Source of the DNA: Limisphaerales bacterium
GTDB taxonomy: Bacteria; Verrucomicrobiota; Verrucomicrobiia; Limisphaerales; AAA164-E04
Reading direction: 5' to 3'
NCBI GenBank assembly: GCA_024761205.1
Contig: JAMASS010000021.1
Span: 1 to 64,000, forward strand
Length of the DNA stretch: 64,000 bases
Shown here: positions 1 to 64,000 of the stretch, piece by piece
How the letters are laid out: every line of letters starts with the position of its first letter
Position numbering within the stretch: the stretch's first letter is position 1
Program-made: the position numbers and the translations under genes
The notes under the pieces: generated by a model
Database searches by the model: none
Told to the model about the DNA's origin: nothing
Seen by the model: only the letters and a program-made list of their open reading frames with translations

Positions 1-677
1 CGAGGGCCGATCAAGGTCTGCGGCATGACCGTTGAAAGCCCAATCGCCTTTTGCCCCTTGGATCGTCAACGACCCCCATCACCGCAAAAAAAACCTTGAA
101 CCCGCCAAACACAATAGGAAGAGAATGGCCGGGATTGGCAGCAAACGGATCGCCGCCCCCCCCCGCCGGAGTCCCTCGCGGCGATCCGGTCCAACCCCAA
201 GCCGCAGCGGAACGCTACCGCAAACTCCTCGAACTGGGCGAGCAAACAGGGGTCGTCCCGCAGATCGAAATGTGGGGCGGAAACAAAAGCATCGGCAAGG
301 TGAGCACCGCCATTTACATCGCCCTGGAAAGCGGACACCCCAACGCATGCTTTTTGGGCGACGTCTTCCACACCTACAAAGGCGGGTCGAACTTCGAGAG
401 CCTGCGCCTCCTTGGCCCTCAGGCCTTGCAGGTCTTTCACCTGAATGATTATCCGGCGGACCCGCCCCGGGATCAAATCCTCGACGAACACCGCCTCTAT
501 CCCGGCGAGGGCGTCGCGCCCTTCTCAAAAATTCTCAATATCTTCAAATCCGTCGGCGCAACCCCGGCCCTGGCCCTTGAACTCTTCAATCGCGGCTATT
601 GGCAACAGGATGCCCTGAAGGTCGCCCGCACCGGACTGGCCAAGATGCGGCAAACCGTCGCCCAAGCCGCCCTCTGA
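1..677 (+). pseudogene. Sugar phosphate isomerase/epimerase (xylose-isomerase-like TIM barrel), 5'-truncated and frameshifted
   Basis: The C-terminal two thirds of a sugar phosphate isomerase/epimerase is cut off by the window edge. Reading must move through three frames. The first runs from base 1 to the TTTT run at 49-52 and carries VCGMTVESPIAF. The second runs to the nine-C run at 156-164 and carries APWIVNDP and IGSKRIAAPP. The third ends at 677 and carries EMWGG, HLNDYPADP and LELFNRGYW. Each shift is explained by one extra base in a homopolymer, and the amino-acid pattern is well conserved across the joins. This suggests either sequencing indels near a contig end or a very recent pseudogene. 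The family acts on small sugar substrates with a metal in the barrel; the exact substrate is unknown. The ATG at 51 is not a real start. Confidence 0.8.
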
Positions 678-709
678 ATCGGCCTCCCCCCCTGCCGGAA
701 AATCAGCCA

Positions 710-1918
710 GTGCCGCAAAAACGCTTGATCATTATCGGCGCCGGCATCCTCGGCCTGGCAACGGCCTACAAATGCCGCAAACTCCTCCCCTCCCATCGAA
801 TTACCATCATCGAGAAGGAATCCCTGCCCGGCCGCCACCAAAGCGCCCACAACAGCGGCGTGCTCCACTGCGGCCTCCACTACAAACCCCGCTCCCTCAA
901 GGCGCGCCTGGCCCTCAGCGGTGCTCAAGAGATGATGCAGTTCTGCCGCCGCCATGGCATCGGCCACCAGAGATGCGGCAAAATTGTCGTGGCCACGGAC
1001 CAAACCCAAATAGACCGGCTCAAGGCGCTCCAAAGACAAGGCTGGGAAAACGGCCTGTCGGACCTGCGCCTGCTCGATCAAAGCGCCCTGCGAAAAATCG
1101 AACCCCACGCCGCCGGAACCGCCGCACTCCACGTGCCCCAGGAGGGCATCGTGGACTACGCCAGCGTGGTGCGGCAGCTCGCCCAAGACATCAGGGCCGC
1201 AGGCCACCAAATCCGCTGCGGCGAAAAAGTGACGATCATCAAGGAACGACGAAACACCTGGCTGATTCAGACGCCCAAAAACGAATACCTCGCCGATTTT
1301 CTGGTGGCTTGCGCCGGCCTGCACTCCGACCGCCTCAGCCTGCTCAGCGGCGCCCCGCCCAGGGTGAAAATCATCCCCTTCCGAGGCGAATACTACCGCA
1401 TCCGCCCAGAACGACAGCACCTCGTGCGGCACCTGATCTATCCCGTCCCCGATCCGCGCTTCCCCTTTCTGGGCCCCCACTTCACCCGCCTGATCCACGG
1501 CGGCGTCAAGGCCGGGCCCAACGCCGCCCTCGCCCTGGCCCGGGAAGGCTATCGAAAAACCGACTTTAATCTCGCCGAGGCGATGGATGCCGCCACCTTT
1601 CCCGGCTTGTGGCGCTTCGTCAAAAATTACCCGCAAATGACCCTCGAAGAACTCCGGCAGTCCTTTAGCAAAAGACGCTTTTGCCAGTCGCTCCAACGAT
1701 TGGTCCCGGAGATTCAAGCAGACGATCTGGCGCCGGAGGGCGCCGGAGTTCGGGCTCAAGCCATGTCTCGAGAAGGTGCCCTAGTTCAGGATTTTGAATG
1801 GGAAGAACGCAAAAACGCCCTCCATGTGATCAACGCCCCCAGCCCCGGCGCCTCAGCCTCCCTGGCCCTCGGCGGCGAAATCGCCGCCCGCGCCAAACAG
1901 CAGCTGGCCAACCGGTAA
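710..1918 (+). CDS. lhgO: L-2-hydroxyglutarate oxidase (FAD-dependent)
   Basis: The protein has 402 aa from the GTG at 710. It is a DAO-fold flavoenzyme that oxidises L-2-hydroxyglutarate to 2-oxoglutarate and passes electrons to the membrane quinone pool in characterised homologues. The N-terminus carries the FAD-binding dinucleotide fold IIIGAGILGLA at about residues 6-16, followed by the acidic strand end IIEKE. The substrate-side motif NSGVLHCGLHY, typical of LhgO, lies at about residues 48-58. The open frame extends back to 599, but that would overlap the isomerase, and the family begins just before the GxGxxG motif, so GTG 710 fits best; there is no strong Shine-Dalgarno. Length matches the usual 400 aa. 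It converges on mfd. A related FAD-dependent oxidoreductase of the same fold is the only real alternative. Confidence 0.87.
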   Translation: MPQKRLIIIGAGILGLATAYKCRKLLPSHRITIIEKESLPGRHQSAHNSGVLHCGLHYKPRSLKARLALSGAQEMMQFCRRHGIGHQRCGKIVVATDQTQIDRLKALQRQGWENGLSDLRLLDQSALRKIEPHAAGTAALHVPQEGIVDYASVVRQLAQDIRAAGHQIRCGEKVTIIKERRNTWLIQTPKNEYLADFLVACAGLHSDRLSLLSGAPPRVKIIPFRGEYYRIRPERQHLVRHLIYPVPDPRFPFLGPHFTRLIHGGVKAGPNAALALAREGYRKTDFNLAEAMDAATFPGLWRFVKNYPQMTLEELRQSFSKRRFCQSLQRLVPEIQADDLAPEGAGVRAQAMSREGALVQDFEWEERKNALHVINAPSPGASASLALGGEIAARAKQQLANR

Positions 1919-1950
1919 ATCCAACCCCCCTCCAGAGACGTGATTGACAA

Positions 1951-1970
1951 CGCCCGGGCTCTCCCGGGCG
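1951..1970. terminator. GC-rich hairpin between convergent lhgO and mfd
   Basis: A perfect 8-bp stem, CGCCCGGG/CCCGGGCG, with a four-base loop lies in the 78-bp gap between the stop codons of the convergent genes lhgO and mfd. Neither strand has a T tract, so it is a terminator-like or RNA 3'-end stabilising hairpin serving both directions rather than a canonical intrinsic terminator. Confidence 0.5.
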
Positions 1971-1996
1971 CCCCGACCTAAGTCCGCACCGGCTGC

Positions 1997-4900
1997 CTAC
2001 ATCGACAACAACAGCCCCCGCAACTCCCCAAGCCTCGCCTCCGGCGCCTGCTCCCTCAACCGCGGAAACCGCCCCCCCACCATCACCAGACCGCGATTCC
2101 CAGTCAACCTGACCTCTCCCCCTCGGGTTTCGATCGAACGAATGTCCCGCTCGCCGGCCAGCCGCTTCACCCCGGCAACCAACAACAACAGACGCACCGC
2201 CCGCGGCAGCGGACCATAGCGATCCCTCAACTCCCTCCGCAACTGCCTCAACGACTCCCCGTCGTTCGCCTGCGCCAACTTCCGATAAAACTCAATGCGC
2301 TGCCGGGCTTCCCCTATATAACCGTAGGGAATATGGGCCGGATAACGAAGGGCGGCTCCCGGAACCGATAGCCCAGCGCCGGCCCCATCTTCACCGCCGC
2401 CCACCCCAGAATCCAAGGAGAGAAAATCGAACGCCACCCGCACCTCCACCCGCGGCTTCACCGCCTCCCCTTTCAAGGCGGCAATGCTTTGTTTGAGCAG
2501 TTGACAATAAAGCTCAAAACCGACCGCCGTAATGTGGCCGCTCTGCCGAGGCCCCAAAATGCTCCCCGCACCGCGGATCTCCAGATCCCTCATGGCGATC
2601 TTAAATCCGCTTCCCAAATGCGAATGCTCCTTCACCGCCGCAATGCGTTTGCGGGCCCCCGCCAATAACCCACCATGCCGGGGAAGAAGGAGATAAGCGT
2701 AGGCCTGATGCTTATATCGGCCCACTCGACCCCGCAGCTGATACAAATCACTCAAACCAAACCGATCCGCTCGATCTATGATGATCGTATTCGCATTGGG
2801 AATGTCCAAACCGCTCTCAATGATGGCGGTCGAGACCAAAACATCCGCCTCCCCGCTGACAAAAACCGCCATCACCCCCTCCAGGGCCCCAGCGCTCATC
2901 CGCCCGTGCCCCACCACCACACGCGCCCCCGGAACCAGGCGCCCCAGCTTCTCCGTCGCCCTTTCGATCGTCGCCACGCGATTGTGCAAAAAATAAACCT
3001 GCCCCCCCCGAGCCAACTCCCGCTCAATCGCCTCCACTATCGTCCCCTCATCATACCGGGCGACAATCGTCTCCACCGGCAAACGATCCGGCGGCGGCGT
3101 CTCGATCACGCTCATGTCCCGCCCGCCCATCAAGGCCAGATGCAGCGTCCGCGGAATAGGCGTGGCGCTGAGCGTCAAAACATCCACCAATTTCCGCAAC
3201 CGCTTGAATTTCTCCTTGTGCCTCACCCCAAAACGCTGCTCCTCGTCAATCACCACCAATCCCAGATCCCTGAATATCACATCCCCCTGCACCAGCCGGT
3301 GGGTCCCCACCACAATATCGACCTCCCCCCTCGCCAAGGCGCCCACTATCGCCCCGGCTTCCCTGCGTTTCTGCAACCGCGAAAGCAGCTCCACTCGAAA
3401 CGGATACCCCGCCAGACGCTCGACAAAATGCCGGTAATGCTGCAGGGCCAAGACCGTCGTCGGTGCCAAAAACGCCGCCTGCTTCCCTCCCATCACCGCC
3501 TTGAAGGCAGCCCGAAGCGCCACCTCCGTCTTCCCAAATCCCGCGTCCCCGCAAATCAAACGATCCATCGGCTTCCGCGCCTCCATGTCCCGCTTGCTGC
3601 TCTCAATAGCACGGCGCTGATCGGCGCTCTCCTCATAATCAAAGGCCCCCTCAAACTCACGCTGCCATTCCGTGTCAGGCCCAAACGCATGCCCCTCCCC
3701 GGCCTCCCGCGCCGCCTCAACAGCCAATAACTCGCCCGCCAGATCCGCCACCGCCCGCTGCGCCCGCGCCCGCGCCCAGACCCAATGATGGCCACCCAAA
3801 CGGTGCAACGCCGGCCGCCCCTTGCCCGCCCCCACATACTTGCTCACCAAATGCGCCTCCCCCACAGGCACATACAGTCGCGCCGGCCCCTGCCCGCAAG
3901 CCCTCGAGGCGTATTCGACCACCAAACACTCCGGGCCGAATTGCCCGCCCCCTCCAGACCCCGAGACCTCCGAACGCCCGCCCCCAGGATCAAGCCGCCC
4001 CAATCCCATAAATCGCCCAATGCCATGCTCCACATGAACCACATAATCCCCCGGCGCCAAATCAGAGAAGTCTATCTCCCGCCCCCGCTCGACCCCCGCC
4101 GCAGGCCCGGAGCCCAAACGCCGCCGCCCCCTCGTCTTGCGGCGGCCAAAAAGTTCGGCGCCAGTCACCACCGCCCACCGCCCGGCCTCCAACAAAAAAC
4201 CGCCTCCAAGCATCCCCACCCCAACCCCCAAGGCTCCCTCAAAAAACCCCCAACCCAACTCCGACCACATCCCCCTGAAACGATCACACTCCCCCGCCCG
4301 GCGGCAAAAGACATCCACCCGCCAGCCTTGCCTCAGCCAACGATGCAGCTGCTCGAAAAACTCCAGCCGCCGCCCCTCCCCTACCGGCCCGCCAAACCCC
4401 AGGACGCCCAGCGGCCCATAGCCATCCAAACCCGCAAAACCCAAACCCACCCCGCTGAAATCCTCCCCCGCATCCGAGACCGCCCCCCGCCCAGCCCCAC
4501 GCTCCCCCAAATCCGCCAAAGCTCCTTCCAACCCCCCCCTCCAGTGGAATACCCGAAAACCCCGCGCCCGAACCCGTTCCCTAAAAACAGCCCAGCCCTC
4601 CGTAAACCGATCGCCCCGGGGCATCCGCCCCGCAGCATCCTCAACCTCCCCAGGATCACACAGAATGAGGATGGCCCCCTCCGGCAGATGTTCGCTCAAA
4701 CTCGCCGCCCCCTCCCCCCCAGCCCCCTCAAACTCCCTCTGCAAAATGTCAATTTCTCCCCCAGGAGAAATCAACGCCGACGCCACCTCCTCCCGCGACA
4801 GCTGCGTCTGCGGATCAAAACGCCGGATCGATCCCACCTCGCTCCCCCAAAACTCAATCCGAAGCGGCCACCGGCTCGCCAACGGAAAGACATCCACAAT

Positions 4901-5557
4901 CCCCCCACGCAAGGCCAATTCACCCTTTTGAGTCACTTTCGCCTCCGGCTCGTAAGCCTGCCCCTCCAGCCATTCCACCAGATCCAACGGATCCAACTCC
5001 TGCCCCAATCCAACCGCCTTCACCCGCCCTTCCAGCCCTTGGAGCGAAAAGGTCTTCTGCAACAGCCCCGCCCCGCTCGCCACCACCACCGGCGCCTCGC
5101 CGCCCGCCCGCTCCCGAAACGCGCGCAACGCCATCACCGTCTCCAATCGCTCCCTGACCGCATCCCCAGCCCGCCCCCGGGCCTCATGCGCTAAACCCTC
5201 TCGCTCAGGAAAAAAACACGCCCCCCCAAAATCCCCCCACTCCGCCCCCCCCGCCTCCCGCTCAAGACCCAAATCCCCCCCCAACCACTCCCGCCAAATC
5301 TGAAAATCCCGATGCAAGGCCTCCTGCCGCTCCAGCCCCGATGCCGCCAGCAACAACGGAGCGCCGGGCTCCAGCCGGTGAATCAGCGCCGCCAAAAAGG
5401 ACCAGCTCGCCGGCGCCAAACCCTCCTCAATGACGCCGCCGGAGACCTGCAGCCGCCGCCCCAGCGCCTCGACCAAGGACGTCCCGGCAAAACGAGCTTC
5501 AAACCGATCGCAGGATTGCCCACCACTCTTTGACAAATAACCCCCCAATCCCACCAC
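1997..5557 (-). CDS. mfd: Transcription-repair coupling factor Mfd
   Basis: At 1186 aa this matches the usual 1150 aa of Mfd, the ATP-driven translocase that pushes stalled RNA polymerase off damaged DNA and recruits UvrA. In order, it has UvrB-like N-terminal domains, a CarD-like RNA-polymerase interaction domain (DYVVHVEHGIGRF), and a helicase core. The core has Walker A GDAGFGKTE near residue 668, the DEEQ box (VIDEEQRFGVRHKEK) near 770, and SATPIPRTL. The C-terminal TRCF domain follows. The start is GTG at 5557, three bases after the stop of the upstream FG-GAP gene. A GAGGA sits seven bases ahead inside that gene's end, so translation is probably coupled. The coding strand is very G-rich, with many GGG glycine codons, most strongly in the less conserved region around residues 250-480. 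Confidence 0.96.
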   Translation of the reverse strand: MVGLGGYLSKSGGQSCDRFEARFAGTSLVEALGRRLQVSGGVIEEGLAPASWSFLAALIHRLEPGAPLLLAASGLERQEALHRDFQIWREWLGGDLGLEREAGGAEWGDFGGACFFPEREGLAHEARGRAGDAVRERLETVMALRAFRERAGGEAPVVVASGAGLLQKTFSLQGLEGRVKAVGLGQELDPLDLVEWLEGQAYEPEAKVTQKGELALRGGIVDVFPLASRWPLRIEFWGSEVGSIRRFDPQTQLSREEVASALISPGGEIDILQREFEGAGGEGAASLSEHLPEGAILILCDPGEVEDAAGRMPRGDRFTEGWAVFRERVRARGFRVFHWRGGLEGALADLGERGAGRGAVSDAGEDFSGVGLGFAGLDGYGPLGVLGFGGPVGEGRRLEFFEQLHRWLRQGWRVDVFCRRAGECDRFRGMWSELGWGFFEGALGVGVGMLGGGFLLEAGRWAVVTGAELFGRRKTRGRRRLGSGPAAGVERGREIDFSDLAPGDYVVHVEHGIGRFMGLGRLDPGGGRSEVSGSGGGGQFGPECLVVEYASRACGQGPARLYVPVGEAHLVSKYVGAGKGRPALHRLGGHHWVWARARAQRAVADLAGELLAVEAAREAGEGHAFGPDTEWQREFEGAFDYEESADQRRAIESSKRDMEARKPMDRLICGDAGFGKTEVALRAAFKAVMGGKQAAFLAPTTVLALQHYRHFVERLAGYPFRVELLSRLQKRREAGAIVGALARGEVDIVVGTHRLVQGDVIFRDLGLVVIDEEQRFGVRHKEKFKRLRKLVDVLTLSATPIPRTLHLALMGGRDMSVIETPPPDRLPVETIVARYDEGTIVEAIERELARGGQVYFLHNRVATIERATEKLGRLVPGARVVVGHGRMSAGALEGVMAVFVSGEADVLVSTAIIESGLDIPNANTIIIDRADRFGLSDLYQLRGRVGRYKHQAYAYLLLPRHGGLLAGARKRIAAVKEHSHLGSGFKIAMRDLEIRGAGSILGPRQSGHITAVGFELYCQLLKQSIAALKGEAVKPRVEVRVAFDFLSLDSGVGGGEDGAGAGLSVPGAALRYPAHIPYGYIGEARQRIEFYRKLAQANDGESLRQLRRELRDRYGPLPRAVRLLLLVAGVKRLAGERDIRSIETRGGEVRLTGNRGLVMVGGRFPRLREQAPEARLGELRGLLLSM

Positions 5558-5560
5558 CCC

Positions 5561-7405
5561 CTATTCCTCTACAATCTCAACCAACCGCCCCGCCCCAACA
5601 CCGCCCACCCCCTGAACGCCCCCACCCGGCCAAACTACCTCCAGCCCCTCCACCGCCCCCGCCTTCCCCAACCCTATCGTCACCGGCAACTCCGATTGCG
5701 ATAAATAACCCCGCGTCGGCATCACCTGCCGCCAAAACTCCCAACCACCAACCTCCCAGTGAATCCAAGCGCCTATGCCCTCGCGGTTCTGTCCCGATCC
5801 CCTCAAACGAAGCCGCACCCAGCGATTCCCCAGCGATTGATCGTTGCGATATAAACGCGGCCCTCCATTAACCTGCGTCAGCACAAAATCCAAATCACCG
5901 TCATTGTCAATATCCGCAAACGCCGATCCCCGACCAACTATCGGCTCCCAAAGATCCCCCCCAGATTGCTCTACCCCTACTTCATAAAATCGACACCCAT
6001 GCTCCGGACCGCTATTCCAAAATAACTGGGCGGGCTGCTCGTAACGCTGACTCTTCTGCACCCGAAAAATCTCTTCCTCCAAATGCCCGTTCGCCGTCAA
6101 CAAATCCTGCCAACCATCCAAATCATAGTCGAAAAAAAATAATCCAAACGTCAACAACTGACGACTCGCCGATCCTATGCCAGCCGGCACAGCCTCATCG
6201 ACAAAGATCATCGCCCGATCCTGCTCAACGTAAAGCGCCGTCATTTCATTAGCAAAATTCCCAATGCCAATCGCCAACACCCCATCCTCCCGATAGCGCG
6301 CCGTGTCGATCCCCATCGCGCCCCGCGCCTTGCCGTAAGCATCATAGGCAATCCCCGTAAGCGCCCCGACTTCCTCAAACGTTCGGTCCCAGCGATTGCT
6401 GAAAACAAAATTGCGGACAGTATCATTGGCCACAACCAAGTCCACCCAACCGTCTCGATTCAGATCCACCGGCGCGACCCCCAACGACTTCGCCGCGGGC
6501 ACCCCAGACGCCGGGTTCACCACCCGCACTCCGCTCGCCTCCGAGGCATCTTCAAATCCGCCGTCGCCCTGGTTCAAATAGAGATATGGAAACGAGCCTT
6601 CGAAATTCATAGGTTGACCATAAGCCCTCCCAATGCCGACCAAAGTGCTTCCCAACTGAAAATCGATTTCCTTGCTCCACTTCACATAATTGCCCACAAA
6701 CAGGTCCAGATCGCCGTCATTGTCACAATCAAACCACGCGGCGCAAGTGCTCCAATCCGATGACAAACCGCCGACACCCGCGGCATCCGTGACATCGACA
6801 AAGCGCCCCGATCCTGCATTTCGAAATAGACGATTCTTCCCCACAGCGGTAAGGAACACATCCGGATGCGCATCACCATCGTAGTCCGAGATAGCCACCC
6901 CCATTCCGTAGAGTGGGACATCTAGCCCTGACCCGGCGGTCACATCTCGAAACCTTCCCTCGCCGTCATTCTCATACAACACGGCAGTGCTCGCCTCCGA
7001 CCCCTCCGACCAACCGGTCCCATTCACGAAGAGCAAATCCTGATCGCCATCGCCATCAAAATCGAAGAAAGCCACCCCGCCGCCCATCGCTTCCGGCAGC
7101 AGCTTCTCTCCAGTCGCTCCGCTGTTGTGTTGAAACGTGATGCCAGCCTCCGAGGTGATTTCGCGAAAGATCACCCGTGGAATCGCCACCGAGGGAAGCG
7201 CGGGATTTTCCGCCGCCCGCAACTCGGTAACCCGCTCGGGCAGCTCCTCCGGCGGACGCCAGATCACACAAACCACCAAACCAACCATCACCAGAACGGC
7301 AGAGAAACCGACCACCGACCAACGGAAAGCGCGGCCTATGACCGCATCATCCTCATGCTCAGTGACCTCCACCACCTCATCGCGCTCGGATTGAGAATCT
7401 TGCAT
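5561..7405 (-). CDS. CRTAC1-like FG-GAP/ASPIC-UnbV repeat protein, membrane-anchored
   Basis: The protein has 614 aa. An N-terminal cytoplasmic stretch is followed by one hydrophobic segment (about residues 28-48), so it is probably anchored with its bulk outside. Then come at least six FG-GAP/VCBS-type calcium-binding blades, recognisable by FDFDGDGDQDLL, SDYDGDAHPDVF, FDCDNDGDLDLF, VDLNRDGWVDLV, FDYDLDGWQDLL and ADIDNDGDLDFV. These predict a beta-propeller. The last 90 residues form the ASPIC/UnbV domain (GIGAWIHWEVGG, VVWPGGGVQ). Family members are secreted adhesion or scaffold proteins and the biochemical role is unknown. It lies between a multiheme cytochrome/TPR gene and mfd, all on the minus strand; TPR and CRTAC1 proteins often pair in this phylum. 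GAGGCG precedes the ATG at 7405. Confidence 0.85.
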   Translation of the reverse strand: MQDSQSERDEVVEVTEHEDDAVIGRAFRWSVVGFSAVLVMVGLVVCVIWRPPEELPERVTELRAAENPALPSVAIPRVIFREITSEAGITFQHNSGATGEKLLPEAMGGGVAFFDFDGDGDQDLLFVNGTGWSEGSEASTAVLYENDGEGRFRDVTAGSGLDVPLYGMGVAISDYDGDAHPDVFLTAVGKNRLFRNAGSGRFVDVTDAAGVGGLSSDWSTCAAWFDCDNDGDLDLFVGNYVKWSKEIDFQLGSTLVGIGRAYGQPMNFEGSFPYLYLNQGDGGFEDASEASGVRVVNPASGVPAAKSLGVAPVDLNRDGWVDLVVANDTVRNFVFSNRWDRTFEEVGALTGIAYDAYGKARGAMGIDTARYREDGVLAIGIGNFANEMTALYVEQDRAMIFVDEAVPAGIGSASRQLLTFGLFFFDYDLDGWQDLLTANGHLEEEIFRVQKSQRYEQPAQLFWNSGPEHGCRFYEVGVEQSGGDLWEPIVGRGSAFADIDNDGDLDFVLTQVNGGPRLYRNDQSLGNRWVRLRLRGSGQNREGIGAWIHWEVGGWEFWRQVMPTRGYLSQSELPVTIGLGKAGAVEGLEVVWPGGGVQGVGGVGAGRLVEIVEE

Positions 7406-7596
7406 CGCCTCGATCTAACGCAAAATTCCTCTCCGTAGCAAGCCGCCGAGCGCGCCAGTCCAGACAGGACGAAAGAACGGAAATCGCCCCGAACCCCCTT
7501 CAGTGAATCGAAGCTTCTTGGCTCTCGCCACCCCCCCCCCCGGCGCCCGCAGCTCAAGGGGAGGCTCGCCCCCCTCCGTCGGCACAGACCAAACCC

Positions 7597-10389
7597 TCAC
7601 CCCCCCGGCGCTCCGGCGCGGTGCAGATCGTAAACCACCACCGGCTGGGAGGCATTCCGCGCGGCCGGATCACGCTCCCGCGCGATGGCAATCACCCGGT
7701 CTCGGGCGTTGTTGTCGGACCGATACCGCTCATGCAACCGGCGATGCTCAGCCGCCCGCTCCTCATCGCCAAGCAAGGAATGGATGATCCCCAAGTTGTG
7801 GTGCGCCGTCTCATTCTCCGGATCCAGGACGAGGGTCTTTTGGAAAGCTTCAACCGCTAGCCTCAACGTTGCCTTATGCTGCTCCGGCCGAGCGCGAAGG
7901 GTGGTCGACTTCGCGTGGTAAGCGAGCCCCAACTCGTTCAACACCTGATAATCCCTCGAAAAATCAAAGCGGCGCTCGATGATCTCCTCGTAACGATCCT
8001 CCAAAATGCTGCGAAACCCGCGAATCGCCTCGTCAAACAAACCATTCTCTTTGTTCACCAAAGCATTGAGCCAAGCCAAGGTCCAACGGGGAGCCGGAGG
8101 ATCAAATGACGCCGCTCGCTGCAGCGCTTCCACCGCTTCCGAGACCCGCCCTTCCTTCAGATAGACCCGTGCTAAATTCAACGGACCATCCGCCCGCCCG
8201 CCCTTCTCCACCATCGCGAAAGCATGCTCGGCTTGGCGCAATTGCCCCTTCTCACTGCCGGCGCCGCCCTTCAATAGCAGGCCGATCCCATAATCATTCC
8301 ACCGCTGCCAATCCGGAACCGTGTCGCTCTCACCGATTATCCGGCGCCGCCCTTCCTCGGGCAGCTCCTTCGCCACCGGCAACCTCACGCTGTCCTCCGC
8401 AATTCGGGTGATGGGCAAATTGTTGACAAAGGCCGGCCCATACACGTGCTGCATGTAGGCTGTGTCAAATTTCCGATAATTCAGCCGCACCTTCAACTCC
8501 ACAGAACCTTCGTAATCCAGAGGAATCTCCAATCGGTAGTGCAGCGCACTCGCCGCTCCCGGGGGAATCTGGTTGTCGTAGAGCGGTGTGAAGATGTCTT
8601 GGGCGTTTCGTCGATCAATCCGATTGCCCTCCCGATCCAGCATATAGACGTTGACAAAATGAGACCACGGATCGACCCGATTGTACTCCCCCAAACCCCC
8701 GTTTCGGCCCAGGATCATTCCCTCCCCTGATACCGCCTTCACCTCTACCCACACTTCATTGGAATCCGCCGTGCCCTGGGTGAAAACATGCCCGACCGTC
8801 AGGGTCCTCAACACCACCTCGACCCAATAACTTTCCCCCGCAACCAAGACGGGGTATTGCGGCCCCAGCGGCGCAAACAACTCGCCATCAATCACGCCCC
8901 CCTCACGAATCCCAAAAATATCCACCCGCAGCGCGCCCTTCAAAATCTCCTGCTGCGCCGCTACCGAGGCATGATCGCCCCGCAAGGCAGGAACCCCGGT
9001 ATTGCCGCCGGGGAACAGATGATTGTGGATCGAAAGAACCGAGGCTTGGCCAAAGAAATCCGCCCCAAAATCATTCGATTCCTGCAGCGGCATATGACAG
9101 CCGTTGCAATTCACCTCGGCCTTGAGCGGATAATAAAAGGACTTTGCGTTGCCCCCGGAGACACCGCTCACCAAAAAGTTGTCATAGTGATTCTGCCCGC
9201 GATGCCAATCTTTATAGCCGGTCAGCTCGCGCGGCAAACTGACCTTGTGACAAGTCGAACAAAACTCAGCGGTCTGGTGCAACGGCTTGAGGAAGGTCCG
9301 CTTATGAAACGCCGGCTTCGCCTTCACCAACTGCCGGTTGATGAAGCGGAGCCATCGATTCTCGCTCTTGGCAAAGGGATAATGAATGGGCTCCTCAATG
9401 GTGTAGTCCGCGTTGCCTCGCGGACTATTCACCCGGATGATCGCATGGCACGCCGTGCACGTGATGCCGGCATGCGCCGTTGGATGATTCTCCATGTCAA
9501 AGTTCGGATCATCAAACGCCCCGCTAAAAAACGGCACCACGTCATGGCAGCCGGCACACCACCGCGAAGCCTTCACGCTGCCATCCCTCTCCATCAACAC
9601 CCGGCGCGTTTCCGTGATGCTGAATAAGTAGGGCTCGTTGTTGAAGGAACTGAAATGATGGGCACTGTGAAACCACCCATCATAAGCATCCGAATGGCAC
9701 TCCATGCAATACTCATCCATCATCAAGACGTCCGCCGGAATAAAATTGCCGCTCGCAGTCCGCGCCAGGGAGGGTTCAAAATATTCGGCGCCTTCCCGAG
9801 GCCTCTCAACATTCCGCCGCCGGGGATCCTGAGAATGAAAAACCACCATGCCCAGCACAACGACACCCGCAGCCACCGCCCAACCAAGCCCGGCGCGCCA
9901 CTTAATCCCCGGCCCAGCCAAACGGTGCAACACGTACAACCACACAACCGGCAACGGCGCCATGACATGAATCCAGTAGAGGATCGACCGCTTATTCGAA
10001 TTCGGAATCTCGAAACCTTCCACCTGCATCAATCCGACGCCGCTGAGCAACAGCACCATGCTCGCGCCAAGGAGAGCGAACCCCGCCCGAACCGCACGCC
10101 GATTTGGCCGATTGTACGCATTGCGAACGTGGCCGATTCCGAAAATGACAAACAGCCCCAAAAGCACCAATCCCAGCAGCAAATGCCCCAGGAACATAAA
10201 GAGGTAAAAATAACCCTGATAATAAGGCTCGCCCCGCCGCCACTCCAGAAAAGTAACGCTGGCCAGATAAACGGAATTCACACCCAGTACCGCAACGAGA
10301 CCAAAGACAACATGCAGAAGCACCCGCAAACGCGGCCCAACCGCACGAACATACTTCCCGCAGACCAACGAATTTGACTTGGCTAACAT
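7597..10389 (-). CDS. Multiheme cytochrome c with membrane N-terminal module and C-terminal TPR domain
   Basis: The protein has 930 aa from ATG 10389; the frame also has a TTG at 10401. It contains three modules. Residues about 15-190 hold five hydrophobic segments with membrane-embedded histidines (FLGHLLLGL, YWIHVMAPL, YVLHRLAG), reminiscent of b-type cytochrome bundles. Residues about 220-435 contain five CXXCH haem c sites (CMECH, CAGCH, CTACH, CSTCH, CNGCH) and many spare histidines that could be distal ligands. Residues about 700-890 form tetratricopeptide repeats, including a well-formed unit near ENETAHHNLGIIHSLLG. Between the haems and the TPRs is a beta-rich stretch. The likely role is transfer of electrons from the membrane to the periplasm; the partner is unknown. 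The CRTAC1-like gene lies 191 bp downstream on the same strand. Confidence 0.85.
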   Translation of the reverse strand: MLAKSNSLVCGKYVRAVGPRLRVLLHVVFGLVAVLGVNSVYLASVTFLEWRRGEPYYQGYFYLFMFLGHLLLGLVLLGLFVIFGIGHVRNAYNRPNRRAVRAGFALLGASMVLLLSGVGLMQVEGFEIPNSNKRSILYWIHVMAPLPVVWLYVLHRLAGPGIKWRAGLGWAVAAGVVVLGMVVFHSQDPRRRNVERPREGAEYFEPSLARTASGNFIPADVLMMDEYCMECHSDAYDGWFHSAHHFSSFNNEPYLFSITETRRVLMERDGSVKASRWCAGCHDVVPFFSGAFDDPNFDMENHPTAHAGITCTACHAIIRVNSPRGNADYTIEEPIHYPFAKSENRWLRFINRQLVKAKPAFHKRTFLKPLHQTAEFCSTCHKVSLPRELTGYKDWHRGQNHYDNFLVSGVSGGNAKSFYYPLKAEVNCNGCHMPLQESNDFGADFFGQASVLSIHNHLFPGGNTGVPALRGDHASVAAQQEILKGALRVDIFGIREGGVIDGELFAPLGPQYPVLVAGESYWVEVVLRTLTVGHVFTQGTADSNEVWVEVKAVSGEGMILGRNGGLGEYNRVDPWSHFVNVYMLDREGNRIDRRNAQDIFTPLYDNQIPPGAASALHYRLEIPLDYEGSVELKVRLNYRKFDTAYMQHVYGPAFVNNLPITRIAEDSVRLPVAKELPEEGRRRIIGESDTVPDWQRWNDYGIGLLLKGGAGSEKGQLRQAEHAFAMVEKGGRADGPLNLARVYLKEGRVSEAVEALQRAASFDPPAPRWTLAWLNALVNKENGLFDEAIRGFRSILEDRYEEIIERRFDFSRDYQVLNELGLAYHAKSTTLRARPEQHKATLRLAVEAFQKTLVLDPENETAHHNLGIIHSLLGDEERAAEHRRLHERYRSDNNARDRVIAIARERDPAARNASQPVVVYDLHRAGAPGG

Positions 10390-10479
10390 CTCAGACACCA
10401 ATCCCGTACAACAGACACAACATGCCCCAACTTCAAGAAGATGAAAAACCTAGTTTTCAAGTTTTTGACAATCCGCTAA

Positions 10480-11175
10480 ATGAAGCCCATGAGCATCGCC
10501 GAGAACCTCAAGCACATTCGCCAACGAATCGCCGCCGCTTGCGACCGAGTCGGACGTGACCCCCAAGAGGTGGCCTTGGTTGCGGTGAGCAAGGGGCACA
10601 CACCCGCCAGCATTCTCGAGGCATTCGAGGCGGGATTGACCGTTTTCGGAGAAAACAAAGTCCAAGAGCTCAAACTAAAGGTCGGACAGTGCCCCGGCGA
10701 GATCCGCTGGGAGTTTATTGGGCATCTCCAAACAAACAAATGTCGAGAAGCAGTCCGCCACGCGCGTCTGGTGCATGGCGTCAACAGTGATCGCCTCGCC
10801 AAAGCCCTGAACACCGCCTGCGAAAAACTGTCCAAAACACTCCCCGTCTTGATTGAAGTGAACGTCTCAGGAGAAGCCGCCAAATATGGTTTTCGTCCCG
10901 ATGAGGTTCTGGAGAAACTGCTCCCGCTCAATGCGCTCGATCAACTCGAGATCCACGGTTTCATGACCATGGCCCCGTGGAGCAAGGCAGCGGAGAACGC
11001 TCGACCGCATTTCCGCCGCCTCAAGCATCTGCAACAAGCTGCCGAAGATCTTTTGGGCGCCCCCCTGCCAGAACTCAGCATGGGCATGAGCGGTGACTTT
11101 GAAGTCGCCATTGAGGAAGGCGCAACGATCATCCGCCTCGGCACGGTCCTCTTCGGCGAACAGAAGCGCCGCTAA
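10480..11175 (+). CDS. yggS: YggS/PLPBP family pyridoxal-phosphate homeostasis protein
   Basis: The protein has 231 aa, matching the 230 aa of the family. It is a single-domain TIM-barrel protein that binds pyridoxal 5'-phosphate and helps control free PLP, with no known enzymatic turnover. The PLP lysine is in LVAVSKGH (about residue 36), followed by FGENKVQE and EWEFIGHLQTNK-like sequence (here WEFIGHLQTNK), then HGFMTMAP and the phosphate-binding end ELSMGMSGDFEVAIEEGAT. The ATG at 10480 and another at 10489 are both possible; neither has a clear ribosome site. It is divergent from the multiheme cytochrome gene, with about 90 bp between them that must hold both promoters. Confidence 0.92.
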   Translation: MKPMSIAENLKHIRQRIAAACDRVGRDPQEVALVAVSKGHTPASILEAFEAGLTVFGENKVQELKLKVGQCPGEIRWEFIGHLQTNKCREAVRHARLVHGVNSDRLAKALNTACEKLSKTLPVLIEVNVSGEAAKYGFRPDEVLEKLLPLNALDQLEIHGFMTMAPWSKAAENARPHFRRLKHLQQAAEDLLGAPLPELSMGMSGDFEVAIEEGATIIRLGTVLFGEQKRR

Positions 11176-11233
11176 GCACACCGCTTCCCCTTACATCATT
11201 TACAATCGATCCGGTTCCAATAATCTCGCGCCA

Positions 11234-11515
11234 ATGGAATTAAGTGTGAAAACATTTCAGGCAGAACTCGCCGAAGCACTGCGGGCCTACGACAAATATG
11301 TCATCTGCCTGGACAAATCCCCAGAAGATTGCAAGGCGTCCCTGCTGCGCCTGATGGAGAAAGCCATCAAAGCTTACATCGATCGTGATCCCGGACTCCG
11401 GCACGGGATCGCCCTGGATCGTCAGGTCACGATCATCCTCGGCCAAACCAAGTCCGACAGACCCCTCTGTGGGATCTACTTCAATCTCCACTCGCCCTAC
11501 CACGAAAAGACCTGA
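11234..11515 (+). CDS. Conserved-looking hypothetical protein, 93 aa
   Basis: I do not recognise the family. The frame is open from 11093, but the first part overlaps yggS, and the natural start is the ATG at 11234, giving a soluble 93-aa protein. It begins with an amphipathic helical stretch (TFQAELAEALRAYDKYV) containing one Cys-Leu-Asp segment. Later it has a strand-like part (RQVTIILGQ) and ends LHSPYHEKT. There is no signal peptide or membrane segment. It lies 58 bp after yggS on the same strand and could be cotranscribed. Codon use resembles its neighbours, which supports a real gene despite the lack of a visible ribosome-binding site. Confidence 0.6.
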   Translation: MELSVKTFQAELAEALRAYDKYVICLDKSPEDCKASLLRLMEKAIKAYIDRDPGLRHGIALDRQVTIILGQTKSDRPLCGIYFNLHSPYHEKT

Positions 11516-11671
11516 TCAGCCCGACTTTGTCAGCCTTCGCGAACGTCGCTAAGCAACTAACCGATAAGAACTTGCCGCCCCTGCCTCAGCCACTATATTC
11601 CGAAAACAAGGTGGCAGACCCTTCTGCTCCTTACCAGATGACTAACCAATCACACACCAGTGAGGATTGAT

Positions 11672-13810
11672 ATGTTACGGAGATGCCAAACCCTTTTTCT
11701 GACACTCCCAACGGTTGGATGGATCGCCTCTATGAACTTTGTGGCCGCAGAACATCTCTCTTATCCTGAAACGAAGAAGATCGATCACACCGACGGCTAC
11801 CACGGCGTGACCGTAGCCGACCCCTATCGCTGGCTGGAAGACGACGTCCGCGAATCCAAAGCGGTAAAGGCCTGGGTCGAGGCGCAGAACAAAGTCACCT
11901 TTGGCTACCTGGAGAAATTGCCGCACCGAGAGGCAATTGAAAAACGCCTTACCGAGCTATGGAACTACGAGAAGATCGGCGCCCCTTTCAAACGAGGCAG
12001 CTGGTACTACTTCTGGAAGAACGACGGCCTGCAAAACCAAGACGTCCTCTACCGGCAACAGACCCTCTCCAGCGAGCCCGAGCTCGTCATAGATCCGAAC
12101 ACCTGGTCCCAAGATGGGACCGTGGCCCTCGGTTCAGCCTCTTTCTCTGAGGACGGCCGTCACATGGCTTACAGCATTCAAGATGGCGGATCGGATTGGC
12201 GCACGTGGCGCATCATGGAAGTGGATTCCCGCTCGGTCCTGGATGACGAACTCAAGTGGGTCAAGTTCAGCAGCGTGAGTTGGACCAAAGATTGCCGGGG
12301 CTTCTTCTACAGTCGCTACCCCGCTCCCGAAGAAGGTGATGCCTTTCAATCGCTCAACAAAGATCAAATGGTCTTCTACCATCGTGTGGGCACCCATCAA
12401 GATCGCGACGTTCTGGTTTACAAACGCCCCGATTTTCCGGACTGGGGGTTTGATGCCGAGGTCACGGAAGATGGTCGTTACCTGATCCTGACGGTTTGGA
12501 AGGGCACGGATGAGCGCCACCGTGTTCTCTACCGAGATTTAACCGGATCTTACGCCCCACCCATCGATCTCATCGACAACTTTGAGAACGAATACACGTT
12601 CATAGGCAACGACGGCCCCGTCTTCTATTTCAAGACAAACCTTGAAGCGTCCAATGGCCGAGTCATCGCGATAGACACTCGGCGGCCCAGGGAGCGAAAC
12701 GAGATCATCGCAGAATCGGATAACGCGCTATCCAGCGTCGGCATCGTCGGCATCGTATTCATCGCCGAGTATCTCAAAGACGCCAAAACCCAAGTCAAGC
12801 TCTTCAGCATGAGCGGTGAATTCATGCGCGAGGTCGAATTCCCCGGCATCGGCACCGCCACCGGTTTCAACGGCAAACGCACCGACACGGAAACCTTCTA
12901 TTCCTTCGCCAGCATCAACACCCCGCCCAGTGTCTACCGCTATGATATCCTGACGGGGAAGAGCAAACTCATTCGCCAGCCCAAGGTACAGTTCGCCCCC
13001 AACGACTACATCGTCAAGCAGGTCTTCTATCATAGCAAAGACGGCACCCGAGTTCCGATGTTTGTCGCCCATCGCAAGGGCATTCAAATGGACGGGACGA
13101 ACCCCACGCTCCTTTACGGTTACGGCGGCTTTAACATCTCGCTCCCTCCCCGATTTTCCATCGACAATCTCGCCTGGATGGAAATGGGCGGGATCTATGC
13201 CCAAGCCAATCTTCGAGGCGGCGGTGAATATGGCGAGACCTGGCACAAAGCCGGTACCAAACTCAAGAAGCAAAATGTCTTTGATGATTTCATTGCCGCG
13301 GCGGAATGGTTGATCAAGAACAAATATACGCAACCGCGCAAACTGGCCATTCGTGGAGGCAGCAATGGCGGCCTGCTCGTCGGTGCGTGCACAAATCAAC
13401 GGCCCGATCTCTACGCGGCCTGTCTTCCCGCCGTCGGCGTGATGGATATGCTTCGCTTCCAAAAATTCACCGCCGGCCGCTTCTGGGTTGACGACTACGG
13501 TTCGTCCACCAACCCTGATGAATTCAAAGCCCTCTACGCCTATTCACCCTACCACAACCTAAAGCCCGGCACCGCTTACCCGGCGACACTCGTCACCACT
13601 GCGGACACTGATGACCGAGTCGTCCCCGGTCATAGCTTCAAGTACGCTGCCCGATTGCAAGAATACCACCGAGGCAATTCACCTGTGCTAATCCGCATTG
13701 AAACCCGAGCCGGTCACGGCACCGGAAAACCCACCAGCAAAGTCATTGAGGAAATTGCCGATCAATGGGCCTTTCTAGTGAAAAACTTAGAATTTACACC
13801 AAGACTCTAG
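11672..13810 (+). CDS. Secreted prolyl oligopeptidase (peptidase family S9A)
   Basis: The protein has 712 aa from ATG 11672, chosen over a GTG at 11660 because GAGG lies six bases ahead and a signal peptide starts directly (about residues 1-26, ending NFVAA). It then follows the S9A plan. The N-terminal entry carries YPETKKIDHTDGYHG and DPYRWLEDD, then a seven-bladed propeller, then an alpha/beta hydrolase domain. The catalytic serine is in GGSNGGLL (about residue 565), the aspartate in DTDDRVVPGH (about 646) and the histidine in RAGHGTGKP (about 681). These enzymes cleave peptides after proline; export points to nutrient scavenging in the periplasm. A dispersed CCGCGTGAGA-type repeat follows just after the stop. 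Confidence 0.93.
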   Translation: MLRRCQTLFLTLPTVGWIASMNFVAAEHLSYPETKKIDHTDGYHGVTVADPYRWLEDDVRESKAVKAWVEAQNKVTFGYLEKLPHREAIEKRLTELWNYEKIGAPFKRGSWYYFWKNDGLQNQDVLYRQQTLSSEPELVIDPNTWSQDGTVALGSASFSEDGRHMAYSIQDGGSDWRTWRIMEVDSRSVLDDELKWVKFSSVSWTKDCRGFFYSRYPAPEEGDAFQSLNKDQMVFYHRVGTHQDRDVLVYKRPDFPDWGFDAEVTEDGRYLILTVWKGTDERHRVLYRDLTGSYAPPIDLIDNFENEYTFIGNDGPVFYFKTNLEASNGRVIAIDTRRPRERNEIIAESDNALSSVGIVGIVFIAEYLKDAKTQVKLFSMSGEFMREVEFPGIGTATGFNGKRTDTETFYSFASINTPPSVYRYDILTGKSKLIRQPKVQFAPNDYIVKQVFYHSKDGTRVPMFVAHRKGIQMDGTNPTLLYGYGGFNISLPPRFSIDNLAWMEMGGIYAQANLRGGGEYGETWHKAGTKLKKQNVFDDFIAAAEWLIKNKYTQPRKLAIRGGSNGGLLVGACTNQRPDLYAACLPAVGVMDMLRFQKFTAGRFWVDDYGSSTNPDEFKALYAYSPYHNLKPGTAYPATLVTTADTDDRVVPGHSFKYAARLQEYHRGNSPVLIRIETRAGHGTGKPTSKVIEEIADQWAFLVKNLEFTPRL

Positions 13811-13820
13811 ATCCCGCCCC

Positions 13821-13837
13821 CGCGCCTCCGCGTGAGA
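13821..13837 (+). repeat. Dispersed intergenic motif, copy 1
   Basis: CGCGCCTCCGCGTGAGA lies 11 bp after the prolyl oligopeptidase stop. It matches motifs near 35705 and 45852, and partly 43276, all in the same orientation on the plus strand and outside genes. See the finding on this motif. Confidence 0.45.
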
Positions 13838-14083
13838 TTCATATTTCCCGCCCAAAGACAACATGGTTACATCCTGATCAAGATATCCTACCGCTGCGCG
13901 GCAACCGTCCTTTCTGTGACGGGGATACCGGTTCCGATCATCCTTCAGGCAATTGCATTGCCCTCCCCGCGGACGCTGGCCCATCGTTTATCTCGCAGTC
14001 GGCGAACTGTCAGCAATCGCCTTCTTTTCTTGCCACACTCAGGAGCCGCAGCGCAACCGCGATTAGTCGACCTCAGCCGCCCA

Positions 14084-14461
14084 TCAATCCGGTCGAACCT
14101 CGTCGCCCTCCTCCGCGTTCCCTTCCACAATATCCGCAGCAATCGTCTGACCGCGAACCGGTCCCGTGACCTTCACCCGAGCTACCTTCTGTCCCCGTCG
14201 ATAAAGAAAAAGCTGCTGATCGATCTTCGGCAACGGATTCAAAGTAAAATCCAAGATCACAAAACGCAGGGGCTCATTCACGGACGCAACCACTCCCCTG
14301 CCACTGGTGAGGGGAATGATTACCGGTTTATCGTTTCCGGCATCGTTGGGCTCGGTCCACACCGGTTCCGCCTGTCCGTCCGAAACCGGGGCGGGCCGAT
14401 TGCTCCGACAGGCCGTTGAGACCACCAAGCATAATCCCAGCATGACGATCCATCGCATCAC
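14084..14461 (-). CDS. Small envelope lipoprotein with C-terminal beta-rich module
   Basis: The protein has 125 aa. The first 18 residues form a lipoprotein signal with a lipobox-like VSTAC ending in Cys18, so lipidation and envelope attachment are likely. A short acidic linker follows (about residues 25-50), then a compact beta-rich module of about 65 residues containing RFVILDF, LFLYRRGQKVARVKV and EGDEV. The same pattern, FVVVN then a turn, GKLVGKV and VGDTV, ends the coiled-coil protein at 58201-58950, so the two probably share a domain. No enzymatic residues are obvious. It faces away from ymdB; 92 bp separate the two starts. Function is unknown. Confidence 0.65.
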   Translation of the reverse strand: MMRWIVMLGLCLVVSTACRSNRPAPVSDGQAEPVWTEPNDAGNDKPVIIPLTSGRGVVASVNEPLRFVILDFTLNPLPKIDQQLFLYRRGQKVARVKVTGPVRGQTIAADIVEGNAEEGDEVRPD

Positions 14462-14553
14462 GGCATTTAAGAGTGAATTTTTGAGACGTCAACCGGCAAA
14501 ACTGGACTCGGCTTTTTCTTGTCAGAAGGGAGACTTCGGATACGGTCCACCAC

Positions 14554-15351
14554 GTGAAAATCCTCTTCATCGGCGACATCGTCGGCGCGCCAGGCCGGCG
14601 AGCCGTTCGAGAACTTGTGCCTCTCCTGCGGATCCGACAGGAGATTGATCTGGTGATCGCCAACGGCGAAAACTCAGCGGGTGGTGCCGGAATCACACCG
14701 GAAACCGCTGCCGAGATCTTTGAAGCGAACATCGACATCATCACAACAGGCGATCACCTCTGGGATCAGAAAACCGTCACCAAACTCCTCGAAGAGGAAC
14801 CTAGATTTCTTCGCCCGCTCAACTATCCGGCGAACACCCCCGGGCAGGGTCGCACGGTCTGGAACCATCCCGACAATGGCGTCTCCGTCGCCATTGTGAA
14901 TCTCCAAGGCCGAGCGTTTATGCCTGACCTTGAGAATCCATTTCATGCGATCAACACCGCCCTCCCTTCAATAAGAGATGAAACACCGGTTATCATCGTC
15001 GATATGCACGCCGAAGCGACTTCGGAAAAGATTGCCATGGCCCGTTTCCTCGATGGCCGGGTCACCGCCGTTATCGGCACCCATACTCACGTCCAAACCG
15101 CCGATGAACAAATCTTCCCCGGAGGGACCGGATTCCTCTGTGACGCAGGCTTCACCGGCGGACAAGAAAGCATCCTAGGCCGCGAAATCGATCCGATTGT
15201 CAAGCGCTACCTTACCAACCAGCCGCAGCGATTCGGCGTGGCAAAGAAACAGATCGTTCTCAAAGGGGCGATCTTCAATATTGACGAGATTACCGGCAAA
15301 TGCCGCTCTGTCACCCGTGTCTCCGAACCGCTCAAGACGGATCAAGATTGA
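14554..15351 (+). CDS. ymdB: YmdB-family metallophosphoesterase (TIGR00282)
   Basis: The protein has 265 aa from a GTG start at 14554, the usual family length. It is a calcineurin-like phosphoesterase that hydrolyses cyclic nucleotides in characterised Firmicute homologues and affects biofilm and motility decisions there. Metal-ligand motifs in order are FIGDIVG at the N-terminus, ANGENSAGG (about residues 36-44), TTGDHLWD (about 65-72), VDMHAEATSEK (about 149-159) and GTHTHVQTAD (about 174-183), ending DAGFTGG. In many bacteria ymdB lies next to rny; here rny is about 45 kb away in the window. No strong ribosome site is visible. Confidence 0.93.
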   Translation: MKILFIGDIVGAPGRRAVRELVPLLRIRQEIDLVIANGENSAGGAGITPETAAEIFEANIDIITTGDHLWDQKTVTKLLEEEPRFLRPLNYPANTPGQGRTVWNHPDNGVSVAIVNLQGRAFMPDLENPFHAINTALPSIRDETPVIIVDMHAEATSEKIAMARFLDGRVTAVIGTHTHVQTADEQIFPGGTGFLCDAGFTGGQESILGREIDPIVKRYLTNQPQRFGVAKKQIVLKGAIFNIDEITGKCRSVTRVSEPLKTDQD

Positions 15352-15746
15352 TTCAAGACAGCCGCAGAAGTTCCAGGGGCTCAAAACCAATCCTGAACCT
15401 GACGGCATCTCATGGCTCCCGAGTGGCGCCGGCAACGTCCTGGGGTGCGGTGATCCTTCGCCGCTTTTCCCTCACTCAAGCATTACTGTGCTCCACGCGC
15501 AGCCCTTTTCAATCACGCAGCCTCAAAGCCCTCCGACTGAAACCCATCCGTGGATGAGCTCGACGAATTTAGTCTAATTTCCGGAGAATTGACCTTAATC
15601 CACTTTACCTGAGCGGTTAAACCATTCTGCATGGCACATCCGCAAGAATTTTGTCATCAGCTATCGACTCGGAATCGTAACAAAAATGCAAATGAGATGA
15701 ATGAATATTTGATCCCCGCAGCCGACTGATCGCCAAGTATCCGATC

Positions 15747-16072
15747 ATGAAAAACACCGTCGAGTGCCTCCTGATTACCAGATTCTGCCTAATCGAGCAT
15801 TCACTCCTAGCCGCGCCTTGGCGATCACACCTCTCCTCAACCCCGAGCATTCCGGTCCTAACCCGCTCAGAGAAACCCAAGATAAACTGCTCGCGCGCTT
15901 CGACGCCAATGGAGACGGAGTAGCCAGTCGGGACGAGTTGATGGCCGTTCGGCAGCACGAAGCAACCGCTAAAACCGTGAGACATTCGAAGACCCCTCTC
16001 CCGGATTTCTCGCCAATAAAGATGACCGCTATGAGGCAGGCAGCCGAGATTTTAAGGGCTTCTCGAAGATAG
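15747..16072 (+). pseudogene. Probable broken gene for a small EF-hand protein
   Basis: From ATG 15747 one frame encodes a short, leader-like segment (MKNTVECLLITRFCLIEH). An overlapping frame, open to 16072, contains one textbook EF-hand loop, FDANGDGVASRDEL, with D, N, D and E at the calcium-binding positions. The two pieces together would make a small secreted EF-hand protein, but they are in different frames. Either the gene has a frameshift or only the EF-hand frame (from the GTG at 15764) is used. No strong ribosome site is seen. Secreted EF-hand proteins are common in this phylum. The joining of the two parts is inference. Confidence 0.35.
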
Positions 16073-16303
16073 GGCGGCGGCGGGCGGTTTCGAGCCGCTG
16101 CTCGCCCGCTGAGGCCGTAAGGCCCATCTCTTGGCCGCGAGATCAAAGCCCTCGCCCGTTTCTTGATTCTGGGTAGTGCTTCACCCGACCAGCTATGCCA
16201 GTCATCCGAAACTCTTGCCGGACGACTCGAAACCCTATCACTGGAGGGTTTTCGTCTAGTCAGAAAGAACAATTGCTAGGCTAGGAACGGTTGCCAACGC
16301 TCC

Positions 16304-17731
16304 TCATCGACCTAAAGACTTATCTCGTGTGCTGGATTGAAAGAACTCAATCGCCTTGGTGACAAACGGTCCGGGCACCCGTGCAAATTCCGGATGGTCA
16401 GTTTCCAAAGCCAAAACTCCGGAAAACTTGGCCTCCTTAAGTGTTTCTAAAAATCGCGCGAGATTTCCCTCACCGGCACCGATGTGCGTATCAAAATAAA
16501 CATCATCCCCTTGGGTTCGTTCAATGCGCTTATCCTTGAGATGGACATCGAACACCCGTCCGTCGTACTCACGGAAGACTTTTGAAGCATCAAATCCAGC
16601 CGCCGTCACCCAACCCGTGTCCAAACAAACCCCGATCCGCGGGTCGAGGTGTTTGATCACATTCCGCACGACCAAGGGATTGCCATATAAGGTTCGGATT
16701 CCGTGATTGTGGATGGCAACTTTAATATCATACTCCTTCACCAGTCGCTCCAGGCTTTCGAAAGTCTTGAAGTCGTCCGGTTCCACCACGATCAACCGAA
16801 TGCCCATAAACTTGGCAAACTCGAAGAGTTGGCGATTGTATTCATGAGCGAGTGACGTTCGGGCGACGCCAAAGGTGTACGCCTTGAGACCGTTTTGCTC
16901 GAGGGCGGCTTTCTTTCGCCTCGTCTCGTCCATCGGCGCTCGCGGATCCATGTGCATGCGAGACATGGCTAACCACTTAAACTGATGTTTGGCTGCAAAG
17001 GCAACGGCTTGATCAAAACTCATGTTTCGCACAGTCCAGGTTTGTAGGCCCAGCTCAAACGGAATCTTGGCACCACTTCCTCTAGCAGGCACCTTTGCCA
17101 CCACCAAATCATCAAAACGAATGGCTCGCCCAGAGAACGGATGCCCCCAAATCGACGGCCTCCCGCGAGGCGGTGCCGAGTCACTCGCATAGGTAATCAT
17201 CCAAGTGTCCGGCTCCGTATCATCCGCACTCCAAACTTTACCGCGAACCCGCCACAATGCCTTGCTCGCCGGAGCGGCTTCCAGGACCATTCGCGTCCAT
17301 CCCTGACTTTGCCAACGATGATTCACCGACGCGACCACCTCATCGCCCCGCAAAAGTTCGAGCCTCCGTTTATTCGCACTTACCATGAGCCGGAAGCCGC
17401 CCAACCCGTTAACCCCTACCCCAAAGGCAGGAGCCAAGCGTTGGCGCGCTTCGCTTTGAACGCTTACACTGACACAGCTTCCCTCTTTGGTATTCGATCC
17501 AAAGAGCGCACCAAAATTGCCCAACGGCGCTCCCGGCAACTCCAGAAACCGATTCTCTCCCGCTGCCCGGACGGCAAAGTCGCCGCCCAGAACCAGGAAC
17601 CCTTCAGATTCCTCTCCAATCTCGACGGTCTGAAAATCATTCTCATACACAATCTCCGCCCACGCTCGAGCGGACCCACTGATGCCCACGCTCAAGACTG
17701 CAACCCCAAAAACCCGAATCACCTCCTTCAT
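16304..17731 (-). CDS. Secreted sugar phosphate isomerase/epimerase-like protein with N-terminal beta-sandwich
   Basis: The protein has 475 aa from ATG 17731 (an ATG at 17740 is also in frame). A signal peptide covers about residues 1-25. Residues about 27-215 look like a concanavalin/laminin-G-type sandwich (YENDFQ at the start, IRFDDLVVAKV at the end). Residues about 225-470 are a xylose-isomerase-like TIM barrel: FELGLQTWTVR, LIVVEPDDF, VAIHNHG, GVCLDTGW, VFDVHLKDK and LALETDHP, where the Glu, His, Asp and Glu positions match the metal-binding set. It probably acts outside the cytoplasm on sugars or glycans. Its start lies just after the ABC permease stop, so the two are likely cotranslated. 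Confidence 0.82.
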   Translation of the reverse strand: MKEVIRVFGVAVLSVGISGSARAWAEIVYENDFQTVEIGEESEGFLVLGGDFAVRAAGENRFLELPGAPLGNFGALFGSNTKEGSCVSVSVQSEARQRLAPAFGVGVNGLGGFRLMVSANKRRLELLRGDEVVASVNHRWQSQGWTRMVLEAAPASKALWRVRGKVWSADDTEPDTWMITYASDSAPPRGRPSIWGHPFSGRAIRFDDLVVAKVPARGSGAKIPFELGLQTWTVRNMSFDQAVAFAAKHQFKWLAMSRMHMDPRAPMDETRRKKAALEQNGLKAYTFGVARTSLAHEYNRQLFEFAKFMGIRLIVVEPDDFKTFESLERLVKEYDIKVAIHNHGIRTLYGNPLVVRNVIKHLDPRIGVCLDTGWVTAAGFDASKVFREYDGRVFDVHLKDKRIERTQGDDVYFDTHIGAGEGNLARFLETLKEAKFSGVLALETDHPEFARVPGPFVTKAIEFFQSSTRDKSLGR

Positions 17732-17742
17732 GAAATACATCT

Positions 17743-20700
17743 TTAGTCATTTCTCAGTGCTTCCAACAGATGGCCTCGAAGAGAGACCCCGTCCGCCAGC
17801 CAAGTCCACAGCAATCCGCTAATCAAAACCGCCAACAAAGTCCAACTCAACGAAACATACGGTATCTCCGCCCCAGGAGACAGCAGCGCAGGAATCACCG
17901 CAATCAGCGCCGCCCCGACACCAATCAGCAACCCGATAACCAGCAAAGCCGCATGCTCGCTGAGAACCAGCCAACGTAACAATCCCGGCCGGAAACCCAC
18001 GGCTTTCAGCAAGGCCAACTCACCTCGCCGTTCCCAAACATTTCTCAGCACAACCACTCCGAGCCCAATACTTCCTAAAAGAAGCCCCAGCCCTCCTAAC
18101 ATCTGGAACGTTGACAGATAGGTATTCTGAACTGCGTTGAAGTCCGAAAGTCGTTGCACCGTCGACGTCAGCTCCAATCCCACATCTTGCAACGCGCGAC
18201 TTAATATCGCCGCCACTGCCTCGGCCGACTCCCACGGCGCATCAATTAGAAACGTTCGGTAGCCACTCTCGTGAGGATAACGCTCCACAAATCGCTTCTC
18301 GGAGATGATCAGATTCCCTTGCAATATGGAGTTGGCAACGCCGCCTACCAACACAATCTCGAAAGGTCCGCCCTTGCCGTCCCTGTATTGGATCTTGTCC
18401 CCAACCTTCTTACCCATGGCCCACAGCATGGAATTCTGATCCGCAATCGCCGGGATCGCACCATCATCTCGCTGATCATTCAGCAACAACCATGGGCTCG
18501 CCGCATCCGATTGCCCTTGATCGACTGAGGCAAACGTAAACGATTTTCGATACGCCAACTCAGCTGGGTTCACCCCCATGAGTTGCGGCCGCTGGACTCG
18601 GTTGAGATTCAGACAACTTGCATCTTCGCCTGGAAGCACGCGGAATTGAACAAACCTCACATCTGACAACACCTCGTCATCAAGCAGAAAAAACTCCTGG
18701 CCCGCTTCGCCATTCAAATCATGGGTGACCGCCTGCGTAGTCTGTCCCCAAAAAGCAAAACCTCCCGTCCCCGACTGCCGCTCGGCTGCCCCTTTGACGG
18801 CATCCAATTTGCTAGCACCGACCGCAACAACCAAGAAACTGCCGCACGCCAACAGCCCCATGGTTGCAACACTGCGTTTGACCCGGCGGGAGCCACTGCG
18901 GATCCCCATAGCAAACAAACTCAACTCTGAATGTCCTCCAGACCTCGCCCAATGCCGCAACCACCACGAAGCACCCATCATTCCAGAAATCAACAGCAAC
19001 CCCCCGGCGCCAAAGAAAAGACCGGCTGCCTGCCGCTCACCAGACACGACCGCCCAGCCCACCATTCCAATCGCCAACACGAACCCCAATACCGCCAGAA
19101 ACAGTCGGCGACCCAGACCACGAGTCGAGACACCCTCGGACTCTCCACCATCACCTTGGAGCAATTCCCGAGCAGGCCGAGCCGCTTGTTTTCTGGCTGC
19201 CAACCAAATCGTCAACCACGCCACCAACATACCGCCCAATGCACCACCGACAAGCGTCCCGCCCTTGAGATGGAAATCAATAGCCGAGGTGCCCACCGCT
19301 CCGCTCCAAATGGTGGTCAAACCATACAGCATCGCCCGCGCATAGAGCACACCACCAACAGCACCGAGAACAGCACCCAGTGCTGCCAACGCCCCGCCCT
19401 CAAAATAGAAAAACCGCTTGACGGTCTTTGGCCTCAGGCCCAAAGCCAATAGGATGCCCGCCTCACCTGTCCGTTGCTCCATACTGAACTGAAACAGCAA
19501 ACTCATCAGAATCAGCGCTGCCAGGATCAAAAAGAAACTGAACCCAATGAAAAGCCCGCCAAAATCCTGAGCCTGATTAACCGACGCCATGGCTTCATCC
19601 CTCACCGGATAGAAAGAAAGCCCTATCGATTCCGGTCCAATGGCCGACGCCAACCGATTCGCCAATTCCGATGCCTCCGCATCCACGCCGCCAAATCGAA
19701 CTGCGGTCAAACTGCCGAACCGATTCCTCCAAAGGCGCCCCCCGGTAGCCGCCGACACGAAGGCCTTGGGCGTCCCCCGGTGCTCTTCCCAATAGGCGTT
19801 ATCTTTACTCCGAATCGAATCCAAATCAATGGGAAGACCCGTATCCCAATTCCGACAGTTTTCCGCGTCCTTCAAGCCAGGAAAATCTGGCATCAAACTT
19901 GGATCCGCATACAGACCAGCGAGCGGCACGATGGAATTCACCGTGAACGTCGCTTCTCGTTCGAACAACTCACGGCCGATCCCGACAGCGTAGTATTTCA
20001 TCGTGAGCTCGTCTCCCGGTGCTGCTTGTAGGTCTTCTGCCAACCATTGGTTCAATATGATTGCGTCGTCCCCCAAGTCCTCGGGAAACAAGGGCGCTGA
20101 AGCGGCCGCCACCATTGAGTAAGGGGTGACTCGCCCACCAACCTCTAGGCTATTGACAAAATACGTCAGGATTCCGGTCGCTTTTGGGTTCACGGTTCGA
20201 GCAGCTTCTACAATGGTTTCGTCCAGAAACACCCGTTTGGACCGCAGCTCGGCACCTTCACCACTCGGCAGTGGCTTCAATTCCAATTGTGCATCCGCCA
20301 GTCGCCAATGTTGGCGCAGAGCCGTCATCAACGTCTCGGTTCCCAACGCAGAGTCCCCAAGACCGACCAGCAACAAATTAGCGCCACCCGGTTGCTCAAC
20401 CCGCTCTTGTAAATACGCCTGGGATACAAACGCGTTAAGCGGCGGCAGCTGACTTGCGTGCAATCCAAATCGTCCGAACTGTCGGTCATTGACAACCGCC
20501 TGCACCTTCAGACGCATTGCCACAGAGGTATCCTCTTCGGGTGACAAAGGCGCGTCGCGGGAAAGATTTGAGGGCTTCCCAACGCGAAATAGAATCGAAT
20601 CACCAACTGCCGCCCTCAATTGCCGAGCGAGCGAATCGTTCAATACCACTTGTCCCGGCTTGATATCCAGACCCGTTGGATCCAACGCCAACGTCCAAAA

Positions 20701-21042
20701 ATCGGATTCGACCCCCAGCACATTCACCTGATTCGCCCGCGCCTCGCCGCCACCGCTACTCGCTGTCCCAAGAATGACCAAGGCACTGACCACCTCCCTG
20801 CCCAAGCTGGTTTGCATTTCATCGGCCAGCGCACTTCGGAAGACGCGTTCATTAGCCACCAGCGAGGACTCGACCGATCCGAGACGCGCCACTGCCATGT
20901 CCCGGAGACTGCCCCGAACCGAGTCCCCGACGGCAAGCGCACCCACCAAAACAGCGCTGGCCACAACGGCGCCAGCCAAAGTGCCGAGATGGGATTTCGC
21001 ATAGTGCTGGAGACTGCGCTTCACTAAAGTCCAGGTCTGCAT
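17743..21042 (-). CDS. ABC transporter permease, FtsX/MacB family
   Basis: The protein has 1099 aa from ATG 21042 (a GTG at 21075 is the alternative). It has one N-terminal membrane segment (LGTLAGAVVASAVLVGALAVG), a large periplasmic MacB-like core domain, and the three-helix FtsX block around GFSFFLILAALILMSLLFQF with EQRTGEAGILLALG. A second, similar block lies at the C-terminus (LLGSIGLGVVVLRNVWERRGEL then LLKAVGFRP). This is the two-block, FtsX-duplicated architecture. Such permeases work mechanically on lipoproteins, lipids or periplasmic substrates and are not importers. The partner ATPase ends 39 bp upstream, and the secreted isomerase-like gene follows directly. The substrate is unknown. 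Confidence 0.88.
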   Translation of the reverse strand: MQTWTLVKRSLQHYAKSHLGTLAGAVVASAVLVGALAVGDSVRGSLRDMAVARLGSVESSLVANERVFRSALADEMQTSLGREVVSALVILGTASSGGGEARANQVNVLGVESDFWTLALDPTGLDIKPGQVVLNDSLARQLRAAVGDSILFRVGKPSNLSRDAPLSPEEDTSVAMRLKVQAVVNDRQFGRFGLHASQLPPLNAFVSQAYLQERVEQPGGANLLLVGLGDSALGTETLMTALRQHWRLADAQLELKPLPSGEGAELRSKRVFLDETIVEAARTVNPKATGILTYFVNSLEVGGRVTPYSMVAAASAPLFPEDLGDDAIILNQWLAEDLQAAPGDELTMKYYAVGIGRELFEREATFTVNSIVPLAGLYADPSLMPDFPGLKDAENCRNWDTGLPIDLDSIRSKDNAYWEEHRGTPKAFVSAATGGRLWRNRFGSLTAVRFGGVDAEASELANRLASAIGPESIGLSFYPVRDEAMASVNQAQDFGGLFIGFSFFLILAALILMSLLFQFSMEQRTGEAGILLALGLRPKTVKRFFYFEGGALAALGAVLGAVGGVLYARAMLYGLTTIWSGAVGTSAIDFHLKGGTLVGGALGGMLVAWLTIWLAARKQAARPARELLQGDGGESEGVSTRGLGRRLFLAVLGFVLAIGMVGWAVVSGERQAAGLFFGAGGLLLISGMMGASWWLRHWARSGGHSELSLFAMGIRSGSRRVKRSVATMGLLACGSFLVVAVGASKLDAVKGAAERQSGTGGFAFWGQTTQAVTHDLNGEAGQEFFLLDDEVLSDVRFVQFRVLPGEDASCLNLNRVQRPQLMGVNPAELAYRKSFTFASVDQGQSDAASPWLLLNDQRDDGAIPAIADQNSMLWAMGKKVGDKIQYRDGKGGPFEIVLVGGVANSILQGNLIISEKRFVERYPHESGYRTFLIDAPWESAEAVAAILSRALQDVGLELTSTVQRLSDFNAVQNTYLSTFQMLGGLGLLLGSIGLGVVVLRNVWERRGELALLKAVGFRPGLLRWLVLSEHAALLVIGLLIGVGAALIAVIPALLSPGAEIPYVSLSWTLLAVLISGLLWTWLADGVSLRGHLLEALRND

Positions 21043-21081
21043 GTCAGGGCTAAAAAAATTTGTTGATTCCCTCACCCGGCA

Positions 21082-21786
21082 TCATTGGGCAGTGCCGACC
21101 AAAGCGCCGTTCCGTAACTCCAGGGTCCGTTTCATCTGCGCCGCCAATGCCGACGAGTGCGTGACCACGATCAGGGTCACACCATCTTCATGATTAAGAT
21201 ACAAAAGCAGCTCCGCAAGCGACTCAGCCGACTGTCGATCGAGCGCTCCGGTAGGTTCATCTGCCAATAGAAGCTTCGGCTCGTTGATCAAGGCGCGAAC
21301 CACCGCCACTCGCTGGCATTCACCCCCGGAAAGCTGGGCCGGTCGGTGGGTCATACGGTGATCCAGCTTCACCCGTTTAAGCAAATCGGGCGCTCGATCC
21401 GCAGCGCGCTTTCGCCTCGCAGGGTCGTCGGACGCCAAACTCGGCACCAAAACATTCTCCAAAACCGTGCATTGTGGGAGCAAATGGTGGTTTTGAAAGA
21501 CAAACCCCAAACGCTGGTTGCGGAAATCCGCCAACGCCAGCTCGTCCATGTCTCCCACATCCTCACCCGCCACGGTCACCTTTCCCGATGTCGGCTGATC
21601 CAAGGTGCCAATGATGTTCAACAGGGTGCTTTTGCCGGACCCCGACGGGCCTATCACAGCAATTGATTCACCGCCTGCCACGGTTCCGGAGACCCCTCCA
21701 AGCACCGCCACAGGCTCCCCCTCATCGCCCTGCCGATAGGACTTTGTGACGCTTGATAACTCTACCATATGCTTCTCCGACGACAT
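21082..21786 (-). CDS. ABC transporter ATP-binding protein (LolD/MacB type)
   Basis: The protein has 234 aa, the usual length for the ATPase of LolCDE, MacB or FtsEX-type systems. It carries Walker [10 protein letters not shown] (about residues 46-54), a Q-loop in [10 protein letters not shown], the signature [14 protein letters not shown] (about 153-166), Walker [13 protein letters not shown] and the H-loop histidine in VVTHSS. It forms one unit with the FtsX-like permease that follows on the minus strand, and it diverges from the YyaL-like gene across about 100 bp. The C at signature position GGECQRV replaces the more usual E or Q; this is a known tolerated variation. Confidence 0.9.
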
Positions 21787-21885
21787 GATTTCACTAAAAC
21801 TGAAAGGTGTGCTCGAAGCAAAAATATTCTCCGCTCGGCAGTTTCTCCTTGTTAGAGAGACGGACCAAGGACAGGAATATCGCTC

Positions 21886-24171
21886 ATGACCTCGCCTCGC
21901 ACCCTTTGCATGCCCAAAATATTCTCCGCGCTCACCATCTTGCTGATTACCGGTGCGGCTGTCTCAGGAATCTATTTCCTGAGCACCGCCGCCCAGATCA
22001 ACTCAAAAACAACCGGCTCGGCGAAGACCATTCAACATACCAATCGCCTTGCCTTAGAAAAATCACCCTACCTGCTGCAACACCAGCACAACCCGGTGGA
22101 TTGGTATCCCTGGGGCCAAGAGGCCTTCGACCGGGCTAAAGCGGAAGATAAGCTGATCTTTCTTTCCGTGGGCTATTCCACGTGCCACTGGTGCCACGTG
22201 ATGGAGCGTGAATCCTTTGAAAACGAGGATATCGCCAAGATCATGAACAAGCACTTCGTCTGCGTTAAGGTTGACCGTGAAGAACGTCCCGACGTAGACC
22301 ACATTTACATGACCTTTGTACAAGCGACCACTGGTGGCGGTGGCTGGCCGATGAGCGTTTGGCTCACGCCGGACCTCAAACCGATTGTCGGCGCCACCTA
22401 TTTCCCGCCCGAAGACAAGTTCGGACGTCTGGGATTTCCGACAGTCCTGAATCAAATCGCCGCCGGCTGGAAGAGGGATCGCCAAGCGCTCCTCAACCGC
22501 GGTAATGAAGTGTTAAAGGCCCTGGAACGGCGTTTCACCCCGACGGAAATCAACAAAAAGGAATTGGGACCCCAAACCCTGGATGCCGCCTATCACGCGA
22601 TTGCCAAGAGCTTCGACGCACAACTCGGTGGGTTTGGCTCCGAGCCAAAATTTCCGAGACCGGTCACGCTCAATTTCCTGCAACGATATGCGGCTCAGAA
22701 AACCGCTGAGAGCGGCCATCGAGAAAAGGCGAAGTCCATGGCGCTCTTCACCCTCGACCGCATGGCGGCCGGTGGCGTGTATGATCACCTCGGCGGCGGG
22801 TTTCATCGTTACTCCGTCGATAAGTTCTGGCATGTGCCGCACTTCGAGAAAATGCTCTACGATCAAGCGCAATTAACCATCGCTTGCCTCGAGGCGTTTC
22901 AAGTCACCGGCAAGCAGCACTATGAAACGATCGCCCGCGATATATTGCGTTACGTCCTACGGGACATGACGGATGAGGCCGGAGGTTTCTACTCGGCTGA
23001 AGATGCTGACAGCTACTTTGAACATGGGAAACCAGAACATGGCGAAGGCGCATTCTACATCTGGGAGAAAAAAGAGATCGAAACCGTGATCGGCAAGGAG
23101 GCCGCCATGCGCTTCAACGACTTCTACGGCGTCAAACCCTCCGGCAATGCACCTCCGGGGAGTGACCCCCACAATGAATTCAAAGGCCGAAACATTCTGA
23201 TCCGGCGTTTTACCTTGGATGCCGCCGCCGCTCGATTCAGCACAATGCCGGCCGCCCTCGCCAAGGAACTCAAAGAAAGCCGCGAAAAACTCTTCCTCCA
23301 CCGAGAGAAACGCCCGCGCCCGCATCTTGATGACAAAATCATCACTGCCTGGAATGGATTGATGATCTCAGCTTTCGCCCGAGCGCACCAAGTGTTGGAT
23401 GACCCGAAATACCTCAACGCTGCCACTGCCGCTGCGACCTTCATTAAGGACAAACTATTCCTCGAAGACAGCGGCAGACTGATCCGCAGCTACCGAGAAG
23501 GCGCCAGCCGCATCCAAGGCTTCGTCGATGATTACGCCTTTCTCATCCAAGGTCTCCACGACCTCTATGAAACATCGTTCGACATCCAATGGCTAAAGTG
23601 GGCCCAAACCCTGCAGGAGACCCAAAACAAACTCTTCTGGGATCAAAAATCAGCCGGTTTCTATAGTGTGACCGGTCAGGACCCCAGCATCTTACTGCGG
23701 CTCAAAGAGGACTACGATGGCGCCGAGCCCTCACCCAATTCGATCTCAGCGATGAACCTCCTGCGCCTGGCGCAAACCACCGCCAACGACCGCTTCCGCA
23801 AACAAGCTCTAAAAACCCTGGCACACTTCTCCGAAGGGATGACCCTGCAACCAACCGCCGCGCCTCAGATGTTGGCGGCCCTCAGCTATTCACTGGTGAA
23901 ACCCAAGCAAATCATTTTCGCCGCCAAACCGGACGCCGCTGACCTCCAAATCCTCCTGCGTTCACTGCACAAACCCTTCATCCCCCATAAAATAGTCCTC
24001 CTTGCCGATAACGGTCCGGGGCAAGCATATCTGGGAAAACACCTCCCTTTCTTTCGCACCTTCAAACCCATTGCAGACAAAGCCACTGCCTTCGTGTGTG
24101 AGGACTTTGTTTGCAAACTACCCGCCACGGAAGTGGCGCAATTCGAGAAATTGATTCAACCCCGACTCTAA
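21886..24171 (+). CDS. YyaL/DUF255 family thioredoxin-domain protein (SPATA20-like)
   Basis: The protein has 761 aa from ATG 21886, with AGGA nine bases ahead. After a hydrophobic leader or anchor (about residues 11-32), the protein begins [21 protein letters not shown], the hallmark start of the family. A thioredoxin-like domain with a CHWC redox pair (about residues 100-103) and [12 protein letters not shown] follows. The remainder is an alpha/alpha-toroid like those of glycoside-modifying epimerases and mannosidases ([43 protein letters not shown]). Biochemical function is not established for the family. Unlike most homologues it carries an N-terminal export or anchor segment, suggesting a periplasmic site. 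Confidence 0.9.
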
Positions 24172-24334
24172 ACCCTATTGGCAAAAACGCCCGCTGTGAA
24201 AAAAAACCGGAAAAAATCACTTTTCTTCCTTGCCGACCCTCGCCCGCAATGCCTTACTAATAAAAGATTCCCACTAAGCAACAGGCGAGGTGGAGGGGAA
24301 AATTTGAACACAACCGCTTAAACTTACAGAGATA

Positions 24335-25108
24335 ATGAAAGCAGAAACCCGAATGATCCTATCCTGCCCTCGGCAGAGACGCCAAGAGCCCAAACTCAAA
24401 CCCGCCCTGGCTGTTCTGCTCGCCGCCCTCGCCCTCCAACCCGCCGCCTCTGCCGCCATCCTCGTCAGCAGTTACCCGGATACAGGCCCCATGCCCTACA
24501 ATATGTGGGTTGATGACTACTTTGCGACAAGCTTCACCACCGGCCCCGTGAGCGGTCTGAACGAAAAGTGGCAGGTGGAAAAAATTTCGGCGCCTTGGGC
24601 TGGTTCAATCCTTCCACATTTGCCCACCAAAGTGAGTGTCACTCTCCTGAGCGATTCCCAAACCCAACCCGGCAGCCCCGGAGATCTGTTCGTGTCGTTA
24701 GGGGAGCATGCCCCGCTCTCAGAAATCAAAGAGTATGACTACATACCGTCCGCCGAGCTTTTCCTGGAGCCGGAGACCACCTATTGGCTGTCGTATGAGA
24801 TCCTTGACAAGGCTGGTGTCCCCAGTGGATACACTGCGGGAGTCTCACACTCACCGACTGAGACTGAGGCATTGCCGGGGTGGTCGATTGGGGACAACGC
24901 CTGGGAAAGGGACTTGCAAACCGGTGATTGGACTCGACAACCAAACGGAGGCAGCGCCGAAAATGCGCTCGGCCCTTTTGTATTCAGCGTAAGTGGTGAG
25001 GCGGTTGTTCCGGAGCCCTCGGAGTATGCGCTTTTCTTTGCCTTGGGCTTGGGCGCCTTCGCCCTTTGGCACCGTCGCCGGCAACAAGAGCAGCGGACCG
25101 TCGCCTAG
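24335..25108 (+). CDS. PEP-CTERM sorted surface protein
   Basis: The protein has 257 aa. A long N-terminal region leads into a signal peptide (LAVLLAALALQPAASAA). The exported part (about residues 45-225) is beta-rich, with no cysteine in the mature region, and has the look of choice-of-anchor proteins (TTYWLSYEI, GPFVFSVSG). The C-terminus is a complete PEP-CTERM sorting tail: VPEPSEYALFFALGLG, a short hydrophobic helix, then WHRRRQ. Exosortase would cut at this tail and anchor the protein outside; no exosortase gene is in the window. Such proteins are linked with exopolysaccharide and biofilm matrix. A strong hairpin terminator follows, so it is probably a one-gene unit. Confidence 0.85.
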   Translation: MKAETRMILSCPRQRRQEPKLKPALAVLLAALALQPAASAAILVSSYPDTGPMPYNMWVDDYFATSFTTGPVSGLNEKWQVEKISAPWAGSILPHLPTKVSVTLLSDSQTQPGSPGDLFVSLGEHAPLSEIKEYDYIPSAELFLEPETTYWLSYEILDKAGVPSGYTAGVSHSPTETEALPGWSIGDNAWERDLQTGDWTRQPNGGSAENALGPFVFSVSGEAVVPEPSEYALFFALGLGAFALWHRRRQQEQRTVA

Positions 25109-25147
25109 CGGTTTTCTTCCCGCACCAAAGCATCCCCTCCCAATCAC

Positions 25148-25179
25148 GGGGCGGCCTCAAAAAGGGCCGCCCCTTTTTT
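25148..25179 (+). terminator. Rho-independent terminator after the PEP-CTERM gene
   Basis: A nine-base stem, GGGGCGGCC/GGCCGCCCC, with a short A-rich loop is followed by six T. It lies 39 bp after the stop codon. This is the clearest intrinsic terminator in the window. Confidence 0.9.
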
Positions 25180-25314
25180 ACGGCCCCTCAACCATCCCGG
25201 AGTCCGGCAAACCCCCGGCTTGATCCCGGGACATTCCTGCCTGCACCCCGGGAGTGAGAGCCGGTTTTGACATCGGCTGCTGCCCCATCCTTTACGCTGC
25301 CCAAGTAAAAACTC

Positions 25315-25333
25315 GTCAGCTTGGCTGACTTTT
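25315..25333 (+). terminator. Small hairpin with T run ahead of the GspE-like gene
   Basis: GTCAGC-TTG-GCTGAC is followed by TTTT. The stem is only 6 bp with a 3-base loop. It overlaps the TTG at 25332 that begins the longest reading frame, which argues for the internal GTG at 25392 as the true start. It may act as a weak terminator or leader element. Confidence 0.35.
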
Positions 25334-25391
25334 GACACGTTTTCCCGTGAATCATTCAGACAACCGGAAAACCACGCAACAAAGGCAGAGG

Positions 25392-26639
25392 GTGAGCAGA
25401 ACACGACAGATCATTGAACAAAACCAAAATGCCGAGGAAATCGATATCACCCGCGTGGTCGAAAGCATCATGCTTGACGCGATCGATGCCAACTCAAGTG
25501 ATATCCACATCGAGCCGTGGGATGAAAGCCTCGTCGTCAGATTTCGCCTCCACGGCGTGCTCAAGGAGTTTGAACATCTGCCCCTCGAACTAGCGGAAAA
25601 GATTTCGGCTCGTCTGAAAGTGATGGCGAACCTGGTCAACTACGAAACCGAACGCCCTCAAGAGGGACATGCCAGAGCCGCCGGGAGTGAAGGCGGGGTG
25701 GAACTTCGCCTCTCGTTCTTTCCCGTCGTCCGCGGCGGCCAAGGTCACTCATTTACTCGCGGCGAGAAAATCGTCATTCGTATTTTCGATCCCAAGAGCC
25801 GGAGTTTTGACATCGATCAGCTCGGGTTCGACGCCGACACATCGGCCACACTCCAAGAACTCCTCACCCGCCCCACCGGAATGCTGTTGCTCACAGGGCC
25901 GACCGGCTCGGGCAAAACCACCTCAATCTACGCAGTGCTCTGCCACTTGGTCCGCCAGTGCGGTTCCAGCATCAGCATCAGCACCGTGGAAGACCCCGTG
26001 GAGTTCAACCTCCCCCAAATCAGCCAAGCGCAAATCAACCACGCCCGCGAATTCACCTATCCCGTTGCTCTACGATCTCTCATGCGCCAGGACCCGCAAG
26101 TGATCATGATCGGTGAGATTCGCGACGCTGAAACAGCGGCGATCGCCGTTCAGGCGGGCCTCACCGGCCATCTGGTCATCAGCACAATTCACGCCGGCAG
26201 CACCGCCGGCGTGTTTGCCCGCATGATCAATATGGATATCGAGCCTTTTCTCCTCGCCTCCAGCATCATCGGCATCCTCGGACTCCGGCTCGTCTGCAAG
26301 AACTGTCCGTTATGCGCCATGCCCTACCAACCAGACCCTATCCTGCTAAAACGAGTGCCCGAGGATGTGCGCAAAGACGCCTCATGGCGGCGGGGAGGCG
26401 GCTGTGAAACCTGCAACGATACCGGATTTACCGGCCGCACGGCTCTCTCCGAAATGCTCACCGTCAACGAACCCATCCGCGACGCCGTGATGGGAAAAGT
26501 TCGCATCAGAAAGCTCCAGAAAATGGCCCAAGAACAAGGCATGAAAACACTTTGGGAGAGCGGCATCTTCCGCGCTGCGTCGGGAGAAATACCCTTGGAA
26601 GAAATTCTCCGCTCGGTGACGGAAGACCCCCTCGCCTAA
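25392..26639 (+). CDS. Type II secretion / type IV pilus assembly ATPase (GspE/PilB family), compact form
   Basis: The protein has 415 aa from GTG 25392, which has AAAGG six bases ahead; the frame opens at TTG 25332 (435 aa). It contains the N2 domain of secretion ATPases (SSDIHIEPWDESLVVRFRL), Walker A GPTGSGKTT (about residues 171-179), the Asp box STVEDPVEF, Walker B VIMIGEIRDAETA, and the His box TGHLVISTIHAG. A four-cysteine zinc loop follows (CKNCPLC and later CETCNDTG), the mark of GspE/PilB against PilT. It lacks the N-terminal MshEN/GspE_N domain, so it is shorter than the usual 500-570 aa. No other secretion gene is adjacent. It hydrolyses ATP to drive pseudopilus or pilus assembly. 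Confidence 0.88.
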   Translation: MSRTRQIIEQNQNAEEIDITRVVESIMLDAIDANSSDIHIEPWDESLVVRFRLHGVLKEFEHLPLELAEKISARLKVMANLVNYETERPQEGHARAAGSEGGVELRLSFFPVVRGGQGHSFTRGEKIVIRIFDPKSRSFDIDQLGFDADTSATLQELLTRPTGMLLLTGPTGSGKTTSIYAVLCHLVRQCGSSISISTVEDPVEFNLPQISQAQINHAREFTYPVALRSLMRQDPQVIMIGEIRDAETAAIAVQAGLTGHLVISTIHAGSTAGVFARMINMDIEPFLLASSIIGILGLRLVCKNCPLCAMPYQPDPILLKRVPEDVRKDASWRRGGGCETCNDTGFTGRTALSEMLTVNEPIRDAVMGKVRIRKLQKMAQEQGMKTLWESGIFRAASGEIPLEEILRSVTEDPLA

Positions 26640-26667
26640 CCCTCCCCGCCGAGGCAATCTCCAACAA

Positions 26668-27751
26668 CTCGGCATTGAAGCCGATCCCCAAATGGCGCGT
26701 CAACCGCATCGCCTTTGTCAAGGAATCAACCCCTGCGAGGGTGGCGAGCAGTTGGTGGCAACGAGAATCGGGTGGGAAAGTTTTGGTTTTCGCTGATGCG
26801 GAACGGTTTGTTGATGGGAGGCTTGGGCCTCTCCCTGCGGCAGACGTTATCGGCTTTGCGAGAGGGTTGAGCGGGTGAAGCGGGGAGCTGCCGGGCAAGG
26901 GCGGGTCGGGAGTCGGGTCGAGTTGGAGTCGAAGCTGCCGAATCGGGTGGAGGGCATTGCGTTGGTGATTTGTGGGTTGGACATCTTCAGCAGCGGTCAG
27001 GCGCGGCGGATCAAGGAGCGGGGATTGCGGCTCTACTTTTCGAACGAGATGATGTGGCCCTTCAAAAGGGAGAGGAGGAAGCGGTGGCGCAAGGATTGGT
27101 GGATAAGGTGTTTTTCGTGTCGGAGTATCAAGCGAAAGCGTTTCGTTCATTGTATCAAGGGGTGACGGAGGTAATCATTGAGAACTATGTGCAACCGGAT
27201 CGATTTCCGTATGCGGAGCGGCGGCATAAGGGTATTGTGCTGGGGCATTTGTCGCGTCCGGCCCCGGGGAAGTTTCCAGAGGATTTCCCTGTCTTTTATG
27301 AGGCGTTGGAGATTCCGTAGGCGCGTTACCTGGTGATGGGTTGGAGCGACGAGTTGAATCAAAAATACTCATGGCATCCATTCGGCCCGGAATGGCGTTT
27401 GCTGGCGGCGGGGGCGATGCCGGCGGATCGGTTTTTGCAATCGCTAGATTTGTTCGTGTACACTTTGGGGCCCTTTTTCCGCGAGTCGTGGGGTCGGGTG
27501 GCGGCGGAGGCCATGTTGACGGGAGCCATCCCGCTCGTGCCGCGAGGCTATCATTTTGGGAATTTGGTGGCGCACGGGGGATGCGGCTATTTGTGCGGTT
27601 CGTTTGGCGAGTATCGGGAGGCGGCGCAGCGGTTGTATTGGGATTATGATTTACGGCGGCGGATGAGCGGGCGGTGTGCCTCGTATGCGAGGGATCGGTT
27701 GTGCGATCACAGGCGCATAGGAGGCTTTGGGTGAAGGCGTTGAGTCTGTAG
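26668..27751 (+). pseudogene. Glycosyltransferase (GT-B, family 4-like) pseudogene
   Basis: Pieces of one glycosyltransferase lie in order across three frames. They are RIAFVKESTPARVASSWW, then LVICGLDIFSSGQARRIKERG and LYFSNEMMWPF, a frameshift near 27060, then GLVDKVFFVSEYQAKAF and IIENYVQPDRFPY. An in-frame TAG follows at 27318-27320. After it come RYLVMGW, SLDLFVYTLGPFFRESWGR and AEAMLTGAIPLVPRGYHFGNLV, the donor-binding half of a GT-B fold. Another shift near 27715 restores RRLWVKALSL before a stop. At least three lesions make it non-functional. Unlike the surrounding genes, its coding (plus) strand is G-rich, with codons such as GCG and GGG, so it may have arrived or been inverted separately. 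Confidence 0.85.
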
Positions 27752-28243
27752 GGTGAGCGGGATGACGAGTTATTGCTACTGGAGCGTTTGTTTGGGAAGC
27801 GGGCAAGCAGCGGGGCGATGGAGCGTTGTATTGCTTCGGCTCGGGCGGTCTCGGAGTGTTTCGGGAGTTCCGGGTGTTCAGTGAGATTGTACGGTGACGG
27901 ATGCGGTTTGTTAACGAAGCAGCATACCTACACGCACTACCATGACAGCTTTGGGTTAAAGGGTGTGGTTTGCCGGGCATTGCGGCGGGCATGTGGATTG
28001 GGTGAAGAGGGGGAGGATCATGTCTACTTGTATGAGGCTTTCGGAGGATGGGGGGCGGACGGGGATTGATATCCCCGTGGCTGTAAAACCGGTGAATGCT
28101 GCGGCGTCAATGGGGGAGGGCGTCGGTGCGCTCTTTGGCGACGGCAAAAATCCTCGAAAAGCCTCCCAAAAGGCCGGCCAAGGCGTCGATCACGCAGTGG
28201 ATCGCGCCGTGGAATTATGCAGATCGGCAACGAAGAGAGACAA
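27752..28243 (+). other. Intergenic remnant between glycosyltransferase pseudogene and atpG
   Basis: About 490 bp without a recognisable gene. The first part continues the G-rich strand bias of the pseudogene up to about 28090 and has open frames with no family resemblance. The last 150 bp return to the local composition. atpD and atpC, which usually follow atpG, are not here. Confidence 0.5.
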
Positions 28244-29122
28244 CTACCCCACCGACAACGATGCCGAAGTAATTTCCAGCAACTCGTTAGTGATGCTGGC
28301 CTGGCGCAGCTTGTTGTATTCCAGGGTTAGGTCCTTGATCAGCTGGTTGGCATTGTCGGTGGCACTCTTCATGGCGACCATGCGAGCGCTGTGTTCACTC
28401 GCCTTGCATTCCAACAACAGCTGATAAATCTGATAATTGAGATAGTGAGGCAGCAGGTTACCCAGCACATCGCCGGCGGTGGGCTCGAATTGGAATTCCA
28501 AAGGGCTTGCTTCCAGTTTCGTCTCACTTTTCTCGCCCTCGATCCCAGCTTCGATTCCCGTGATTTCGCCGACCGGCAGAAACGGTCGTAGTTCCGGATG
28601 CTGATTCAACGTCGAAATGAAATTGGTAAACAGCACATCCACTTGCTTAATGCCCTCCTGCAAGAATAGTTCCTGACCATATTTCGAGATCGCTCGAGCA
28701 TCCGCAAAATCCGGAACGTCTTTGTAGGTAAATTCAGCGGAAAGCTCCCGTTTCGTGCGGGCCACAAATTGGGATGCTTTACGGCCAACCGTCATAAAGA
28801 TGGTCGAGTCCACATCGGCCTTGGCGGCTTCACGCAGCAAATTGGTATTCAAAGCGCCGCACAAACCCTTGTCAGTGCTGATGACCATGAGCGCATGTTT
28901 TCCCTTTTCCTTCTTTTCAATCAGAGGATGATGGAAGTCACCGGCATTGGCCGTGACCTCGGCCAACATTTGGTTCATGAGCATGGCATACGGACGTCCA
29001 GCTAGAGCCGTCTGCTGGGCGCGGCGCATCTTGGATGCAGCCACCATCTGCATGGCTTTGGTGATCTGCGCCGTGTTCTTGACAGACTTGATGCGCCGCC
29101 GAATGTCACGTGTGCTTGGCAT
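28244..29122 (-). CDS. atpG: F1Fo ATP synthase gamma subunit
   Basis: The protein has 292 aa and is the central rotor shaft of F1. The N-terminal helix carries the family signature (RDIRRRIKSVKNTAQITKAM, then MVAASKMRRAQ). The C-terminal helix has SEHSARMVAMKSATDNA followed by LTLEYNKLRQASITNELLEI, both near-invariant. The start ATG at 29122 lies six bases after the atpA stop, consistent with one operon transcribed on the minus strand as atpB-E-F-H-A-G. It is the last gene of the local operon, because the beta and epsilon genes do not follow. Confidence 0.96.
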   Translation of the reverse strand: MPSTRDIRRRIKSVKNTAQITKAMQMVAASKMRRAQQTALAGRPYAMLMNQMLAEVTANAGDFHHPLIEKKEKGKHALMVISTDKGLCGALNTNLLREAAKADVDSTIFMTVGRKASQFVARTKRELSAEFTYKDVPDFADARAISKYGQELFLQEGIKQVDVLFTNFISTLNQHPELRPFLPVGEITGIEAGIEGEKSETKLEASPLEFQFEPTAGDVLGNLLPHYLNYQIYQLLLECKASEHSARMVAMKSATDNANQLIKDLTLEYNKLRQASITNELLEITSASLSVG

Positions 29123-29128
29123 GTGCGC

Positions 29129-30661
29129 TTACTGGTAGGTTTGGCCGAATTCGTCCAGGGTGCGCTTCACCATTGCGGTCACTTCGTCGTTCAGCTGCTT
29201 GTGCTGGACGATCGAGTTTAAAACGTCCTGTTTCCGTGCCTGCAAGTATTCAATGAGCTTCCCTTGGTAGTCCTTGAGCTTCTTGACCGCAATCGAATCC
29301 ATATACCCATTCTGCACCGCGTAGAGGATCATTACCTGCATCTCAACCGGCAGCGGATTGTACTGCGGTTGCTTAAACACTTCGACAATGCGCTTGCCGC
29401 GTTCCAACTGCGCCTGCGTCTTGGCATCCAAGTCCGAGCCAAATTGAGCGAATGCCGCCAATTCACGGAATTGCGCCAGATCCAGTTTGACACGACCCGC
29501 AACCTGCTTCATTGCCTTGATCTGCGCCGCCGAACCCACCCGAGACACCGACAGACCAACGGAAATAGCCGGCCGAATGCCCTGATAGAAAAGATCCGTC
29601 TCTAAATAGATTTGGCCGTCGGTGATAGAAATCACGTTCGTCGGAATGTAGGCCGAAACGTCACCAGCCTGGGTCTCAATAATTGGCAAGGCGGTCAATG
29701 AGCCTGCACCGTACTGTTCACCCACACGGGCTGATCTTTCGAGCAAACGGCTGTGCAGGTAAAACACGTCCCCTGGATAAGCCTCGCGCCCGGAAGGTCG
29801 TTTCAGCACCAGCGACACCTGGCGATAGGCCACCGCATGTTTGGAGAGATCATCGTAAATAATCAACGCATCCATCCCATTGTCCATAAACCACTCGCCC
29901 ATCGCACAACCGGCAAACGGTGCCAGATATTGATTGGTGGCCGAATCGGAGGCTGATGCACAGACAACAGTCGTATAAGGCATCGCATTTTCCGCTTCCA
30001 AAGTGCTGATCACCTGAGCCACATTGGACTGCTTCTGCCCAACCGCAACGTAGATGCAGTATAGCGGACGGTAATCCCGGTCCTCGCGCTCCTCAGCCGC
30101 TTTGTTCAGCCGGGCTTGACTGATGATGGTGTCGATCCCAATGGTCGTCTTACCCGTCGACCGGTCACCGATGATCAACTCGCGTTGACCTCGGCCAATT
30201 GGGATCATCGCGTCTACCGCCATGATCCCGGTCTGCACTGGCTGGGATACCGATTTCCGTTTCACAATGCCCGGCGCAATTTTCTCGACCGGATAACTCG
30301 CCTCGGCATTGATTGCGCCCTTGCTGTCGAGCGGTTGTCCCAGAGCATTCACGGTGCGACCTAACATGGCCTTGCCAACGGGCACCTGCAGCAGTTTGCC
30401 GGTGGTCTTGACCTCCTGACCTTCCTTGATGCCGGTGTAATCACCCAGCACAATGGCACCCACCTCGGTTTCCTCGAGGTTCAGGGCCAGGCCAACGACA
30501 CCATCGCCGAAATCGATCATCTCATTGAGCATCGCATCAGTGAGACCTTCGATCTTAGCGACACCATCGCTGATTTCCCGAACAACGCCGACATTCTCAC
30601 GGGCGACTGACTTCTTGACGCCACTGATCTGAGATTCGATTTCTTGCAACAAATTGCTCAT
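29129..30661 (-). CDS. atpA: F1Fo ATP synthase alpha subunit
   Basis: The protein has 510 aa from ATG 30661. The frame opens further upstream to 30709, but that would overlap atpH, and [12 protein letters not shown] is the natural N-terminus. It is the non-catalytic nucleotide-binding subunit of F1. Walker A reads GDRSTGKT (about residues 166-173), with S in place of the usual [31 protein letters not shown] (arginine finger region) and [17 protein letters not shown] are typical. It lies between atpH (44 bp upstream) and atpG. Confidence 0.97.
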
Positions 30662-30705
30662 AGCCGATAAGGGAACAGAGTAAACGTAGACAGTGACAAT
30701 AAAGC

Positions 30706-31107
30706 TCAACTCGCAACGAACGACGCTGCAAGACCGTTCAAGCGCGAGCGCACGGACCCATCATAAACATCGCTTCCCACCTGAACACGAATGCCGCCAA
30801 TCAACGCTGCATTCTCAGTAAATCCAATGGTCAAACCCGAGCCATACATCCCCTCGAGTTTCTCCTTCACCTGAGCTTGGAGGTCAGGTGTCAATACTAC
30901 CGACGATTCAACCACTGCCGTCCGCCGCTGGACCTCAAGCTTCACCAGGCGCGAGAAGTGGCTCAGGACTGCCAGATAGCCACTCGGCTTCTGCTCCAAT
31001 ACTTTGCTGACCGCTGATCGCACTCGGTTTTCGTCCAATCGGTCATTCTCAAGACAACTTCGGAAAAGCGCTTTTCCGCCGCGCCAAGCCTGTTTGTTGA
31101 TCTTCAT
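30706..31107 (-). CDS. atpH: F1Fo ATP synthase delta subunit (short form)
   Basis: The protein has 133 aa and is the peripheral-stalk cap that joins subunit b to F1. It is shorter than the usual 175-180 aa. The N-terminal helical domain is reduced, while the C-terminal half keeps the family pattern: [20 protein letters not shown], then [20 protein letters not shown] and the final LNGLAAS. Identification rests on this C-terminal motif and on position between atpF and atpA. The stop is 44 bp before atpA. Confidence 0.85.
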
Positions 31108-31131
31108 TCGACGAACTTACAGAAACTTCCC

Positions 31132-31689
31132 TTAAGATGACGCCAGCTCTCGATTTGCCTCCTCAACCAGTCGCTTCTGGTCCTCGGGAGTGAGGGCCTT
31201 GCCAATCACCTGCGTCGTCGTCTTAACGACCAAGCCGCCAATTTCCTGCTTCAGATCCACCAGCATCTTGGCGTGGTCGGCAGCGGCAGCTTCCCGGGCC
31301 TGACGGATAATTTGCTCGGCCTGAGCGATGGCCTTCCGACTTTCCCTCTCTTGAACTTGTGCCGCAGCTGCGCGGGCCTGCTCGATCAATTTGTTGGCCT
31401 GGACATTCGCTTTTTCCAAGACCTCTTTCCGTGCAGCCTCCGTACTTGCCAATTCCTGTTTAATCTTATAGGCGTTCGTCATGCTTTCAGCAATTCGCTG
31501 ACGGCGTTTCTCCAGCATCATCAAAATGGGCTGGTAAGCGAATCTCTTCAACAGAATCGCTACCACCACAAAGGCAATCAGCTGGGAAATGAACAGAGGT
31601 AAAGTGACTCCGAACTTGCTCGCGATATCGGCGACAATATTCCCGCTACCTGATTCGGCAGCAGCAGCAAATAGAACTAACTGATTCAT
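31132..31689 (-). CDS. atpF: F1Fo ATP synthase b subunit
   Basis: The protein has 185 aa from ATG 31689; an upstream ATG at 31740 would add 17 residues and is less likely. One membrane helix (about residues 27-47, PLFISQLIAFVVVAILLKRFAY) is followed by a long charged helix ending in the delta-binding region. The pattern PILMMLEKRRQRIAESMTNA is characteristic. It forms the stator stalk as a dimer. Length is slightly above the 156 aa of Escherichia coli. It lies 69 bp after atpE and 24 bp before atpH. Confidence 0.93.
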   Translation of the reverse strand: MNQLVLFAAAAESGSGNIVADIASKFGVTLPLFISQLIAFVVVAILLKRFAYQPILMMLEKRRQRIAESMTNAYKIKQELASTEAARKEVLEKANVQANKLIEQARAAAAQVQERESRKAIAQAEQIIRQAREAAAADHAKMLVDLKQEIGGLVVKTTTQVIGKALTPEDQKRLVEEANRELASS

Positions 31690-31758
31690 GCAGAGAGTAA
31701 AGCTGGTCAGGCAGAGACCCTCTACCTGACCCAATTCCAACCAATGATTCGAACGGAC

Positions 31759-31983
31759 TTAATTCCCCGCCTTGCCCAAGAAAATGGCAATGAACAGGAC
31801 ACCTTCAGCCAACGCGGCGAAGATAATCGCTTGAGTACGAATATCTCCAGCCGCACCAGGATTGCGTCCGGTGGCTTCAGCGGCCTTCATCCCGATAAAA
31901 CCAACACCGATAGCCGAACCTAAAGCCGCCAAACCAACGTTGAGGCTTCCGCTCAACTCCGCCAATAAGGGCAATAACGTCAT
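31759..31983 (-). CDS. atpE: F1Fo ATP synthase c subunit
   Basis: The protein has 74 aa from ATG 31983; a longer frame to 32100 is not used, because it overlaps atpB. It has two membrane helices with the polar loop GRNPGA. The ion-binding glutamate is in IIFAALAEGV. The residues around it (no Q in helix one, G after the Glu) match proton-type rings, not the sodium motif Q...ES/T. It assembles as the rotor ring in the membrane. Confidence 0.95.
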   Translation of the reverse strand: MTLLPLLAELSGSLNVGLAALGSAIGVGFIGMKAAEATGRNPGAAGDIRTQAIIFAALAEGVLFIAIFLGKAGN

Positions 31984-32080
31984 TTCTCTATAATCTTTCT
32001 TTTTTGTGTTTACCAGCGGTTCTCGCTGACCTGCACGATCAAACCGCCAATTAAATTCATCACCGGACGCCTTCCAAAAA

Positions 32081-32986
32081 TTAGTGCGCCTGCTTGCCAT
32101 GATGCACGCAGATCAACGCGGTGAACACTGAGGTCAGCAAAGCGAACACCAGCGCCTGCACCAATCCCACCAGTATTTCGAGCAAATAAAACGGCAACAC
32201 AAAGAGCCAGCCAAACCAAATGCCACCCAGATGCATCACCGTTTCCAAAATATTCTCACCAGCGAAGATGTTGCCATAGAGTCGGAACATCAAGGCCACT
32301 GGGCGCACCGAGATCGACACGATTTCAATTAAGCCCACAAAAATAAAAACCAACGCCAAAAACAGCCCCATGAAATTGAAACCGTGACCCTTTACCGCGA
32401 AAATGTGCCCAAGAACTCCCTGAACTCCATTCGCCTGAATAGCCCAGATGATCCAGAGGACAAAAAAGGTCAACGCCATTGCAGAGGTCATATTGAGATC
32501 CGCGTTCACCCCACGAAGCAATGGCTCAGTCATATGGAAGTGACCGTCGGCATCCACTGCTCCCCAGCCGATAGTTCCTAATCCTGGGACCAAACCAAAC
32601 CAGTTTGTAAATAGAATAAAAATAAAAATCGTCGCGAAAAACCAGAACGTCTTCTTCACCAACTCCGCTCCGACAATGCTTTCAAAGAACCCATACAAGC
32701 TCTCAACCAACCACTCCCAGAAATTCTGCAATCCCGAAGGCACGAGCTTGGCATTCCGTGTGGCCATCTGGGAAAGAGAGATGATCAGACCGGCCACAAT
32801 CCAAGTGACAACCATGGAGTTGGTAATCGCCAGCGGGCCAAGGCGAAAAAGCTCTACTGGACCAGGTGTCAGCCCGTGATGCTCAACTCCTGCGCCTCCC
32901 TCAGGACCATGAGTCTCGGCGGCGAACCCCGAAACGGAGCTCATCAGCAAAAAGAAAACAATGACTAACGTTCTAAATGCGAGCAT
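32081..32986 (-). CDS. atpB: F1Fo ATP synthase a subunit, with predicted leader peptide
   Basis: The protein has 301 aa from ATG 32986. The first hydrophobic segment (LVIVFFLLMSSVSGFA, about residues 6-21) looks like a cleavable signal, which is seen in some a subunits. The channel region has LMFRLYGNIFAGE with the essential arginine, and the C-terminus has a long hydrophobic helix (LVQALVFALLTSVFTALI). It carries protons to the c ring. It is the first gene of the operon; the upstream stretch has inverted repeats (33072-33103). Confidence 0.95.
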   Translation of the reverse strand: MLAFRTLVIVFFLLMSSVSGFAAETHGPEGGAGVEHHGLTPGPVELFRLGPLAITNSMVVTWIVAGLIISLSQMATRNAKLVPSGLQNFWEWLVESLYGFFESIVGAELVKKTFWFFATIFIFILFTNWFGLVPGLGTIGWGAVDADGHFHMTEPLLRGVNADLNMTSAMALTFFVLWIIWAIQANGVQGVLGHIFAVKGHGFNFMGLFLALVFIFVGLIEIVSISVRPVALMFRLYGNIFAGENILETVMHLGGIWFGWLFVLPFYLLEILVGLVQALVFALLTSVFTALICVHHGKQAH

Positions 32987-33071
32987 TGCGCAATACCATT
33001 TGGACAAATGGAGGCAACTGTCTCTCAGGGAAACTCGTTTACCCCAGTGAAAACGGATAATCTGAGGCATC

Positions 33072-33103
33072 GTGAAAGCTTTCACAAGGACTTTTTGATC
33101 CTT
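33072..33103. promoter_or_regulatory. Paired inverted repeats upstream of the ATP synthase operon
   Basis: A perfect 14-bp palindrome GTGAAAGCTTTCAC (33072-33085) is directly followed by AAGGA-ctttttga-TCCTT (33086-33103). Both are 85-115 bp upstream of atpB in a gene-free stretch. A palindrome of this kind could be an operator; no protein is known to bind it and no clear -35/-10 pair can be placed. Confidence 0.3.
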
Positions 33104-33109
33104 TTGCAC

Positions 33110-33735
33110 CCTTCAGGTTATTCGTTCAAATCTAGGGAACCTCTGAACCAGTATCCGGCGTTCAGGATCAAGGCGCAAAACTGCCGGCACGCTGGTGGCG
33201 CCTCAAAAAAATCTAGCTTGCAGCGCCCGGACGCCGGCAAGCCGTCGCTTGCGCGGCTAGTTTGGGCAGCCGCGCCGGACTCGCCTGGAGGGCTCGCGCT
33301 TGGGCCTTGGCCAGCGCTTCGACTAAGCCGTTGCCGATCCCGCTTGGGGGGGGAACGCCCCGCCGTACCCAGCACCGGCGGCGGTCTGCGGTTCTCGGCT
33401 TTGGCCGTCCGCTGAATCCAGCGTCTCTTCCGAGAGACCGACCACCAAGGAAACCAACGGGCTCGGACAAGCCGGGGCGCGCTTCGCTGTCCGGCATTCA
33501 AGACAGGCGTCACGGCAAAGGCTAGCGCCCGCCCATCGGCGGTGCGCCACCGGGCGAGGGGCTTTGATCTAGCAGCCATGAGATGGGCCTTGCGGCTCCA
33601 GCGGGCAAGCAACAGCCTTCGGTGTCCGAGAGGATATCTTTCAGTTCATGGTTCGTTGGCGGGCATGACCCTTTGGTGCGCACCTGCCAACCCCCCTGTC
33701 ATCTCCATAACGTTCTCCAAGGCGGTTCCTCACAG
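33110..33735. other. GC-rich, repeat-like intergenic segment
   Basis: About 600 bp with long open frames on both strands in several phases, none resembling a protein family. High GC without stop codons explains the open frames. A similar gene-free, open-frame-rich segment lies at 39777-40304. I infer a non-coding dispersed element of the genome, not a gene. Confidence 0.45.
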
Positions 33736-33744
33736 ATTCCTTTT

Positions 33745-34405
33745 AGCAACAAGCGGACGACGCCATTCTCGGAGACGTCAGCAAAGCGTTCGATTGGCCC
33801 CAAGAAGACCCCGCGCCTCATCGAACGCTGTGACACCAGCCGCTTTGCCTCGCCCCAATGGGTGTCCATCAACGCGGCAATCTCATCAAAAAACATATCC
33901 TGATATTACTCGACAAACAGATGCTGCTAGCCTGCCGCTTGTGCGAAACCGGTTGCCGTTTCGTCACTGTGACCGTGCTGGTTGGAATGTGCATGGCGAT
34001 CATGAATTTGCGATACACGATGGCATGCTCCTAGCCAGCTCGGCAGTAGATCGGGCGGTGAGTGCCTGTATCGAGGACCTCGACCAACGCGGCTTCAGCG
34101 AGACAATCCTCTTGGTCATCATCGGTGAATTTGGTCGCGCGCCCAAGAGCAACGACCGAGGCGGTCGCGATCATTGGGGCAATCTCTGTTCCCTGGGCTT
34201 TGTCGGTGGCGGCCTACCGATGAGCCAAGTCATTGATGTGTCCGATCAATTCGGCGGCAGTCCAACCAGCGACTCCGTTACCAGTGACCACCTGCTCGGC
34301 ACCATCATGTACACCCTGTTCGACATCGACGAACCCGAAGTCGGCATCTCGCGGGGCATCCTTGATGTAATCACCACCGCGCACCCCATCCCACAACTCA
34401 GCTAG
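33745..34405 (+). pseudogene. DUF1501 family protein remnant
   Basis: Pieces of a DUF1501 (secreted sulfatase-like, alkaline-phosphatase superfamily) protein lie in sequence. One frame has DDAILGDVSKAFDWP and ERCDTSRF. Another has LLACRLCETGCRFVTVTV. The last frame, open to 34405, has AVDRAVSACIEDLDQRGFSE, LLVIIGEFGRAPK and GGRDHWGNLCSLGFVGGG, the family's conserved C-terminal metal-site region. The N-terminal half is missing and there are at least two frameshifts. DUF1501 genes commonly pair with DUF1553/DUF1549 cytochrome genes in Planctomycetes and Verrucomicrobia; none is present here. Confidence 0.85.
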
Positions 34406-34511
34406 CGTGCTGACAAACGGTGCAGTGAGACTCTATCGCCCCGCTATCGCCTGTGGCATCCGAAAGTGTCAAACCGATTGGCACTGCCTACCCCGAACCC
34501 TATCTCTAGTT

Positions 34512-34846
34512 CATGTCCATTGGCCGCTTGTTGCCCTGCTTACTTTGCTTCGCCCTCTCTTCCTTGCCGGACAGGCAAGCCCCCTGGCCGAAACCCTTTC
34601 CCTGGGCGTCAAACACCCGGTCGTGATCCGCCAAATGGTCTCGTCGCGGATTCCGAACTCGGCCTCCTTTGCCATCAATCACTGAAAGGCCAGTTAGTTC
34701 ATCAAGCTCGCAAGGGACTGCGCGGCTTGTTCGAGACTCGTGCCGTTCGCACCCCCAAAGGCGATCTATACTCCTTCACTTACCGATCAGGTGACAACGG
34801 CAGGACTTGGAAGGGTCCCACAATCGCCTTTTACCAAGAGCGATAG
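34512..34846 (+). pseudogene. Sialidase-like (BNR/Asp-box) gene fragment
   Basis: From ATG 34512 there is a signal-like start (MSIGRLLPCLLCFALSSL). After frame changes, the sequence VRTPKGDLYSFTYRSGDNGRTWKG appears, shown here only in its key part: the Asp-box pattern S-x-D-x-G-x-x-W within YRSGDNGRTW. No more of the propeller follows, because the fragment runs into the tail of a sulfatase remnant on the other strand at about 34846. Identity as a sialidase or other Asp-box protein rests on this single motif and on context. Confidence 0.5.
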
Positions 34847-35641
34847 ATCATTCCCGTCCACGAAAAGATTCCGAGCAGGCAAATACCACTCTCCCCTGTT
34901 CATTCCCCTACGACTGCGCAAACTACCGGTCCGGTCATCGCGATAGCTGCCATTGTCGGAAGCGTAAATGATCAGCGTGTTCTCAACGGAATCGATGTCT
35001 CGTAAGTGGGACAACAAGCGGCCAATTGCCTGATTGGTATTATTAATCGTTTTCGAATAGGTCGCCGCCTTGTCCTTAAGTTCATCATACGCTGGAACAA
35101 TCTCATCAGGCGCGGCAATCAGAGCCTGCGGTCCATGAAACCAACCGGTGAGAAAGAGGTGAACCGTCTTGTCGTGATGCTGCCTAGCTAGGTCAAAGAC
35201 TCGTCCATGACCAAGCTGACAAGAGCAACCCACCAACGGCCCTACAGTCTCACCGTTACGAATGAAATTGTTGGGATTGCGATGGCTCGGAGAGGCGTTG
35301 TTCCAAGGGGCAAATCAATAGTTAAAACCCATACTGATCCGGCGTCGGCTTCTTGCGAGTCTTGGTGGGCAAACCGAGATGCCGCTTGCCGACATGCGCC
35401 GTGGCATAACCAGCACCCCCTGAGCACCTCAGCGAGTATTACCTCACGTTCCAAGAGATGGGAATGCTAGTCCGGATCACTGATCTAACTATAGATACTC
35501 ATGCGGATATGATGCCACCCCGTCATCAAGGTCGCACGCGCTGGCGAACACACCGCCCGCCGCCAACATCACAACCTTGGGACGAGCGGCCCGGACAGAA
35601 AAGAAAACCGCAAACAGCAAGCCACAGATCAATAATCGCAT
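34845..35641 (-). pseudogene. Sulfatase remnant
   Basis: On the minus strand, ATG 35641 starts a signal peptide (MRLLICGLLFAVFFSVRAA) followed by the typical RP-x-VVML strand. After that, pieces of a sulfatase follow in shifting frames: GAGYATAHVGKRHLGLPTKT and KKPTPDQYGF, then GPLVG.YSCQL, LKDKAATYSKTINNTNQAIG, LIIYASDNGSYRDDRTG and finally GIFSWTGMI. The segment that should hold the formylglycine site C-x-P-S-R is missing, lost in a deletion near 35460-35490, and the C-terminal third is absent. It cannot work. It abuts the sialidase fragment tail to tail. Confidence 0.85.
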
Positions 35642-35704
35642 CTTTATAAGGGAAAACCTAAAGCTAATTCCCCCACAACGCCCAACTTGATAAACAAGAA
35701 TGTT

Positions 35705-35722
35705 CCGCGTCTCCGCGTGAGA
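35705..35722 (+). repeat. Dispersed intergenic motif, copy 2
   Basis: CCGCGTCTCCGCGTGAGA lies just downstream of the esterase gene stop (that gene is on the minus strand). It matches copies at 13821 and 45852. Confidence 0.45.
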
Positions 35723-35725
35723 AAA

Positions 35726-36370
35726 TCAATCCCCAACACCCGCCCTCAACAAAGGCTCAAGGACCTTCCAAACATTCTCTGCCACCCGCTGATGCCCTTC
35801 CGGATTCGGATGAATCAAATCCGGCTGATTCAGCTCGGCAACGCCGCCTACGCCCTCCAACAAGGAAGGAATTAAGGTCACCTCCTTCTCCTTAACCACG
35901 GCAGGAAAGATCTCCTGATAAGCTTTAGTGTACTCTGGCCCCATGTTCTGTGGCATCTGCATGCCAGCCAAAACGATCCGCATATCCGGATTGGCCTTCC
36001 GGGCGCGGTCAATGATGATCCCCAAGTTCTTCTTCGTTTCTTCCGTCGCCAACCCCCGCAAGCCATCATTACCGCCAAGCTCGATCACCAAAACATCCGC
36101 CTTGCGCTTTAACACCCAAGCCAAACGCCTCACCCCCCCGGCGGTGGTGTCTCCGCTGAATCCCGCATTCTGCACCTGACAGGATAACCCTGCCTGATTG
36201 ATCTTGTCCTGGATAATTGACGGAAACGCTTCCTCGCGTTCCACCCCCAATCCGGCCGCCAAGCTATCCCCTAGGAACACCACGGTTTGACTCTCCGGCT
36301 GATCCCCTTTTAGGACGGCATGGGACAGGGGCAAGGCCAACAATCCAACCAGCCACCTCGCGAGCCTCAT
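35726..36370 (-). CDS. tesA: SGNH/GDSL esterase (TesA-like arylesterase)
   Basis: The protein has 214 aa from ATG 36370, where a signal peptide starts (ARWLVGLLALPLSHA); the frame opens to 36430. It is a GDSL hydrolase with block I VVFLGDSLAAGLG (Ser nucleophile, about residue 35), block II Gly in GFSGDTTAGG, block III ELGGNDGLRG, and block V DLIHPNPEGH with the catalytic Asp-His. TesA-type enzymes hydrolyse acyl-CoA and aryl esters in the periplasm. It diverges from a ybbA-ybbP-like ABC pair, the same arrangement as tesA/ybbAP in Escherichia coli, which supports the name. Confidence 0.88.
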   Translation of the reverse strand: MRLARWLVGLLALPLSHAVLKGDQPESQTVVFLGDSLAAGLGVEREEAFPSIIQDKINQAGLSCQVQNAGFSGDTTAGGVRRLAWVLKRKADVLVIELGGNDGLRGLATEETKKNLGIIIDRARKANPDMRIVLAGMQMPQNMGPEYTKAYQEIFPAVVKEKEVTLIPSLLEGVGGVAELNQPDLIHPNPEGHQRVAENVWKVLEPLLRAGVGD

Positions 36371-36503
36371 TTTCAATTCAGTTCTCATCCCGATGGAATT
36401 CAGACTGAACACAAACGCAACACGGATCAACTAAAAACAAAATTTCCCTCAGCCCAAACTTTAGATTTGACCGGATCCGCATCGGATGGAAGAGACATAG
36501 CGC

Positions 36504-37217
36504 ATGGATCAAGCCGCAGTGCTACGCGTCGACTCGCTCAGCAAAACCTATCGCAGTGGCGACCGCGAATTGACCGTTCTCGACGGGATCTCATTCTCCG
36601 TGTCAGCTGGCGAAACCTGCGCCATACTCGGTCCTTCCGGCAGTGGCAAGACCACGCTCCTTGGGCTGTGTGCCGGACTTGATGAGGCCTCATCCGGCGA
36701 GGTCTGGCTTCTCGGCACGGCCCTTGGCTCGCTCGATGAAGACACCCGCGCTGCGCTACGCAGCCACCACATCGGCTTCGTCTTTCAAAACTTTCAACTC
36801 ATGGCGAGCCTGACGAGCCTGGAGAATATCATGGTGCCGCTGGAACTTCGCGGCCATGGCGCCATCAGAGACCGCGCAGTCGACCTGCTTGATCGGGTTG
36901 GACTCCGAGACCGCATGGATCACTACCCCTCCCAACTCAGCGGTGGAGAGCAACAACGAGTCGCCCTCGCTCGCGCCTTCATCAACGAACCCAAAATCCT
37001 ATTCGCCGACGAACCCACCGGCAATCTCGACGGCGATACCAGCACCAAGGTCGTCGATCTCATCTTTTCCTTGAACGAAGATATCGGAACCGCCTTGGTC
37101 CTTGTGACCCACGACCGAGATCTTGGGCTGAAGACCGGCCGGATCATTCAACTGCGAAACGGTCGACTCGAAGAAGACACCGGCCAGCAACGCACATCCG
37201 TCGACACCACGGCATAG
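36504..37217 (+). CDS. ybbA: ABC transporter ATP-binding protein, YbbA-like
   Basis: The protein has 237 aa. It carries Walker A GPSGSGKTT (about residues 44-52), Q-loop VFQNFQLMAS, signature LSGGEQQRVALARA (about 145-158), Walker B ILFADEPTGNLD and VTHDRD. It forms the ATPase for the FtsX-type permease that begins three bases after its stop. Divergent orientation from the tesA-like gene mirrors enterobacterial tesA-ybbA-ybbP. The substrate of YbbAP is not settled; lysophospholipid- or lipoprotein-related roles are suggested by the esterase partner. Confidence 0.9.
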   Translation: MDQAAVLRVDSLSKTYRSGDRELTVLDGISFSVSAGETCAILGPSGSGKTTLLGLCAGLDEASSGEVWLLGTALGSLDEDTRAALRSHHIGFVFQNFQLMASLTSLENIMVPLELRGHGAIRDRAVDLLDRVGLRDRMDHYPSQLSGGEQQRVALARAFINEPKILFADEPTGNLDGDTSTKVVDLIFSLNEDIGTALVLVTHDRDLGLKTGRIIQLRNGRLEEDTGQQRTSVDTTA

Positions 37218-37220
37218 TCC

Positions 37221-39776
37221 ATGCCCAGCGAACCCCCAACACTGTTTCGCTCCCTATTGTCTCACTGGGCATGGACAATGGCGTGGCGGGACAGTCGCCG
37301 CAGTCGCGCGCGGCTCCTGATGTTTTCCTCCTCCATTATTCTGGGTGTTGCGGCAATGGCGGCCGTCGGTTCCTTCGGCAAAAATCTTTCTGACGCCGTG
37401 GAGGATCAATCCAAGGCTCTGCTGGGAGCGGACCTCGAAGTCAGCACTCGCATCCCCTTTACGGAGGAGCAAAGACAGCTGTTGGATTCCCTCGGTGACG
37501 ACCGTTCGACGCAAATCTCCTTTTCCTCCATGCTCCGATTTCCGCTGGCCGAGGCAGCCCGTCTCGTTCAAGTGCGCACGCTCTCCGGAAAGTTTCCTTA
37601 CTACGGTGCCGTCGAAACCTCGCCCGCATCCGGAGCGGCCGCGTTTCGCAAAGGCGAAGGCGTGTTGGTTGAAGAAAATCTTCTGCTCCAATACGGCGCC
37701 AAAGTCGGAGATCCCGTTCGCCTCGGCGATCTGGAAACGCGAATCGTCGGTGCCCTTCAGAATGTACCGGGCGAGACCATGATGCTCGCCACCGTTGCTC
37801 CCCGGGTGTTTCTGCCGGATAACCTGTTGGCATCTTCCGGACTGATGGGCACCAAAAGCATTGCCCGCTACTGCTACTACTTCCAATTCAACAATCCCGA
37901 AGATCAGATCCAGGCGAAAGCCGCCATAAGCAAGGTGCGTGACGAATATCGATGGCGCGTGGATGACGTCGAAGAACGGAAGCAAGACCTCGGTAATTTG
38001 CTTCGAAACCTTTACCGCTTCCTGAATCTGGCGAGCTTTGTGGCGCTGCTGTTGGGAGCCATAGGCATCGCCAGCGCCATCCAACTCCACATCCGCCAAA
38101 AGCTTACATCGGTCGCGGTTCTGCGATGTTTGGGGGCCGCATCGGACCAGGCCTTTGCTATTTACCTGATTCAAGCATTCTGCCTCGGGCTTCTCGGGGT
38201 CGTTGCCGGAACCGTCTGCGGGTTGCTGGTGCAACAGTATTTGCCTCTAGCATTCGCAGACTTTCTTCCCCTGAAAATGGACTATCACCTCTACGTTTGG
38301 CCGCTCATTCGAGCCGCGTGCGTCGGCCTAGGTATTTGCCTCTTATTTGCGTTGCATCCTCTCCTCCCCATCCGCACAGTTTCACCCCTGCGAGTGCTGC
38401 GAGCTTCTCATGAGCCGAGACAAGATCATCAGGCCGAACTCGTCATCTACGGCATCATCGCCGCAACCGTGGCCCTTTTCGCAGTTTCCCAGAGTGACCG
38501 CTGGCATCATGGCATGGCCTTCACTGTCGGCCTCGGTGCGGTGCTAGCACTCCTTTACGGAGTCGCGCAAGCAATCGCCTTCGCGACCCGCAAGGCGATT
38601 CATTATTCTTGGCCCTACGTGATGCGCCAAGGTCTTGCGAGCCTCTACCGTCCGAACAACCGCACCAGCCTCTTGATGCTCTCACTCGGTCTCGGAACCT
38701 TTCTGATTCTAACGCTGCACCTGAGTCAGCATGGCCTCGTTCGGGAATTGTTTCCTGAGGCCAAAGAGAACCGTGCGAACGCCATCTTTTTCGATGTGCA
38801 ATCAGATCAGGTCGATGCCATCCGCCGCATCCTCGCGAACCAAGACCTCCCCGTGCTCGACGAGTCGCCCATCGTCAGCATGCGCATCACATCGATCAAA
38901 GGGCGCTCGGTCACGGAGCTAAGAAGGGATCGACAACTCAACATTCCGGGCTGGGCTTTACGACGCGAATATCGCTCCACGTTTCGAGATTCCCTTAGCG
39001 ATTCAGAAACACTTGCCGCCGGTAAGTGGGTTCCCAAAGCCAGTTTTGACGATCCGGTGATCCCCATCTCCCTCGATGCCAGCTTGGCGAGGGATCTTCA
39101 AGTCACCCTGGGCGATCAAATCAAATTCGACGTGCAGGGCATTCCACTCATGACCGAGATCGCCAGTCTACGAGACGTCGACTGGCGACGCCTTCAAGCC
39201 AACTTTTTTGTGGTGTTCCCCATGGGCGTACTCGACAACGCACCGGGATTTCACATTATCACGACTCGCGTTCCCGATGCCGCCGCCTCTGCTCAGATGC
39301 AGCGGGAAGTGACCGAAATGTTTCCTAACGTCTCAACGATCGACCTGATGTTAGTCCTGGAAATCATTAACAGCATCGTGGGAAAAATTTCCTTTGGCAT
39401 CCAATTCATGGCACTCTTCACAGCGTTCACCGGGGTCGTGTTACTTATCACGGCAACGCTCAATAGCCGCTATCAACGCATCCAGGAAAGTATCCAGCTG
39501 CGAACCTTGGGGGCATCGAAAACCCAGATCCTGAAGATTCAATTCGTGGAGTACTGCCTCCTTGGCGTCATGGCAAGTCTGACGGGTATTCTCTTGGCAA
39601 TCGTGGCGGCGTGGGCCATCGCGACCTTTGTCTTCGAAGTTGCCTTCAGCTTTCCGTTGTGGCAGGTCGTTGTCGCTTTAATCACCAATTGCCTCATCAC
39701 AATCAGCGTCGGCGTGCTAAGCAGTTGGGGCATCACCCGACATTCGCCCCTGGCGCTCTTGAGGCAGGAAGGCTAG
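37221..39776 (+). CDS. ybbP: ABC transporter permease, YbbP-like (FtsX family)
   Basis: The protein has 851 aa, close to the 804 aa of YbbP. It has an N-terminal membrane helix after WTMAWRDSRRSRARLLMF, a large periplasmic domain (about residues 55-265), then an FtsX block beginning NLASFVALLLGAIGIASAIQ with KLTSVAVLRCLGA. More membrane helices follow near YVWPLIRAACVGLGICLLFA, then a second periplasmic domain, and a C-terminal FtsX block (FTAFTGVVLLITATLNSRYQ, SIQLRTLGASKTQIL). The start is three bases after the ybbA-like stop, so translational coupling is likely. Confidence 0.9.
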   Translation: MPSEPPTLFRSLLSHWAWTMAWRDSRRSRARLLMFSSSIILGVAAMAAVGSFGKNLSDAVEDQSKALLGADLEVSTRIPFTEEQRQLLDSLGDDRSTQISFSSMLRFPLAEAARLVQVRTLSGKFPYYGAVETSPASGAAAFRKGEGVLVEENLLLQYGAKVGDPVRLGDLETRIVGALQNVPGETMMLATVAPRVFLPDNLLASSGLMGTKSIARYCYYFQFNNPEDQIQAKAAISKVRDEYRWRVDDVEERKQDLGNLLRNLYRFLNLASFVALLLGAIGIASAIQLHIRQKLTSVAVLRCLGAASDQAFAIYLIQAFCLGLLGVVAGTVCGLLVQQYLPLAFADFLPLKMDYHLYVWPLIRAACVGLGICLLFALHPLLPIRTVSPLRVLRASHEPRQDHQAELVIYGIIAATVALFAVSQSDRWHHGMAFTVGLGAVLALLYGVAQAIAFATRKAIHYSWPYVMRQGLASLYRPNNRTSLLMLSLGLGTFLILTLHLSQHGLVRELFPEAKENRANAIFFDVQSDQVDAIRRILANQDLPVLDESPIVSMRITSIKGRSVTELRRDRQLNIPGWALRREYRSTFRDSLSDSETLAAGKWVPKASFDDPVIPISLDASLARDLQVTLGDQIKFDVQGIPLMTEIASLRDVDWRRLQANFFVVFPMGVLDNAPGFHIITTRVPDAAASAQMQREVTEMFPNVSTIDLMLVLEIINSIVGKISFGIQFMALFTAFTGVVLLITATLNSRYQRIQESIQLRTLGASKTQILKIQFVEYCLLGVMASLTGILLAIVAAWAIATFVFEVAFSFPLWQVVVALITNCLITISVGVLSSWGITRHSPLALLRQEG

Positions 39777-40304
39777 AGGAAGCGGTGAAAGGTCGCCGCG
39801 CTCCAGGCCACTGCCTGGCAAGGGCAGGAGCAACCGAAATGACCGACGCCGTAGGTTGCACCACGGCGATGCCGCGGAAAGGAACCGATCCGATGTGCGG
39901 GCAAGTGGGGCGCGATGAGTGGAGGGAGCCGCGGTCTACGAAGCGAGGCGAAGAACGGTTTCCCAACGGCTGGCTCAAATGGGATCGTGAGAAGCCGGAA
40001 GATCGCTCAACCGGGCATCGCTTCATCATCCGAGGCGCCGAGATTGGGACGAATCGGGGGAAGGCCCGGCACCCTCGCTAGGGAGCGTCTAGGATTCGCT
40101 GAGCCAGAGGGAGCTCCTTGTGAAGTGGCGCCATTCGGGACCCCTTGGCTCCGCTGTTTGAGATGGGCAGGGGGCGTTGGATACGAGGCTGGTCCCGCCA
40201 CCCCGGGCAATGGAGCGTGCGGTGCGAAGCCGTGGAGAATAGGCTGGTCGCTTGAGTGCCAAGCGGAGGCTCAAACCCTTGGCCCACCTCAGACGGGTGT
40301 TATT
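39777..40304. other. Gene-free segment, repeat-like and open in several frames
   Basis: About 530 bp between ybbP and the stop of the VWA gene. It is GC-rich, with G-rich plus-strand sequence, open frames on both strands and no family match. Short imperfect internal inverted repeats are visible. I infer a dispersed non-coding element like that at 33110-33735. Confidence 0.45.
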
Positions 40305-42572
40305 CTAGGGCAACCGGAGAACATCCTCCCCTATTACCACCGGATCACTCGCCAAACGCTCCAACACCTTCAATTCCTGCTTCAAATCTTCGTCTCCAAT
40401 GGCCTCTATCTCTGCAGCAAAATATTCCTTAAACTGCCCAAACAGCTCCCGATACGAATGATCCACGAACAACGGCATCGGTCGTCGTTCCCATTCGCCT
40501 AAGTTGATCTTCAGCCACGGGGGCGGAGTGGGAATGCCCCAATGCGGATGAACCAATGGTCGAATAATCGGCCGATCTTCATGGTAGCTGGATCGTTCGT
40601 CGAGAATCCAGTTCTTGAGAAAGTTGACGTAACGGGCCAGCAAGATGCCTTTGCGGATGCCGGAATTGTCAAAGTGCTGGCCATCAGGGTTGACGAACTC
40701 CAGCATGGTCTCATTGGTAAATTGTTCGCCAACCCGGTTCTCATAGCTGGTCGAGAGCTTCAACTCGCTGTTTTCCACCTCGGGATTGCGTGAAAGCTTT
40801 AGCAGTATCAATCCGCCCCGCGTCTGGCCATCCTGGGTTCGCGACGGGAAAAGTGTGTTGACGCGGAAGACTTCACCCGTGGCTTCGTCCGCTTCGGGAG
40901 AACCGTAGACCTTCTCGATGCTCCACCCTTCTCCCTCCAAAGCGAGCCGCAAATCAAAGGCCAATGGCGTAACCATGAAATCAAATCCCTCATCCATTCG
41001 CTCGATGAACTGAGCCGGTGAGTGCACCGAATGATAATTCGCGCCTCGGTTCTTGGTGATGCTTTCGATTAGGTCGGTATTGAAGTCAACTCCAACCCCA
41101 ATGACAGTCGAATAGATCCGCTTTGCAGCGTTGTCCTCAATCATGCCAATCAATCCCTCACGGCTGGTCTCGCCCAGATTGGGCATGGCGTCGGTCACAA
41201 AGATGATGCGATTCTCGCTCACTGTGGGATCAATCTCCAATAAGCTGCTATATTGACCGGTAGCTCCCTTCATCCCGGCAGCCATGTTGGTGCCGCTGAA
41301 GGCGCGCAAACGAGTGACCCGGCGACGAACATCTTCCATATTAAGATTCTCGACCTTGGCCAAAGGTTGAACCAAACGCGCCTCACTGTTGAACGAGACA
41401 ACACCGATGCGATCTTCCGGATCGAGATGATCGAACAGCACCGTCACCGCCTCGATGGCGATATCGATCTTCAACAGTGTCGATTCTTCATCGGTTAATT
41501 CATGTTGAATCCCTGCCCCATCATGGAAGAACCGGTTGAACGGACTATCCATGGATCTGGAAACATCCAACACGACGGTCAGGTTCAACTGCTTGCGCAC
41601 GAAATCACTTTCCTTAATGCCAGAGTTAAGTCCCACCGCAAGATATCGCTCTTCTTGCCCGGAGATCGGATCCGGCGAAACGGCTTGCGCGTAGGACGGA
41701 CAGAACAGTTCCTCGCAAGGCGCCGTCAGTCCCGCATCAAAAAAGTAACCAAGAAAGAGACCCTCATAAGTCACGTCCGTAGACAAGGGAAGGAACTCGT
41801 TCTCAATGTTCTGACGGAAATTGCCAATGTCATTCGCCCCACCGACGGCAAACCCAAGGTTCGATCTGCCACTCCGTCCCAGCGAGGCGGTTGGCGGCAA
41901 TGGCGCAGCCCTGTCAAACACATCGCCGATTTCAAAGCCCAATTGAGCCTCGGGGATGAGCTGCACCACTCCCGGAACGGATTCGAGTCCACTATCCAAA
42001 CCCAAAAGATTCAGTCCGATGATGTTAGCGCCACGAAGTGAAGCGTCCCTTATATCGACCCCTTCCAATCGCGTCGCCCGGAGATCGGCGCCCCGGAGAT
42101 CGGCTTTTGAAAGATTTGCATCTCGAAGATCAGCGCCCGAGAGATCCGCATATCTTAAGTCTGCGCCTGAGAGATTCGCTCCGGCAAGATTAAGCAACGA
42201 GAGGTCAAGTCCAGACAACTCTGCGCCTTCCAAGTCCAAAGGCAATTGAGCAATCTGAAAGAAACCGATCACTCCTGTCCGAGGTTCGACCTCCAAAACA
42301 CGGCTACCCATCTTCGCCCGAGATAACTCCCCCAAGGGCTCCCATGTCTGGAGGTCAAAACTCCGATGAACTCGATACCGAGGCTCAAGGACGGGATGCC
42401 TTGCTTGGATGTCTTCGCGCAAACGCAGGTTGAGTCCGGTCGCTGATCGTTCCAACAGCAGCCCGCTGACCCCGTCTTCTGCCTTCAGGATCCAACCCCA
42501 CTGAGCCACGATGCAGGCTAACCAAAACCCAATCCCTACGCTCCCTTTCAACACATTGCCAAGTATATTCAT
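40305..42572 (-). CDS. von Willebrand factor A protein with pentapeptide repeats
   Basis: The protein has 755 aa from ATG 42572, with GAGGG eight bases ahead; the frame opens to 42608. Membrane or signal segment at about residues 5-30. A short beta region (about 35-105, YRVHRSFDLQTWEPLGEL) resembles Fibronectin-like or SdrD-like folds. Residues about 112-177 are 12 or more pentapeptide A(D/N)Lxx repeats (SGADLRYADLSGADLRDAN). A VWA domain begins near residue 330 with the complete MIDAS DVSRSM and later SGTNMAAGM and FVTDAMPN. The C-terminal 200 residues are unassigned. It probably binds a protein partner through metal at the cell surface; the partner is unknown. Confidence 0.8.
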   Translation of the reverse strand: MNILGNVLKGSVGIGFWLACIVAQWGWILKAEDGVSGLLLERSATGLNLRLREDIQARHPVLEPRYRVHRSFDLQTWEPLGELSRAKMGSRVLEVEPRTGVIGFFQIAQLPLDLEGAELSGLDLSLLNLAGANLSGADLRYADLSGADLRDANLSKADLRGADLRATRLEGVDIRDASLRGANIIGLNLLGLDSGLESVPGVVQLIPEAQLGFEIGDVFDRAAPLPPTASLGRSGRSNLGFAVGGANDIGNFRQNIENEFLPLSTDVTYEGLFLGYFFDAGLTAPCEELFCPSYAQAVSPDPISGQEERYLAVGLNSGIKESDFVRKQLNLTVVLDVSRSMDSPFNRFFHDGAGIQHELTDEESTLLKIDIAIEAVTVLFDHLDPEDRIGVVSFNSEARLVQPLAKVENLNMEDVRRRVTRLRAFSGTNMAAGMKGATGQYSSLLEIDPTVSENRIIFVTDAMPNLGETSREGLIGMIEDNAAKRIYSTVIGVGVDFNTDLIESITKNRGANYHSVHSPAQFIERMDEGFDFMVTPLAFDLRLALEGEGWSIEKVYGSPEADEATGEVFRVNTLFPSRTQDGQTRGGLILLKLSRNPEVENSELKLSTSYENRVGEQFTNETMLEFVNPDGQHFDNSGIRKGILLARYVNFLKNWILDERSSYHEDRPIIRPLVHPHWGIPTPPPWLKINLGEWERRPMPLFVDHSYRELFGQFKEYFAAEIEAIGDEDLKQELKVLERLASDPVVIGEDVLRLP

Positions 42573-42820
42573 CCTTAGACCCTCGTAAGCACTGCTGTTT
42601 GATGACACCCATACAAGTTAAAGTCAAGCACTGAATTTCGAGATTCTTTGATGGCTTGAGACCCTAAACAGAAACGGAAATGCGTCAGCCCTTAATTCAC
42701 CTCAACCCCCCTCCAAGATCAGCCATACATAGGCTTTCAAATCAAATCTACGCTTGATCTCGGTGAATCGGTTTATCCGACAATATCGGCTATAGTGGAA
42801 ATTGTAGTCATGGCAAGACG

Positions 42821-43165
42821 ATGCCACGGTTCATGAGATCAATTGTCCACAATGCTTCAGCGAGAAGGTCACGAAGCGTTTGCGCCGACATCTCCGTCGG
42901 AAGTGCTCTCAATGCAATGACATCCAGAAACCCTGCCGCCCTCGTTATCACGGATATGCTCATGCCGGAATCGGATGGAATTGAGATCATCACCCAAGCC
43001 AAGAAAAAACAAATCCGGCCTGCGATGTATCGCCATCTCCCTGCCACGCTCCCAAGGATATCCTTCTTCGAGCCGCAAAACAACTTGAGGCGCTCGAATC
43101 CTTGCAAAAGCCATTTGAACGAGCGGATCTGATCCGGTTGGTTAATCGATCGCCATCTCCTTGCT
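42821..43165 (+). pseudogene. Response-regulator receiver domain remnant
   Basis: One frame has NPAALVITDMLMPESDGIEII, here cited by its key aspartate-bearing core VITDMLMPESDG, the phosphoacceptor region of a CheY-like receiver. After a frameshift near 43060, another frame has LQKPFERADLIRLVN, the conserved K-P lysine end of the fold. The first helix is unclear, and the middle strand with the Thr/Ser switch is lost. No kinase gene is adjacent. Confidence 0.7.
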
Positions 43166-43579
43166 AGCCACAAGGGATTTTTCAGAATCTCAAGGCTGGA
43201 GGCCGATTTTCTTTTTGCGAGAGAAGCTTACTGCGGTAGGGCCAGCAGCCGATAGGAATCGGCTCGAATATCCGTCCGCGTCTCCGTTTGTTAAATAAGC
43301 GAATTTATCTTCGCGCTACTCATTCATCGCTCGGCTTGCTGCGGTTGTCTTGCGCGCGCTCCCGGTGTCGTTGAAAGGCGGTGCATTTGGCAAGACCGGA
43401 GGCATTGAGTAGGGGAGTGCGGCGATCTTTCGTCACTTTGGCTTGCACCGCGTGAGGGAGCTGCACCGTGATTGCACACTATTTGCAAATCATCTTCCCC
43501 TCGACTGTAACTGTATCTCAAGGGTTGATTTTTGATCTGGAATGGATAGGGGTTCCGGATAGAACAACCAAAATACCCC
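43166..43579. other. Gene-free segment
   Basis: About 410 bp between two pseudogenes. It contains a partial copy of the dispersed motif (CCGCGTCTCCGT, 43276-43287) and no other recognised element. Confidence 0.4.
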
Positions 43580-43885
43580 ATGCAGAAGAACGATCTCTCT
43601 CAACCCTCTCGGTTAGGACTCGCCCTGATCGAACTCCTTGTCGTCATAGCCATTATTGCCATGCTGGCTGGCGTGTTGCTTCCGGCGCTCTCCAAGGCGA
43701 AAACGGAAGCCTAGGGAATCAAGTGCATGAACAACCACAAGCAGCTCGTCCTTGGATGGACGCTCTACGCCGCGGACTTTGATGACAAATGTGCCAATAA
43801 TTTCACGATTCCTGGAACCGAACAAGCGATCACCTCAGGCCTATTCAACAACCGGGTCAACAAAATCATGAGCTGGAGGCAAGCA
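43580..43885 (+). pseudogene. Prepilin-like (H-X9-DG family) gene fragment, stopped by an in-frame TAG
   Basis: ATG 43580 opens a class III-like prepilin N-terminus with [20 protein letters not shown], then SKAKTEA and a TAG at 43712-43714. Past it, the same frame continues with GIKCMNNHKQLVLGWTLYAA and FDDKCANNFTIPG, the typical next part of Verrucomicrobial prepilins. The TAG replaces what is usually Q or another residue. After about 43885 the protein stops matching and flippase sequence begins. The methylation/cleavage site is altered (GLALIE instead of GFTLIE). Confidence 0.85.
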
Positions 43886-43889
43886 GTTC

Positions 43890-44700
43890 GGTGCGCGATC
43901 ACAGCGTCACCCACTGGTTGCCCAATCCCTCTGCGCCGCCTTTTTAACCGGCATCCTCTTTTGGGTTTATTGTCAATGGAAGCTGCCCGGCCGCATTCGC
44001 GTGCTCAACTAAAAATGTTATTGCCCTTCGGTGCCAAGGTCCTCTTGATCAGCACACTCGAGTTTTTTCAATAATCTGCACAGCATCCTCATCGGCCGTC
44101 TGTTCAATTCAGCCGCTCTCGGCTTTTATGCCCGGGTCAAATCGCTCCAGCAGTTTGCCACGGTCAACATCACCAATCCCCGGTCACAAGTAGAGACTAT
44201 CCGTCCCTCGCAAAGGTCCAACATGATAAACGTCAGGTCCTTCTCGCCCACGACAAGGTCTTCTCCCTGACCACGTTCTTAATCTTTCCGGTTTCCGCCA
44301 GTCTTGCGTTTTTTTACAGCAGATCTGCTGATCCTGTTCCTCCTCAGCGCCAAGTGTCTCCCCGCTGTGCACTTCTTAAAAATATTTTGCATCATCGGGG
44401 CCCTAAATCCGGTCCGCCAACAGTGCTCCAACGCACTGAAAGCTTTGGGACACTTAAATACCATCAAGAAGCTTCAGCTCACGGGGGCGTTGCCTTTTCC
44501 CTGGTTGCTCTCCTCATCAACTATCGGTAAGGGGTTGAAGCCATGATTTGAGGTGCCTACCGCTCTCCTGGTGGCAAGCTTCATGATCGCCGTTTCACGA
44601 TTCCTTGAATTTCCGGTTTTGAAACAATTGACCTGCATCATTCCCTATGCCACCCGCTTCAGCCGTCATGGGCGTCGTCATCTACAGCCTCCCCATATAA
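43890..44700 (+). pseudogene. Polysaccharide flippase (Wzx/MOP family) remnant
   Basis: Parts of a MOP-family oligosaccharide flippase lie in order in changing frames: LVAQSLCAAFLTGILFWVY, KMLLPFGAKVLLISTLEFF, LHSILIGRLFNSAALGFYAR with KSLQQFATVNIT, then SAKCLPAVHFLKIFCIIGAL and QCSNALKALGHLNTIKKLQL, and near the end LLVASFMIA. At least four shifts or stops are present. The first third of the gene is missing and is replaced by the prepilin fragment. Flippases move lipid-linked glycans across the membrane, so this was part of a polysaccharide cluster; the dead glycosyltransferase at 26.7 kb may be another part. Confidence 0.85.
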
Positions 44701-44933
44701 AAAAATGGCATCGCTGCTTAAGCAACAGCTGTGGCTGCTGTAACCGGTTCTCCCTTTGCTATGCCTTCAGTTGCTGGGGGATCCGAGCGCCCATGTTCCT
44801 CGAATGCTCAAGCACGATCCGTCGCCGACTAAATCATCCAACCGCTGGCACATTCACAAACAAGCATGTCCGCACTCCTTCCGTAACCCCAAGTCAACAA
44901 TGTCCCTGAACTTATGAGTGACGTTAGGAATGG

Positions 44934-45674
44934 CTACTGCCTCGCAGAATTCTGTGCCATCGGGGCTCGTTGCTCGCGAAACAAGTCCGTGACAATCTCT
45001 TGGGCGGGCAAGTAACCGGCGTGACCGTCCAAATAGACGAAGTTGGCCCCCTGATTGTGCCGCTTCTCTGCAATCCGACGCTCGCCGTTCAGCTGCCCGG
45101 TTGTTTCGTTGTAAGGCAAATGCGTTGGCGCCCAAACATCATTCAGATCAGTCTGCGCATCTTGGTAGCCGGTAATAATGGGGCGCCAGGAACCATTCTC
45201 ATTGTCTCCCAAATGCAGGGTATCACTGGGTATTTGGAAAGCAGTGATCTTTGAGGGACCAATCTGCTCGCTACCGACCATATCCGTTGGATCTTTAAAC
45301 TTCCATGCGTTGATGACATAAGTGATGATCTGCTTTTTCTTCGGATAACTCGGACACTTGTAGATGCGAATACCCCGGAAATCCTCGTCCGTTCCCCCCT
45401 CCGGCATGAACGGCATGTAGACAAAGAACCAAGGATAGCCGTTACCTCGAGGAATGAATCCATCGTTTTCATCCGAATACATGAGCATCGCCAATCCGAC
45501 TTGTTTGAGATTGTTGATACAAGCAATACTCTTGGCCTTGGCCTTCGCCTTGCCTAGTGCAGGTAACAACATACCGGCCAAAATGGCGATAATCGCAATG
45601 ACAACCAAGAGTTCGATGAGGGTGAAGCCTGTCCCAGAACAGAACCGGCCTTGAATTCGGTTACGTGCATTCAT
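44934..45674 (-). CDS. Prepilin with N-terminal cleavage/methylation domain, H-X9-DG type
   Basis: The protein has 246 aa from ATG 45674. The leader ends at [20 protein letters not shown], where prepilin peptidase cuts before Phe and methylates it; the hydrophobic stretch builds the pseudopilus. After it comes [20 protein letters not shown], then a globular region with a Cys in [10 protein letters not shown], and near the C-terminus [12 protein letters not shown], the H-X9-DG motif that defines this large family of planctomycetes and verrucomicrobia. It probably belongs to a type II-like secretion or pilus system with a GspE-like ATPase (25392) and PilT (56207). Function in this family is not known in detail. 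Confidence 0.92.
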
Positions 45675-45851
45675 AAATCTCGCAGTTATTCCGGTACACT
45701 TATCCCCTAGGAGACAAGTGACAACTTAAACGGAATATCGTTCTTCTTACCGAAGATTCGGCGAATTGGGAAGTACAAGCTGGAATTTTTCCGGGCCCCA
45801 CGAAAGAGATAGGACGGGACTCATCACGTTCAATTGCACTCCGATAAACTA

Positions 45852-45871
45852 CTCTGTGTCTCAGCGTGAGA
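45852..45871 (+). repeat. Dispersed intergenic motif, copy 3
   Basis: CTCTGTGTCTCAGCGTGAGA lies about 45 bp beyond the DUF6807 stop. It shares the CTCxGCGTGAGA core with 13821 and 35705. Confidence 0.45.
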
Positions 45872-45914
45872 CTTGATTCATTCGTCATGCCCTACGTCAC
45901 AGGTTCTACCACCG

Positions 45915-46904
45915 TCATTCAAGCAGGCCAAACTGCTGCCACAGACCCTCAAGCTCGCTGTGCTCAAGCGTCCCGTCGTGCAGGACCAGACGATAGCGAA
46001 GCCGGGTTGGCCGTTCAGTCGATAAGGCCGCGGGATCACGACCCGGCCATTGGGGATTCTGCATGCTCCTCTTCGCCCTAAGTATCCACTTGAGCGGAAA
46101 CGCCGGATGGGTAGGATGCACCATCATGGTAAAACCTCTCCTGCGGCCTTCATACGTCCCGCTGACATCCATCCACGCACCGCCATCAACAGCCGTTCGA
46201 GCAGGTATGACGGGTCCCACTTGCCCCTCAAATCGGACATCGTCAGCCAACTGAATTCTCGGCGAGAAGCCGCCGTAGCCTTTGTCATCCTCGCTGCCTC
46301 CAATAGAAATCCCGTCAACGAGCGCCGTGAAGCGAAGGTCAATATCCAAAACACGATAACGATCCTCAGATCGCCAAGCCGTGATGATGGCCGATTCCCG
46401 AACTGGCCTAATGGAATCCGAGGGCTGAACCGGATCCGGCACCACCCAGTCACGGACGACCTTCAGCGTCGCGCTGTCACTCGTGATCTCCGTGGTCAGC
46501 CAAGAGCCAGGCTCATCTGGAGCCAACCATTGGGTGCCCTGGCAGAGCCAGGGGTCGGCCAGCGATCTTCCATTCTGCCGCAGTTGATGCCACGTCCAGA
46601 AAACACCCCGATGATGATAGTGATCCTCGGGAAAATCCTCCGTCACCACGTCCCCGGCAGGATTCCGCAAAGGATGCATATAGTTGGATCGTGCGAACTT
46701 CCCATCAAGAGACCGAGGCCCTAGTTGGAAGGTGAAAACTTCCTTGGCATCCTCAAATAAGACGACCCACTCATCCGCCTGCCTTCGCCAATCGAATACC
46801 TCAGATGCTTGAGACAGGCCGGCCACGTACGAAAAAAGCGCCCCACAAGACCATGCACCAAACCATCGAAAGTGTTTCGGAATCAGATGGACACGGTGGT
46901 TCAC
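45915..46904 (-). CDS. DUF6807 (PmoA-like) family secreted protein
   Basis: The protein has 329 aa from GTG 46904, which overlaps the TGA of the dehydrogenase gene by four bases (GTGA), with AGGAG close ahead. A signal-like hydrophobic stretch (about residues 16-34) is followed by a beta-rich fold. Family marks are SNYMHPLRNPAGDVVTEDFP, DHYHHRGVFWTWHQL with a cluster of histidines, and later FSPRIQLAD and MMVHPTHP. DUF6807, formerly called PmoA-like, is common in Planctomycetes and Verrucomicrobia beside sugar-degrading genes; its reaction is not established. Coupling to a PQQ dehydrogenase supports a role in oxidative sugar use. Confidence 0.82.
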   Translation of the reverse strand: MNHRVHLIPKHFRWFGAWSCGALFSYVAGLSQASEVFDWRRQADEWVVLFEDAKEVFTFQLGPRSLDGKFARSNYMHPLRNPAGDVVTEDFPEDHYHHRGVFWTWHQLRQNGRSLADPWLCQGTQWLAPDEPGSWLTTEITSDSATLKVVRDWVVPDPVQPSDSIRPVRESAIITAWRSEDRYRVLDIDLRFTALVDGISIGGSEDDKGYGGFSPRIQLADDVRFEGQVGPVIPARTAVDGGAWMDVSGTYEGRRRGFTMMVHPTHPAFPLKWILRAKRSMQNPQWPGRDPAALSTERPTRLRYRLVLHDGTLEHSELEGLWQQFGLLE

Positions 46905-49555
46905 TCCTCATGAATTACCACACGAAAGAAGGAAGCGCTATCTTTTGCGATTAATCTCTCAATCACCCCCCGAGTTCCGCGCCGACCAAAAAACGGCGAC
47001 GGCTCGTCCAGATCAACCACTTGCCAGTCAGGGATCGCACTTAGCGTACTGGCCTGTTGCAATTCTATACGCAGCGTTTCATCAGAAACTCTGGGAAAGC
47101 CAATCAACAAGTTCTCACCGGATTGCTGCACGCTGATCCGCCAGACATCTTTCGCATCGCGTGGATTCGTTCCCAAACGGAATTCGAGCCGATTGAGCAG
47201 TCGATCTTGATCGAAATCGCCATCCACAAGCGTCTCCGGTCCCTGGGAGGGTCCAAAGTAGCGCGCCACCCAGTCATCAAACGATTCCGGGGGCAACGCT
47301 TCAGTGATCCACTCATTCAATAAATCAATCGCATCTTGGTCGAGCACATTGGAGGCCACCGGCGGCATCCGACCTGAGCCCAGAGAACTAATCCGCCGCA
47401 AGATATCTGAAGCTCCAGGATCACCGGGAACCACGACCCGGCGTCCCTGATGGATCGAGGGATTGGCTAGGGCTCCGTTAATGATGCCGGATTGGCCAAA
47501 CAAAGCATTGAACCGCCCATCCCACAAGCCGATCGCAGTCCCTCCGGGTTGATGACATTGGCTGCAGTTTGCCGCCAGGTAGGAGCGCACGCGGTGAGAC
47601 AGACTCTGGCTCTTATCATTGACCGAAGCCGCCTGAGATAAGATCGACACATCACTTGGCGACTCCAAAAGGTAACCTGCCTGGCTAAGGGCCTGGATCT
47701 GATTCGCCTGACCGTTCCCGTATTGATAGGGTCGATTTAACTGCGAGGTTGAGAACCCCAAAGCGCCACCACCCGCTTTGGTGTGACAGGCAAGGCATTC
47801 GCTTCGACTGGGATACCGCCACACCTGTTCCTTCAATATCCCGTTGTCCTCCACCATAAAAGATTCATCCATTCCCTCCTCCGGAACCAGAAAAGCATTC
47901 TGCTGATCGTCATCCCAACGATATGTCATTCCATAAACACCCGACTCCTGTTGCACGATGAAACGCGTTTCCAAACGACGTCTCGAAGTCGGATCGCCCT
48001 TCCTGATCTCCAAATCAAAATGCTTTATCCACACCATTCCAGAGGGGAACGCCCAGTTGCCCTCCGGTGAGAACCCGATCCGGTCATCTGCATTGGGGAC
48101 GCTAAACCACCGGCTCTTGATCGCCCCGTCAGACCAAAACGGCGCATTAATTGAATAAGGCACCACTCCTGGATTCGGGCTCAAGATCCGAAGATCCGCA
48201 AACGCTCCGGTCGCAGCCAAACTTTTGGGCAACGGATCGCCCTCAACCACCTCGTCCTTGACCAACCGCCAAACACGATTGGAATTGAAATCCGCGAGCA
48301 GCACATCACCATTCCGCGGATCTGTGCCAAAAGCAGAGATAGCCGTTTCCCTAAGAATATTCTCCCACTCGGTGACCTCCGGCCCGTCATGGCGGAGCCA
48401 CCAGACGTTGGCACTGACGTAGTCGGCGAAGATGTAGGCACCAAAAAGCTGTGCTAACCGAGACCCCCGATAAACCACGCCACCTGTCACTGAGCGCCCC
48501 TGGTTGCTTCCGCTGCCATGCGAGTAATCCAAGAGCGGGTCCTCCAGCACTACCCCCGCCGGCACGGGAGCCCGATTCGGTCCATTGATTTTTCCCTCCC
48601 GATAGTTCCAACCATAGTTTCCCCCTTTGACAATCAAGTTAATCTCCTCGCGTTGATTCTGGCCGACATCACCGGCATAGAGCTCGCCCGTGGCCGGATC
48701 GAAAGCCATTCGCCAAGGGTTCCTCAAACCCACCGCCCAAAATTCGGCATGCACTGCATTCGGATCGACAGCCTCGCCATTGAACTCCGTAATCCCAACA
48801 AAGGGATTGTCTGCCGGCACCGAATAGTTGGCCCGCCCATCCTCATTAAACACCACGGCCGGATGCGGGTTCGGTTCGAGATTGCCGTTGCGCTTATCGA
48901 CATCGAGCCGAAGGATCCCGGCAAAGAAATCTTTATCCAACAATTGGCTATTACGCAGACTATCGTTCGCGTTGCCCTCATCGCCCAACGCCACGTAAAG
49001 ATACCCATCGGGTCCAAAGTGCAGATCACCCCCGTTATGATTCCCGGCGTCATCGCGTTGACTGAATAGAATGACCTCAGAATCCGGCAACCCCGCGTCT
49101 GGGTTAGTCGGATCCACTTGAAAACGAGAGAGCCGATTCGGTGACCCTGAACCCCTGGCTGTGTAGAAAACAAAGAAGGTGCCGTTCCTCTGGTAGTCAG
49201 GATGAAAGGCCAAGCCCAAAAGTCCTTGCTCACCGGAACGGGACTCCACCCGATCCGTGAGCGATAAAAACGTCTGCCGAGTCGGGTTCTCCAAATCCGG
49301 AATCACGCGAATGCGGCCGGCTCGTTCCACCACGAAGAGCCGATAGGTCTCCCCGGGAGCGCTTACAATGGCGACCGGTTGGGAAAACGAACGAATACCC
49401 TCAAAGGCAAGCTCCAATCGAAAACCAGATGTTGGCAGACTTAATGGGAACGACAACGTTGTGTTGGCTACCCGCTCAATCGGCTGGGCTTGCCCGCAAA
49501 CACCCGCACAAACCAGCAGTGCCCAAGCAAAATAACGTAAACATTTCAATCTCAA
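46901..49555 (-). CDS. PQQ-dependent sugar dehydrogenase fused to a diheme cytochrome domain
   Basis: The protein has 884 aa from TTG 49555, chosen because GGAGG lies five to six bases ahead and a signal peptide starts directly (LRYFAWALLVCAGVCGQA); the open frame reaches 49630. Residues about 50-420 form a glucose/sorbosone-dehydrogenase propeller: SGEQGLLGLAFHPDY, NHNGGDLHFGPDGYLYVALGD, RNPWRMAFDP and GGNYGWNYREG. Residues about 425-800 match the TIGR03806 (HNE_0200) cytochrome domain with two CXXCH sites, CLACH near 588 and CSQCH near 664, and a methionine in GRMPPVASN. It probably oxidises sugars in the periplasm and passes electrons straight to its haems. DUF6807 follows, translationally coupled. 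Confidence 0.88.
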   Translation of the reverse strand: MRLKCLRYFAWALLVCAGVCGQAQPIERVANTTLSFPLSLPTSGFRLELAFEGIRSFSQPVAIVSAPGETYRLFVVERAGRIRVIPDLENPTRQTFLSLTDRVESRSGEQGLLGLAFHPDYQRNGTFFVFYTARGSGSPNRLSRFQVDPTNPDAGLPDSEVILFSQRDDAGNHNGGDLHFGPDGYLYVALGDEGNANDSLRNSQLLDKDFFAGILRLDVDKRNGNLEPNPHPAVVFNEDGRANYSVPADNPFVGITEFNGEAVDPNAVHAEFWAVGLRNPWRMAFDPATGELYAGDVGQNQREEINLIVKGGNYGWNYREGKINGPNRAPVPAGVVLEDPLLDYSHGSGSNQGRSVTGGVVYRGSRLAQLFGAYIFADYVSANVWWLRHDGPEVTEWENILRETAISAFGTDPRNGDVLLADFNSNRVWRLVKDEVVEGDPLPKSLAATGAFADLRILSPNPGVVPYSINAPFWSDGAIKSRWFSVPNADDRIGFSPEGNWAFPSGMVWIKHFDLEIRKGDPTSRRRLETRFIVQQESGVYGMTYRWDDDQQNAFLVPEEGMDESFMVEDNGILKEQVWRYPSRSECLACHTKAGGGALGFSTSQLNRPYQYGNGQANQIQALSQAGYLLESPSDVSILSQAASVNDKSQSLSHRVRSYLAANCSQCHQPGGTAIGLWDGRFNALFGQSGIINGALANPSIHQGRRVVVPGDPGASDILRRISSLGSGRMPPVASNVLDQDAIDLLNEWITEALPPESFDDWVARYFGPSQGPETLVDGDFDQDRLLNRLEFRLGTNPRDAKDVWRISVQQSGENLLIGFPRVSDETLRIELQQASTLSAIPDWQVVDLDEPSPFFGRRGTRGVIERLIAKDSASFFRVVIHEE

Positions 49556-49651
49556 TTCCGCCTCCAATTCTGATTCATCACTGAAACCTCGTCTCCCTAT
49601 ACTGCCGCATCCTTGCGGAGACAGCACCAATCAATTCACCCCACAAACAAG

Positions 49652-50424
49652 CTAGATCGATGCCAAAACCTGCTTGATTAACGAGCCAATTTCGCCAAAT
49701 CCGCATAACTTAGCAATCCAATCCTCCGGAATGCCGCACACAACCGCTTCACATGCGCCAAAACCACGCGCGCACAAATCTTCCAGCATCGCCTCCCATT
49801 GCGTCTTGTACGCCGAATACTTCCGCTGCTGAACCATCCATCAGTCAAGGCGTATCCAAAGCCACCGCCAAATGCCTCTCGGCTCGCGCCGCTTCAAAAT
49901 GTCCTGCAACGTGTTCGTGAACCCAAACAACGCCGATATATTGAAGCCCCCCCCGAAGTCAGAATCGGGCGGTTGGCAAAAGCAAATGCGCCCGATACAT
50001 CAACGGCATCAAAGGCCCGCAACTCATCGTCCCCTTTATCCTCACCGGCAAGATCGCCCCCTTTCCCCGCAAGAAGAAGCGTTAGAGAAAACAGCGCGAC
50101 CAAATCCGCCAGGAAGAAGAGGCCAAAGAACAGGCCACAAAAAAATCGTAAAAAAGGCTTGCCGTGATTCCGTCATCCAATAGTCTTCGCCCGGCCATTT
50201 ATTCCATAGAGCCCCGACCATCGGGTTACTCGCTGAATACAAAAGTTTCGTCACAGCGTCGGGAGAGTCCCTCTCTCGGCGGTGGCGGAACGAATAAGCG
50301 GGAACTCTTCATTGCTCTTTTGAAGGATGTTTTGCAAACGGCCCGGTGCGGGTTACGTTTGTAGTCGCCTTGCCGGGAACGCAACCGTCGGAAAAATAAA
50401 GCACAGCAAAAATCAGCAATCGCT
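49652..50424. other. Gene-poor stretch before the AT-rich cassette
   Basis: About 770 bp without a recognised gene. A 61-aa frame on the minus strand (49652-49837) and a 75-aa frame (50226-50453) have no family features. Composition changes from local GC-rich to lower GC in the second half. The block may be a flank of the orphan cassette at 50425-52248. Confidence 0.4.
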
Positions 50425-50554
50425 ATGAACACAAATAGCATCACAAGAAACAAAGCCCGGTTTGCGGGTTTTCTGGCAAGCCTGCCAGCCTTTGGAAAAG
50501 CTATAACCCTCGGAACCCGTTGCCTTCATTGCTCAGGCGTTTTTCACTGAAACG

Positions 50555-50998
50555 ATGAACGCAGCGGAATTGTACCCGATTGGAGGCGGTGAATGTGAGG
50601 TCGAGCTGGATGTCCCCGCAGGCTACCCAAACGACGGAACACGGCCCTCGAACGTACCTTCAGGTCTTTATTGGGACTCCGATGGCATCTGCGTTTATGT
50701 CTGGGGGCCGTGCGATAAACTCGAGGAGCTCTACGGAGATACCGTAGACGGACACAATCCCGCCCCTCCCGAAGATGGCAATGGCAATGACGGCTCGCCC
50801 GGAACGCCGGAAAACCCTGACGGGGATGATCCTGACGACACGCTGGACGATCCCGGACCTGAGGAACCTGAGAAAATCCATGTGGCGAGCCTTATTGCGA
50901 CTATGTCGCAGGGTCGTATTACGCCAATGGAAGTTGGGAGACCTTTGTGTGGAATGAGCCGCGAGAATATAAGCGGGGCACCGGAAATGGAAACATAG
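50555..50998 (+). CDS. Orphan secreted-looking acidic protein, N-terminal part of a frameshifted gene
   Basis: I do not recognise the family. The product begins MNAAELYPIGGGECEVELDV, then has paired cysteines (about residues 14, 46 and 53) and a long acidic, Pro-, Gly- and Asp-rich linker at about residues 68-108, typical of surface proteins. The frame continues to 50998, but from about 50875 the likely true reading switches to the next frame: PCGEPYCDYVAGSYY and FVWNEPREY, open to 51351. One missing A in the AAAA run at about 50873 would unite both. Hence it may be one protein of 265 aa or more. A different frame from ATG 50425 carries a leader-like start. Function unknown. Confidence 0.5.
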   Translation: MNAAELYPIGGGECEVELDVPAGYPNDGTRPSNVPSGLYWDSDGICVYVWGPCDKLEELYGDTVDGHNPAPPEDGNGNDGSPGTPENPDGDDPDDTLDDPGPEEPEKIHVASLIATMSQGRITPMEVGRPLCGMSRENISGAPEMET

Positions 50999-51351
50999 GC
51001 ATAAGTTATAGAATAGAGTGTATAGATGGAGGACCAAAGAGGAGTTTGGAAAGTTGTATAGCAAAGGCGGATGCTTGGATTGTGGCGGAAGGAGTGGCAT
51101 ACAATGCTGCTTTTTCCTATTGTATGATACAGGCATCAATCACTTGGGAGGCCATGTCGGCAGCTTGTGCAGTTGAAGTTTTTGGTGGGGTTTTTGTGGT
51201 GTGGGATTGCCTGGTTAGGGAATGGAATAGATTTCAGCAGGCACAACAAACTTGTCAAGACGACTTGGCGAATCGGCTGGCCAGTGCTTTTGTTCGGGCC
51301 GACCTCCGCATTGATGAATGTATCGCTACTTATGGAGGGTGTCCGCAATGA
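50947..51351 (+). CDS. Orphan cysteine-rich protein, C-terminal part of the frameshifted gene
   Basis: I do not recognise the family. It is 134 aa from an internal ATG, but in-frame sequence extends back to about 50875, joining the acidic linker upstream. It has eight cysteines spread through a helical region (IECIDGG, SLESCIAKADAW, FSYCMIQ, SAACAVEVF, WDCLVREW, QTCQDD, DECIATYGGC), several placed to make disulphides, and a hydrophobic stretch in the middle (CAVEVFGGVFVVWDCLV) that might be a membrane helix. The stop TGA overlaps the ATG of the next gene by four bases (51348-51351), a sign of coupling. The sequence is lower in GC than the flanks. Confidence 0.5.
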   Translation: MWNEPREYKRGTGNGNIGISYRIECIDGGPKRSLESCIAKADAWIVAEGVAYNAAFSYCMIQASITWEAMSAACAVEVFGGVFVVWDCLVREWNRFQQAQQTCQDDLANRLASAFVRADLRIDECIATYGGCPQ

Positions 51352-52085
51352 GAAAGATAGACGTTGCATGGTGGATAATGCTGTTTGGATTAGTAGCTCT
51401 CCTTTTTTCGTTCATAAATAGCAATTTGGTACCGAACGAATGCCGAAACGTTCAAGAGAGTGTGGAAGTTATTCAAAGCCAACTGGAGAGAGAAAATCTG
51501 AGAAATCTTCGCGCTCAAGAAGACCTGAAAGCGGTCGAAGAATCGCTTGGCAGTTTAAGGCAATTGATGTGGGGCGCAACAGGGAAAAACCGGCGGGCGA
51601 TTGAAAACATTCAAAATGTCCTTTCAATCCAGGAACGGGCTGATGATGACGGCGAGGCGCCTACGGCAAAGGCAGATGACGGTAACCCTCCCGACTTTAT
51701 TCCTTGTTGCGGCGGCGATGAGGAGATTGAGGATGTTAGTAATGCTTCCCTTGATTCTCCAGATATGCAAGCAAAGGTAGCGGAAGTAGCAGCAAGGCTA
51801 AAAGAGCAGGCTAAGATATTCCGCGCTTCACTGGATGATGAAGGGCGCGGCGAACTGGCGAGAAGGACGGATGAATTGATGGATCAGTTGTATTATGAGC
51901 CAATTCAAAGGATTCCAATAGAATTCAGAGGAAGGATGATGCAGGTCACAGAGGCTCAAAAAGAAGACATGCGTAAGGGATTAGAGGAGTCTGTAGCTTT
52001 CCTAATGATGACCGAAGACATGCAGCGGCAAATCTTCAAACGGCTGGACGCTAGGGAGAAAAACAAACCCCAATCGCATGAGTGA
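51348..52085 (+). CDS. Orphan membrane-anchored coiled-coil protein
   Basis: The protein has 245 aa from ATG 51348, overlapping the previous stop (ATGA). One N-terminal membrane helix (WWIMLFGLVALLFSFI, about residues 8-23) is followed by a coiled-coil (about 35-85, VIQSQLERENLRNLRAQEDL). Then comes an acidic linker with a vicinal CC pair (PCCGG, about 118), and a charged helical C-terminal half ending MMTEDMQRQIFKRLDA. No catalytic motif is visible and I do not know the family. It forms a block with the cysteine-rich gene upstream and a small membrane gene downstream, overlapping both. The organisation resembles a cotranslated accessory module. Confidence 0.65.
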   Translation: MRKIDVAWWIMLFGLVALLFSFINSNLVPNECRNVQESVEVIQSQLERENLRNLRAQEDLKAVEESLGSLRQLMWGATGKNRRAIENIQNVLSIQERADDDGEAPTAKADDGNPPDFIPCCGGDEEIEDVSNASLDSPDMQAKVAEVAARLKEQAKIFRASLDDEGRGELARRTDELMDQLYYEPIQRIPIEFRGRMMQVTEAQKEDMRKGLEESVAFLMMTEDMQRQIFKRLDAREKNKPQSHE

Positions 52086-52248
52086 ACCAGAGGCAGAAGA
52101 TCAAGCCTTGTCGCCTGCGGGCAGATGGGCTTGTGGCGCGTGTAAAACGATGCTTGTTTTACTTATTTTCGTGACAATACCCACTAGCTTGGTAGGAAAG
52201 AAGTTCTTTGCTTGGTTGCGGCTTGTTCTTTTTGAAGGGGTTGCTTGA
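52078..52248 (+). CDS. Small orphan membrane protein, 56 aa
   Basis: ATG 52078 lies within the end of the coiled-coil gene (ATGAGTGA overlap of eight bases), a common coupling arrangement. It encodes MSEPEAEDQALSPAGRWA, then a CGAC pair, then a hydrophobic stretch (TMLVLLIFVTIPTSLVG, about residues 24-40) and a basic, aromatic end. The only support is the overlap, the well-formed membrane segment and continuity of the cassette, so it may be a chance frame. Confidence 0.4.
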   Translation: MSEPEAEDQALSPAGRWACGACKTMLVLLIFVTIPTSLVGKKFFAWLRLVLFEGVA

Positions 52249-52451
52249 CAATTGACTGACGTTTGAGCCGCAGGGGCAAGGGTTGGAATACGCTTCGTAC
52301 TTCACGGCTTGCTCCGGTTTTTTTTGGGCTTTTTCGCGGCCGGGTTGCCACTTTGGGGGTGCCGGAGGTGAAAAAACCGGCGTGAACCGTTGCCATGCGG
52401 CAGGCTTGCGATTAAGTTGCTTCATAGCGGGATACGATTTCACGGGCGGCC

Positions 52452-52955
52452 ATGAAGCGGAAAGCCATCTATCCAGGGAGCTTTGATCCGATCACCAATG
52501 GACATTTGGATGTCATCGAGCGGGCGGCCAAGCTGTTTGATACTGTTATTGTTGCCGTCGCTAACAACAGCGCGAAGAGTCCGCTGCTAGACGTCAGCGA
52601 ACGAAAGGCTCTGGTGGAGGAGGCCACCGGGCATGTCATCAATCTCGAAATCGACACCTTTGACGGTCTGCTAGTTAACTACGTTGCCAAACGGCAGGGA
52701 CATGCGATCGTTCGCGGCCTCCGTGCCGTTTCAGACTTTGAGTTTGAATTTCAACTCGCCCTTATGAATCGCCAGTTGAATGACACCATTGAAACCATTT
52801 TTATGATGCCGAAGGACCGCTTCACTTTTCTCAGTTCAAGTATCGTGAAAGAGATTGCGAGCCTTAACGGCTCTATCGACGCCTTTGTCCCCGCGCCCGT
52901 TCATCGCGCGCTCAAGAAAAAGTTTGACTCTGGAACTCAAACCGAAACCAACTAA
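52452..52955 (+). CDS. coaD: Phosphopantetheine adenylyltransferase
   Basis: The protein has 167 aa, the normal length. It catalyses the fourth step of coenzyme A synthesis, joining ATP and 4'-phosphopantetheine to make dephospho-CoA. It has the nucleotidyltransferase motif YPGSFDPITNGHLDV (T/HxGH histidine), then GLLVNYVAKR, IVRGLRAVSDFEFEFQLALMN and the C-terminal FLSSSIVKEIA. It is the first gene of a coaD-yceD-rpmF-plsX-fabH run on the plus strand, a conserved order that links CoA, ribosome and fatty-acid synthesis. Confidence 0.97.
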   Translation: MKRKAIYPGSFDPITNGHLDVIERAAKLFDTVIVAVANNSAKSPLLDVSERKALVEEATGHVINLEIDTFDGLLVNYVAKRQGHAIVRGLRAVSDFEFEFQLALMNRQLNDTIETIFMMPKDRFTFLSSSIVKEIASLNGSIDAFVPAPVHRALKKKFDSGTQTETN

Positions 52956-52967
52956 CTCCTCAATCGC

Positions 52968-53459
52968 ATGTCACTCAAAATCAACATCAAACATCTTGAG
53001 GCGGAACCGAAGACCTATGAAGGTCAACTCACCGCGGCCGAACTCGACATGGATACCCAGGATGATTTGATCAAAGTGTCCTCGTCGTTGTCGTATCAAC
53101 TCTCGGCCGAACTCCACGAATCGAACATTTTGCTTTCCGGTGAGCTGGAGCAAACTTTTCAATACGAATGCGCCCGTTGCCTGAAGCCGTTCGAGAAGGA
53201 CATTTTGATCTCATCCTGGAACCAGATCATCCAACTCAACGGTGAAAACGCCATGCCCGTGGATAATGATTGCATAGACTTGACTCAGGCCCTGCGCGAA
53301 GATATACTTCTATCTTTACCGCAGCATCCGTTATGCACAAAAGATTGCCGAGGGATCGGCAATTCAGCGGGTCAAGGCATAGCTTCCTCGGAAGACCAAC
53401 TTAAAGCCGAAGCGAAATCATCGGCTTGGACCGTATTGGATCAGTTGCAGTTGGATTGA
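52968..53459 (+). CDS. yceD: YceD/DUF177 family protein
   Basis: The protein has 163 aa. The family, called YceD or DUF177, lies just ahead of rpmF in most bacteria, and in some systems acts in 23S rRNA accumulation. The core motif is FQYECARCLKPFEKDI (here with CARC), followed by an acidic strand with IDLTQALREDILLSLPQHPLC and KDCRGI, the second cysteine pair. It starts 12 bp after the coaD stop and ends 28 bp before rpmF. Confidence 0.88.
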   Translation: MSLKINIKHLEAEPKTYEGQLTAAELDMDTQDDLIKVSSSLSYQLSAELHESNILLSGELEQTFQYECARCLKPFEKDILISSWNQIIQLNGENAMPVDNDCIDLTQALREDILLSLPQHPLCTKDCRGIGNSAGQGIASSEDQLKAEAKSSAWTVLDQLQLD

Positions 53460-53487
53460 GAGAGAGCAAGTAAGATTTATTGGCTGT

Positions 53488-53676
53488 ATGGGAGTACCAA
53501 AAAGAAAACCATCCCGCGGCAAGCAGCGGGCACGTCGAGCGTCCAACAGTGTGCTTAGGCTTCCACAATTGAGCACCTGTCCACAGTGCGCCTCGCCCTA
53601 TGTTCCTCATCGAGTTTGTCCCGCTTGCGGGTTTTACAAAGACCGCCAAGTCATCAACATCGAATCGTTTGGCTGA
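53488..53676 (+). CDS. rpmF: 50S ribosomal protein L32
   Basis: The protein has 62 aa. It begins MGVPKRKPSRGKQRARRA and ends with a four-cysteine zinc ribbon, CPQCASPYVPHRVCPACGFYK followed by RQV; the first CPQC and second CPAC are both intact, so this is the zinc-binding form. It lies 28 bp after yceD and 50 bp before plsX, the usual order. Confidence 0.96.
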   Translation: MGVPKRKPSRGKQRARRASNSVLRLPQLSTCPQCASPYVPHRVCPACGFYKDRQVINIESFG

Positions 53677-53726
53677 TCTTCAGCCGGGTTTACCGCACCA
53701 ACGACTCCCTTTCAGTTCCAGTGCCT

Positions 53727-54761
53727 ATGCGGATCGTCGTCGACGCCATGGGAGGCGATCATGGGTGCGGTGTCATCGTTTCCGGTGTTTATGAGGCCCT
53801 CGCGGAGCAGCCGAGAATCTCATTGGCAACTATCGTTGGCCCGGAAGACGAGATTAAACCTAGTCTCACCTCCCAAGTAGACAAGCGGGTCCAGATCCTT
53901 CACACCGATGAAGTCCTCACCATGGAGGACAAACCGATTGATGGGATTCGCAGAAAAAAGAATTGTTCCATCGCCAAGGGCATCGATCTCTTGCGGGAAA
54001 AACAGGCTGACGTCTTTGTTTCCCCCGGCAACACCGGAGGTGTTGTCACCGTCGCAACTATCAAGCTCGGACGCCTTTCCGGTGTGGACCGTCCCGGCAT
54101 AGCGACCGTCATTCCCACGCCTCATAAGGAATTTGTCCTGCTGGATTCAGGAGCCAATATTGACTGTAAGCCGATCCATCTAGCCCACTACGCAATCATG
54201 GGCAGTGCCTTCGCTGAGGAGATCCTCGGGCATGACAAACCTCGTGTCGGTATCCTCAGCGTTGGTACGGAAGATACGAAAGGAAACGAATTAACCTTGG
54301 AATCTTTTCGACTTTGCAAGGAGCTCAACGTTAACTTCGTCGGGAATGTTGAAGGACACGATCTATTCAATGATCGGGTGGACGTCGTTATCTGTGATGG
54401 ATTTGTCGGCAACATCGTCCTCAAAACCTGTGAAAGTCTCGCGAAAGGGTTATTCGGTTGGTTGAAAAGGGAACTTACCGCCAACCCCGTTCGCCATCTG
54501 GCCGCACTCCTAGCCAGCGGGGGGCTCCGGAAAATCAAAAACCGGATGGACCCTGACGCCTATGGCGGCGCCCCCTTACTTGGTCTGAACGGTGACGTCA
54601 TCATTGCCCACGGCTCTGCTCGATCCCGTTCTATACGGAATGCGATCAAAATGACCACAGAAACTTTCGTCCAAAAAATCAATCAACGAATCGTTGATGA
54701 AGTCGCTGTAGCCAATGACATGTTCAAACAGACCAATAGTATGGCAATAGAGACAGAATGA
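53727..54761 (+). CDS. plsX: Phosphate acyltransferase PlsX
   Basis: The protein has 344 aa from ATG 53727; the frame opens to 53586 but would overlap rpmF. It makes acyl-phosphate from acyl-ACP in membrane lipid synthesis. Family marks are MRIVVDAMGGDHG, MEDKPIDGIRRKKNCSIAKG, VSPGNTGGV, LLDSGANIDCKP and VICDGFVGNIVLKT. The end overlaps fabH by four bases (ATGA), so both are probably cotranslated. Confidence 0.96.
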   Translation: MRIVVDAMGGDHGCGVIVSGVYEALAEQPRISLATIVGPEDEIKPSLTSQVDKRVQILHTDEVLTMEDKPIDGIRRKKNCSIAKGIDLLREKQADVFVSPGNTGGVVTVATIKLGRLSGVDRPGIATVIPTPHKEFVLLDSGANIDCKPIHLAHYAIMGSAFAEEILGHDKPRVGILSVGTEDTKGNELTLESFRLCKELNVNFVGNVEGHDLFNDRVDVVICDGFVGNIVLKTCESLAKGLFGWLKRELTANPVRHLAALLASGGLRKIKNRMDPDAYGGAPLLGLNGDVIIAHGSARSRSIRNAIKMTTETFVQKINQRIVDEVAVANDMFKQTNSMAIETE

Positions 54762-55798
54762 CACTCCCTAACCGCGAAGTCGAATTCGTCAACCCCCGAG
54801 CTGCTCACGAGTTTAAGGGCAGAACCTGCTCAATCCAGTCGGTCGGCTCCTATGTCCCTGAGAAAGTGCTCACCAACGAAGATATTGCCAAATTAGTGGA
54901 TACGAGCGATGAGTGGATCACAAGTCGGACGGGAATTCGGGAACGTCGCATCGCTGCAGAAGACCAGCACACCTCACATCTTGCGACAAACGCGGCGATG
55001 GACGCCCTAAAGAAAGGCAACGTCAAACCCGAGGAGGTCGAGCTCATTATTGTGGCCACCATCACCCCCGACATGCTGTTTCCCGCGACAGCTTGTCTCG
55101 TGCAGCAGATGATCGGCGCCACGAACGCCGCCGCCTTCGATTTGGAGGCTGCGTGCTCAGGTTTCATCTATGCGCTCGAAATCGGACAGCAGTTTATCAT
55201 GTCGCGGACCTACAATACGGTCCTTGTCATCGGCGCGGAAAAACTCTCGACCATCATCGACTGGGAGGACCGTAACAGCTGTGTGCTTTTTGGGGACGGC
55301 GCTGGCGCGGCTATTCTCCAAAATCGCCCTAACTCGCACGGACTACTCACCGCTGCCATGGGATCGGACGGGACCAAAGGCGAGCTTCTGTGCATGCCGG
55401 CGGGCGGGTCGCAGATTCCCGCTACCCGAGAATCGGTCAACAACCGACTCCATTTCCTGCGCATGGACGGGCGCGAAACGTTCAAGAACGCCGTCAATGC
55501 AATGTGCATCGCAGCTAAGGAAGTCCTCACCCGCTGTCAGTTGGATATCTCGCAAATCCAGCATATCATCCCTCACCAAGCCAACAAACGCATCATTGCC
55601 GCGGTGGGAGATCGGCTCAAGGCCACAAAGGATCAAGTTTTCGTAAATCTGGACAGATATGGCAATACTTCTGCCGCATCGGTCGCGATCGCCCTGGACG
55701 AAGCAGCGGAATCGGGGCGTCTTAAGCGAGGCGACCTGATTTTGATCATTGTTTTTGGCGCCGGATTGACTTGGGGCGCTGCGGTCATTGAATGGTGA
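54758..55798 (+). CDS. fabH: 3-oxoacyl-ACP synthase III (KAS III)
   Basis: The protein has 346 aa. It starts fatty-acid synthesis by condensing acetyl-CoA with malonyl-ACP. Catalytic residues are all present: Cys in LEAACSGF (about residue 133), His in IIPHQANKR (about 273) and Asn in YGNTSAAS (about 302). The N-terminal VGSYVPEKVLTNEDIA and DEWITSRTGIRERR are typical. It starts within the end of plsX. The N-terminal extension before the fold (about 25 residues) is a little longer than in Escherichia coli. Confidence 0.96.
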   Translation: MTLPNREVEFVNPRAAHEFKGRTCSIQSVGSYVPEKVLTNEDIAKLVDTSDEWITSRTGIRERRIAAEDQHTSHLATNAAMDALKKGNVKPEEVELIIVATITPDMLFPATACLVQQMIGATNAAAFDLEAACSGFIYALEIGQQFIMSRTYNTVLVIGAEKLSTIIDWEDRNSCVLFGDGAGAAILQNRPNSHGLLTAAMGSDGTKGELLCMPAGGSQIPATRESVNNRLHFLRMDGRETFKNAVNAMCIAAKEVLTRCQLDISQIQHIIPHQANKRIIAAVGDRLKATKDQVFVNLDRYGNTSAASVAIALDEAAESGRLKRGDLILIIVFGAGLTWGAAVIEW

Positions 55799-55855
55799 CC
55801 AAGGGTGAGATTGACGGAAGGCTATTTGATGGTAGATTGAGAGATACAACCCAAT

Positions 55856-56185
55856 ATGAAATCATCTAAACTTGATACGTCTGGAGTTTTTGACCCGGTA
55901 ACCGTGACCAACAAAGAAATGGAGTTGTCTCTGCCAGCCCATTCGGTTCATCTCCAGAATAATGGTATTGAGTTTCTGTCATTGAGCGAGGTTCCCCTTT
56001 GGACCGAACTCGCGATTCACCTTCAGTCCCCCACGCAGGCCGGTAAAATTCAGTGTAATGGAATCGTTGTCGGTTGCATCGGAAACAAGCATGCCGGTTA
56101 TGTTGTCTCCATCATTTTTACAGGCGTTTTGCCAGATGTTCAGGAGAGGATTTCCGATTTGGTGCAAGCGCAACCTAGCCTCTAA
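55856..56185 (+). CDS. PilZ-like small protein beside pilT
   Basis: The protein has 109 aa. It has the alternating strand pattern of PilZ folds: LSLPAHSVHLQNNGIEFLS, then ELAIHLQSP, KIQCNGIVVGCIG and YVVSIIFTGV, ending in a helix DVQERISDLVQ. The N-terminal RxxxR cyclic-di-GMP motif is missing, so it would not be expected to bind that nucleotide. It starts 58 bp after fabH and ends 21 bp before pilT, so linkage with pili is likely. This assignment is inference from fold pattern and context; I see no proof. Confidence 0.5.
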   Translation: MKSSKLDTSGVFDPVTVTNKEMELSLPAHSVHLQNNGIEFLSLSEVPLWTELAIHLQSPTQAGKIQCNGIVVGCIGNKHAGYVVSIIFTGVLPDVQERISDLVQAQPSL

Positions 56186-56206
56186 GGCAATCTTACAAGC
56201 CTATAA

Positions 56207-57295
56207 ATGGAAATCTTTAACCGTGTCCTGAAGGTCGCTATCGACGGTGGTGCTTCCGATATTCATATCAAAATCGGTGCTCCGATTATTGTCCGCATTG
56301 ACGGGCAACTCATCCCGATTGAGGCGCCCAAGCCTACTAGTGAATGGATGAGTAGAGTGTTGGATAATATCGTTCCCAAGCACCTAAACGAACGCCTCGA
56401 GAAAGAACGAGAAATCGACTTCTCCTACTACGCAGAGGGGCTCGGACGTTTCCGCACCAATCTTTTCCAGCAAAAAGGTAGTTTTTGTCTGGCCATGCGC
56501 TACGTGAAAACGGATATCCCGAGCTTTGAAGAGCTCGGACTCCTGCCGAAACTCAAGGAGATATCGATGGAACCCCGTGGCATTGTCATCGTGTCTGGGA
56601 CGACTGGTTGCGGCAAATCCACCACGCTCGCCGCCATGCTCCAACAAATCAATTCGAGCGTTGCCAAACACATCATTACCCTCGAAGACCCGATCGAATT
56701 CGTCTTCACTGACAATCAATCAGTCATCGAACAGCGAGAAATCGGACTTGATTCCTTATCGTTTCCCGCCGGCCTAAAACACATCCTCCGGCAAGATCCC
56801 GACGTAATCATGATCGGCGAAATGCGCGATTCGATCAGCTTCTCAGCAGCCATGAGCGTCGCCGACACAGGACACTTGGTTCTCTCGACCCTCCACACCA
56901 CCAACGCTTCTCAATCGATCACTCGTGTCCTTGATTTCTTCCAACCCGAGGAACGCGATCAAATTCGGAGGCAGTTGGCGAGTACGCTCAAAGCCGTGAT
57001 CTGTCAACGCATGGTAAGCAAGGTTAAGGGGGGGGTCATCCCGGCGATTGAAATCATGATCAATACGCCGACGGTCCGAAAGCTGATTGAGGAGAACCGG
57101 TTGGACAAGCTTGCGGCAGCCATTGAAACCGGCGTCGAAGACGGCATGCAGAACTTCAATCAAGCGCTCTTTCAACTCGTCAAGGACCGTGTGGTGTCGG
57201 AATCGGAAGCCCTTTCCAAAGCAACCAACGCCAAGGCGCTGGAAATGAATTTCCAAGGAATCTTCCTGGATGAAGGCAAACGAATCTTGAGTTAG
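56207..57295 (+). CDS. pilT: Type IV pilus retraction ATPase PilT
   Basis: The protein has 362 aa. It is the hexameric ATPase that pulls pili back. It has the N-terminal domain GGASDIHIKIGAPIIVRIDG, Walker A SGTTGCGKST (about residues 131-140), Asp box ITLEDPIEFVF, Walker B VIMIGEMRD, the His box TGHLVLSTLHTT, and the C-terminal QRMVSKVKGGVIPAIEIM. It lacks the four-cysteine zinc loop, so it is PilT/PilU rather than PilB. Whether it is PilT or PilU cannot be told with certainty. The assembly ATPase of the system could be the GspE-like protein at 25392. Confidence 0.93.
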   Translation: MEIFNRVLKVAIDGGASDIHIKIGAPIIVRIDGQLIPIEAPKPTSEWMSRVLDNIVPKHLNERLEKEREIDFSYYAEGLGRFRTNLFQQKGSFCLAMRYVKTDIPSFEELGLLPKLKEISMEPRGIVIVSGTTGCGKSTTLAAMLQQINSSVAKHIITLEDPIEFVFTDNQSVIEQREIGLDSLSFPAGLKHILRQDPDVIMIGEMRDSISFSAAMSVADTGHLVLSTLHTTNASQSITRVLDFFQPEERDQIRRQLASTLKAVICQRMVSKVKGGVIPAIEIMINTPTVRKLIEENRLDKLAAAIETGVEDGMQNFNQALFQLVKDRVVSESEALSKATNAKALEMNFQGIFLDEGKRILS

Positions 57296-57552
57296 CTAAG
57301 AAAGCTCACTCCAGGGTTCTCCCTCCTTTTCTCGAAGAAAATCCGTCTGATCCGCCCGATCAGTCAGACCAATTGAGCCGTAACATCATCAAGCCAAAAT
57401 TCGGAAATTTGAGCCCCTTTACAGCCATATGATTCCTTTTTAAGAAGTGCTATAGATATTTAACTTGCGTCCGTCTGCATTAAAAGGTTTCTTCTGTTCC
57501 GAATTCGCACGGTGAATACTGATTTCACACCGCGAGAAAAAAGAGAAAGCAT

Positions 57553-57966
57553 ATGATGAAACGCCCATGGCTTAAGCGCCTGACAATCCTACTCGTCGCA
57601 ATGGCTGGATTCACCGCCGAACCAACGTTCGGTCAAGCACAACAGAAGGAACCCGGCCTCCGATCAGCAAAAGAGAACCCGCAACGCCCCATTCCCTTTC
57701 GAGGGATAATCGGAAAGACCGACCCCAAGAACCAGACCTTCACACTGGCCAACAAATCGAACCAACTAATCCGCACCTTCAAGGTCACCAAGGAGACAAA
57801 GTTTGAGCGAGATGGCATCCCTGCGAAGTTTGACTTGCTAAGGCCCAATCTCCAAGTTCGGGGTTCGTGCTTCAAAACCGGTGAACGCCAATACACGGCA
57901 AAACTGGTTCGTTGGACGACTCAGAAGCAGGAGCGCAATGTCAAAGAAAGTTCTAAGAAGAACTAA
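57553..57966 (+). CDS. Small secreted hypothetical protein
   Basis: The protein has 137 aa with a signal peptide of about 27 residues (LTILLVAMAGFTAEPTFG). The mature part has one compact beta-rich domain, FRGIIGKTDPKNQTFTLAN then FKVTKETKFERDG and LQVRGSCFKTG, resembling small DUF5666-type repeats found in exported proteins, and a basic C-terminal tail. The tandem ATG at 57553 and 57556 leaves the first residue open. It is alone, with 257 bp in front, and likely has its own promoter. Function unknown. Confidence 0.7.
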   Translation: MMKRPWLKRLTILLVAMAGFTAEPTFGQAQQKEPGLRSAKENPQRPIPFRGIIGKTDPKNQTFTLANKSNQLIRTFKVTKETKFERDGIPAKFDLLRPNLQVRGSCFKTGERQYTAKLVRWTTQKQERNVKESSKKN

Positions 57967-58015
57967 CCTTCGGCGTTGTACTTGCTACAAAATCAACACT
58001 GAGCAGGTCAGCAAT

Positions 58016-58049
58016 CCTCGCGGGTCAGGGGACAACTTGGTCCGCGAGG
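58016..58049. other. Hairpin in the spacer after the small secreted protein
   Basis: A perfect 8-bp stem CCTCGCGG/CCGCGAGG with an 18-base loop, 50 bp beyond the stop. No T tract follows, so its job as terminator, mRNA stabiliser or other RNA structure is open. Confidence 0.3.
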
Positions 58050-58200
58050 TGAAATTTGGATGGCAAATACAGGCCAGTGGCAGCTCCCTCTGAAACTAGA
58101 CACAACCGGGCTAAATAGCCCTAGAAATCGCGAAGAAGCGATAGTTGACACATCATTTCGATCTACCTAGATTACCTAACTCAAACATGTTTTCCAAAAG

Positions 58201-58950
58201 ATGCTAAAAGCTTGTCTCATTCTTGTGATCGCGCTGGGTGTCGGAGCCCTTGGCGTCAGTCAATTCCAGGTTAAGGAGAAAATCACCGAATTAACCACCG
58301 ATTTGGAAACCGCCAAGCAAAACGAGGAGCGTGCCCTTAGTGCGCAACGCCAAGCGGAATCTGCGGAGAAACAGGCTAAGGTGGACCTTGAAACGCTTCT
58401 TGGCAAACATGCCGACACCGAAACTCAACTGGAGGACACCAAGCGGATTGCTCAACAACAACGAGTACGGGCCGATGAGCTTGAGGCTGAACTCAGAACG
58501 ACCGCTGAACAGCGTAATGACGCTCAGCGGAAGCTGGCTCAGTGGCGGGCCTTGGGAGTTGATATCCAAGCGATTCAGTCGATGAAAGACGATCTTTTGG
58601 CGGCGCGTGAAGAAATTAGCGCCAGCAAGGCCGAGCGTGAAATTCTGCTCCGAGAAATCAGCCAACTCAAATACGACCTCAGCAAGTACGAAGGTCCTGA
58701 TACAGAGATCGCTATGAAAGAAGGTCTCAAAGGCGCCGTTGTTGCGGTGGCGGACAATTGGGATTTTGTCGTCGTCAACATTGGTGAGAACCATGGTGCA
58801 CGCCAGTCCGGAAAGCTTATGGTAGGTCGAGAAGGAAAGCTGGTCGGCAAAGTGCAGATCACCACGCTAAACGCTGAACAAAGCATCGCAAACGTTCTCC
58901 CGGGCTGGAAGCAGGCGGATATCCAGGTTGGAGATACAGTCCTTTACTAA
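58201..58950 (+). CDS. Envelope coiled-coil protein with C-terminal beta-rich module
   Basis: The protein has 249 aa. An N-terminal signal anchor (about residues 3-21) is followed by about 140 residues of almost unbroken coiled coil (EQRNDAQRKLAQ and many E/K/A heptads), and a compact C-terminal module of about 70 residues with GAVVAVADNWDFVVVNIG, GREGKLVGKVQ and VGDTVLY. The module resembles the end of the lipoprotein at 14084-14461, and more loosely MreC- or FlgT-like small barrels. Its plan suggests a periplasmic spacer or scaffold. The next gene, a small lipoprotein-like one, follows at 40 bp. Confidence 0.65.
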   Translation: MLKACLILVIALGVGALGVSQFQVKEKITELTTDLETAKQNEERALSAQRQAESAEKQAKVDLETLLGKHADTETQLEDTKRIAQQQRVRADELEAELRTTAEQRNDAQRKLAQWRALGVDIQAIQSMKDDLLAAREEISASKAEREILLREISQLKYDLSKYEGPDTEIAMKEGLKGAVVAVADNWDFVVVNIGENHGARQSGKLMVGREGKLVGKVQITTLNAEQSIANVLPGWKQADIQVGDTVLY

Positions 58951-58990
58951 AGCCGTTTTAGAAGCAGCCCGCCCAGAGTCACGTCAGCTT

Positions 58991-59161
58991 ATGAGAGGCC
59001 GGCTATCGACTTTAATGATGATTACGGGACTAGCACTGGTTCTCTTAGCCACTGGGGTTGGATGTGCGACAGGAGAGACACAAAACGCTTCGGCGCGACC
59101 TTGGAGTTCCCCCAGAACCTGGGAGCACGGCTTACCCACCGGAATCACTGAAGGACGATAA
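58991..59161 (+). CDS. Small lipoprotein-like protein, 56 aa
   Basis: Chosen start ATG 58991; the frame opens to 58928, but that would overlap the coiled-coil gene. A hydrophobic segment (LSTLMMITGLALVLLATGVGC) ends in Cys with small residues ahead, a weak lipobox, so lipidation is likely. The mature tail is short and polar, ending RPWSSPRTWEHGLPTG and an acidic-basic end. I recall such a W-rich tail as common in this phylum but cannot confirm. It converges on rny, with four bases between stops. Confidence 0.55.
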   Translation: MRGRLSTLMMITGLALVLLATGVGCATGETQNASARPWSSPRTWEHGLPTGITEGR

Positions 59162-59165
59162 ACGA

Positions 59166-60731
59166 CTACTTGGCGTAGTCGACACAGCGGACCTCGCGGA
59201 TCACCATCACTCTAATTTGTCCGGGATACTGGACCTGTTCCTCAATCTTTCGGCACATGTCGCGAGCTAACGCGTAAGCGGCATCGTCAGCCACCTCCTC
59301 GGGCCGTACAAACACCCGAACCTCCCTGCCTGCCTGCACCGCAAAACAACGCTCAACACCCGCGAATGACATCCCCACCTCCTCCAAATCCTTAAGTCGA
59401 CTTACATAGGACGCAATGGACTCCGATCGAGCCCCCGGCCTCGAGGCGCTGATGGCGTCAGCAGCGCTCACCAAAATTCCCAAAACGGTCTCGTACTCAA
59501 CTTCGTCGTGGTGTGACGCCACCGCATTGGCTACTTCGTCGCTCTCTCCGTGTCGGCGAATGAATTCCGCGCCGGCAATGGCATGAGAACCGTCAATCTC
59601 GTCGCCAAGGGCTTTCCCCACGTCGTGCAATAGCCCCGCCCGGGTGGCGTGGGTTACGTTAGCCCCCAGTTCACTCGCTATTAGCGCCGTCAGGCGCGCG
59701 ACCTCCACTGAATGATCCAACACATTCTGCGAATAGCTCTGCCGAAAATAAAGCCGGCCGAGGCGCTTTGAAATTTCCGGATGGACGGGGGACAGACGCA
59801 GCTTGCAGACTACTTCATCTCCCATCTTCAATACGCGGTCTTCAATCTCTGACGAAACTCTCCCTACGACCTCCTCTATCCGTGTCGGGTGAATGCGTCC
59901 ATCTGCAATAAGTCGCTCCATACTCTCTCTCGCAATCTCGCGTCTCACTGGATCAAAGCCAGAGAGCACCACCGTATTGGGTGTGTCATCAATCAGGACC
60001 GTCATGCCGGTGACGTTCTCAAAGGCCCGAATGTTGCGTCCTTCCCTACCAATAATTCTCCCTTTGATGTCATCGCCTTTTAGAGCGACAGAAGCCGTTG
60101 TCGTTTCCGACGTGTGGTCACCGGCGTATCTCTGAATGGCGATGCTGATGATGCGGCGCGCCTCTTCTTCTCTATCCCTCTTTGCCTTCTCCACAATTCT
60201 GCGGGTGAGATCACGGGCATCCCTTTGAGCGTCGCGCTCGATGGACCTCAAAAGCTCTTCCCGAGCCTCCGCTTGCGTAAGCTCTGCCAACCCTGCAAGC
60301 CGATCCTGCCACTCGTCGATCAACGCATTTACCGCAGCGGTCTGATCCTTGATCTGCTGTTGATTCTCCGCCAACGCCAATTGCCCTGTCTCGAGCAAAG
60401 ACTCTCGTTTGGAAAGGCTTTGCAGTTGCTGACTGAGTATCTCTTCTCGACTTTGAAACTGTTTCTCGCGCTGTGCCAGCTCACGCCCTCTCCCATCAAG
60501 TCGAGCCTCCGTTTCACGGCGGATGCGCTCCGATTCTGAATTGGCCCTCTCTTGGGCTTCGGTAGTAATCCGATCGGCCTTCCCTTGAGCCTCCTTTAAA
60601 ATCGCTAGCCCCTTGGAACGCATGGACCGCAATCGTGCCAGATTCCAAACGTTCACTCCTACCAAGGCAAGCAGCATCCCAACGATCACTAACAAAAGAT
60701 CGGGCCATCCACTGAACGCAAAAACTAGCAT
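59166..60731 (-). CDS. rny: Ribonuclease Y
   Basis: The protein has 521 aa from ATG 60731. It is a membrane-bound endoribonuclease that starts mRNA decay in many bacteria. It has one N-terminal membrane helix (LLLVIVGMLLALVGVNVW), then a long coiled-coil (about residues 30-175), a KH RNA-binding domain (DDIKGRIIGREGRNIRAFE, about 222-240) and an HD phosphodiesterase domain with GLLHDVGKALGDE (His-Asp near 366). Length and all parts fit. The upstream 5-formyl-THF cyclo-ligase gene ends 13 bp before it. Confidence 0.96.
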   Translation of the reverse strand: MLVFAFSGWPDLLLVIVGMLLALVGVNVWNLARLRSMRSKGLAILKEAQGKADRITTEAQERANSESERIRRETEARLDGRGRELAQREKQFQSREEILSQQLQSLSKRESLLETGQLALAENQQQIKDQTAAVNALIDEWQDRLAGLAELTQAEAREELLRSIERDAQRDARDLTRRIVEKAKRDREEEARRIISIAIQRYAGDHTSETTTASVALKGDDIKGRIIGREGRNIRAFENVTGMTVLIDDTPNTVVLSGFDPVRREIARESMERLIADGRIHPTRIEEVVGRVSSEIEDRVLKMGDEVVCKLRLSPVHPEISKRLGRLYFRQSYSQNVLDHSVEVARLTALIASELGANVTHATRAGLLHDVGKALGDEIDGSHAIAGAEFIRRHGESDEVANAVASHHDEVEYETVLGILVSAADAISASRPGARSESIASYVSRLKDLEEVGMSFAGVERCFAVQAGREVRVFVRPEEVADDAAYALARDMCRKIEEQVQYPGQIRVMVIREVRCVDYAK

Positions 60732-60744
60732 CTCAAAATCACGT

Positions 60745-61368
60745 TCATTCTGGCTCAATCCAATGGCGAGGCGTCACGATTGATTCCACTCGTTGATCCC
60801 ACAAATCTGCCGGCAACATCTCCACCAGCTGAAATTCATAGGCCACCCCGCAGCGATGCCCTCGAACCTCTCTCAGCAAACGATCGTAGAAGCCCTTGCC
60901 TCTCCCTAACCTCACACCGTTGCAAGAGAACGCCAACCCCGGGATCAAAACCAGATCAAGTTGATTCCCCTCGATTCTCGGACAATCCGCATGCGGCTCC
61001 CGAATCCCGAACTGACCGTTGACCAGCTCACTCAACCGATCGATCAGGGCGAACTCATACTCCGCAGTCCCTCCGTTCCATCGAGGCACAGCCATTCTTT
61101 TTTTCTGATCAAGACCTGCTAACATCGCCTCACCCAAATCAATCTCCCAACCCGTCGCCACGTACATTCCTATCGCCTCCGCCCAGCGATACCGTTCGGT
61201 CCTTAGCAGCTGACGCACCAGAGTCTCCGACGCCGCTGACCTCGAAGCAGGAGACACTCGCTCGAGCAGGGAGCGCATTTGGCAGCGGATTTGCGCCTTT
61301 TCCTCAACCAAACTCGCGCTGTTGATTTTCGGTTTCACAAACAATATCTCACCCAAAGACTCAGTCAT
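60745..61368 (-). CDS. 5-formyltetrahydrofolate cyclo-ligase
   Basis: The protein has 207 aa from ATG 61368; the frame opens upstream within rarA. It turns 5-formyl-THF and ATP into 5,10-methenyl-THF, clearing a dead-end folate form. Family marks are an N-terminal helix with KAQIRCQMRSLL, then IGMYVATGWEIDL, KRMAVPRWN, and the binding loop LVLIPGLAFSCNGVRLGRGKGFYDRLL. It is seven bases after the rarA stop and 13 before rny, so the three may be one transcript. Confidence 0.93.
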   Translation of the reverse strand: MTESLGEILFVKPKINSASLVEEKAQIRCQMRSLLERVSPASRSAASETLVRQLLRTERYRWAEAIGMYVATGWEIDLGEAMLAGLDQKKRMAVPRWNGGTAEYEFALIDRLSELVNGQFGIREPHADCPRIEGNQLDLVLIPGLAFSCNGVRLGRGKGFYDRLLREVRGHRCGVAYEFQLVEMLPADLWDQRVESIVTPRHWIEPE

Positions 61369-61375
61369 CGCTGGT

Positions 61376-62758
61376 TCAATCCCGGGAAAGGTGTTCACGC
61401 CAACGCCTGAGCCGCTCACGAATCTTCTTTTCCGCTCCCTGATCCGACGGTGAGTAATATCGGCGTTCAACGCCTAGATAATCCTGAGGCACAAAGTTAC
61501 CCACATATTCATGGCTGTATTTGTAACCCACCCCACTTCTCAGCTCAGACGCACCCTTGTAATGCGCATCACGGAGATGCTGGGGCACCGGAATTGTAGG
61601 ATTGTTCCGAACATCAGTCAGCGCTTCATCGATTGCGGCCATAGCACTATTACTCTTGTACGCTGTGGCGATGTAAATCGCCGCTTCGGCAATTGGAATC
61701 CTTGCCTCCGGCCATCCCACGAACTCCGCGGTTTGATGGGCACTCGTTGCCAAAACCAATGCCATCGGGTCCGCCAATCCGACGTCCTCCGCCGCACAGA
61801 TCAGTAGCCGCCGTGTGATAAATCGGGGATCCTCCCCAGCGTGGATCATCTTGGCCAACCAATACAGCGCCGCATCTGGATCGGAACCACGCATCGACTT
61901 GATGAAGGCCGAAATGGTGTCGTAGTGGCCGTCACCGTCACGATCGTACACTACCGCTTTCTTCTGAATGCACTCCACCGCTATCTTCAGATCGATCGAG
62001 GTGACACCATCCCGACTCACCGGTGTAGTGAGCACTGCGATTTCGAGGGAGTTGAGTGCTTTACGAGCATCGCCATCAGCGGTGGTCGCTAAATGCCGAG
62101 CGGCCTCCTCGGTAACCTCAATCTGTCTCCCTCCAAATCCGCGAACCTCATCCTTAATTGCCCGCCGCAACAATTTGCTGATCTCTTCCACACTCAATGA
62201 TTCCAGCTCAAAGATCTGCGATCTTGAGACGAGCGGTGAATTCACAGAAAAGAACGGATTGTGGGTCGTGGCCCCAATCAGCTTGACCGTACCACACTCA
62301 ACATCAGGGAGGAGGACGTCCTGTTGGGTTTTATTGAACCGATGGATCTCATCGATAAAAAGCAAGGTGGGAACGCCCGTGTTCGTGAGCCGATTAGCGG
62401 CACCTCGCAACACCGCCCGCATATCAGCGACATTAGATTCCGCCCCGCTCAGACATTCGAATTTGGCCCTTGTTGAATGAGCGATAATCTGAGCCAAGGT
62501 GGTTTTTCCCGTGCCGGGCGGCCCATAGAATATCAACGACTGCACTCGGTCGGCTTCAATCGAGCGCCTCAGCAAAGAACCGGGTCCCAGAATGTGAGAC
62601 TGTCCAACGTACTCGTCTAGAGACTTGGGCCGCATCCGGGCGGCAAGCGGCACGCTGGATGCACCTTCCCATTCGCTTGGAGCCGCCGCGTCCCCCTTGG
62701 GATTGCTGCCGTCCCCCGCTACTCGAATTCGATTCTCAAATAGATCTTCTTGAGCCAT
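61376..62758 (-). CDS. rarA: Replication-associated recombination protein A (RarA/MgsA)
   Basis: The protein has 460 aa from ATG 62758; the frame opens to 62998 without a good start. It is an AAA+ ATPase that works at stalled replication forks and on single-stranded DNA ends. It has ARMRPKSLDEYVGQSHIL, Walker A FYGPPGTGKTT (about residues 75-83), the Walker B FIDEIHRFNK, sensor 1 IGATTHNPFF, and the C-terminal RarA/Werner-interaction part with IHAGEDPRFITRRL and CAAEDVGLADP. Length is typical (440-450). Confidence 0.95.
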   Translation of the reverse strand: MAQEDLFENRIRVAGDGSNPKGDAAAPSEWEGASSVPLAARMRPKSLDEYVGQSHILGPGSLLRRSIEADRVQSLIFYGPPGTGKTTLAQIIAHSTRAKFECLSGAESNVADMRAVLRGAANRLTNTGVPTLLFIDEIHRFNKTQQDVLLPDVECGTVKLIGATTHNPFFSVNSPLVSRSQIFELESLSVEEISKLLRRAIKDEVRGFGGRQIEVTEEAARHLATTADGDARKALNSLEIAVLTTPVSRDGVTSIDLKIAVECIQKKAVVYDRDGDGHYDTISAFIKSMRGSDPDAALYWLAKMIHAGEDPRFITRRLLICAAEDVGLADPMALVLATSAHQTAEFVGWPEARIPIAEAAIYIATAYKSNSAMAAIDEALTDVRNNPTIPVPQHLRDAHYKGASELRSGVGYKYSHEYVGNFVPQDYLGVERRYYSPSDQGAEKKIRERLRRWREHLSRD

Positions 62759-63103
62759 CAAAGAGGAGCTTTCTCTCCTCGGAAAAAAGAAAACCCCGCA
62801 CTGTGCCGTGGGTAACAGACCCTTTGAACAGGATAGAAACAAGGGGAGCTCGCCTGGTGACATTCGACTTCCAGTCAAGGCCTGTCGGCCGCCATACCTG
62901 AGGCTACCACTCCATTTATTTTTGCTTACGGTCCAAGGACTTTGTTTCGATACACGAACACGGCAGGGTAAATTCCCTTTCGACAATCCACTTTTCAATG
63001 AGCGAACGCCAGCTAATCACCGTCCATTGACGGGGCACCTTCACGCACCACTTTTTCTACTCCAGCGACCGCGATTTCTCAAGCAAAAACAGTACTTCGC
63101 TCG
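62759..63103. other. Gene-free spacer upstream of rarA
   Basis: About 345 bp between the rarA start and the end of nagB. No gene, repeat or hairpin of note was seen. It must hold the rarA-rny promoter. Confidence 0.4.
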
Positions 63104-63853
63104 CTAGAGCAGCGCTGCCGAATCCTCATCTAAGTACAATGTCGAGTGAGGTTGGCGGCGGAGGATTGACGCCGGACAATCCGTAGAAATCGGCTCTCTC
63201 AAAGCAACCCGGATCGCCTCCCGTTTCCGGCTCTCTGGAGCGAGGCACACTATCTTCTTCGCGGCACATAAGGCAGGGATTGTTAGCGTGAGCGCATAGC
63301 TCGGCACCGTTTCAAGAGAAGGGAAGTGACCCTCCCCTACCTGCTGTTGTTTGCAAGCCGTATCGAGCTTCACTATTTTCACCCAATGGATGTCCTCAAA
63401 ATCAGCAACCGGAGGATCATTAAACGCGATATGTCCATTCTCTCCTACCCCGAGACAGCAGAGATCAATCGGTGATTCCGCCAGTAAATCCGAATACCGC
63501 TTGCACTCATCTAGCGGCAGGAGCGCATCGCCAGCCAGATAGTGGAGTGCCTTGGACTTTACCAGCGACTCGACTCGATCTTTCATGTACTGCCGAAAGC
63601 TGGCGCTGTGATCGGCAGGCAACCCGAGGTACTCATCCATATGAAAAATCTCGATGCGCGACCAATCTATACCCGAATCCTCGATCAATCGTGAGAGGAA
63701 AAGAATCTGAGAATTTCCTGTCGCCAGGATGATGCGAAGACTCTCCTTGCCGCTCATGAGGTCTCGCAAATACGCTCCCACCTCGGCAGCAGCCGCAGCG
63801 GCCATTGCCCGCTGGTCTTGAAATATTCTTACGGGAAGAGAATCAACGGACAT
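63104..63853 (-). CDS. nagB: Glucosamine-6-phosphate deaminase
   Basis: The protein has 249 aa from ATG 63853, with GAGAGG three to four bases ahead; an ATG at 63901 and the open frame to 63961 are alternatives. It converts glucosamine-6-phosphate to fructose-6-phosphate and ammonia. Family marks are ILATGNSQILFLSRL, IEIFHMDEYLGL (catalytic Asp), LLPLDECKRYSDLL and CCLGVGENGHIAFNDPP with the conserved His. It fits use of amino sugars from chitin, peptidoglycan or glycoproteins. The final motif RQPHSTLYLDEDSAALL is complete, so the gene is whole. No nagA is in view. Confidence 0.93.
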   Translation of the reverse strand: MSVDSLPVRIFQDQRAMAAAAAAEVGAYLRDLMSGKESLRIILATGNSQILFLSRLIEDSGIDWSRIEIFHMDEYLGLPADHSASFRQYMKDRVESLVKSKALHYLAGDALLPLDECKRYSDLLAESPIDLCCLGVGENGHIAFNDPPVADFEDIHWVKIVKLDTACKQQQVGEGHFPSLETVPSYALTLTIPALCAAKKIVCLAPESRKREAIRVALREPISTDCPASILRRQPHSTLYLDEDSAALL

Positions 63854-64000
63854 CGTCCTCTCAAGATTTTCAGGCTCCGGTCCCGGTGTCGTATTAGTCA
63901 TTCTGTTTTCCACGATCGGCTGGAAGCTAGATGATCGAGCTTTATCTAGCAAGGGATTCAACAGCCCGCTTCCGTGCGAAGCAGAGTCGCGGTCATCCAG

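Follow-up and report, generated by a model that had tools for sequence, protein, structure and literature searches.

Layout of the locus

The DNA analysed here (the window) is a stretch of 64,000 nucleotides from a genome of 4.94 Mb in 92 contigs (hereafter G000). Its gene content suggests a verrucomicrobial host. The locus of interest is flanked by a long gene on the minus strand (46901-49630) and by coaD (52452), and related cassettes occur on other contigs of G000 (C24, C45 and so on; W denotes the window copy). Its features are as follows.

49990-50154, plus strand: relic of the C-terminal end of an upstream gene X (56% identity to X residues 205-259, with one TAG and one TAA inside)
50043-50852, plus strand: 5' block common to the C24 and C45 cassettes (95% and 93% DNA identity)
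50221-50352, plus strand: structured non-coding hairpin element with stems P1, P2 and P3, upstream of the leader
50425-50550, plus strand: signal-peptide-like leader of gene A (MNTNSITRNKARFAGFLASL...); the leader motif occurs at 8 loci
50555-50866, plus strand: constant head of gene A (ECEVELDVPAGYPNDGTRPSNVPSGLYWDSDG...) with an acidic Pro/Gly/Asp linker (head ORF 50555-50998)
50872-51351, plus strand: variable tail of gene A, 159 aa with 10 Cys; related tails at C45, C24, C3, C47 and C17
51348-52085, plus strand: gene B, with an N-terminal membrane anchor, a coiled coil carrying an LR-LMWGATGKNRRAIE motif, a low-complexity stretch and a C-terminal helical domain (six paralogues in G000; structure model)
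51759-52061, plus strand: C-terminal three-helix domain of gene B (pLDDT 81-93 over residues ~151-220)
52078-52248, plus strand: possible third gene of 56 aa with one hydrophobic segment, overlapping B by 8 bases; uncertain

The 5' block holds the gene X relic, the hairpin element, the export leader and the constant head with its acidic linker. An earlier note on this DNA, made from the letters alone, had described a disulphide-rich protein with an acidic linker; the Cys-rich tail and the linker are there, but gene A consists of three open pieces in differing frames (leader 50425-50550, head 50555-50998, tail 50872-51351). Two frame breaks separate them, one at CCC 50516-50518 between leader and head, which leaves the leader out of frame, and one at AAAA 50873-50876 between linker and tail. 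The tail frame is one base off the head frame, and the probability of its being open by chance was 0.0003 (20,000 simulations). With A broken at both leader and linker, the window copy would probably make an intact B and no complete A. Programmed frameshifting at the linker was considered and rejected on inspection, because AAAA permits +1 slippage yet the frame of the tail is -1, and other copies are broken elsewhere or by nonsense codons.

Over an aligned 198-bp part of the head, the window differs from C3 by 8 synonymous and 2 non-synonymous codon differences and from C45 by 5 and 2, respectively; judged from these codons, purifying selection is acting on the head. The tail was modelled with AlphaFold2 from a six-sequence alignment as a small beta part followed by a two-helix hairpin, with Cys near the ends of the hairpin and along its helices (pLDDT 68 overall, about 76-89 across most of the helices).

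The membrane-anchored coiled-coil protein of the earlier note was confirmed, as B has one N-terminal hydrophobic segment followed by a coiled coil, and its frame was open by chance in 0 of 20,000 simulations. The AlphaFold2 model, again from a six-sequence alignment, shows a membrane helix, a long coiled coil, a disordered part and, predicted with confidence, a C-terminal domain of three helices. The overlaps reported before are also present, 4 bases between tail and B (ATGA, 51348-51351) and 8 bases between B and the 56-residue ORF (52078-52085). The latter had been taken for a small membrane protein; an ORF with a hydrophobic segment does exist there, but it is weak, being open in 6% of simulations, and the sole match to its region is 48 bp at 81% nucleotide identity (window 52229-52275) downstream of the C3 cassette. 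At that place, downstream of the C3 gene B, we noted a possible small membrane gene (L008:7800-8010, minus strand) in which a seven-G run shifts the frame and of which 48 bp resemble the window ORF region. The lower GC content that had been ascribed to the whole cassette holds for 50871-52248, which comprises the tail, gene B and the small ORF and whose 47.5% is below the window mean of 55.3% and the lowest among the 1.4-kb stretches sampled in the window, but not for the head piece (50425-50870, 56%).

As had been proposed, no known family was recognised in the cassette: the window pieces gave no match in Pfam, NCBIfam or PADLOC, and PHROGs returned one weak coiled-coil match, of B to a family annotated as holin (E 0.0019 over 45 residues of coiled coil). 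That match aside, no toxin, immunity, adhesin or secretion domain was found in these four libraries, and PADLOC-DB gave no anti-phage defence match for the window pieces. Comparison with PDB folds gave best Z scores of 5.8 for B and 8.3 for the A tail, all to generic helical arrangements; the tail, considered as a toxin, had no match in Pfam, NCBIfam or PADLOC, and its fold matches were generic helical hairpins. A prophage or RHS remnant, the outcome that would have spoken against the earlier proposal of an undescribed system, would find its one point of contact in the holin-annotated match, but no other RHS or phage model matched in Pfam or PHROGs, PADLOC lent no support, none of 2.9 million viral contigs held a relative, and the cassettes sit singly between housekeeping genes. 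We regard such an origin, already disfavoured, as very improbable.

A mosaic family of cassettes in one genome

The cassette had been called an orphan, which it is not, since the same genome contains six B paralogues and repeats the 5' block in about 20 partial DNA copies. The paralogues lie on six other contigs and match gene B at 26-33% identity, and the third codon position diverges most in all 15 pairs compared (15/15). This codon pattern shows protein-level constraint on B, and the frames of the paralogues are open. A related, strongly diverged gene-A tail precedes 5/6 of the paralogues, and the tail and B families occur together at all six tail loci, window included. No B paralogue was found in 57 relatives, three of the same genus among them, and no B relative was found in contigs of 84,980 species or in viral contigs. 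Searches for relatives elsewhere likewise gave none in genome contigs (B, X), viral contigs (B, head/tail, X, element) or plasmids. In a distant member of the class (G309), a 199-aa membrane protein contains a weak relative of the B C-terminal part (E 1.1e-5). One weak partial match apart, the family has so far been seen, as far as sequence comparison reaches, only in the species of G000.

The copies are mosaics. The identity of W to C24 and C45 is mostly 80-100% per 100 bp and falls abruptly inside the acidic linker to about 40%, the level of unrelated sequence. C24 and C45 have slightly more tail in common, diverge, share an island of 88-91% within the B coil, and differ once more beyond it. 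Thus heads are near-identical among copies, while tails and most partners have diverged. Signal-like leaders were found at 8 loci in G000 by motif search; C17 and C47 have leader and tail but no head, and C3 carries the head behind a different leader, showing that the modules reassort.

The hairpin element reaches further than gene A. Among the G000 loci fetched or searched we counted 12 copies, heading the cassettes at W, C24, C45, C17, C3, C26, C27, C2, C34, C67, C78 and C11, and most of these cassettes (C26, C27, C2, C34, C67, C78, C11) carry, usually behind a related leader, unrelated gene pairs with one exported and one membrane-anchored product. In the intact members of these other types, one gene specifies a protein with a signal (leader RNKARFAGF or similar) and the other a helical protein anchored at its N-terminus. 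The element folds into a long stem, P1-P2-P3, with a core folding z of -4.9 in the window and -6.6 at C27; the fold is weaker when C78 (z -1.3), C67 (z -1.9) and C11 (z 0.0) are each taken alone. In an alignment of nine copies, 94% of cells are paired and 5 pairs have changed on both sides, and at C3 another stem sequence forms an equally strong hairpin at the same place. The element is non-coding, because its copies differ by indels of 1-2 bases; for the same reason an ORF inside it (50164-50364) was rejected as a gene. Scans against the covariance models of Rfam 15 gave no match at E<=1 for the window or at E<=0.5 for five other copies. An RNA-model scan of 383 other genomes of the class, with filters, did not find the element, but since eight candidates per genome were scored under strict filters it is no census. 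Several cassettes are closed, after their partner genes, by a similar terminator-like hairpin; searching for it at 3 mismatches gave only five copies, and the search was rejected as a census tool.

Gene X is intact in one copy (262 aa, contig C34). In a genome of another family (G296) we saw six gene X relatives (L086-L091), several at contig ends, and the class scans gave no relative of leader, head or gene B there. The family might be a selfish or drifting repeat in which the 5' element and head spread and capture nearby genes, the products having no selected role and the copies decaying. About 20 partial DNA copies, many of them fragmentary, gene X relics with stops, breaks of gene A at several loci, and the multi-copy X relatives at contig ends in the distant G296 would all suit such a repeat, but the B paralogues keep protein-level constraint and open frames, the heads show more synonymous than non-synonymous change, and no transposase was recognised among the ORFs inside the cassettes read. 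We consider this explanation rather unlikely. Transposase-like fragments (IS1595-like by eye) were seen only in the flanks of C3, C17 and C47 (L008:12599-13255, L012:14531-15184 and L011:6893-7135); those of C3 and C17 are 91% identical across 654 bp.

Gene order and the decay of gene A

In relatives, purK-purE lies next to or near coaD-yceD-plsX. In G000, the C24 cassette immediately follows purE and the window cassette immediately precedes coaD, and the ancestral order is thereby split between contigs C14 and C24. At this break of gene order, 247 bases of the window (50470-50716) are identical to L010:6674-6920 on C24. Either the chromosome recombined inside the common head or the assembler misjoined two contigs; an assembly chimera is possible. 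It could be, more broadly, that part of what we describe is an assembly artefact, in that the window copy unites head and tail from two different cassettes and some of the frame breaks are sequencing errors. The 247 identical bases and the splitting of purK-purE-coaD exactly at these two cassettes point in this direction. On the other hand, the W and C24 copies are only about 95% identical across 800 bp, nonsense substitutions break gene A in independent contigs (C17, C45), and the housekeeping genes adjoining the cassette are open, leaving an artefact of this kind improbable.

In six cassettes A is broken and B open: W and C24 have two frame breaks each, C45 and C17 a nonsense codon, C3 a frame break and C78 several breaks. 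Both genes are open at C47, C27, C2, C26, C67 and C45:15.8k, and both are gone at C6; no cassette read had A open and B broken. By our own calculation the two-sided sign test for 6 versus 0 gives p 0.03, a count that is small, includes one lesion common to two perhaps non-independent copies and stands beside several other cassette types with both genes intact. The shared lesion is the CCC break of W and C24, which is not independent evidence because it lies within the 247-base identical stretch. Decay of A before B would be expected if B protects against A, although a lesser need for A could by itself account for it.

The decay order bears on another possibility, that the cassettes form a non-toxic surface repertoire in which the anchored B displays A, a variable protein exported for recognition or adhesion, and head exchange diversifies the surface. 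A display complex would be well served by a disulphide-capped helical hairpin with an acidic spacer and by a coiled-coil partner anchored in the membrane, no enzyme signature was seen, and differing cassette types exist in parallel within one genome. It would be odd, though, for six copies to have lost A yet kept B if B merely displays A, and a plain reading picked out no motif for anchoring in the cell wall or outer membrane. We hold such a repertoire to be a possibility, if not a likely one.

Possible function and closest known systems

Our preferred reading, a tentative one that falls short of an even chance, is by analogy that the locus is a decaying member of a modular repertoire with constant heads and variable tails, similar to MafB/MafI, with an anchored immunity-like partner. 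Protein A would leave the cytoplasm via Sec, and its variable tail, a Cys-capped helical hairpin, would provide the activity or the recognition; B, anchored in the membrane, would bind the A of its own cassette in the periplasm. In this scheme A may be a toxin used in competition or contact, with B as the matching immunity protein. The 5' element would provide joint control of the cassettes and, together with the head, would serve as homology for cassette exchange. The points in favour are the B paralogues in one genome, the constant pairing of tail and B, with the A stop overlapping the B start in the window, the sharp switch in the linker from 90-100% to about 40% identity, the element with compensatory changes at 12 cassettes, the terminator-like hairpins and the 6:0 decay order. 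Against it stand the lack of a recognised domain, the generic folds and A tails with no obvious catalytic motif. A toxin exported by Sec would also require a further way of leaving the cell. The module of toxin, immunity or contact type suggested before suits the anatomy (constant exported head, variable Cys-rich tail, anchored partner, many paralogous cassettes, A breaking first) but has no match to a known toxin or immunity family, and a toxin-immunity function would be ascribed to it by analogy. What is observed is the anatomy, the confinement to one genome, the mosaicism and the conserved element; export, toxicity, immunity and a contact between A and B are inferences.

Sec-exported polymorphic toxins, MafB included, combine a constant exported head with a polymorphic tail (PMC3482391), and MafB/MafI of Neisseria are Sec-exported with a lineage-specific conserved N-terminal domain (PMC3482391, PMC4287609). 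Like them, the cassette has a signal-peptide-like leader followed by a conserved, lineage-restricted head and a polymorphic C-terminus, is present in several copies per genome and has a partner gene at the 3' end, and the heads of C24, C45 and W are 93-95% identical while their tails share about 40% DNA identity. B follows the tail at 6/6 loci and outlasts A in decay, a position that may correspond to that of the immunity gene in MafB-like systems. Unlike MafB/MafI, the window pieces have no Pfam match to the MafB-N domain (DUF1020) and no recognised toxin fold, no adjoining MafA-like gene was seen, the partner is a single-pass membrane-anchored coiled-coil protein, and in G000 the structured 5' element is common even to gene pairs that are unrelated. 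The Amoebophilus APD1/APD2 and Microscilla-N effector groups (PMC3482391) similarly show a constant N-terminal domain confined to one organism, diverse C-termini and many parallel loci; their C-terminal domains are in many cases recognised enzymes (PMC3482391), whereas the cassette has none recognised and is followed by an anchored partner gene.

The cassettes also resemble paralogous families of another kind in their homogenised heads, diversifying tails and recombination at the head. Such lineage-specific families exist with concerted 5' ends and variable 3' ends. The cassette differs from them in that its common part includes a non-coding hairpin element, which also heads cassettes for unrelated proteins. 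A bolder proposal, which we think unlikely, is a species-specific contact or competition repertoire with a structured 5' RNA element in front of at least 12 cassettes for variable exported proteins and their anchored partners, exchange by recombination in the constant head, self-contained diversification and exported helical-hairpin proteins outside the known toxin and surface families. If the pairs are exported effectors and anchored partners, this bacterial lineage, itself little studied, would have a large repertoire still to be characterised, made up of protein families that escape almost all current libraries. The hairpin element offers a handle for finding and testing every member in one genome, and the mosaics show the way in which constant heads and variable tails exchange.

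Further genes were noted beside some cassettes. On C34 (L038:1-4964, minus strand), a 598-aa exported protein lies beside the intact gene X and is followed by tandem, related small genes ('YAFYDPPSRRMKAA...'); small genes like these are also present on C24, and the arrangement looks like an array of partner genes. On C24 (L010:13142-13965) and C11 (L041:423-1233), we found adjoining, repeated and related membrane proteins of ~103-111 aa.
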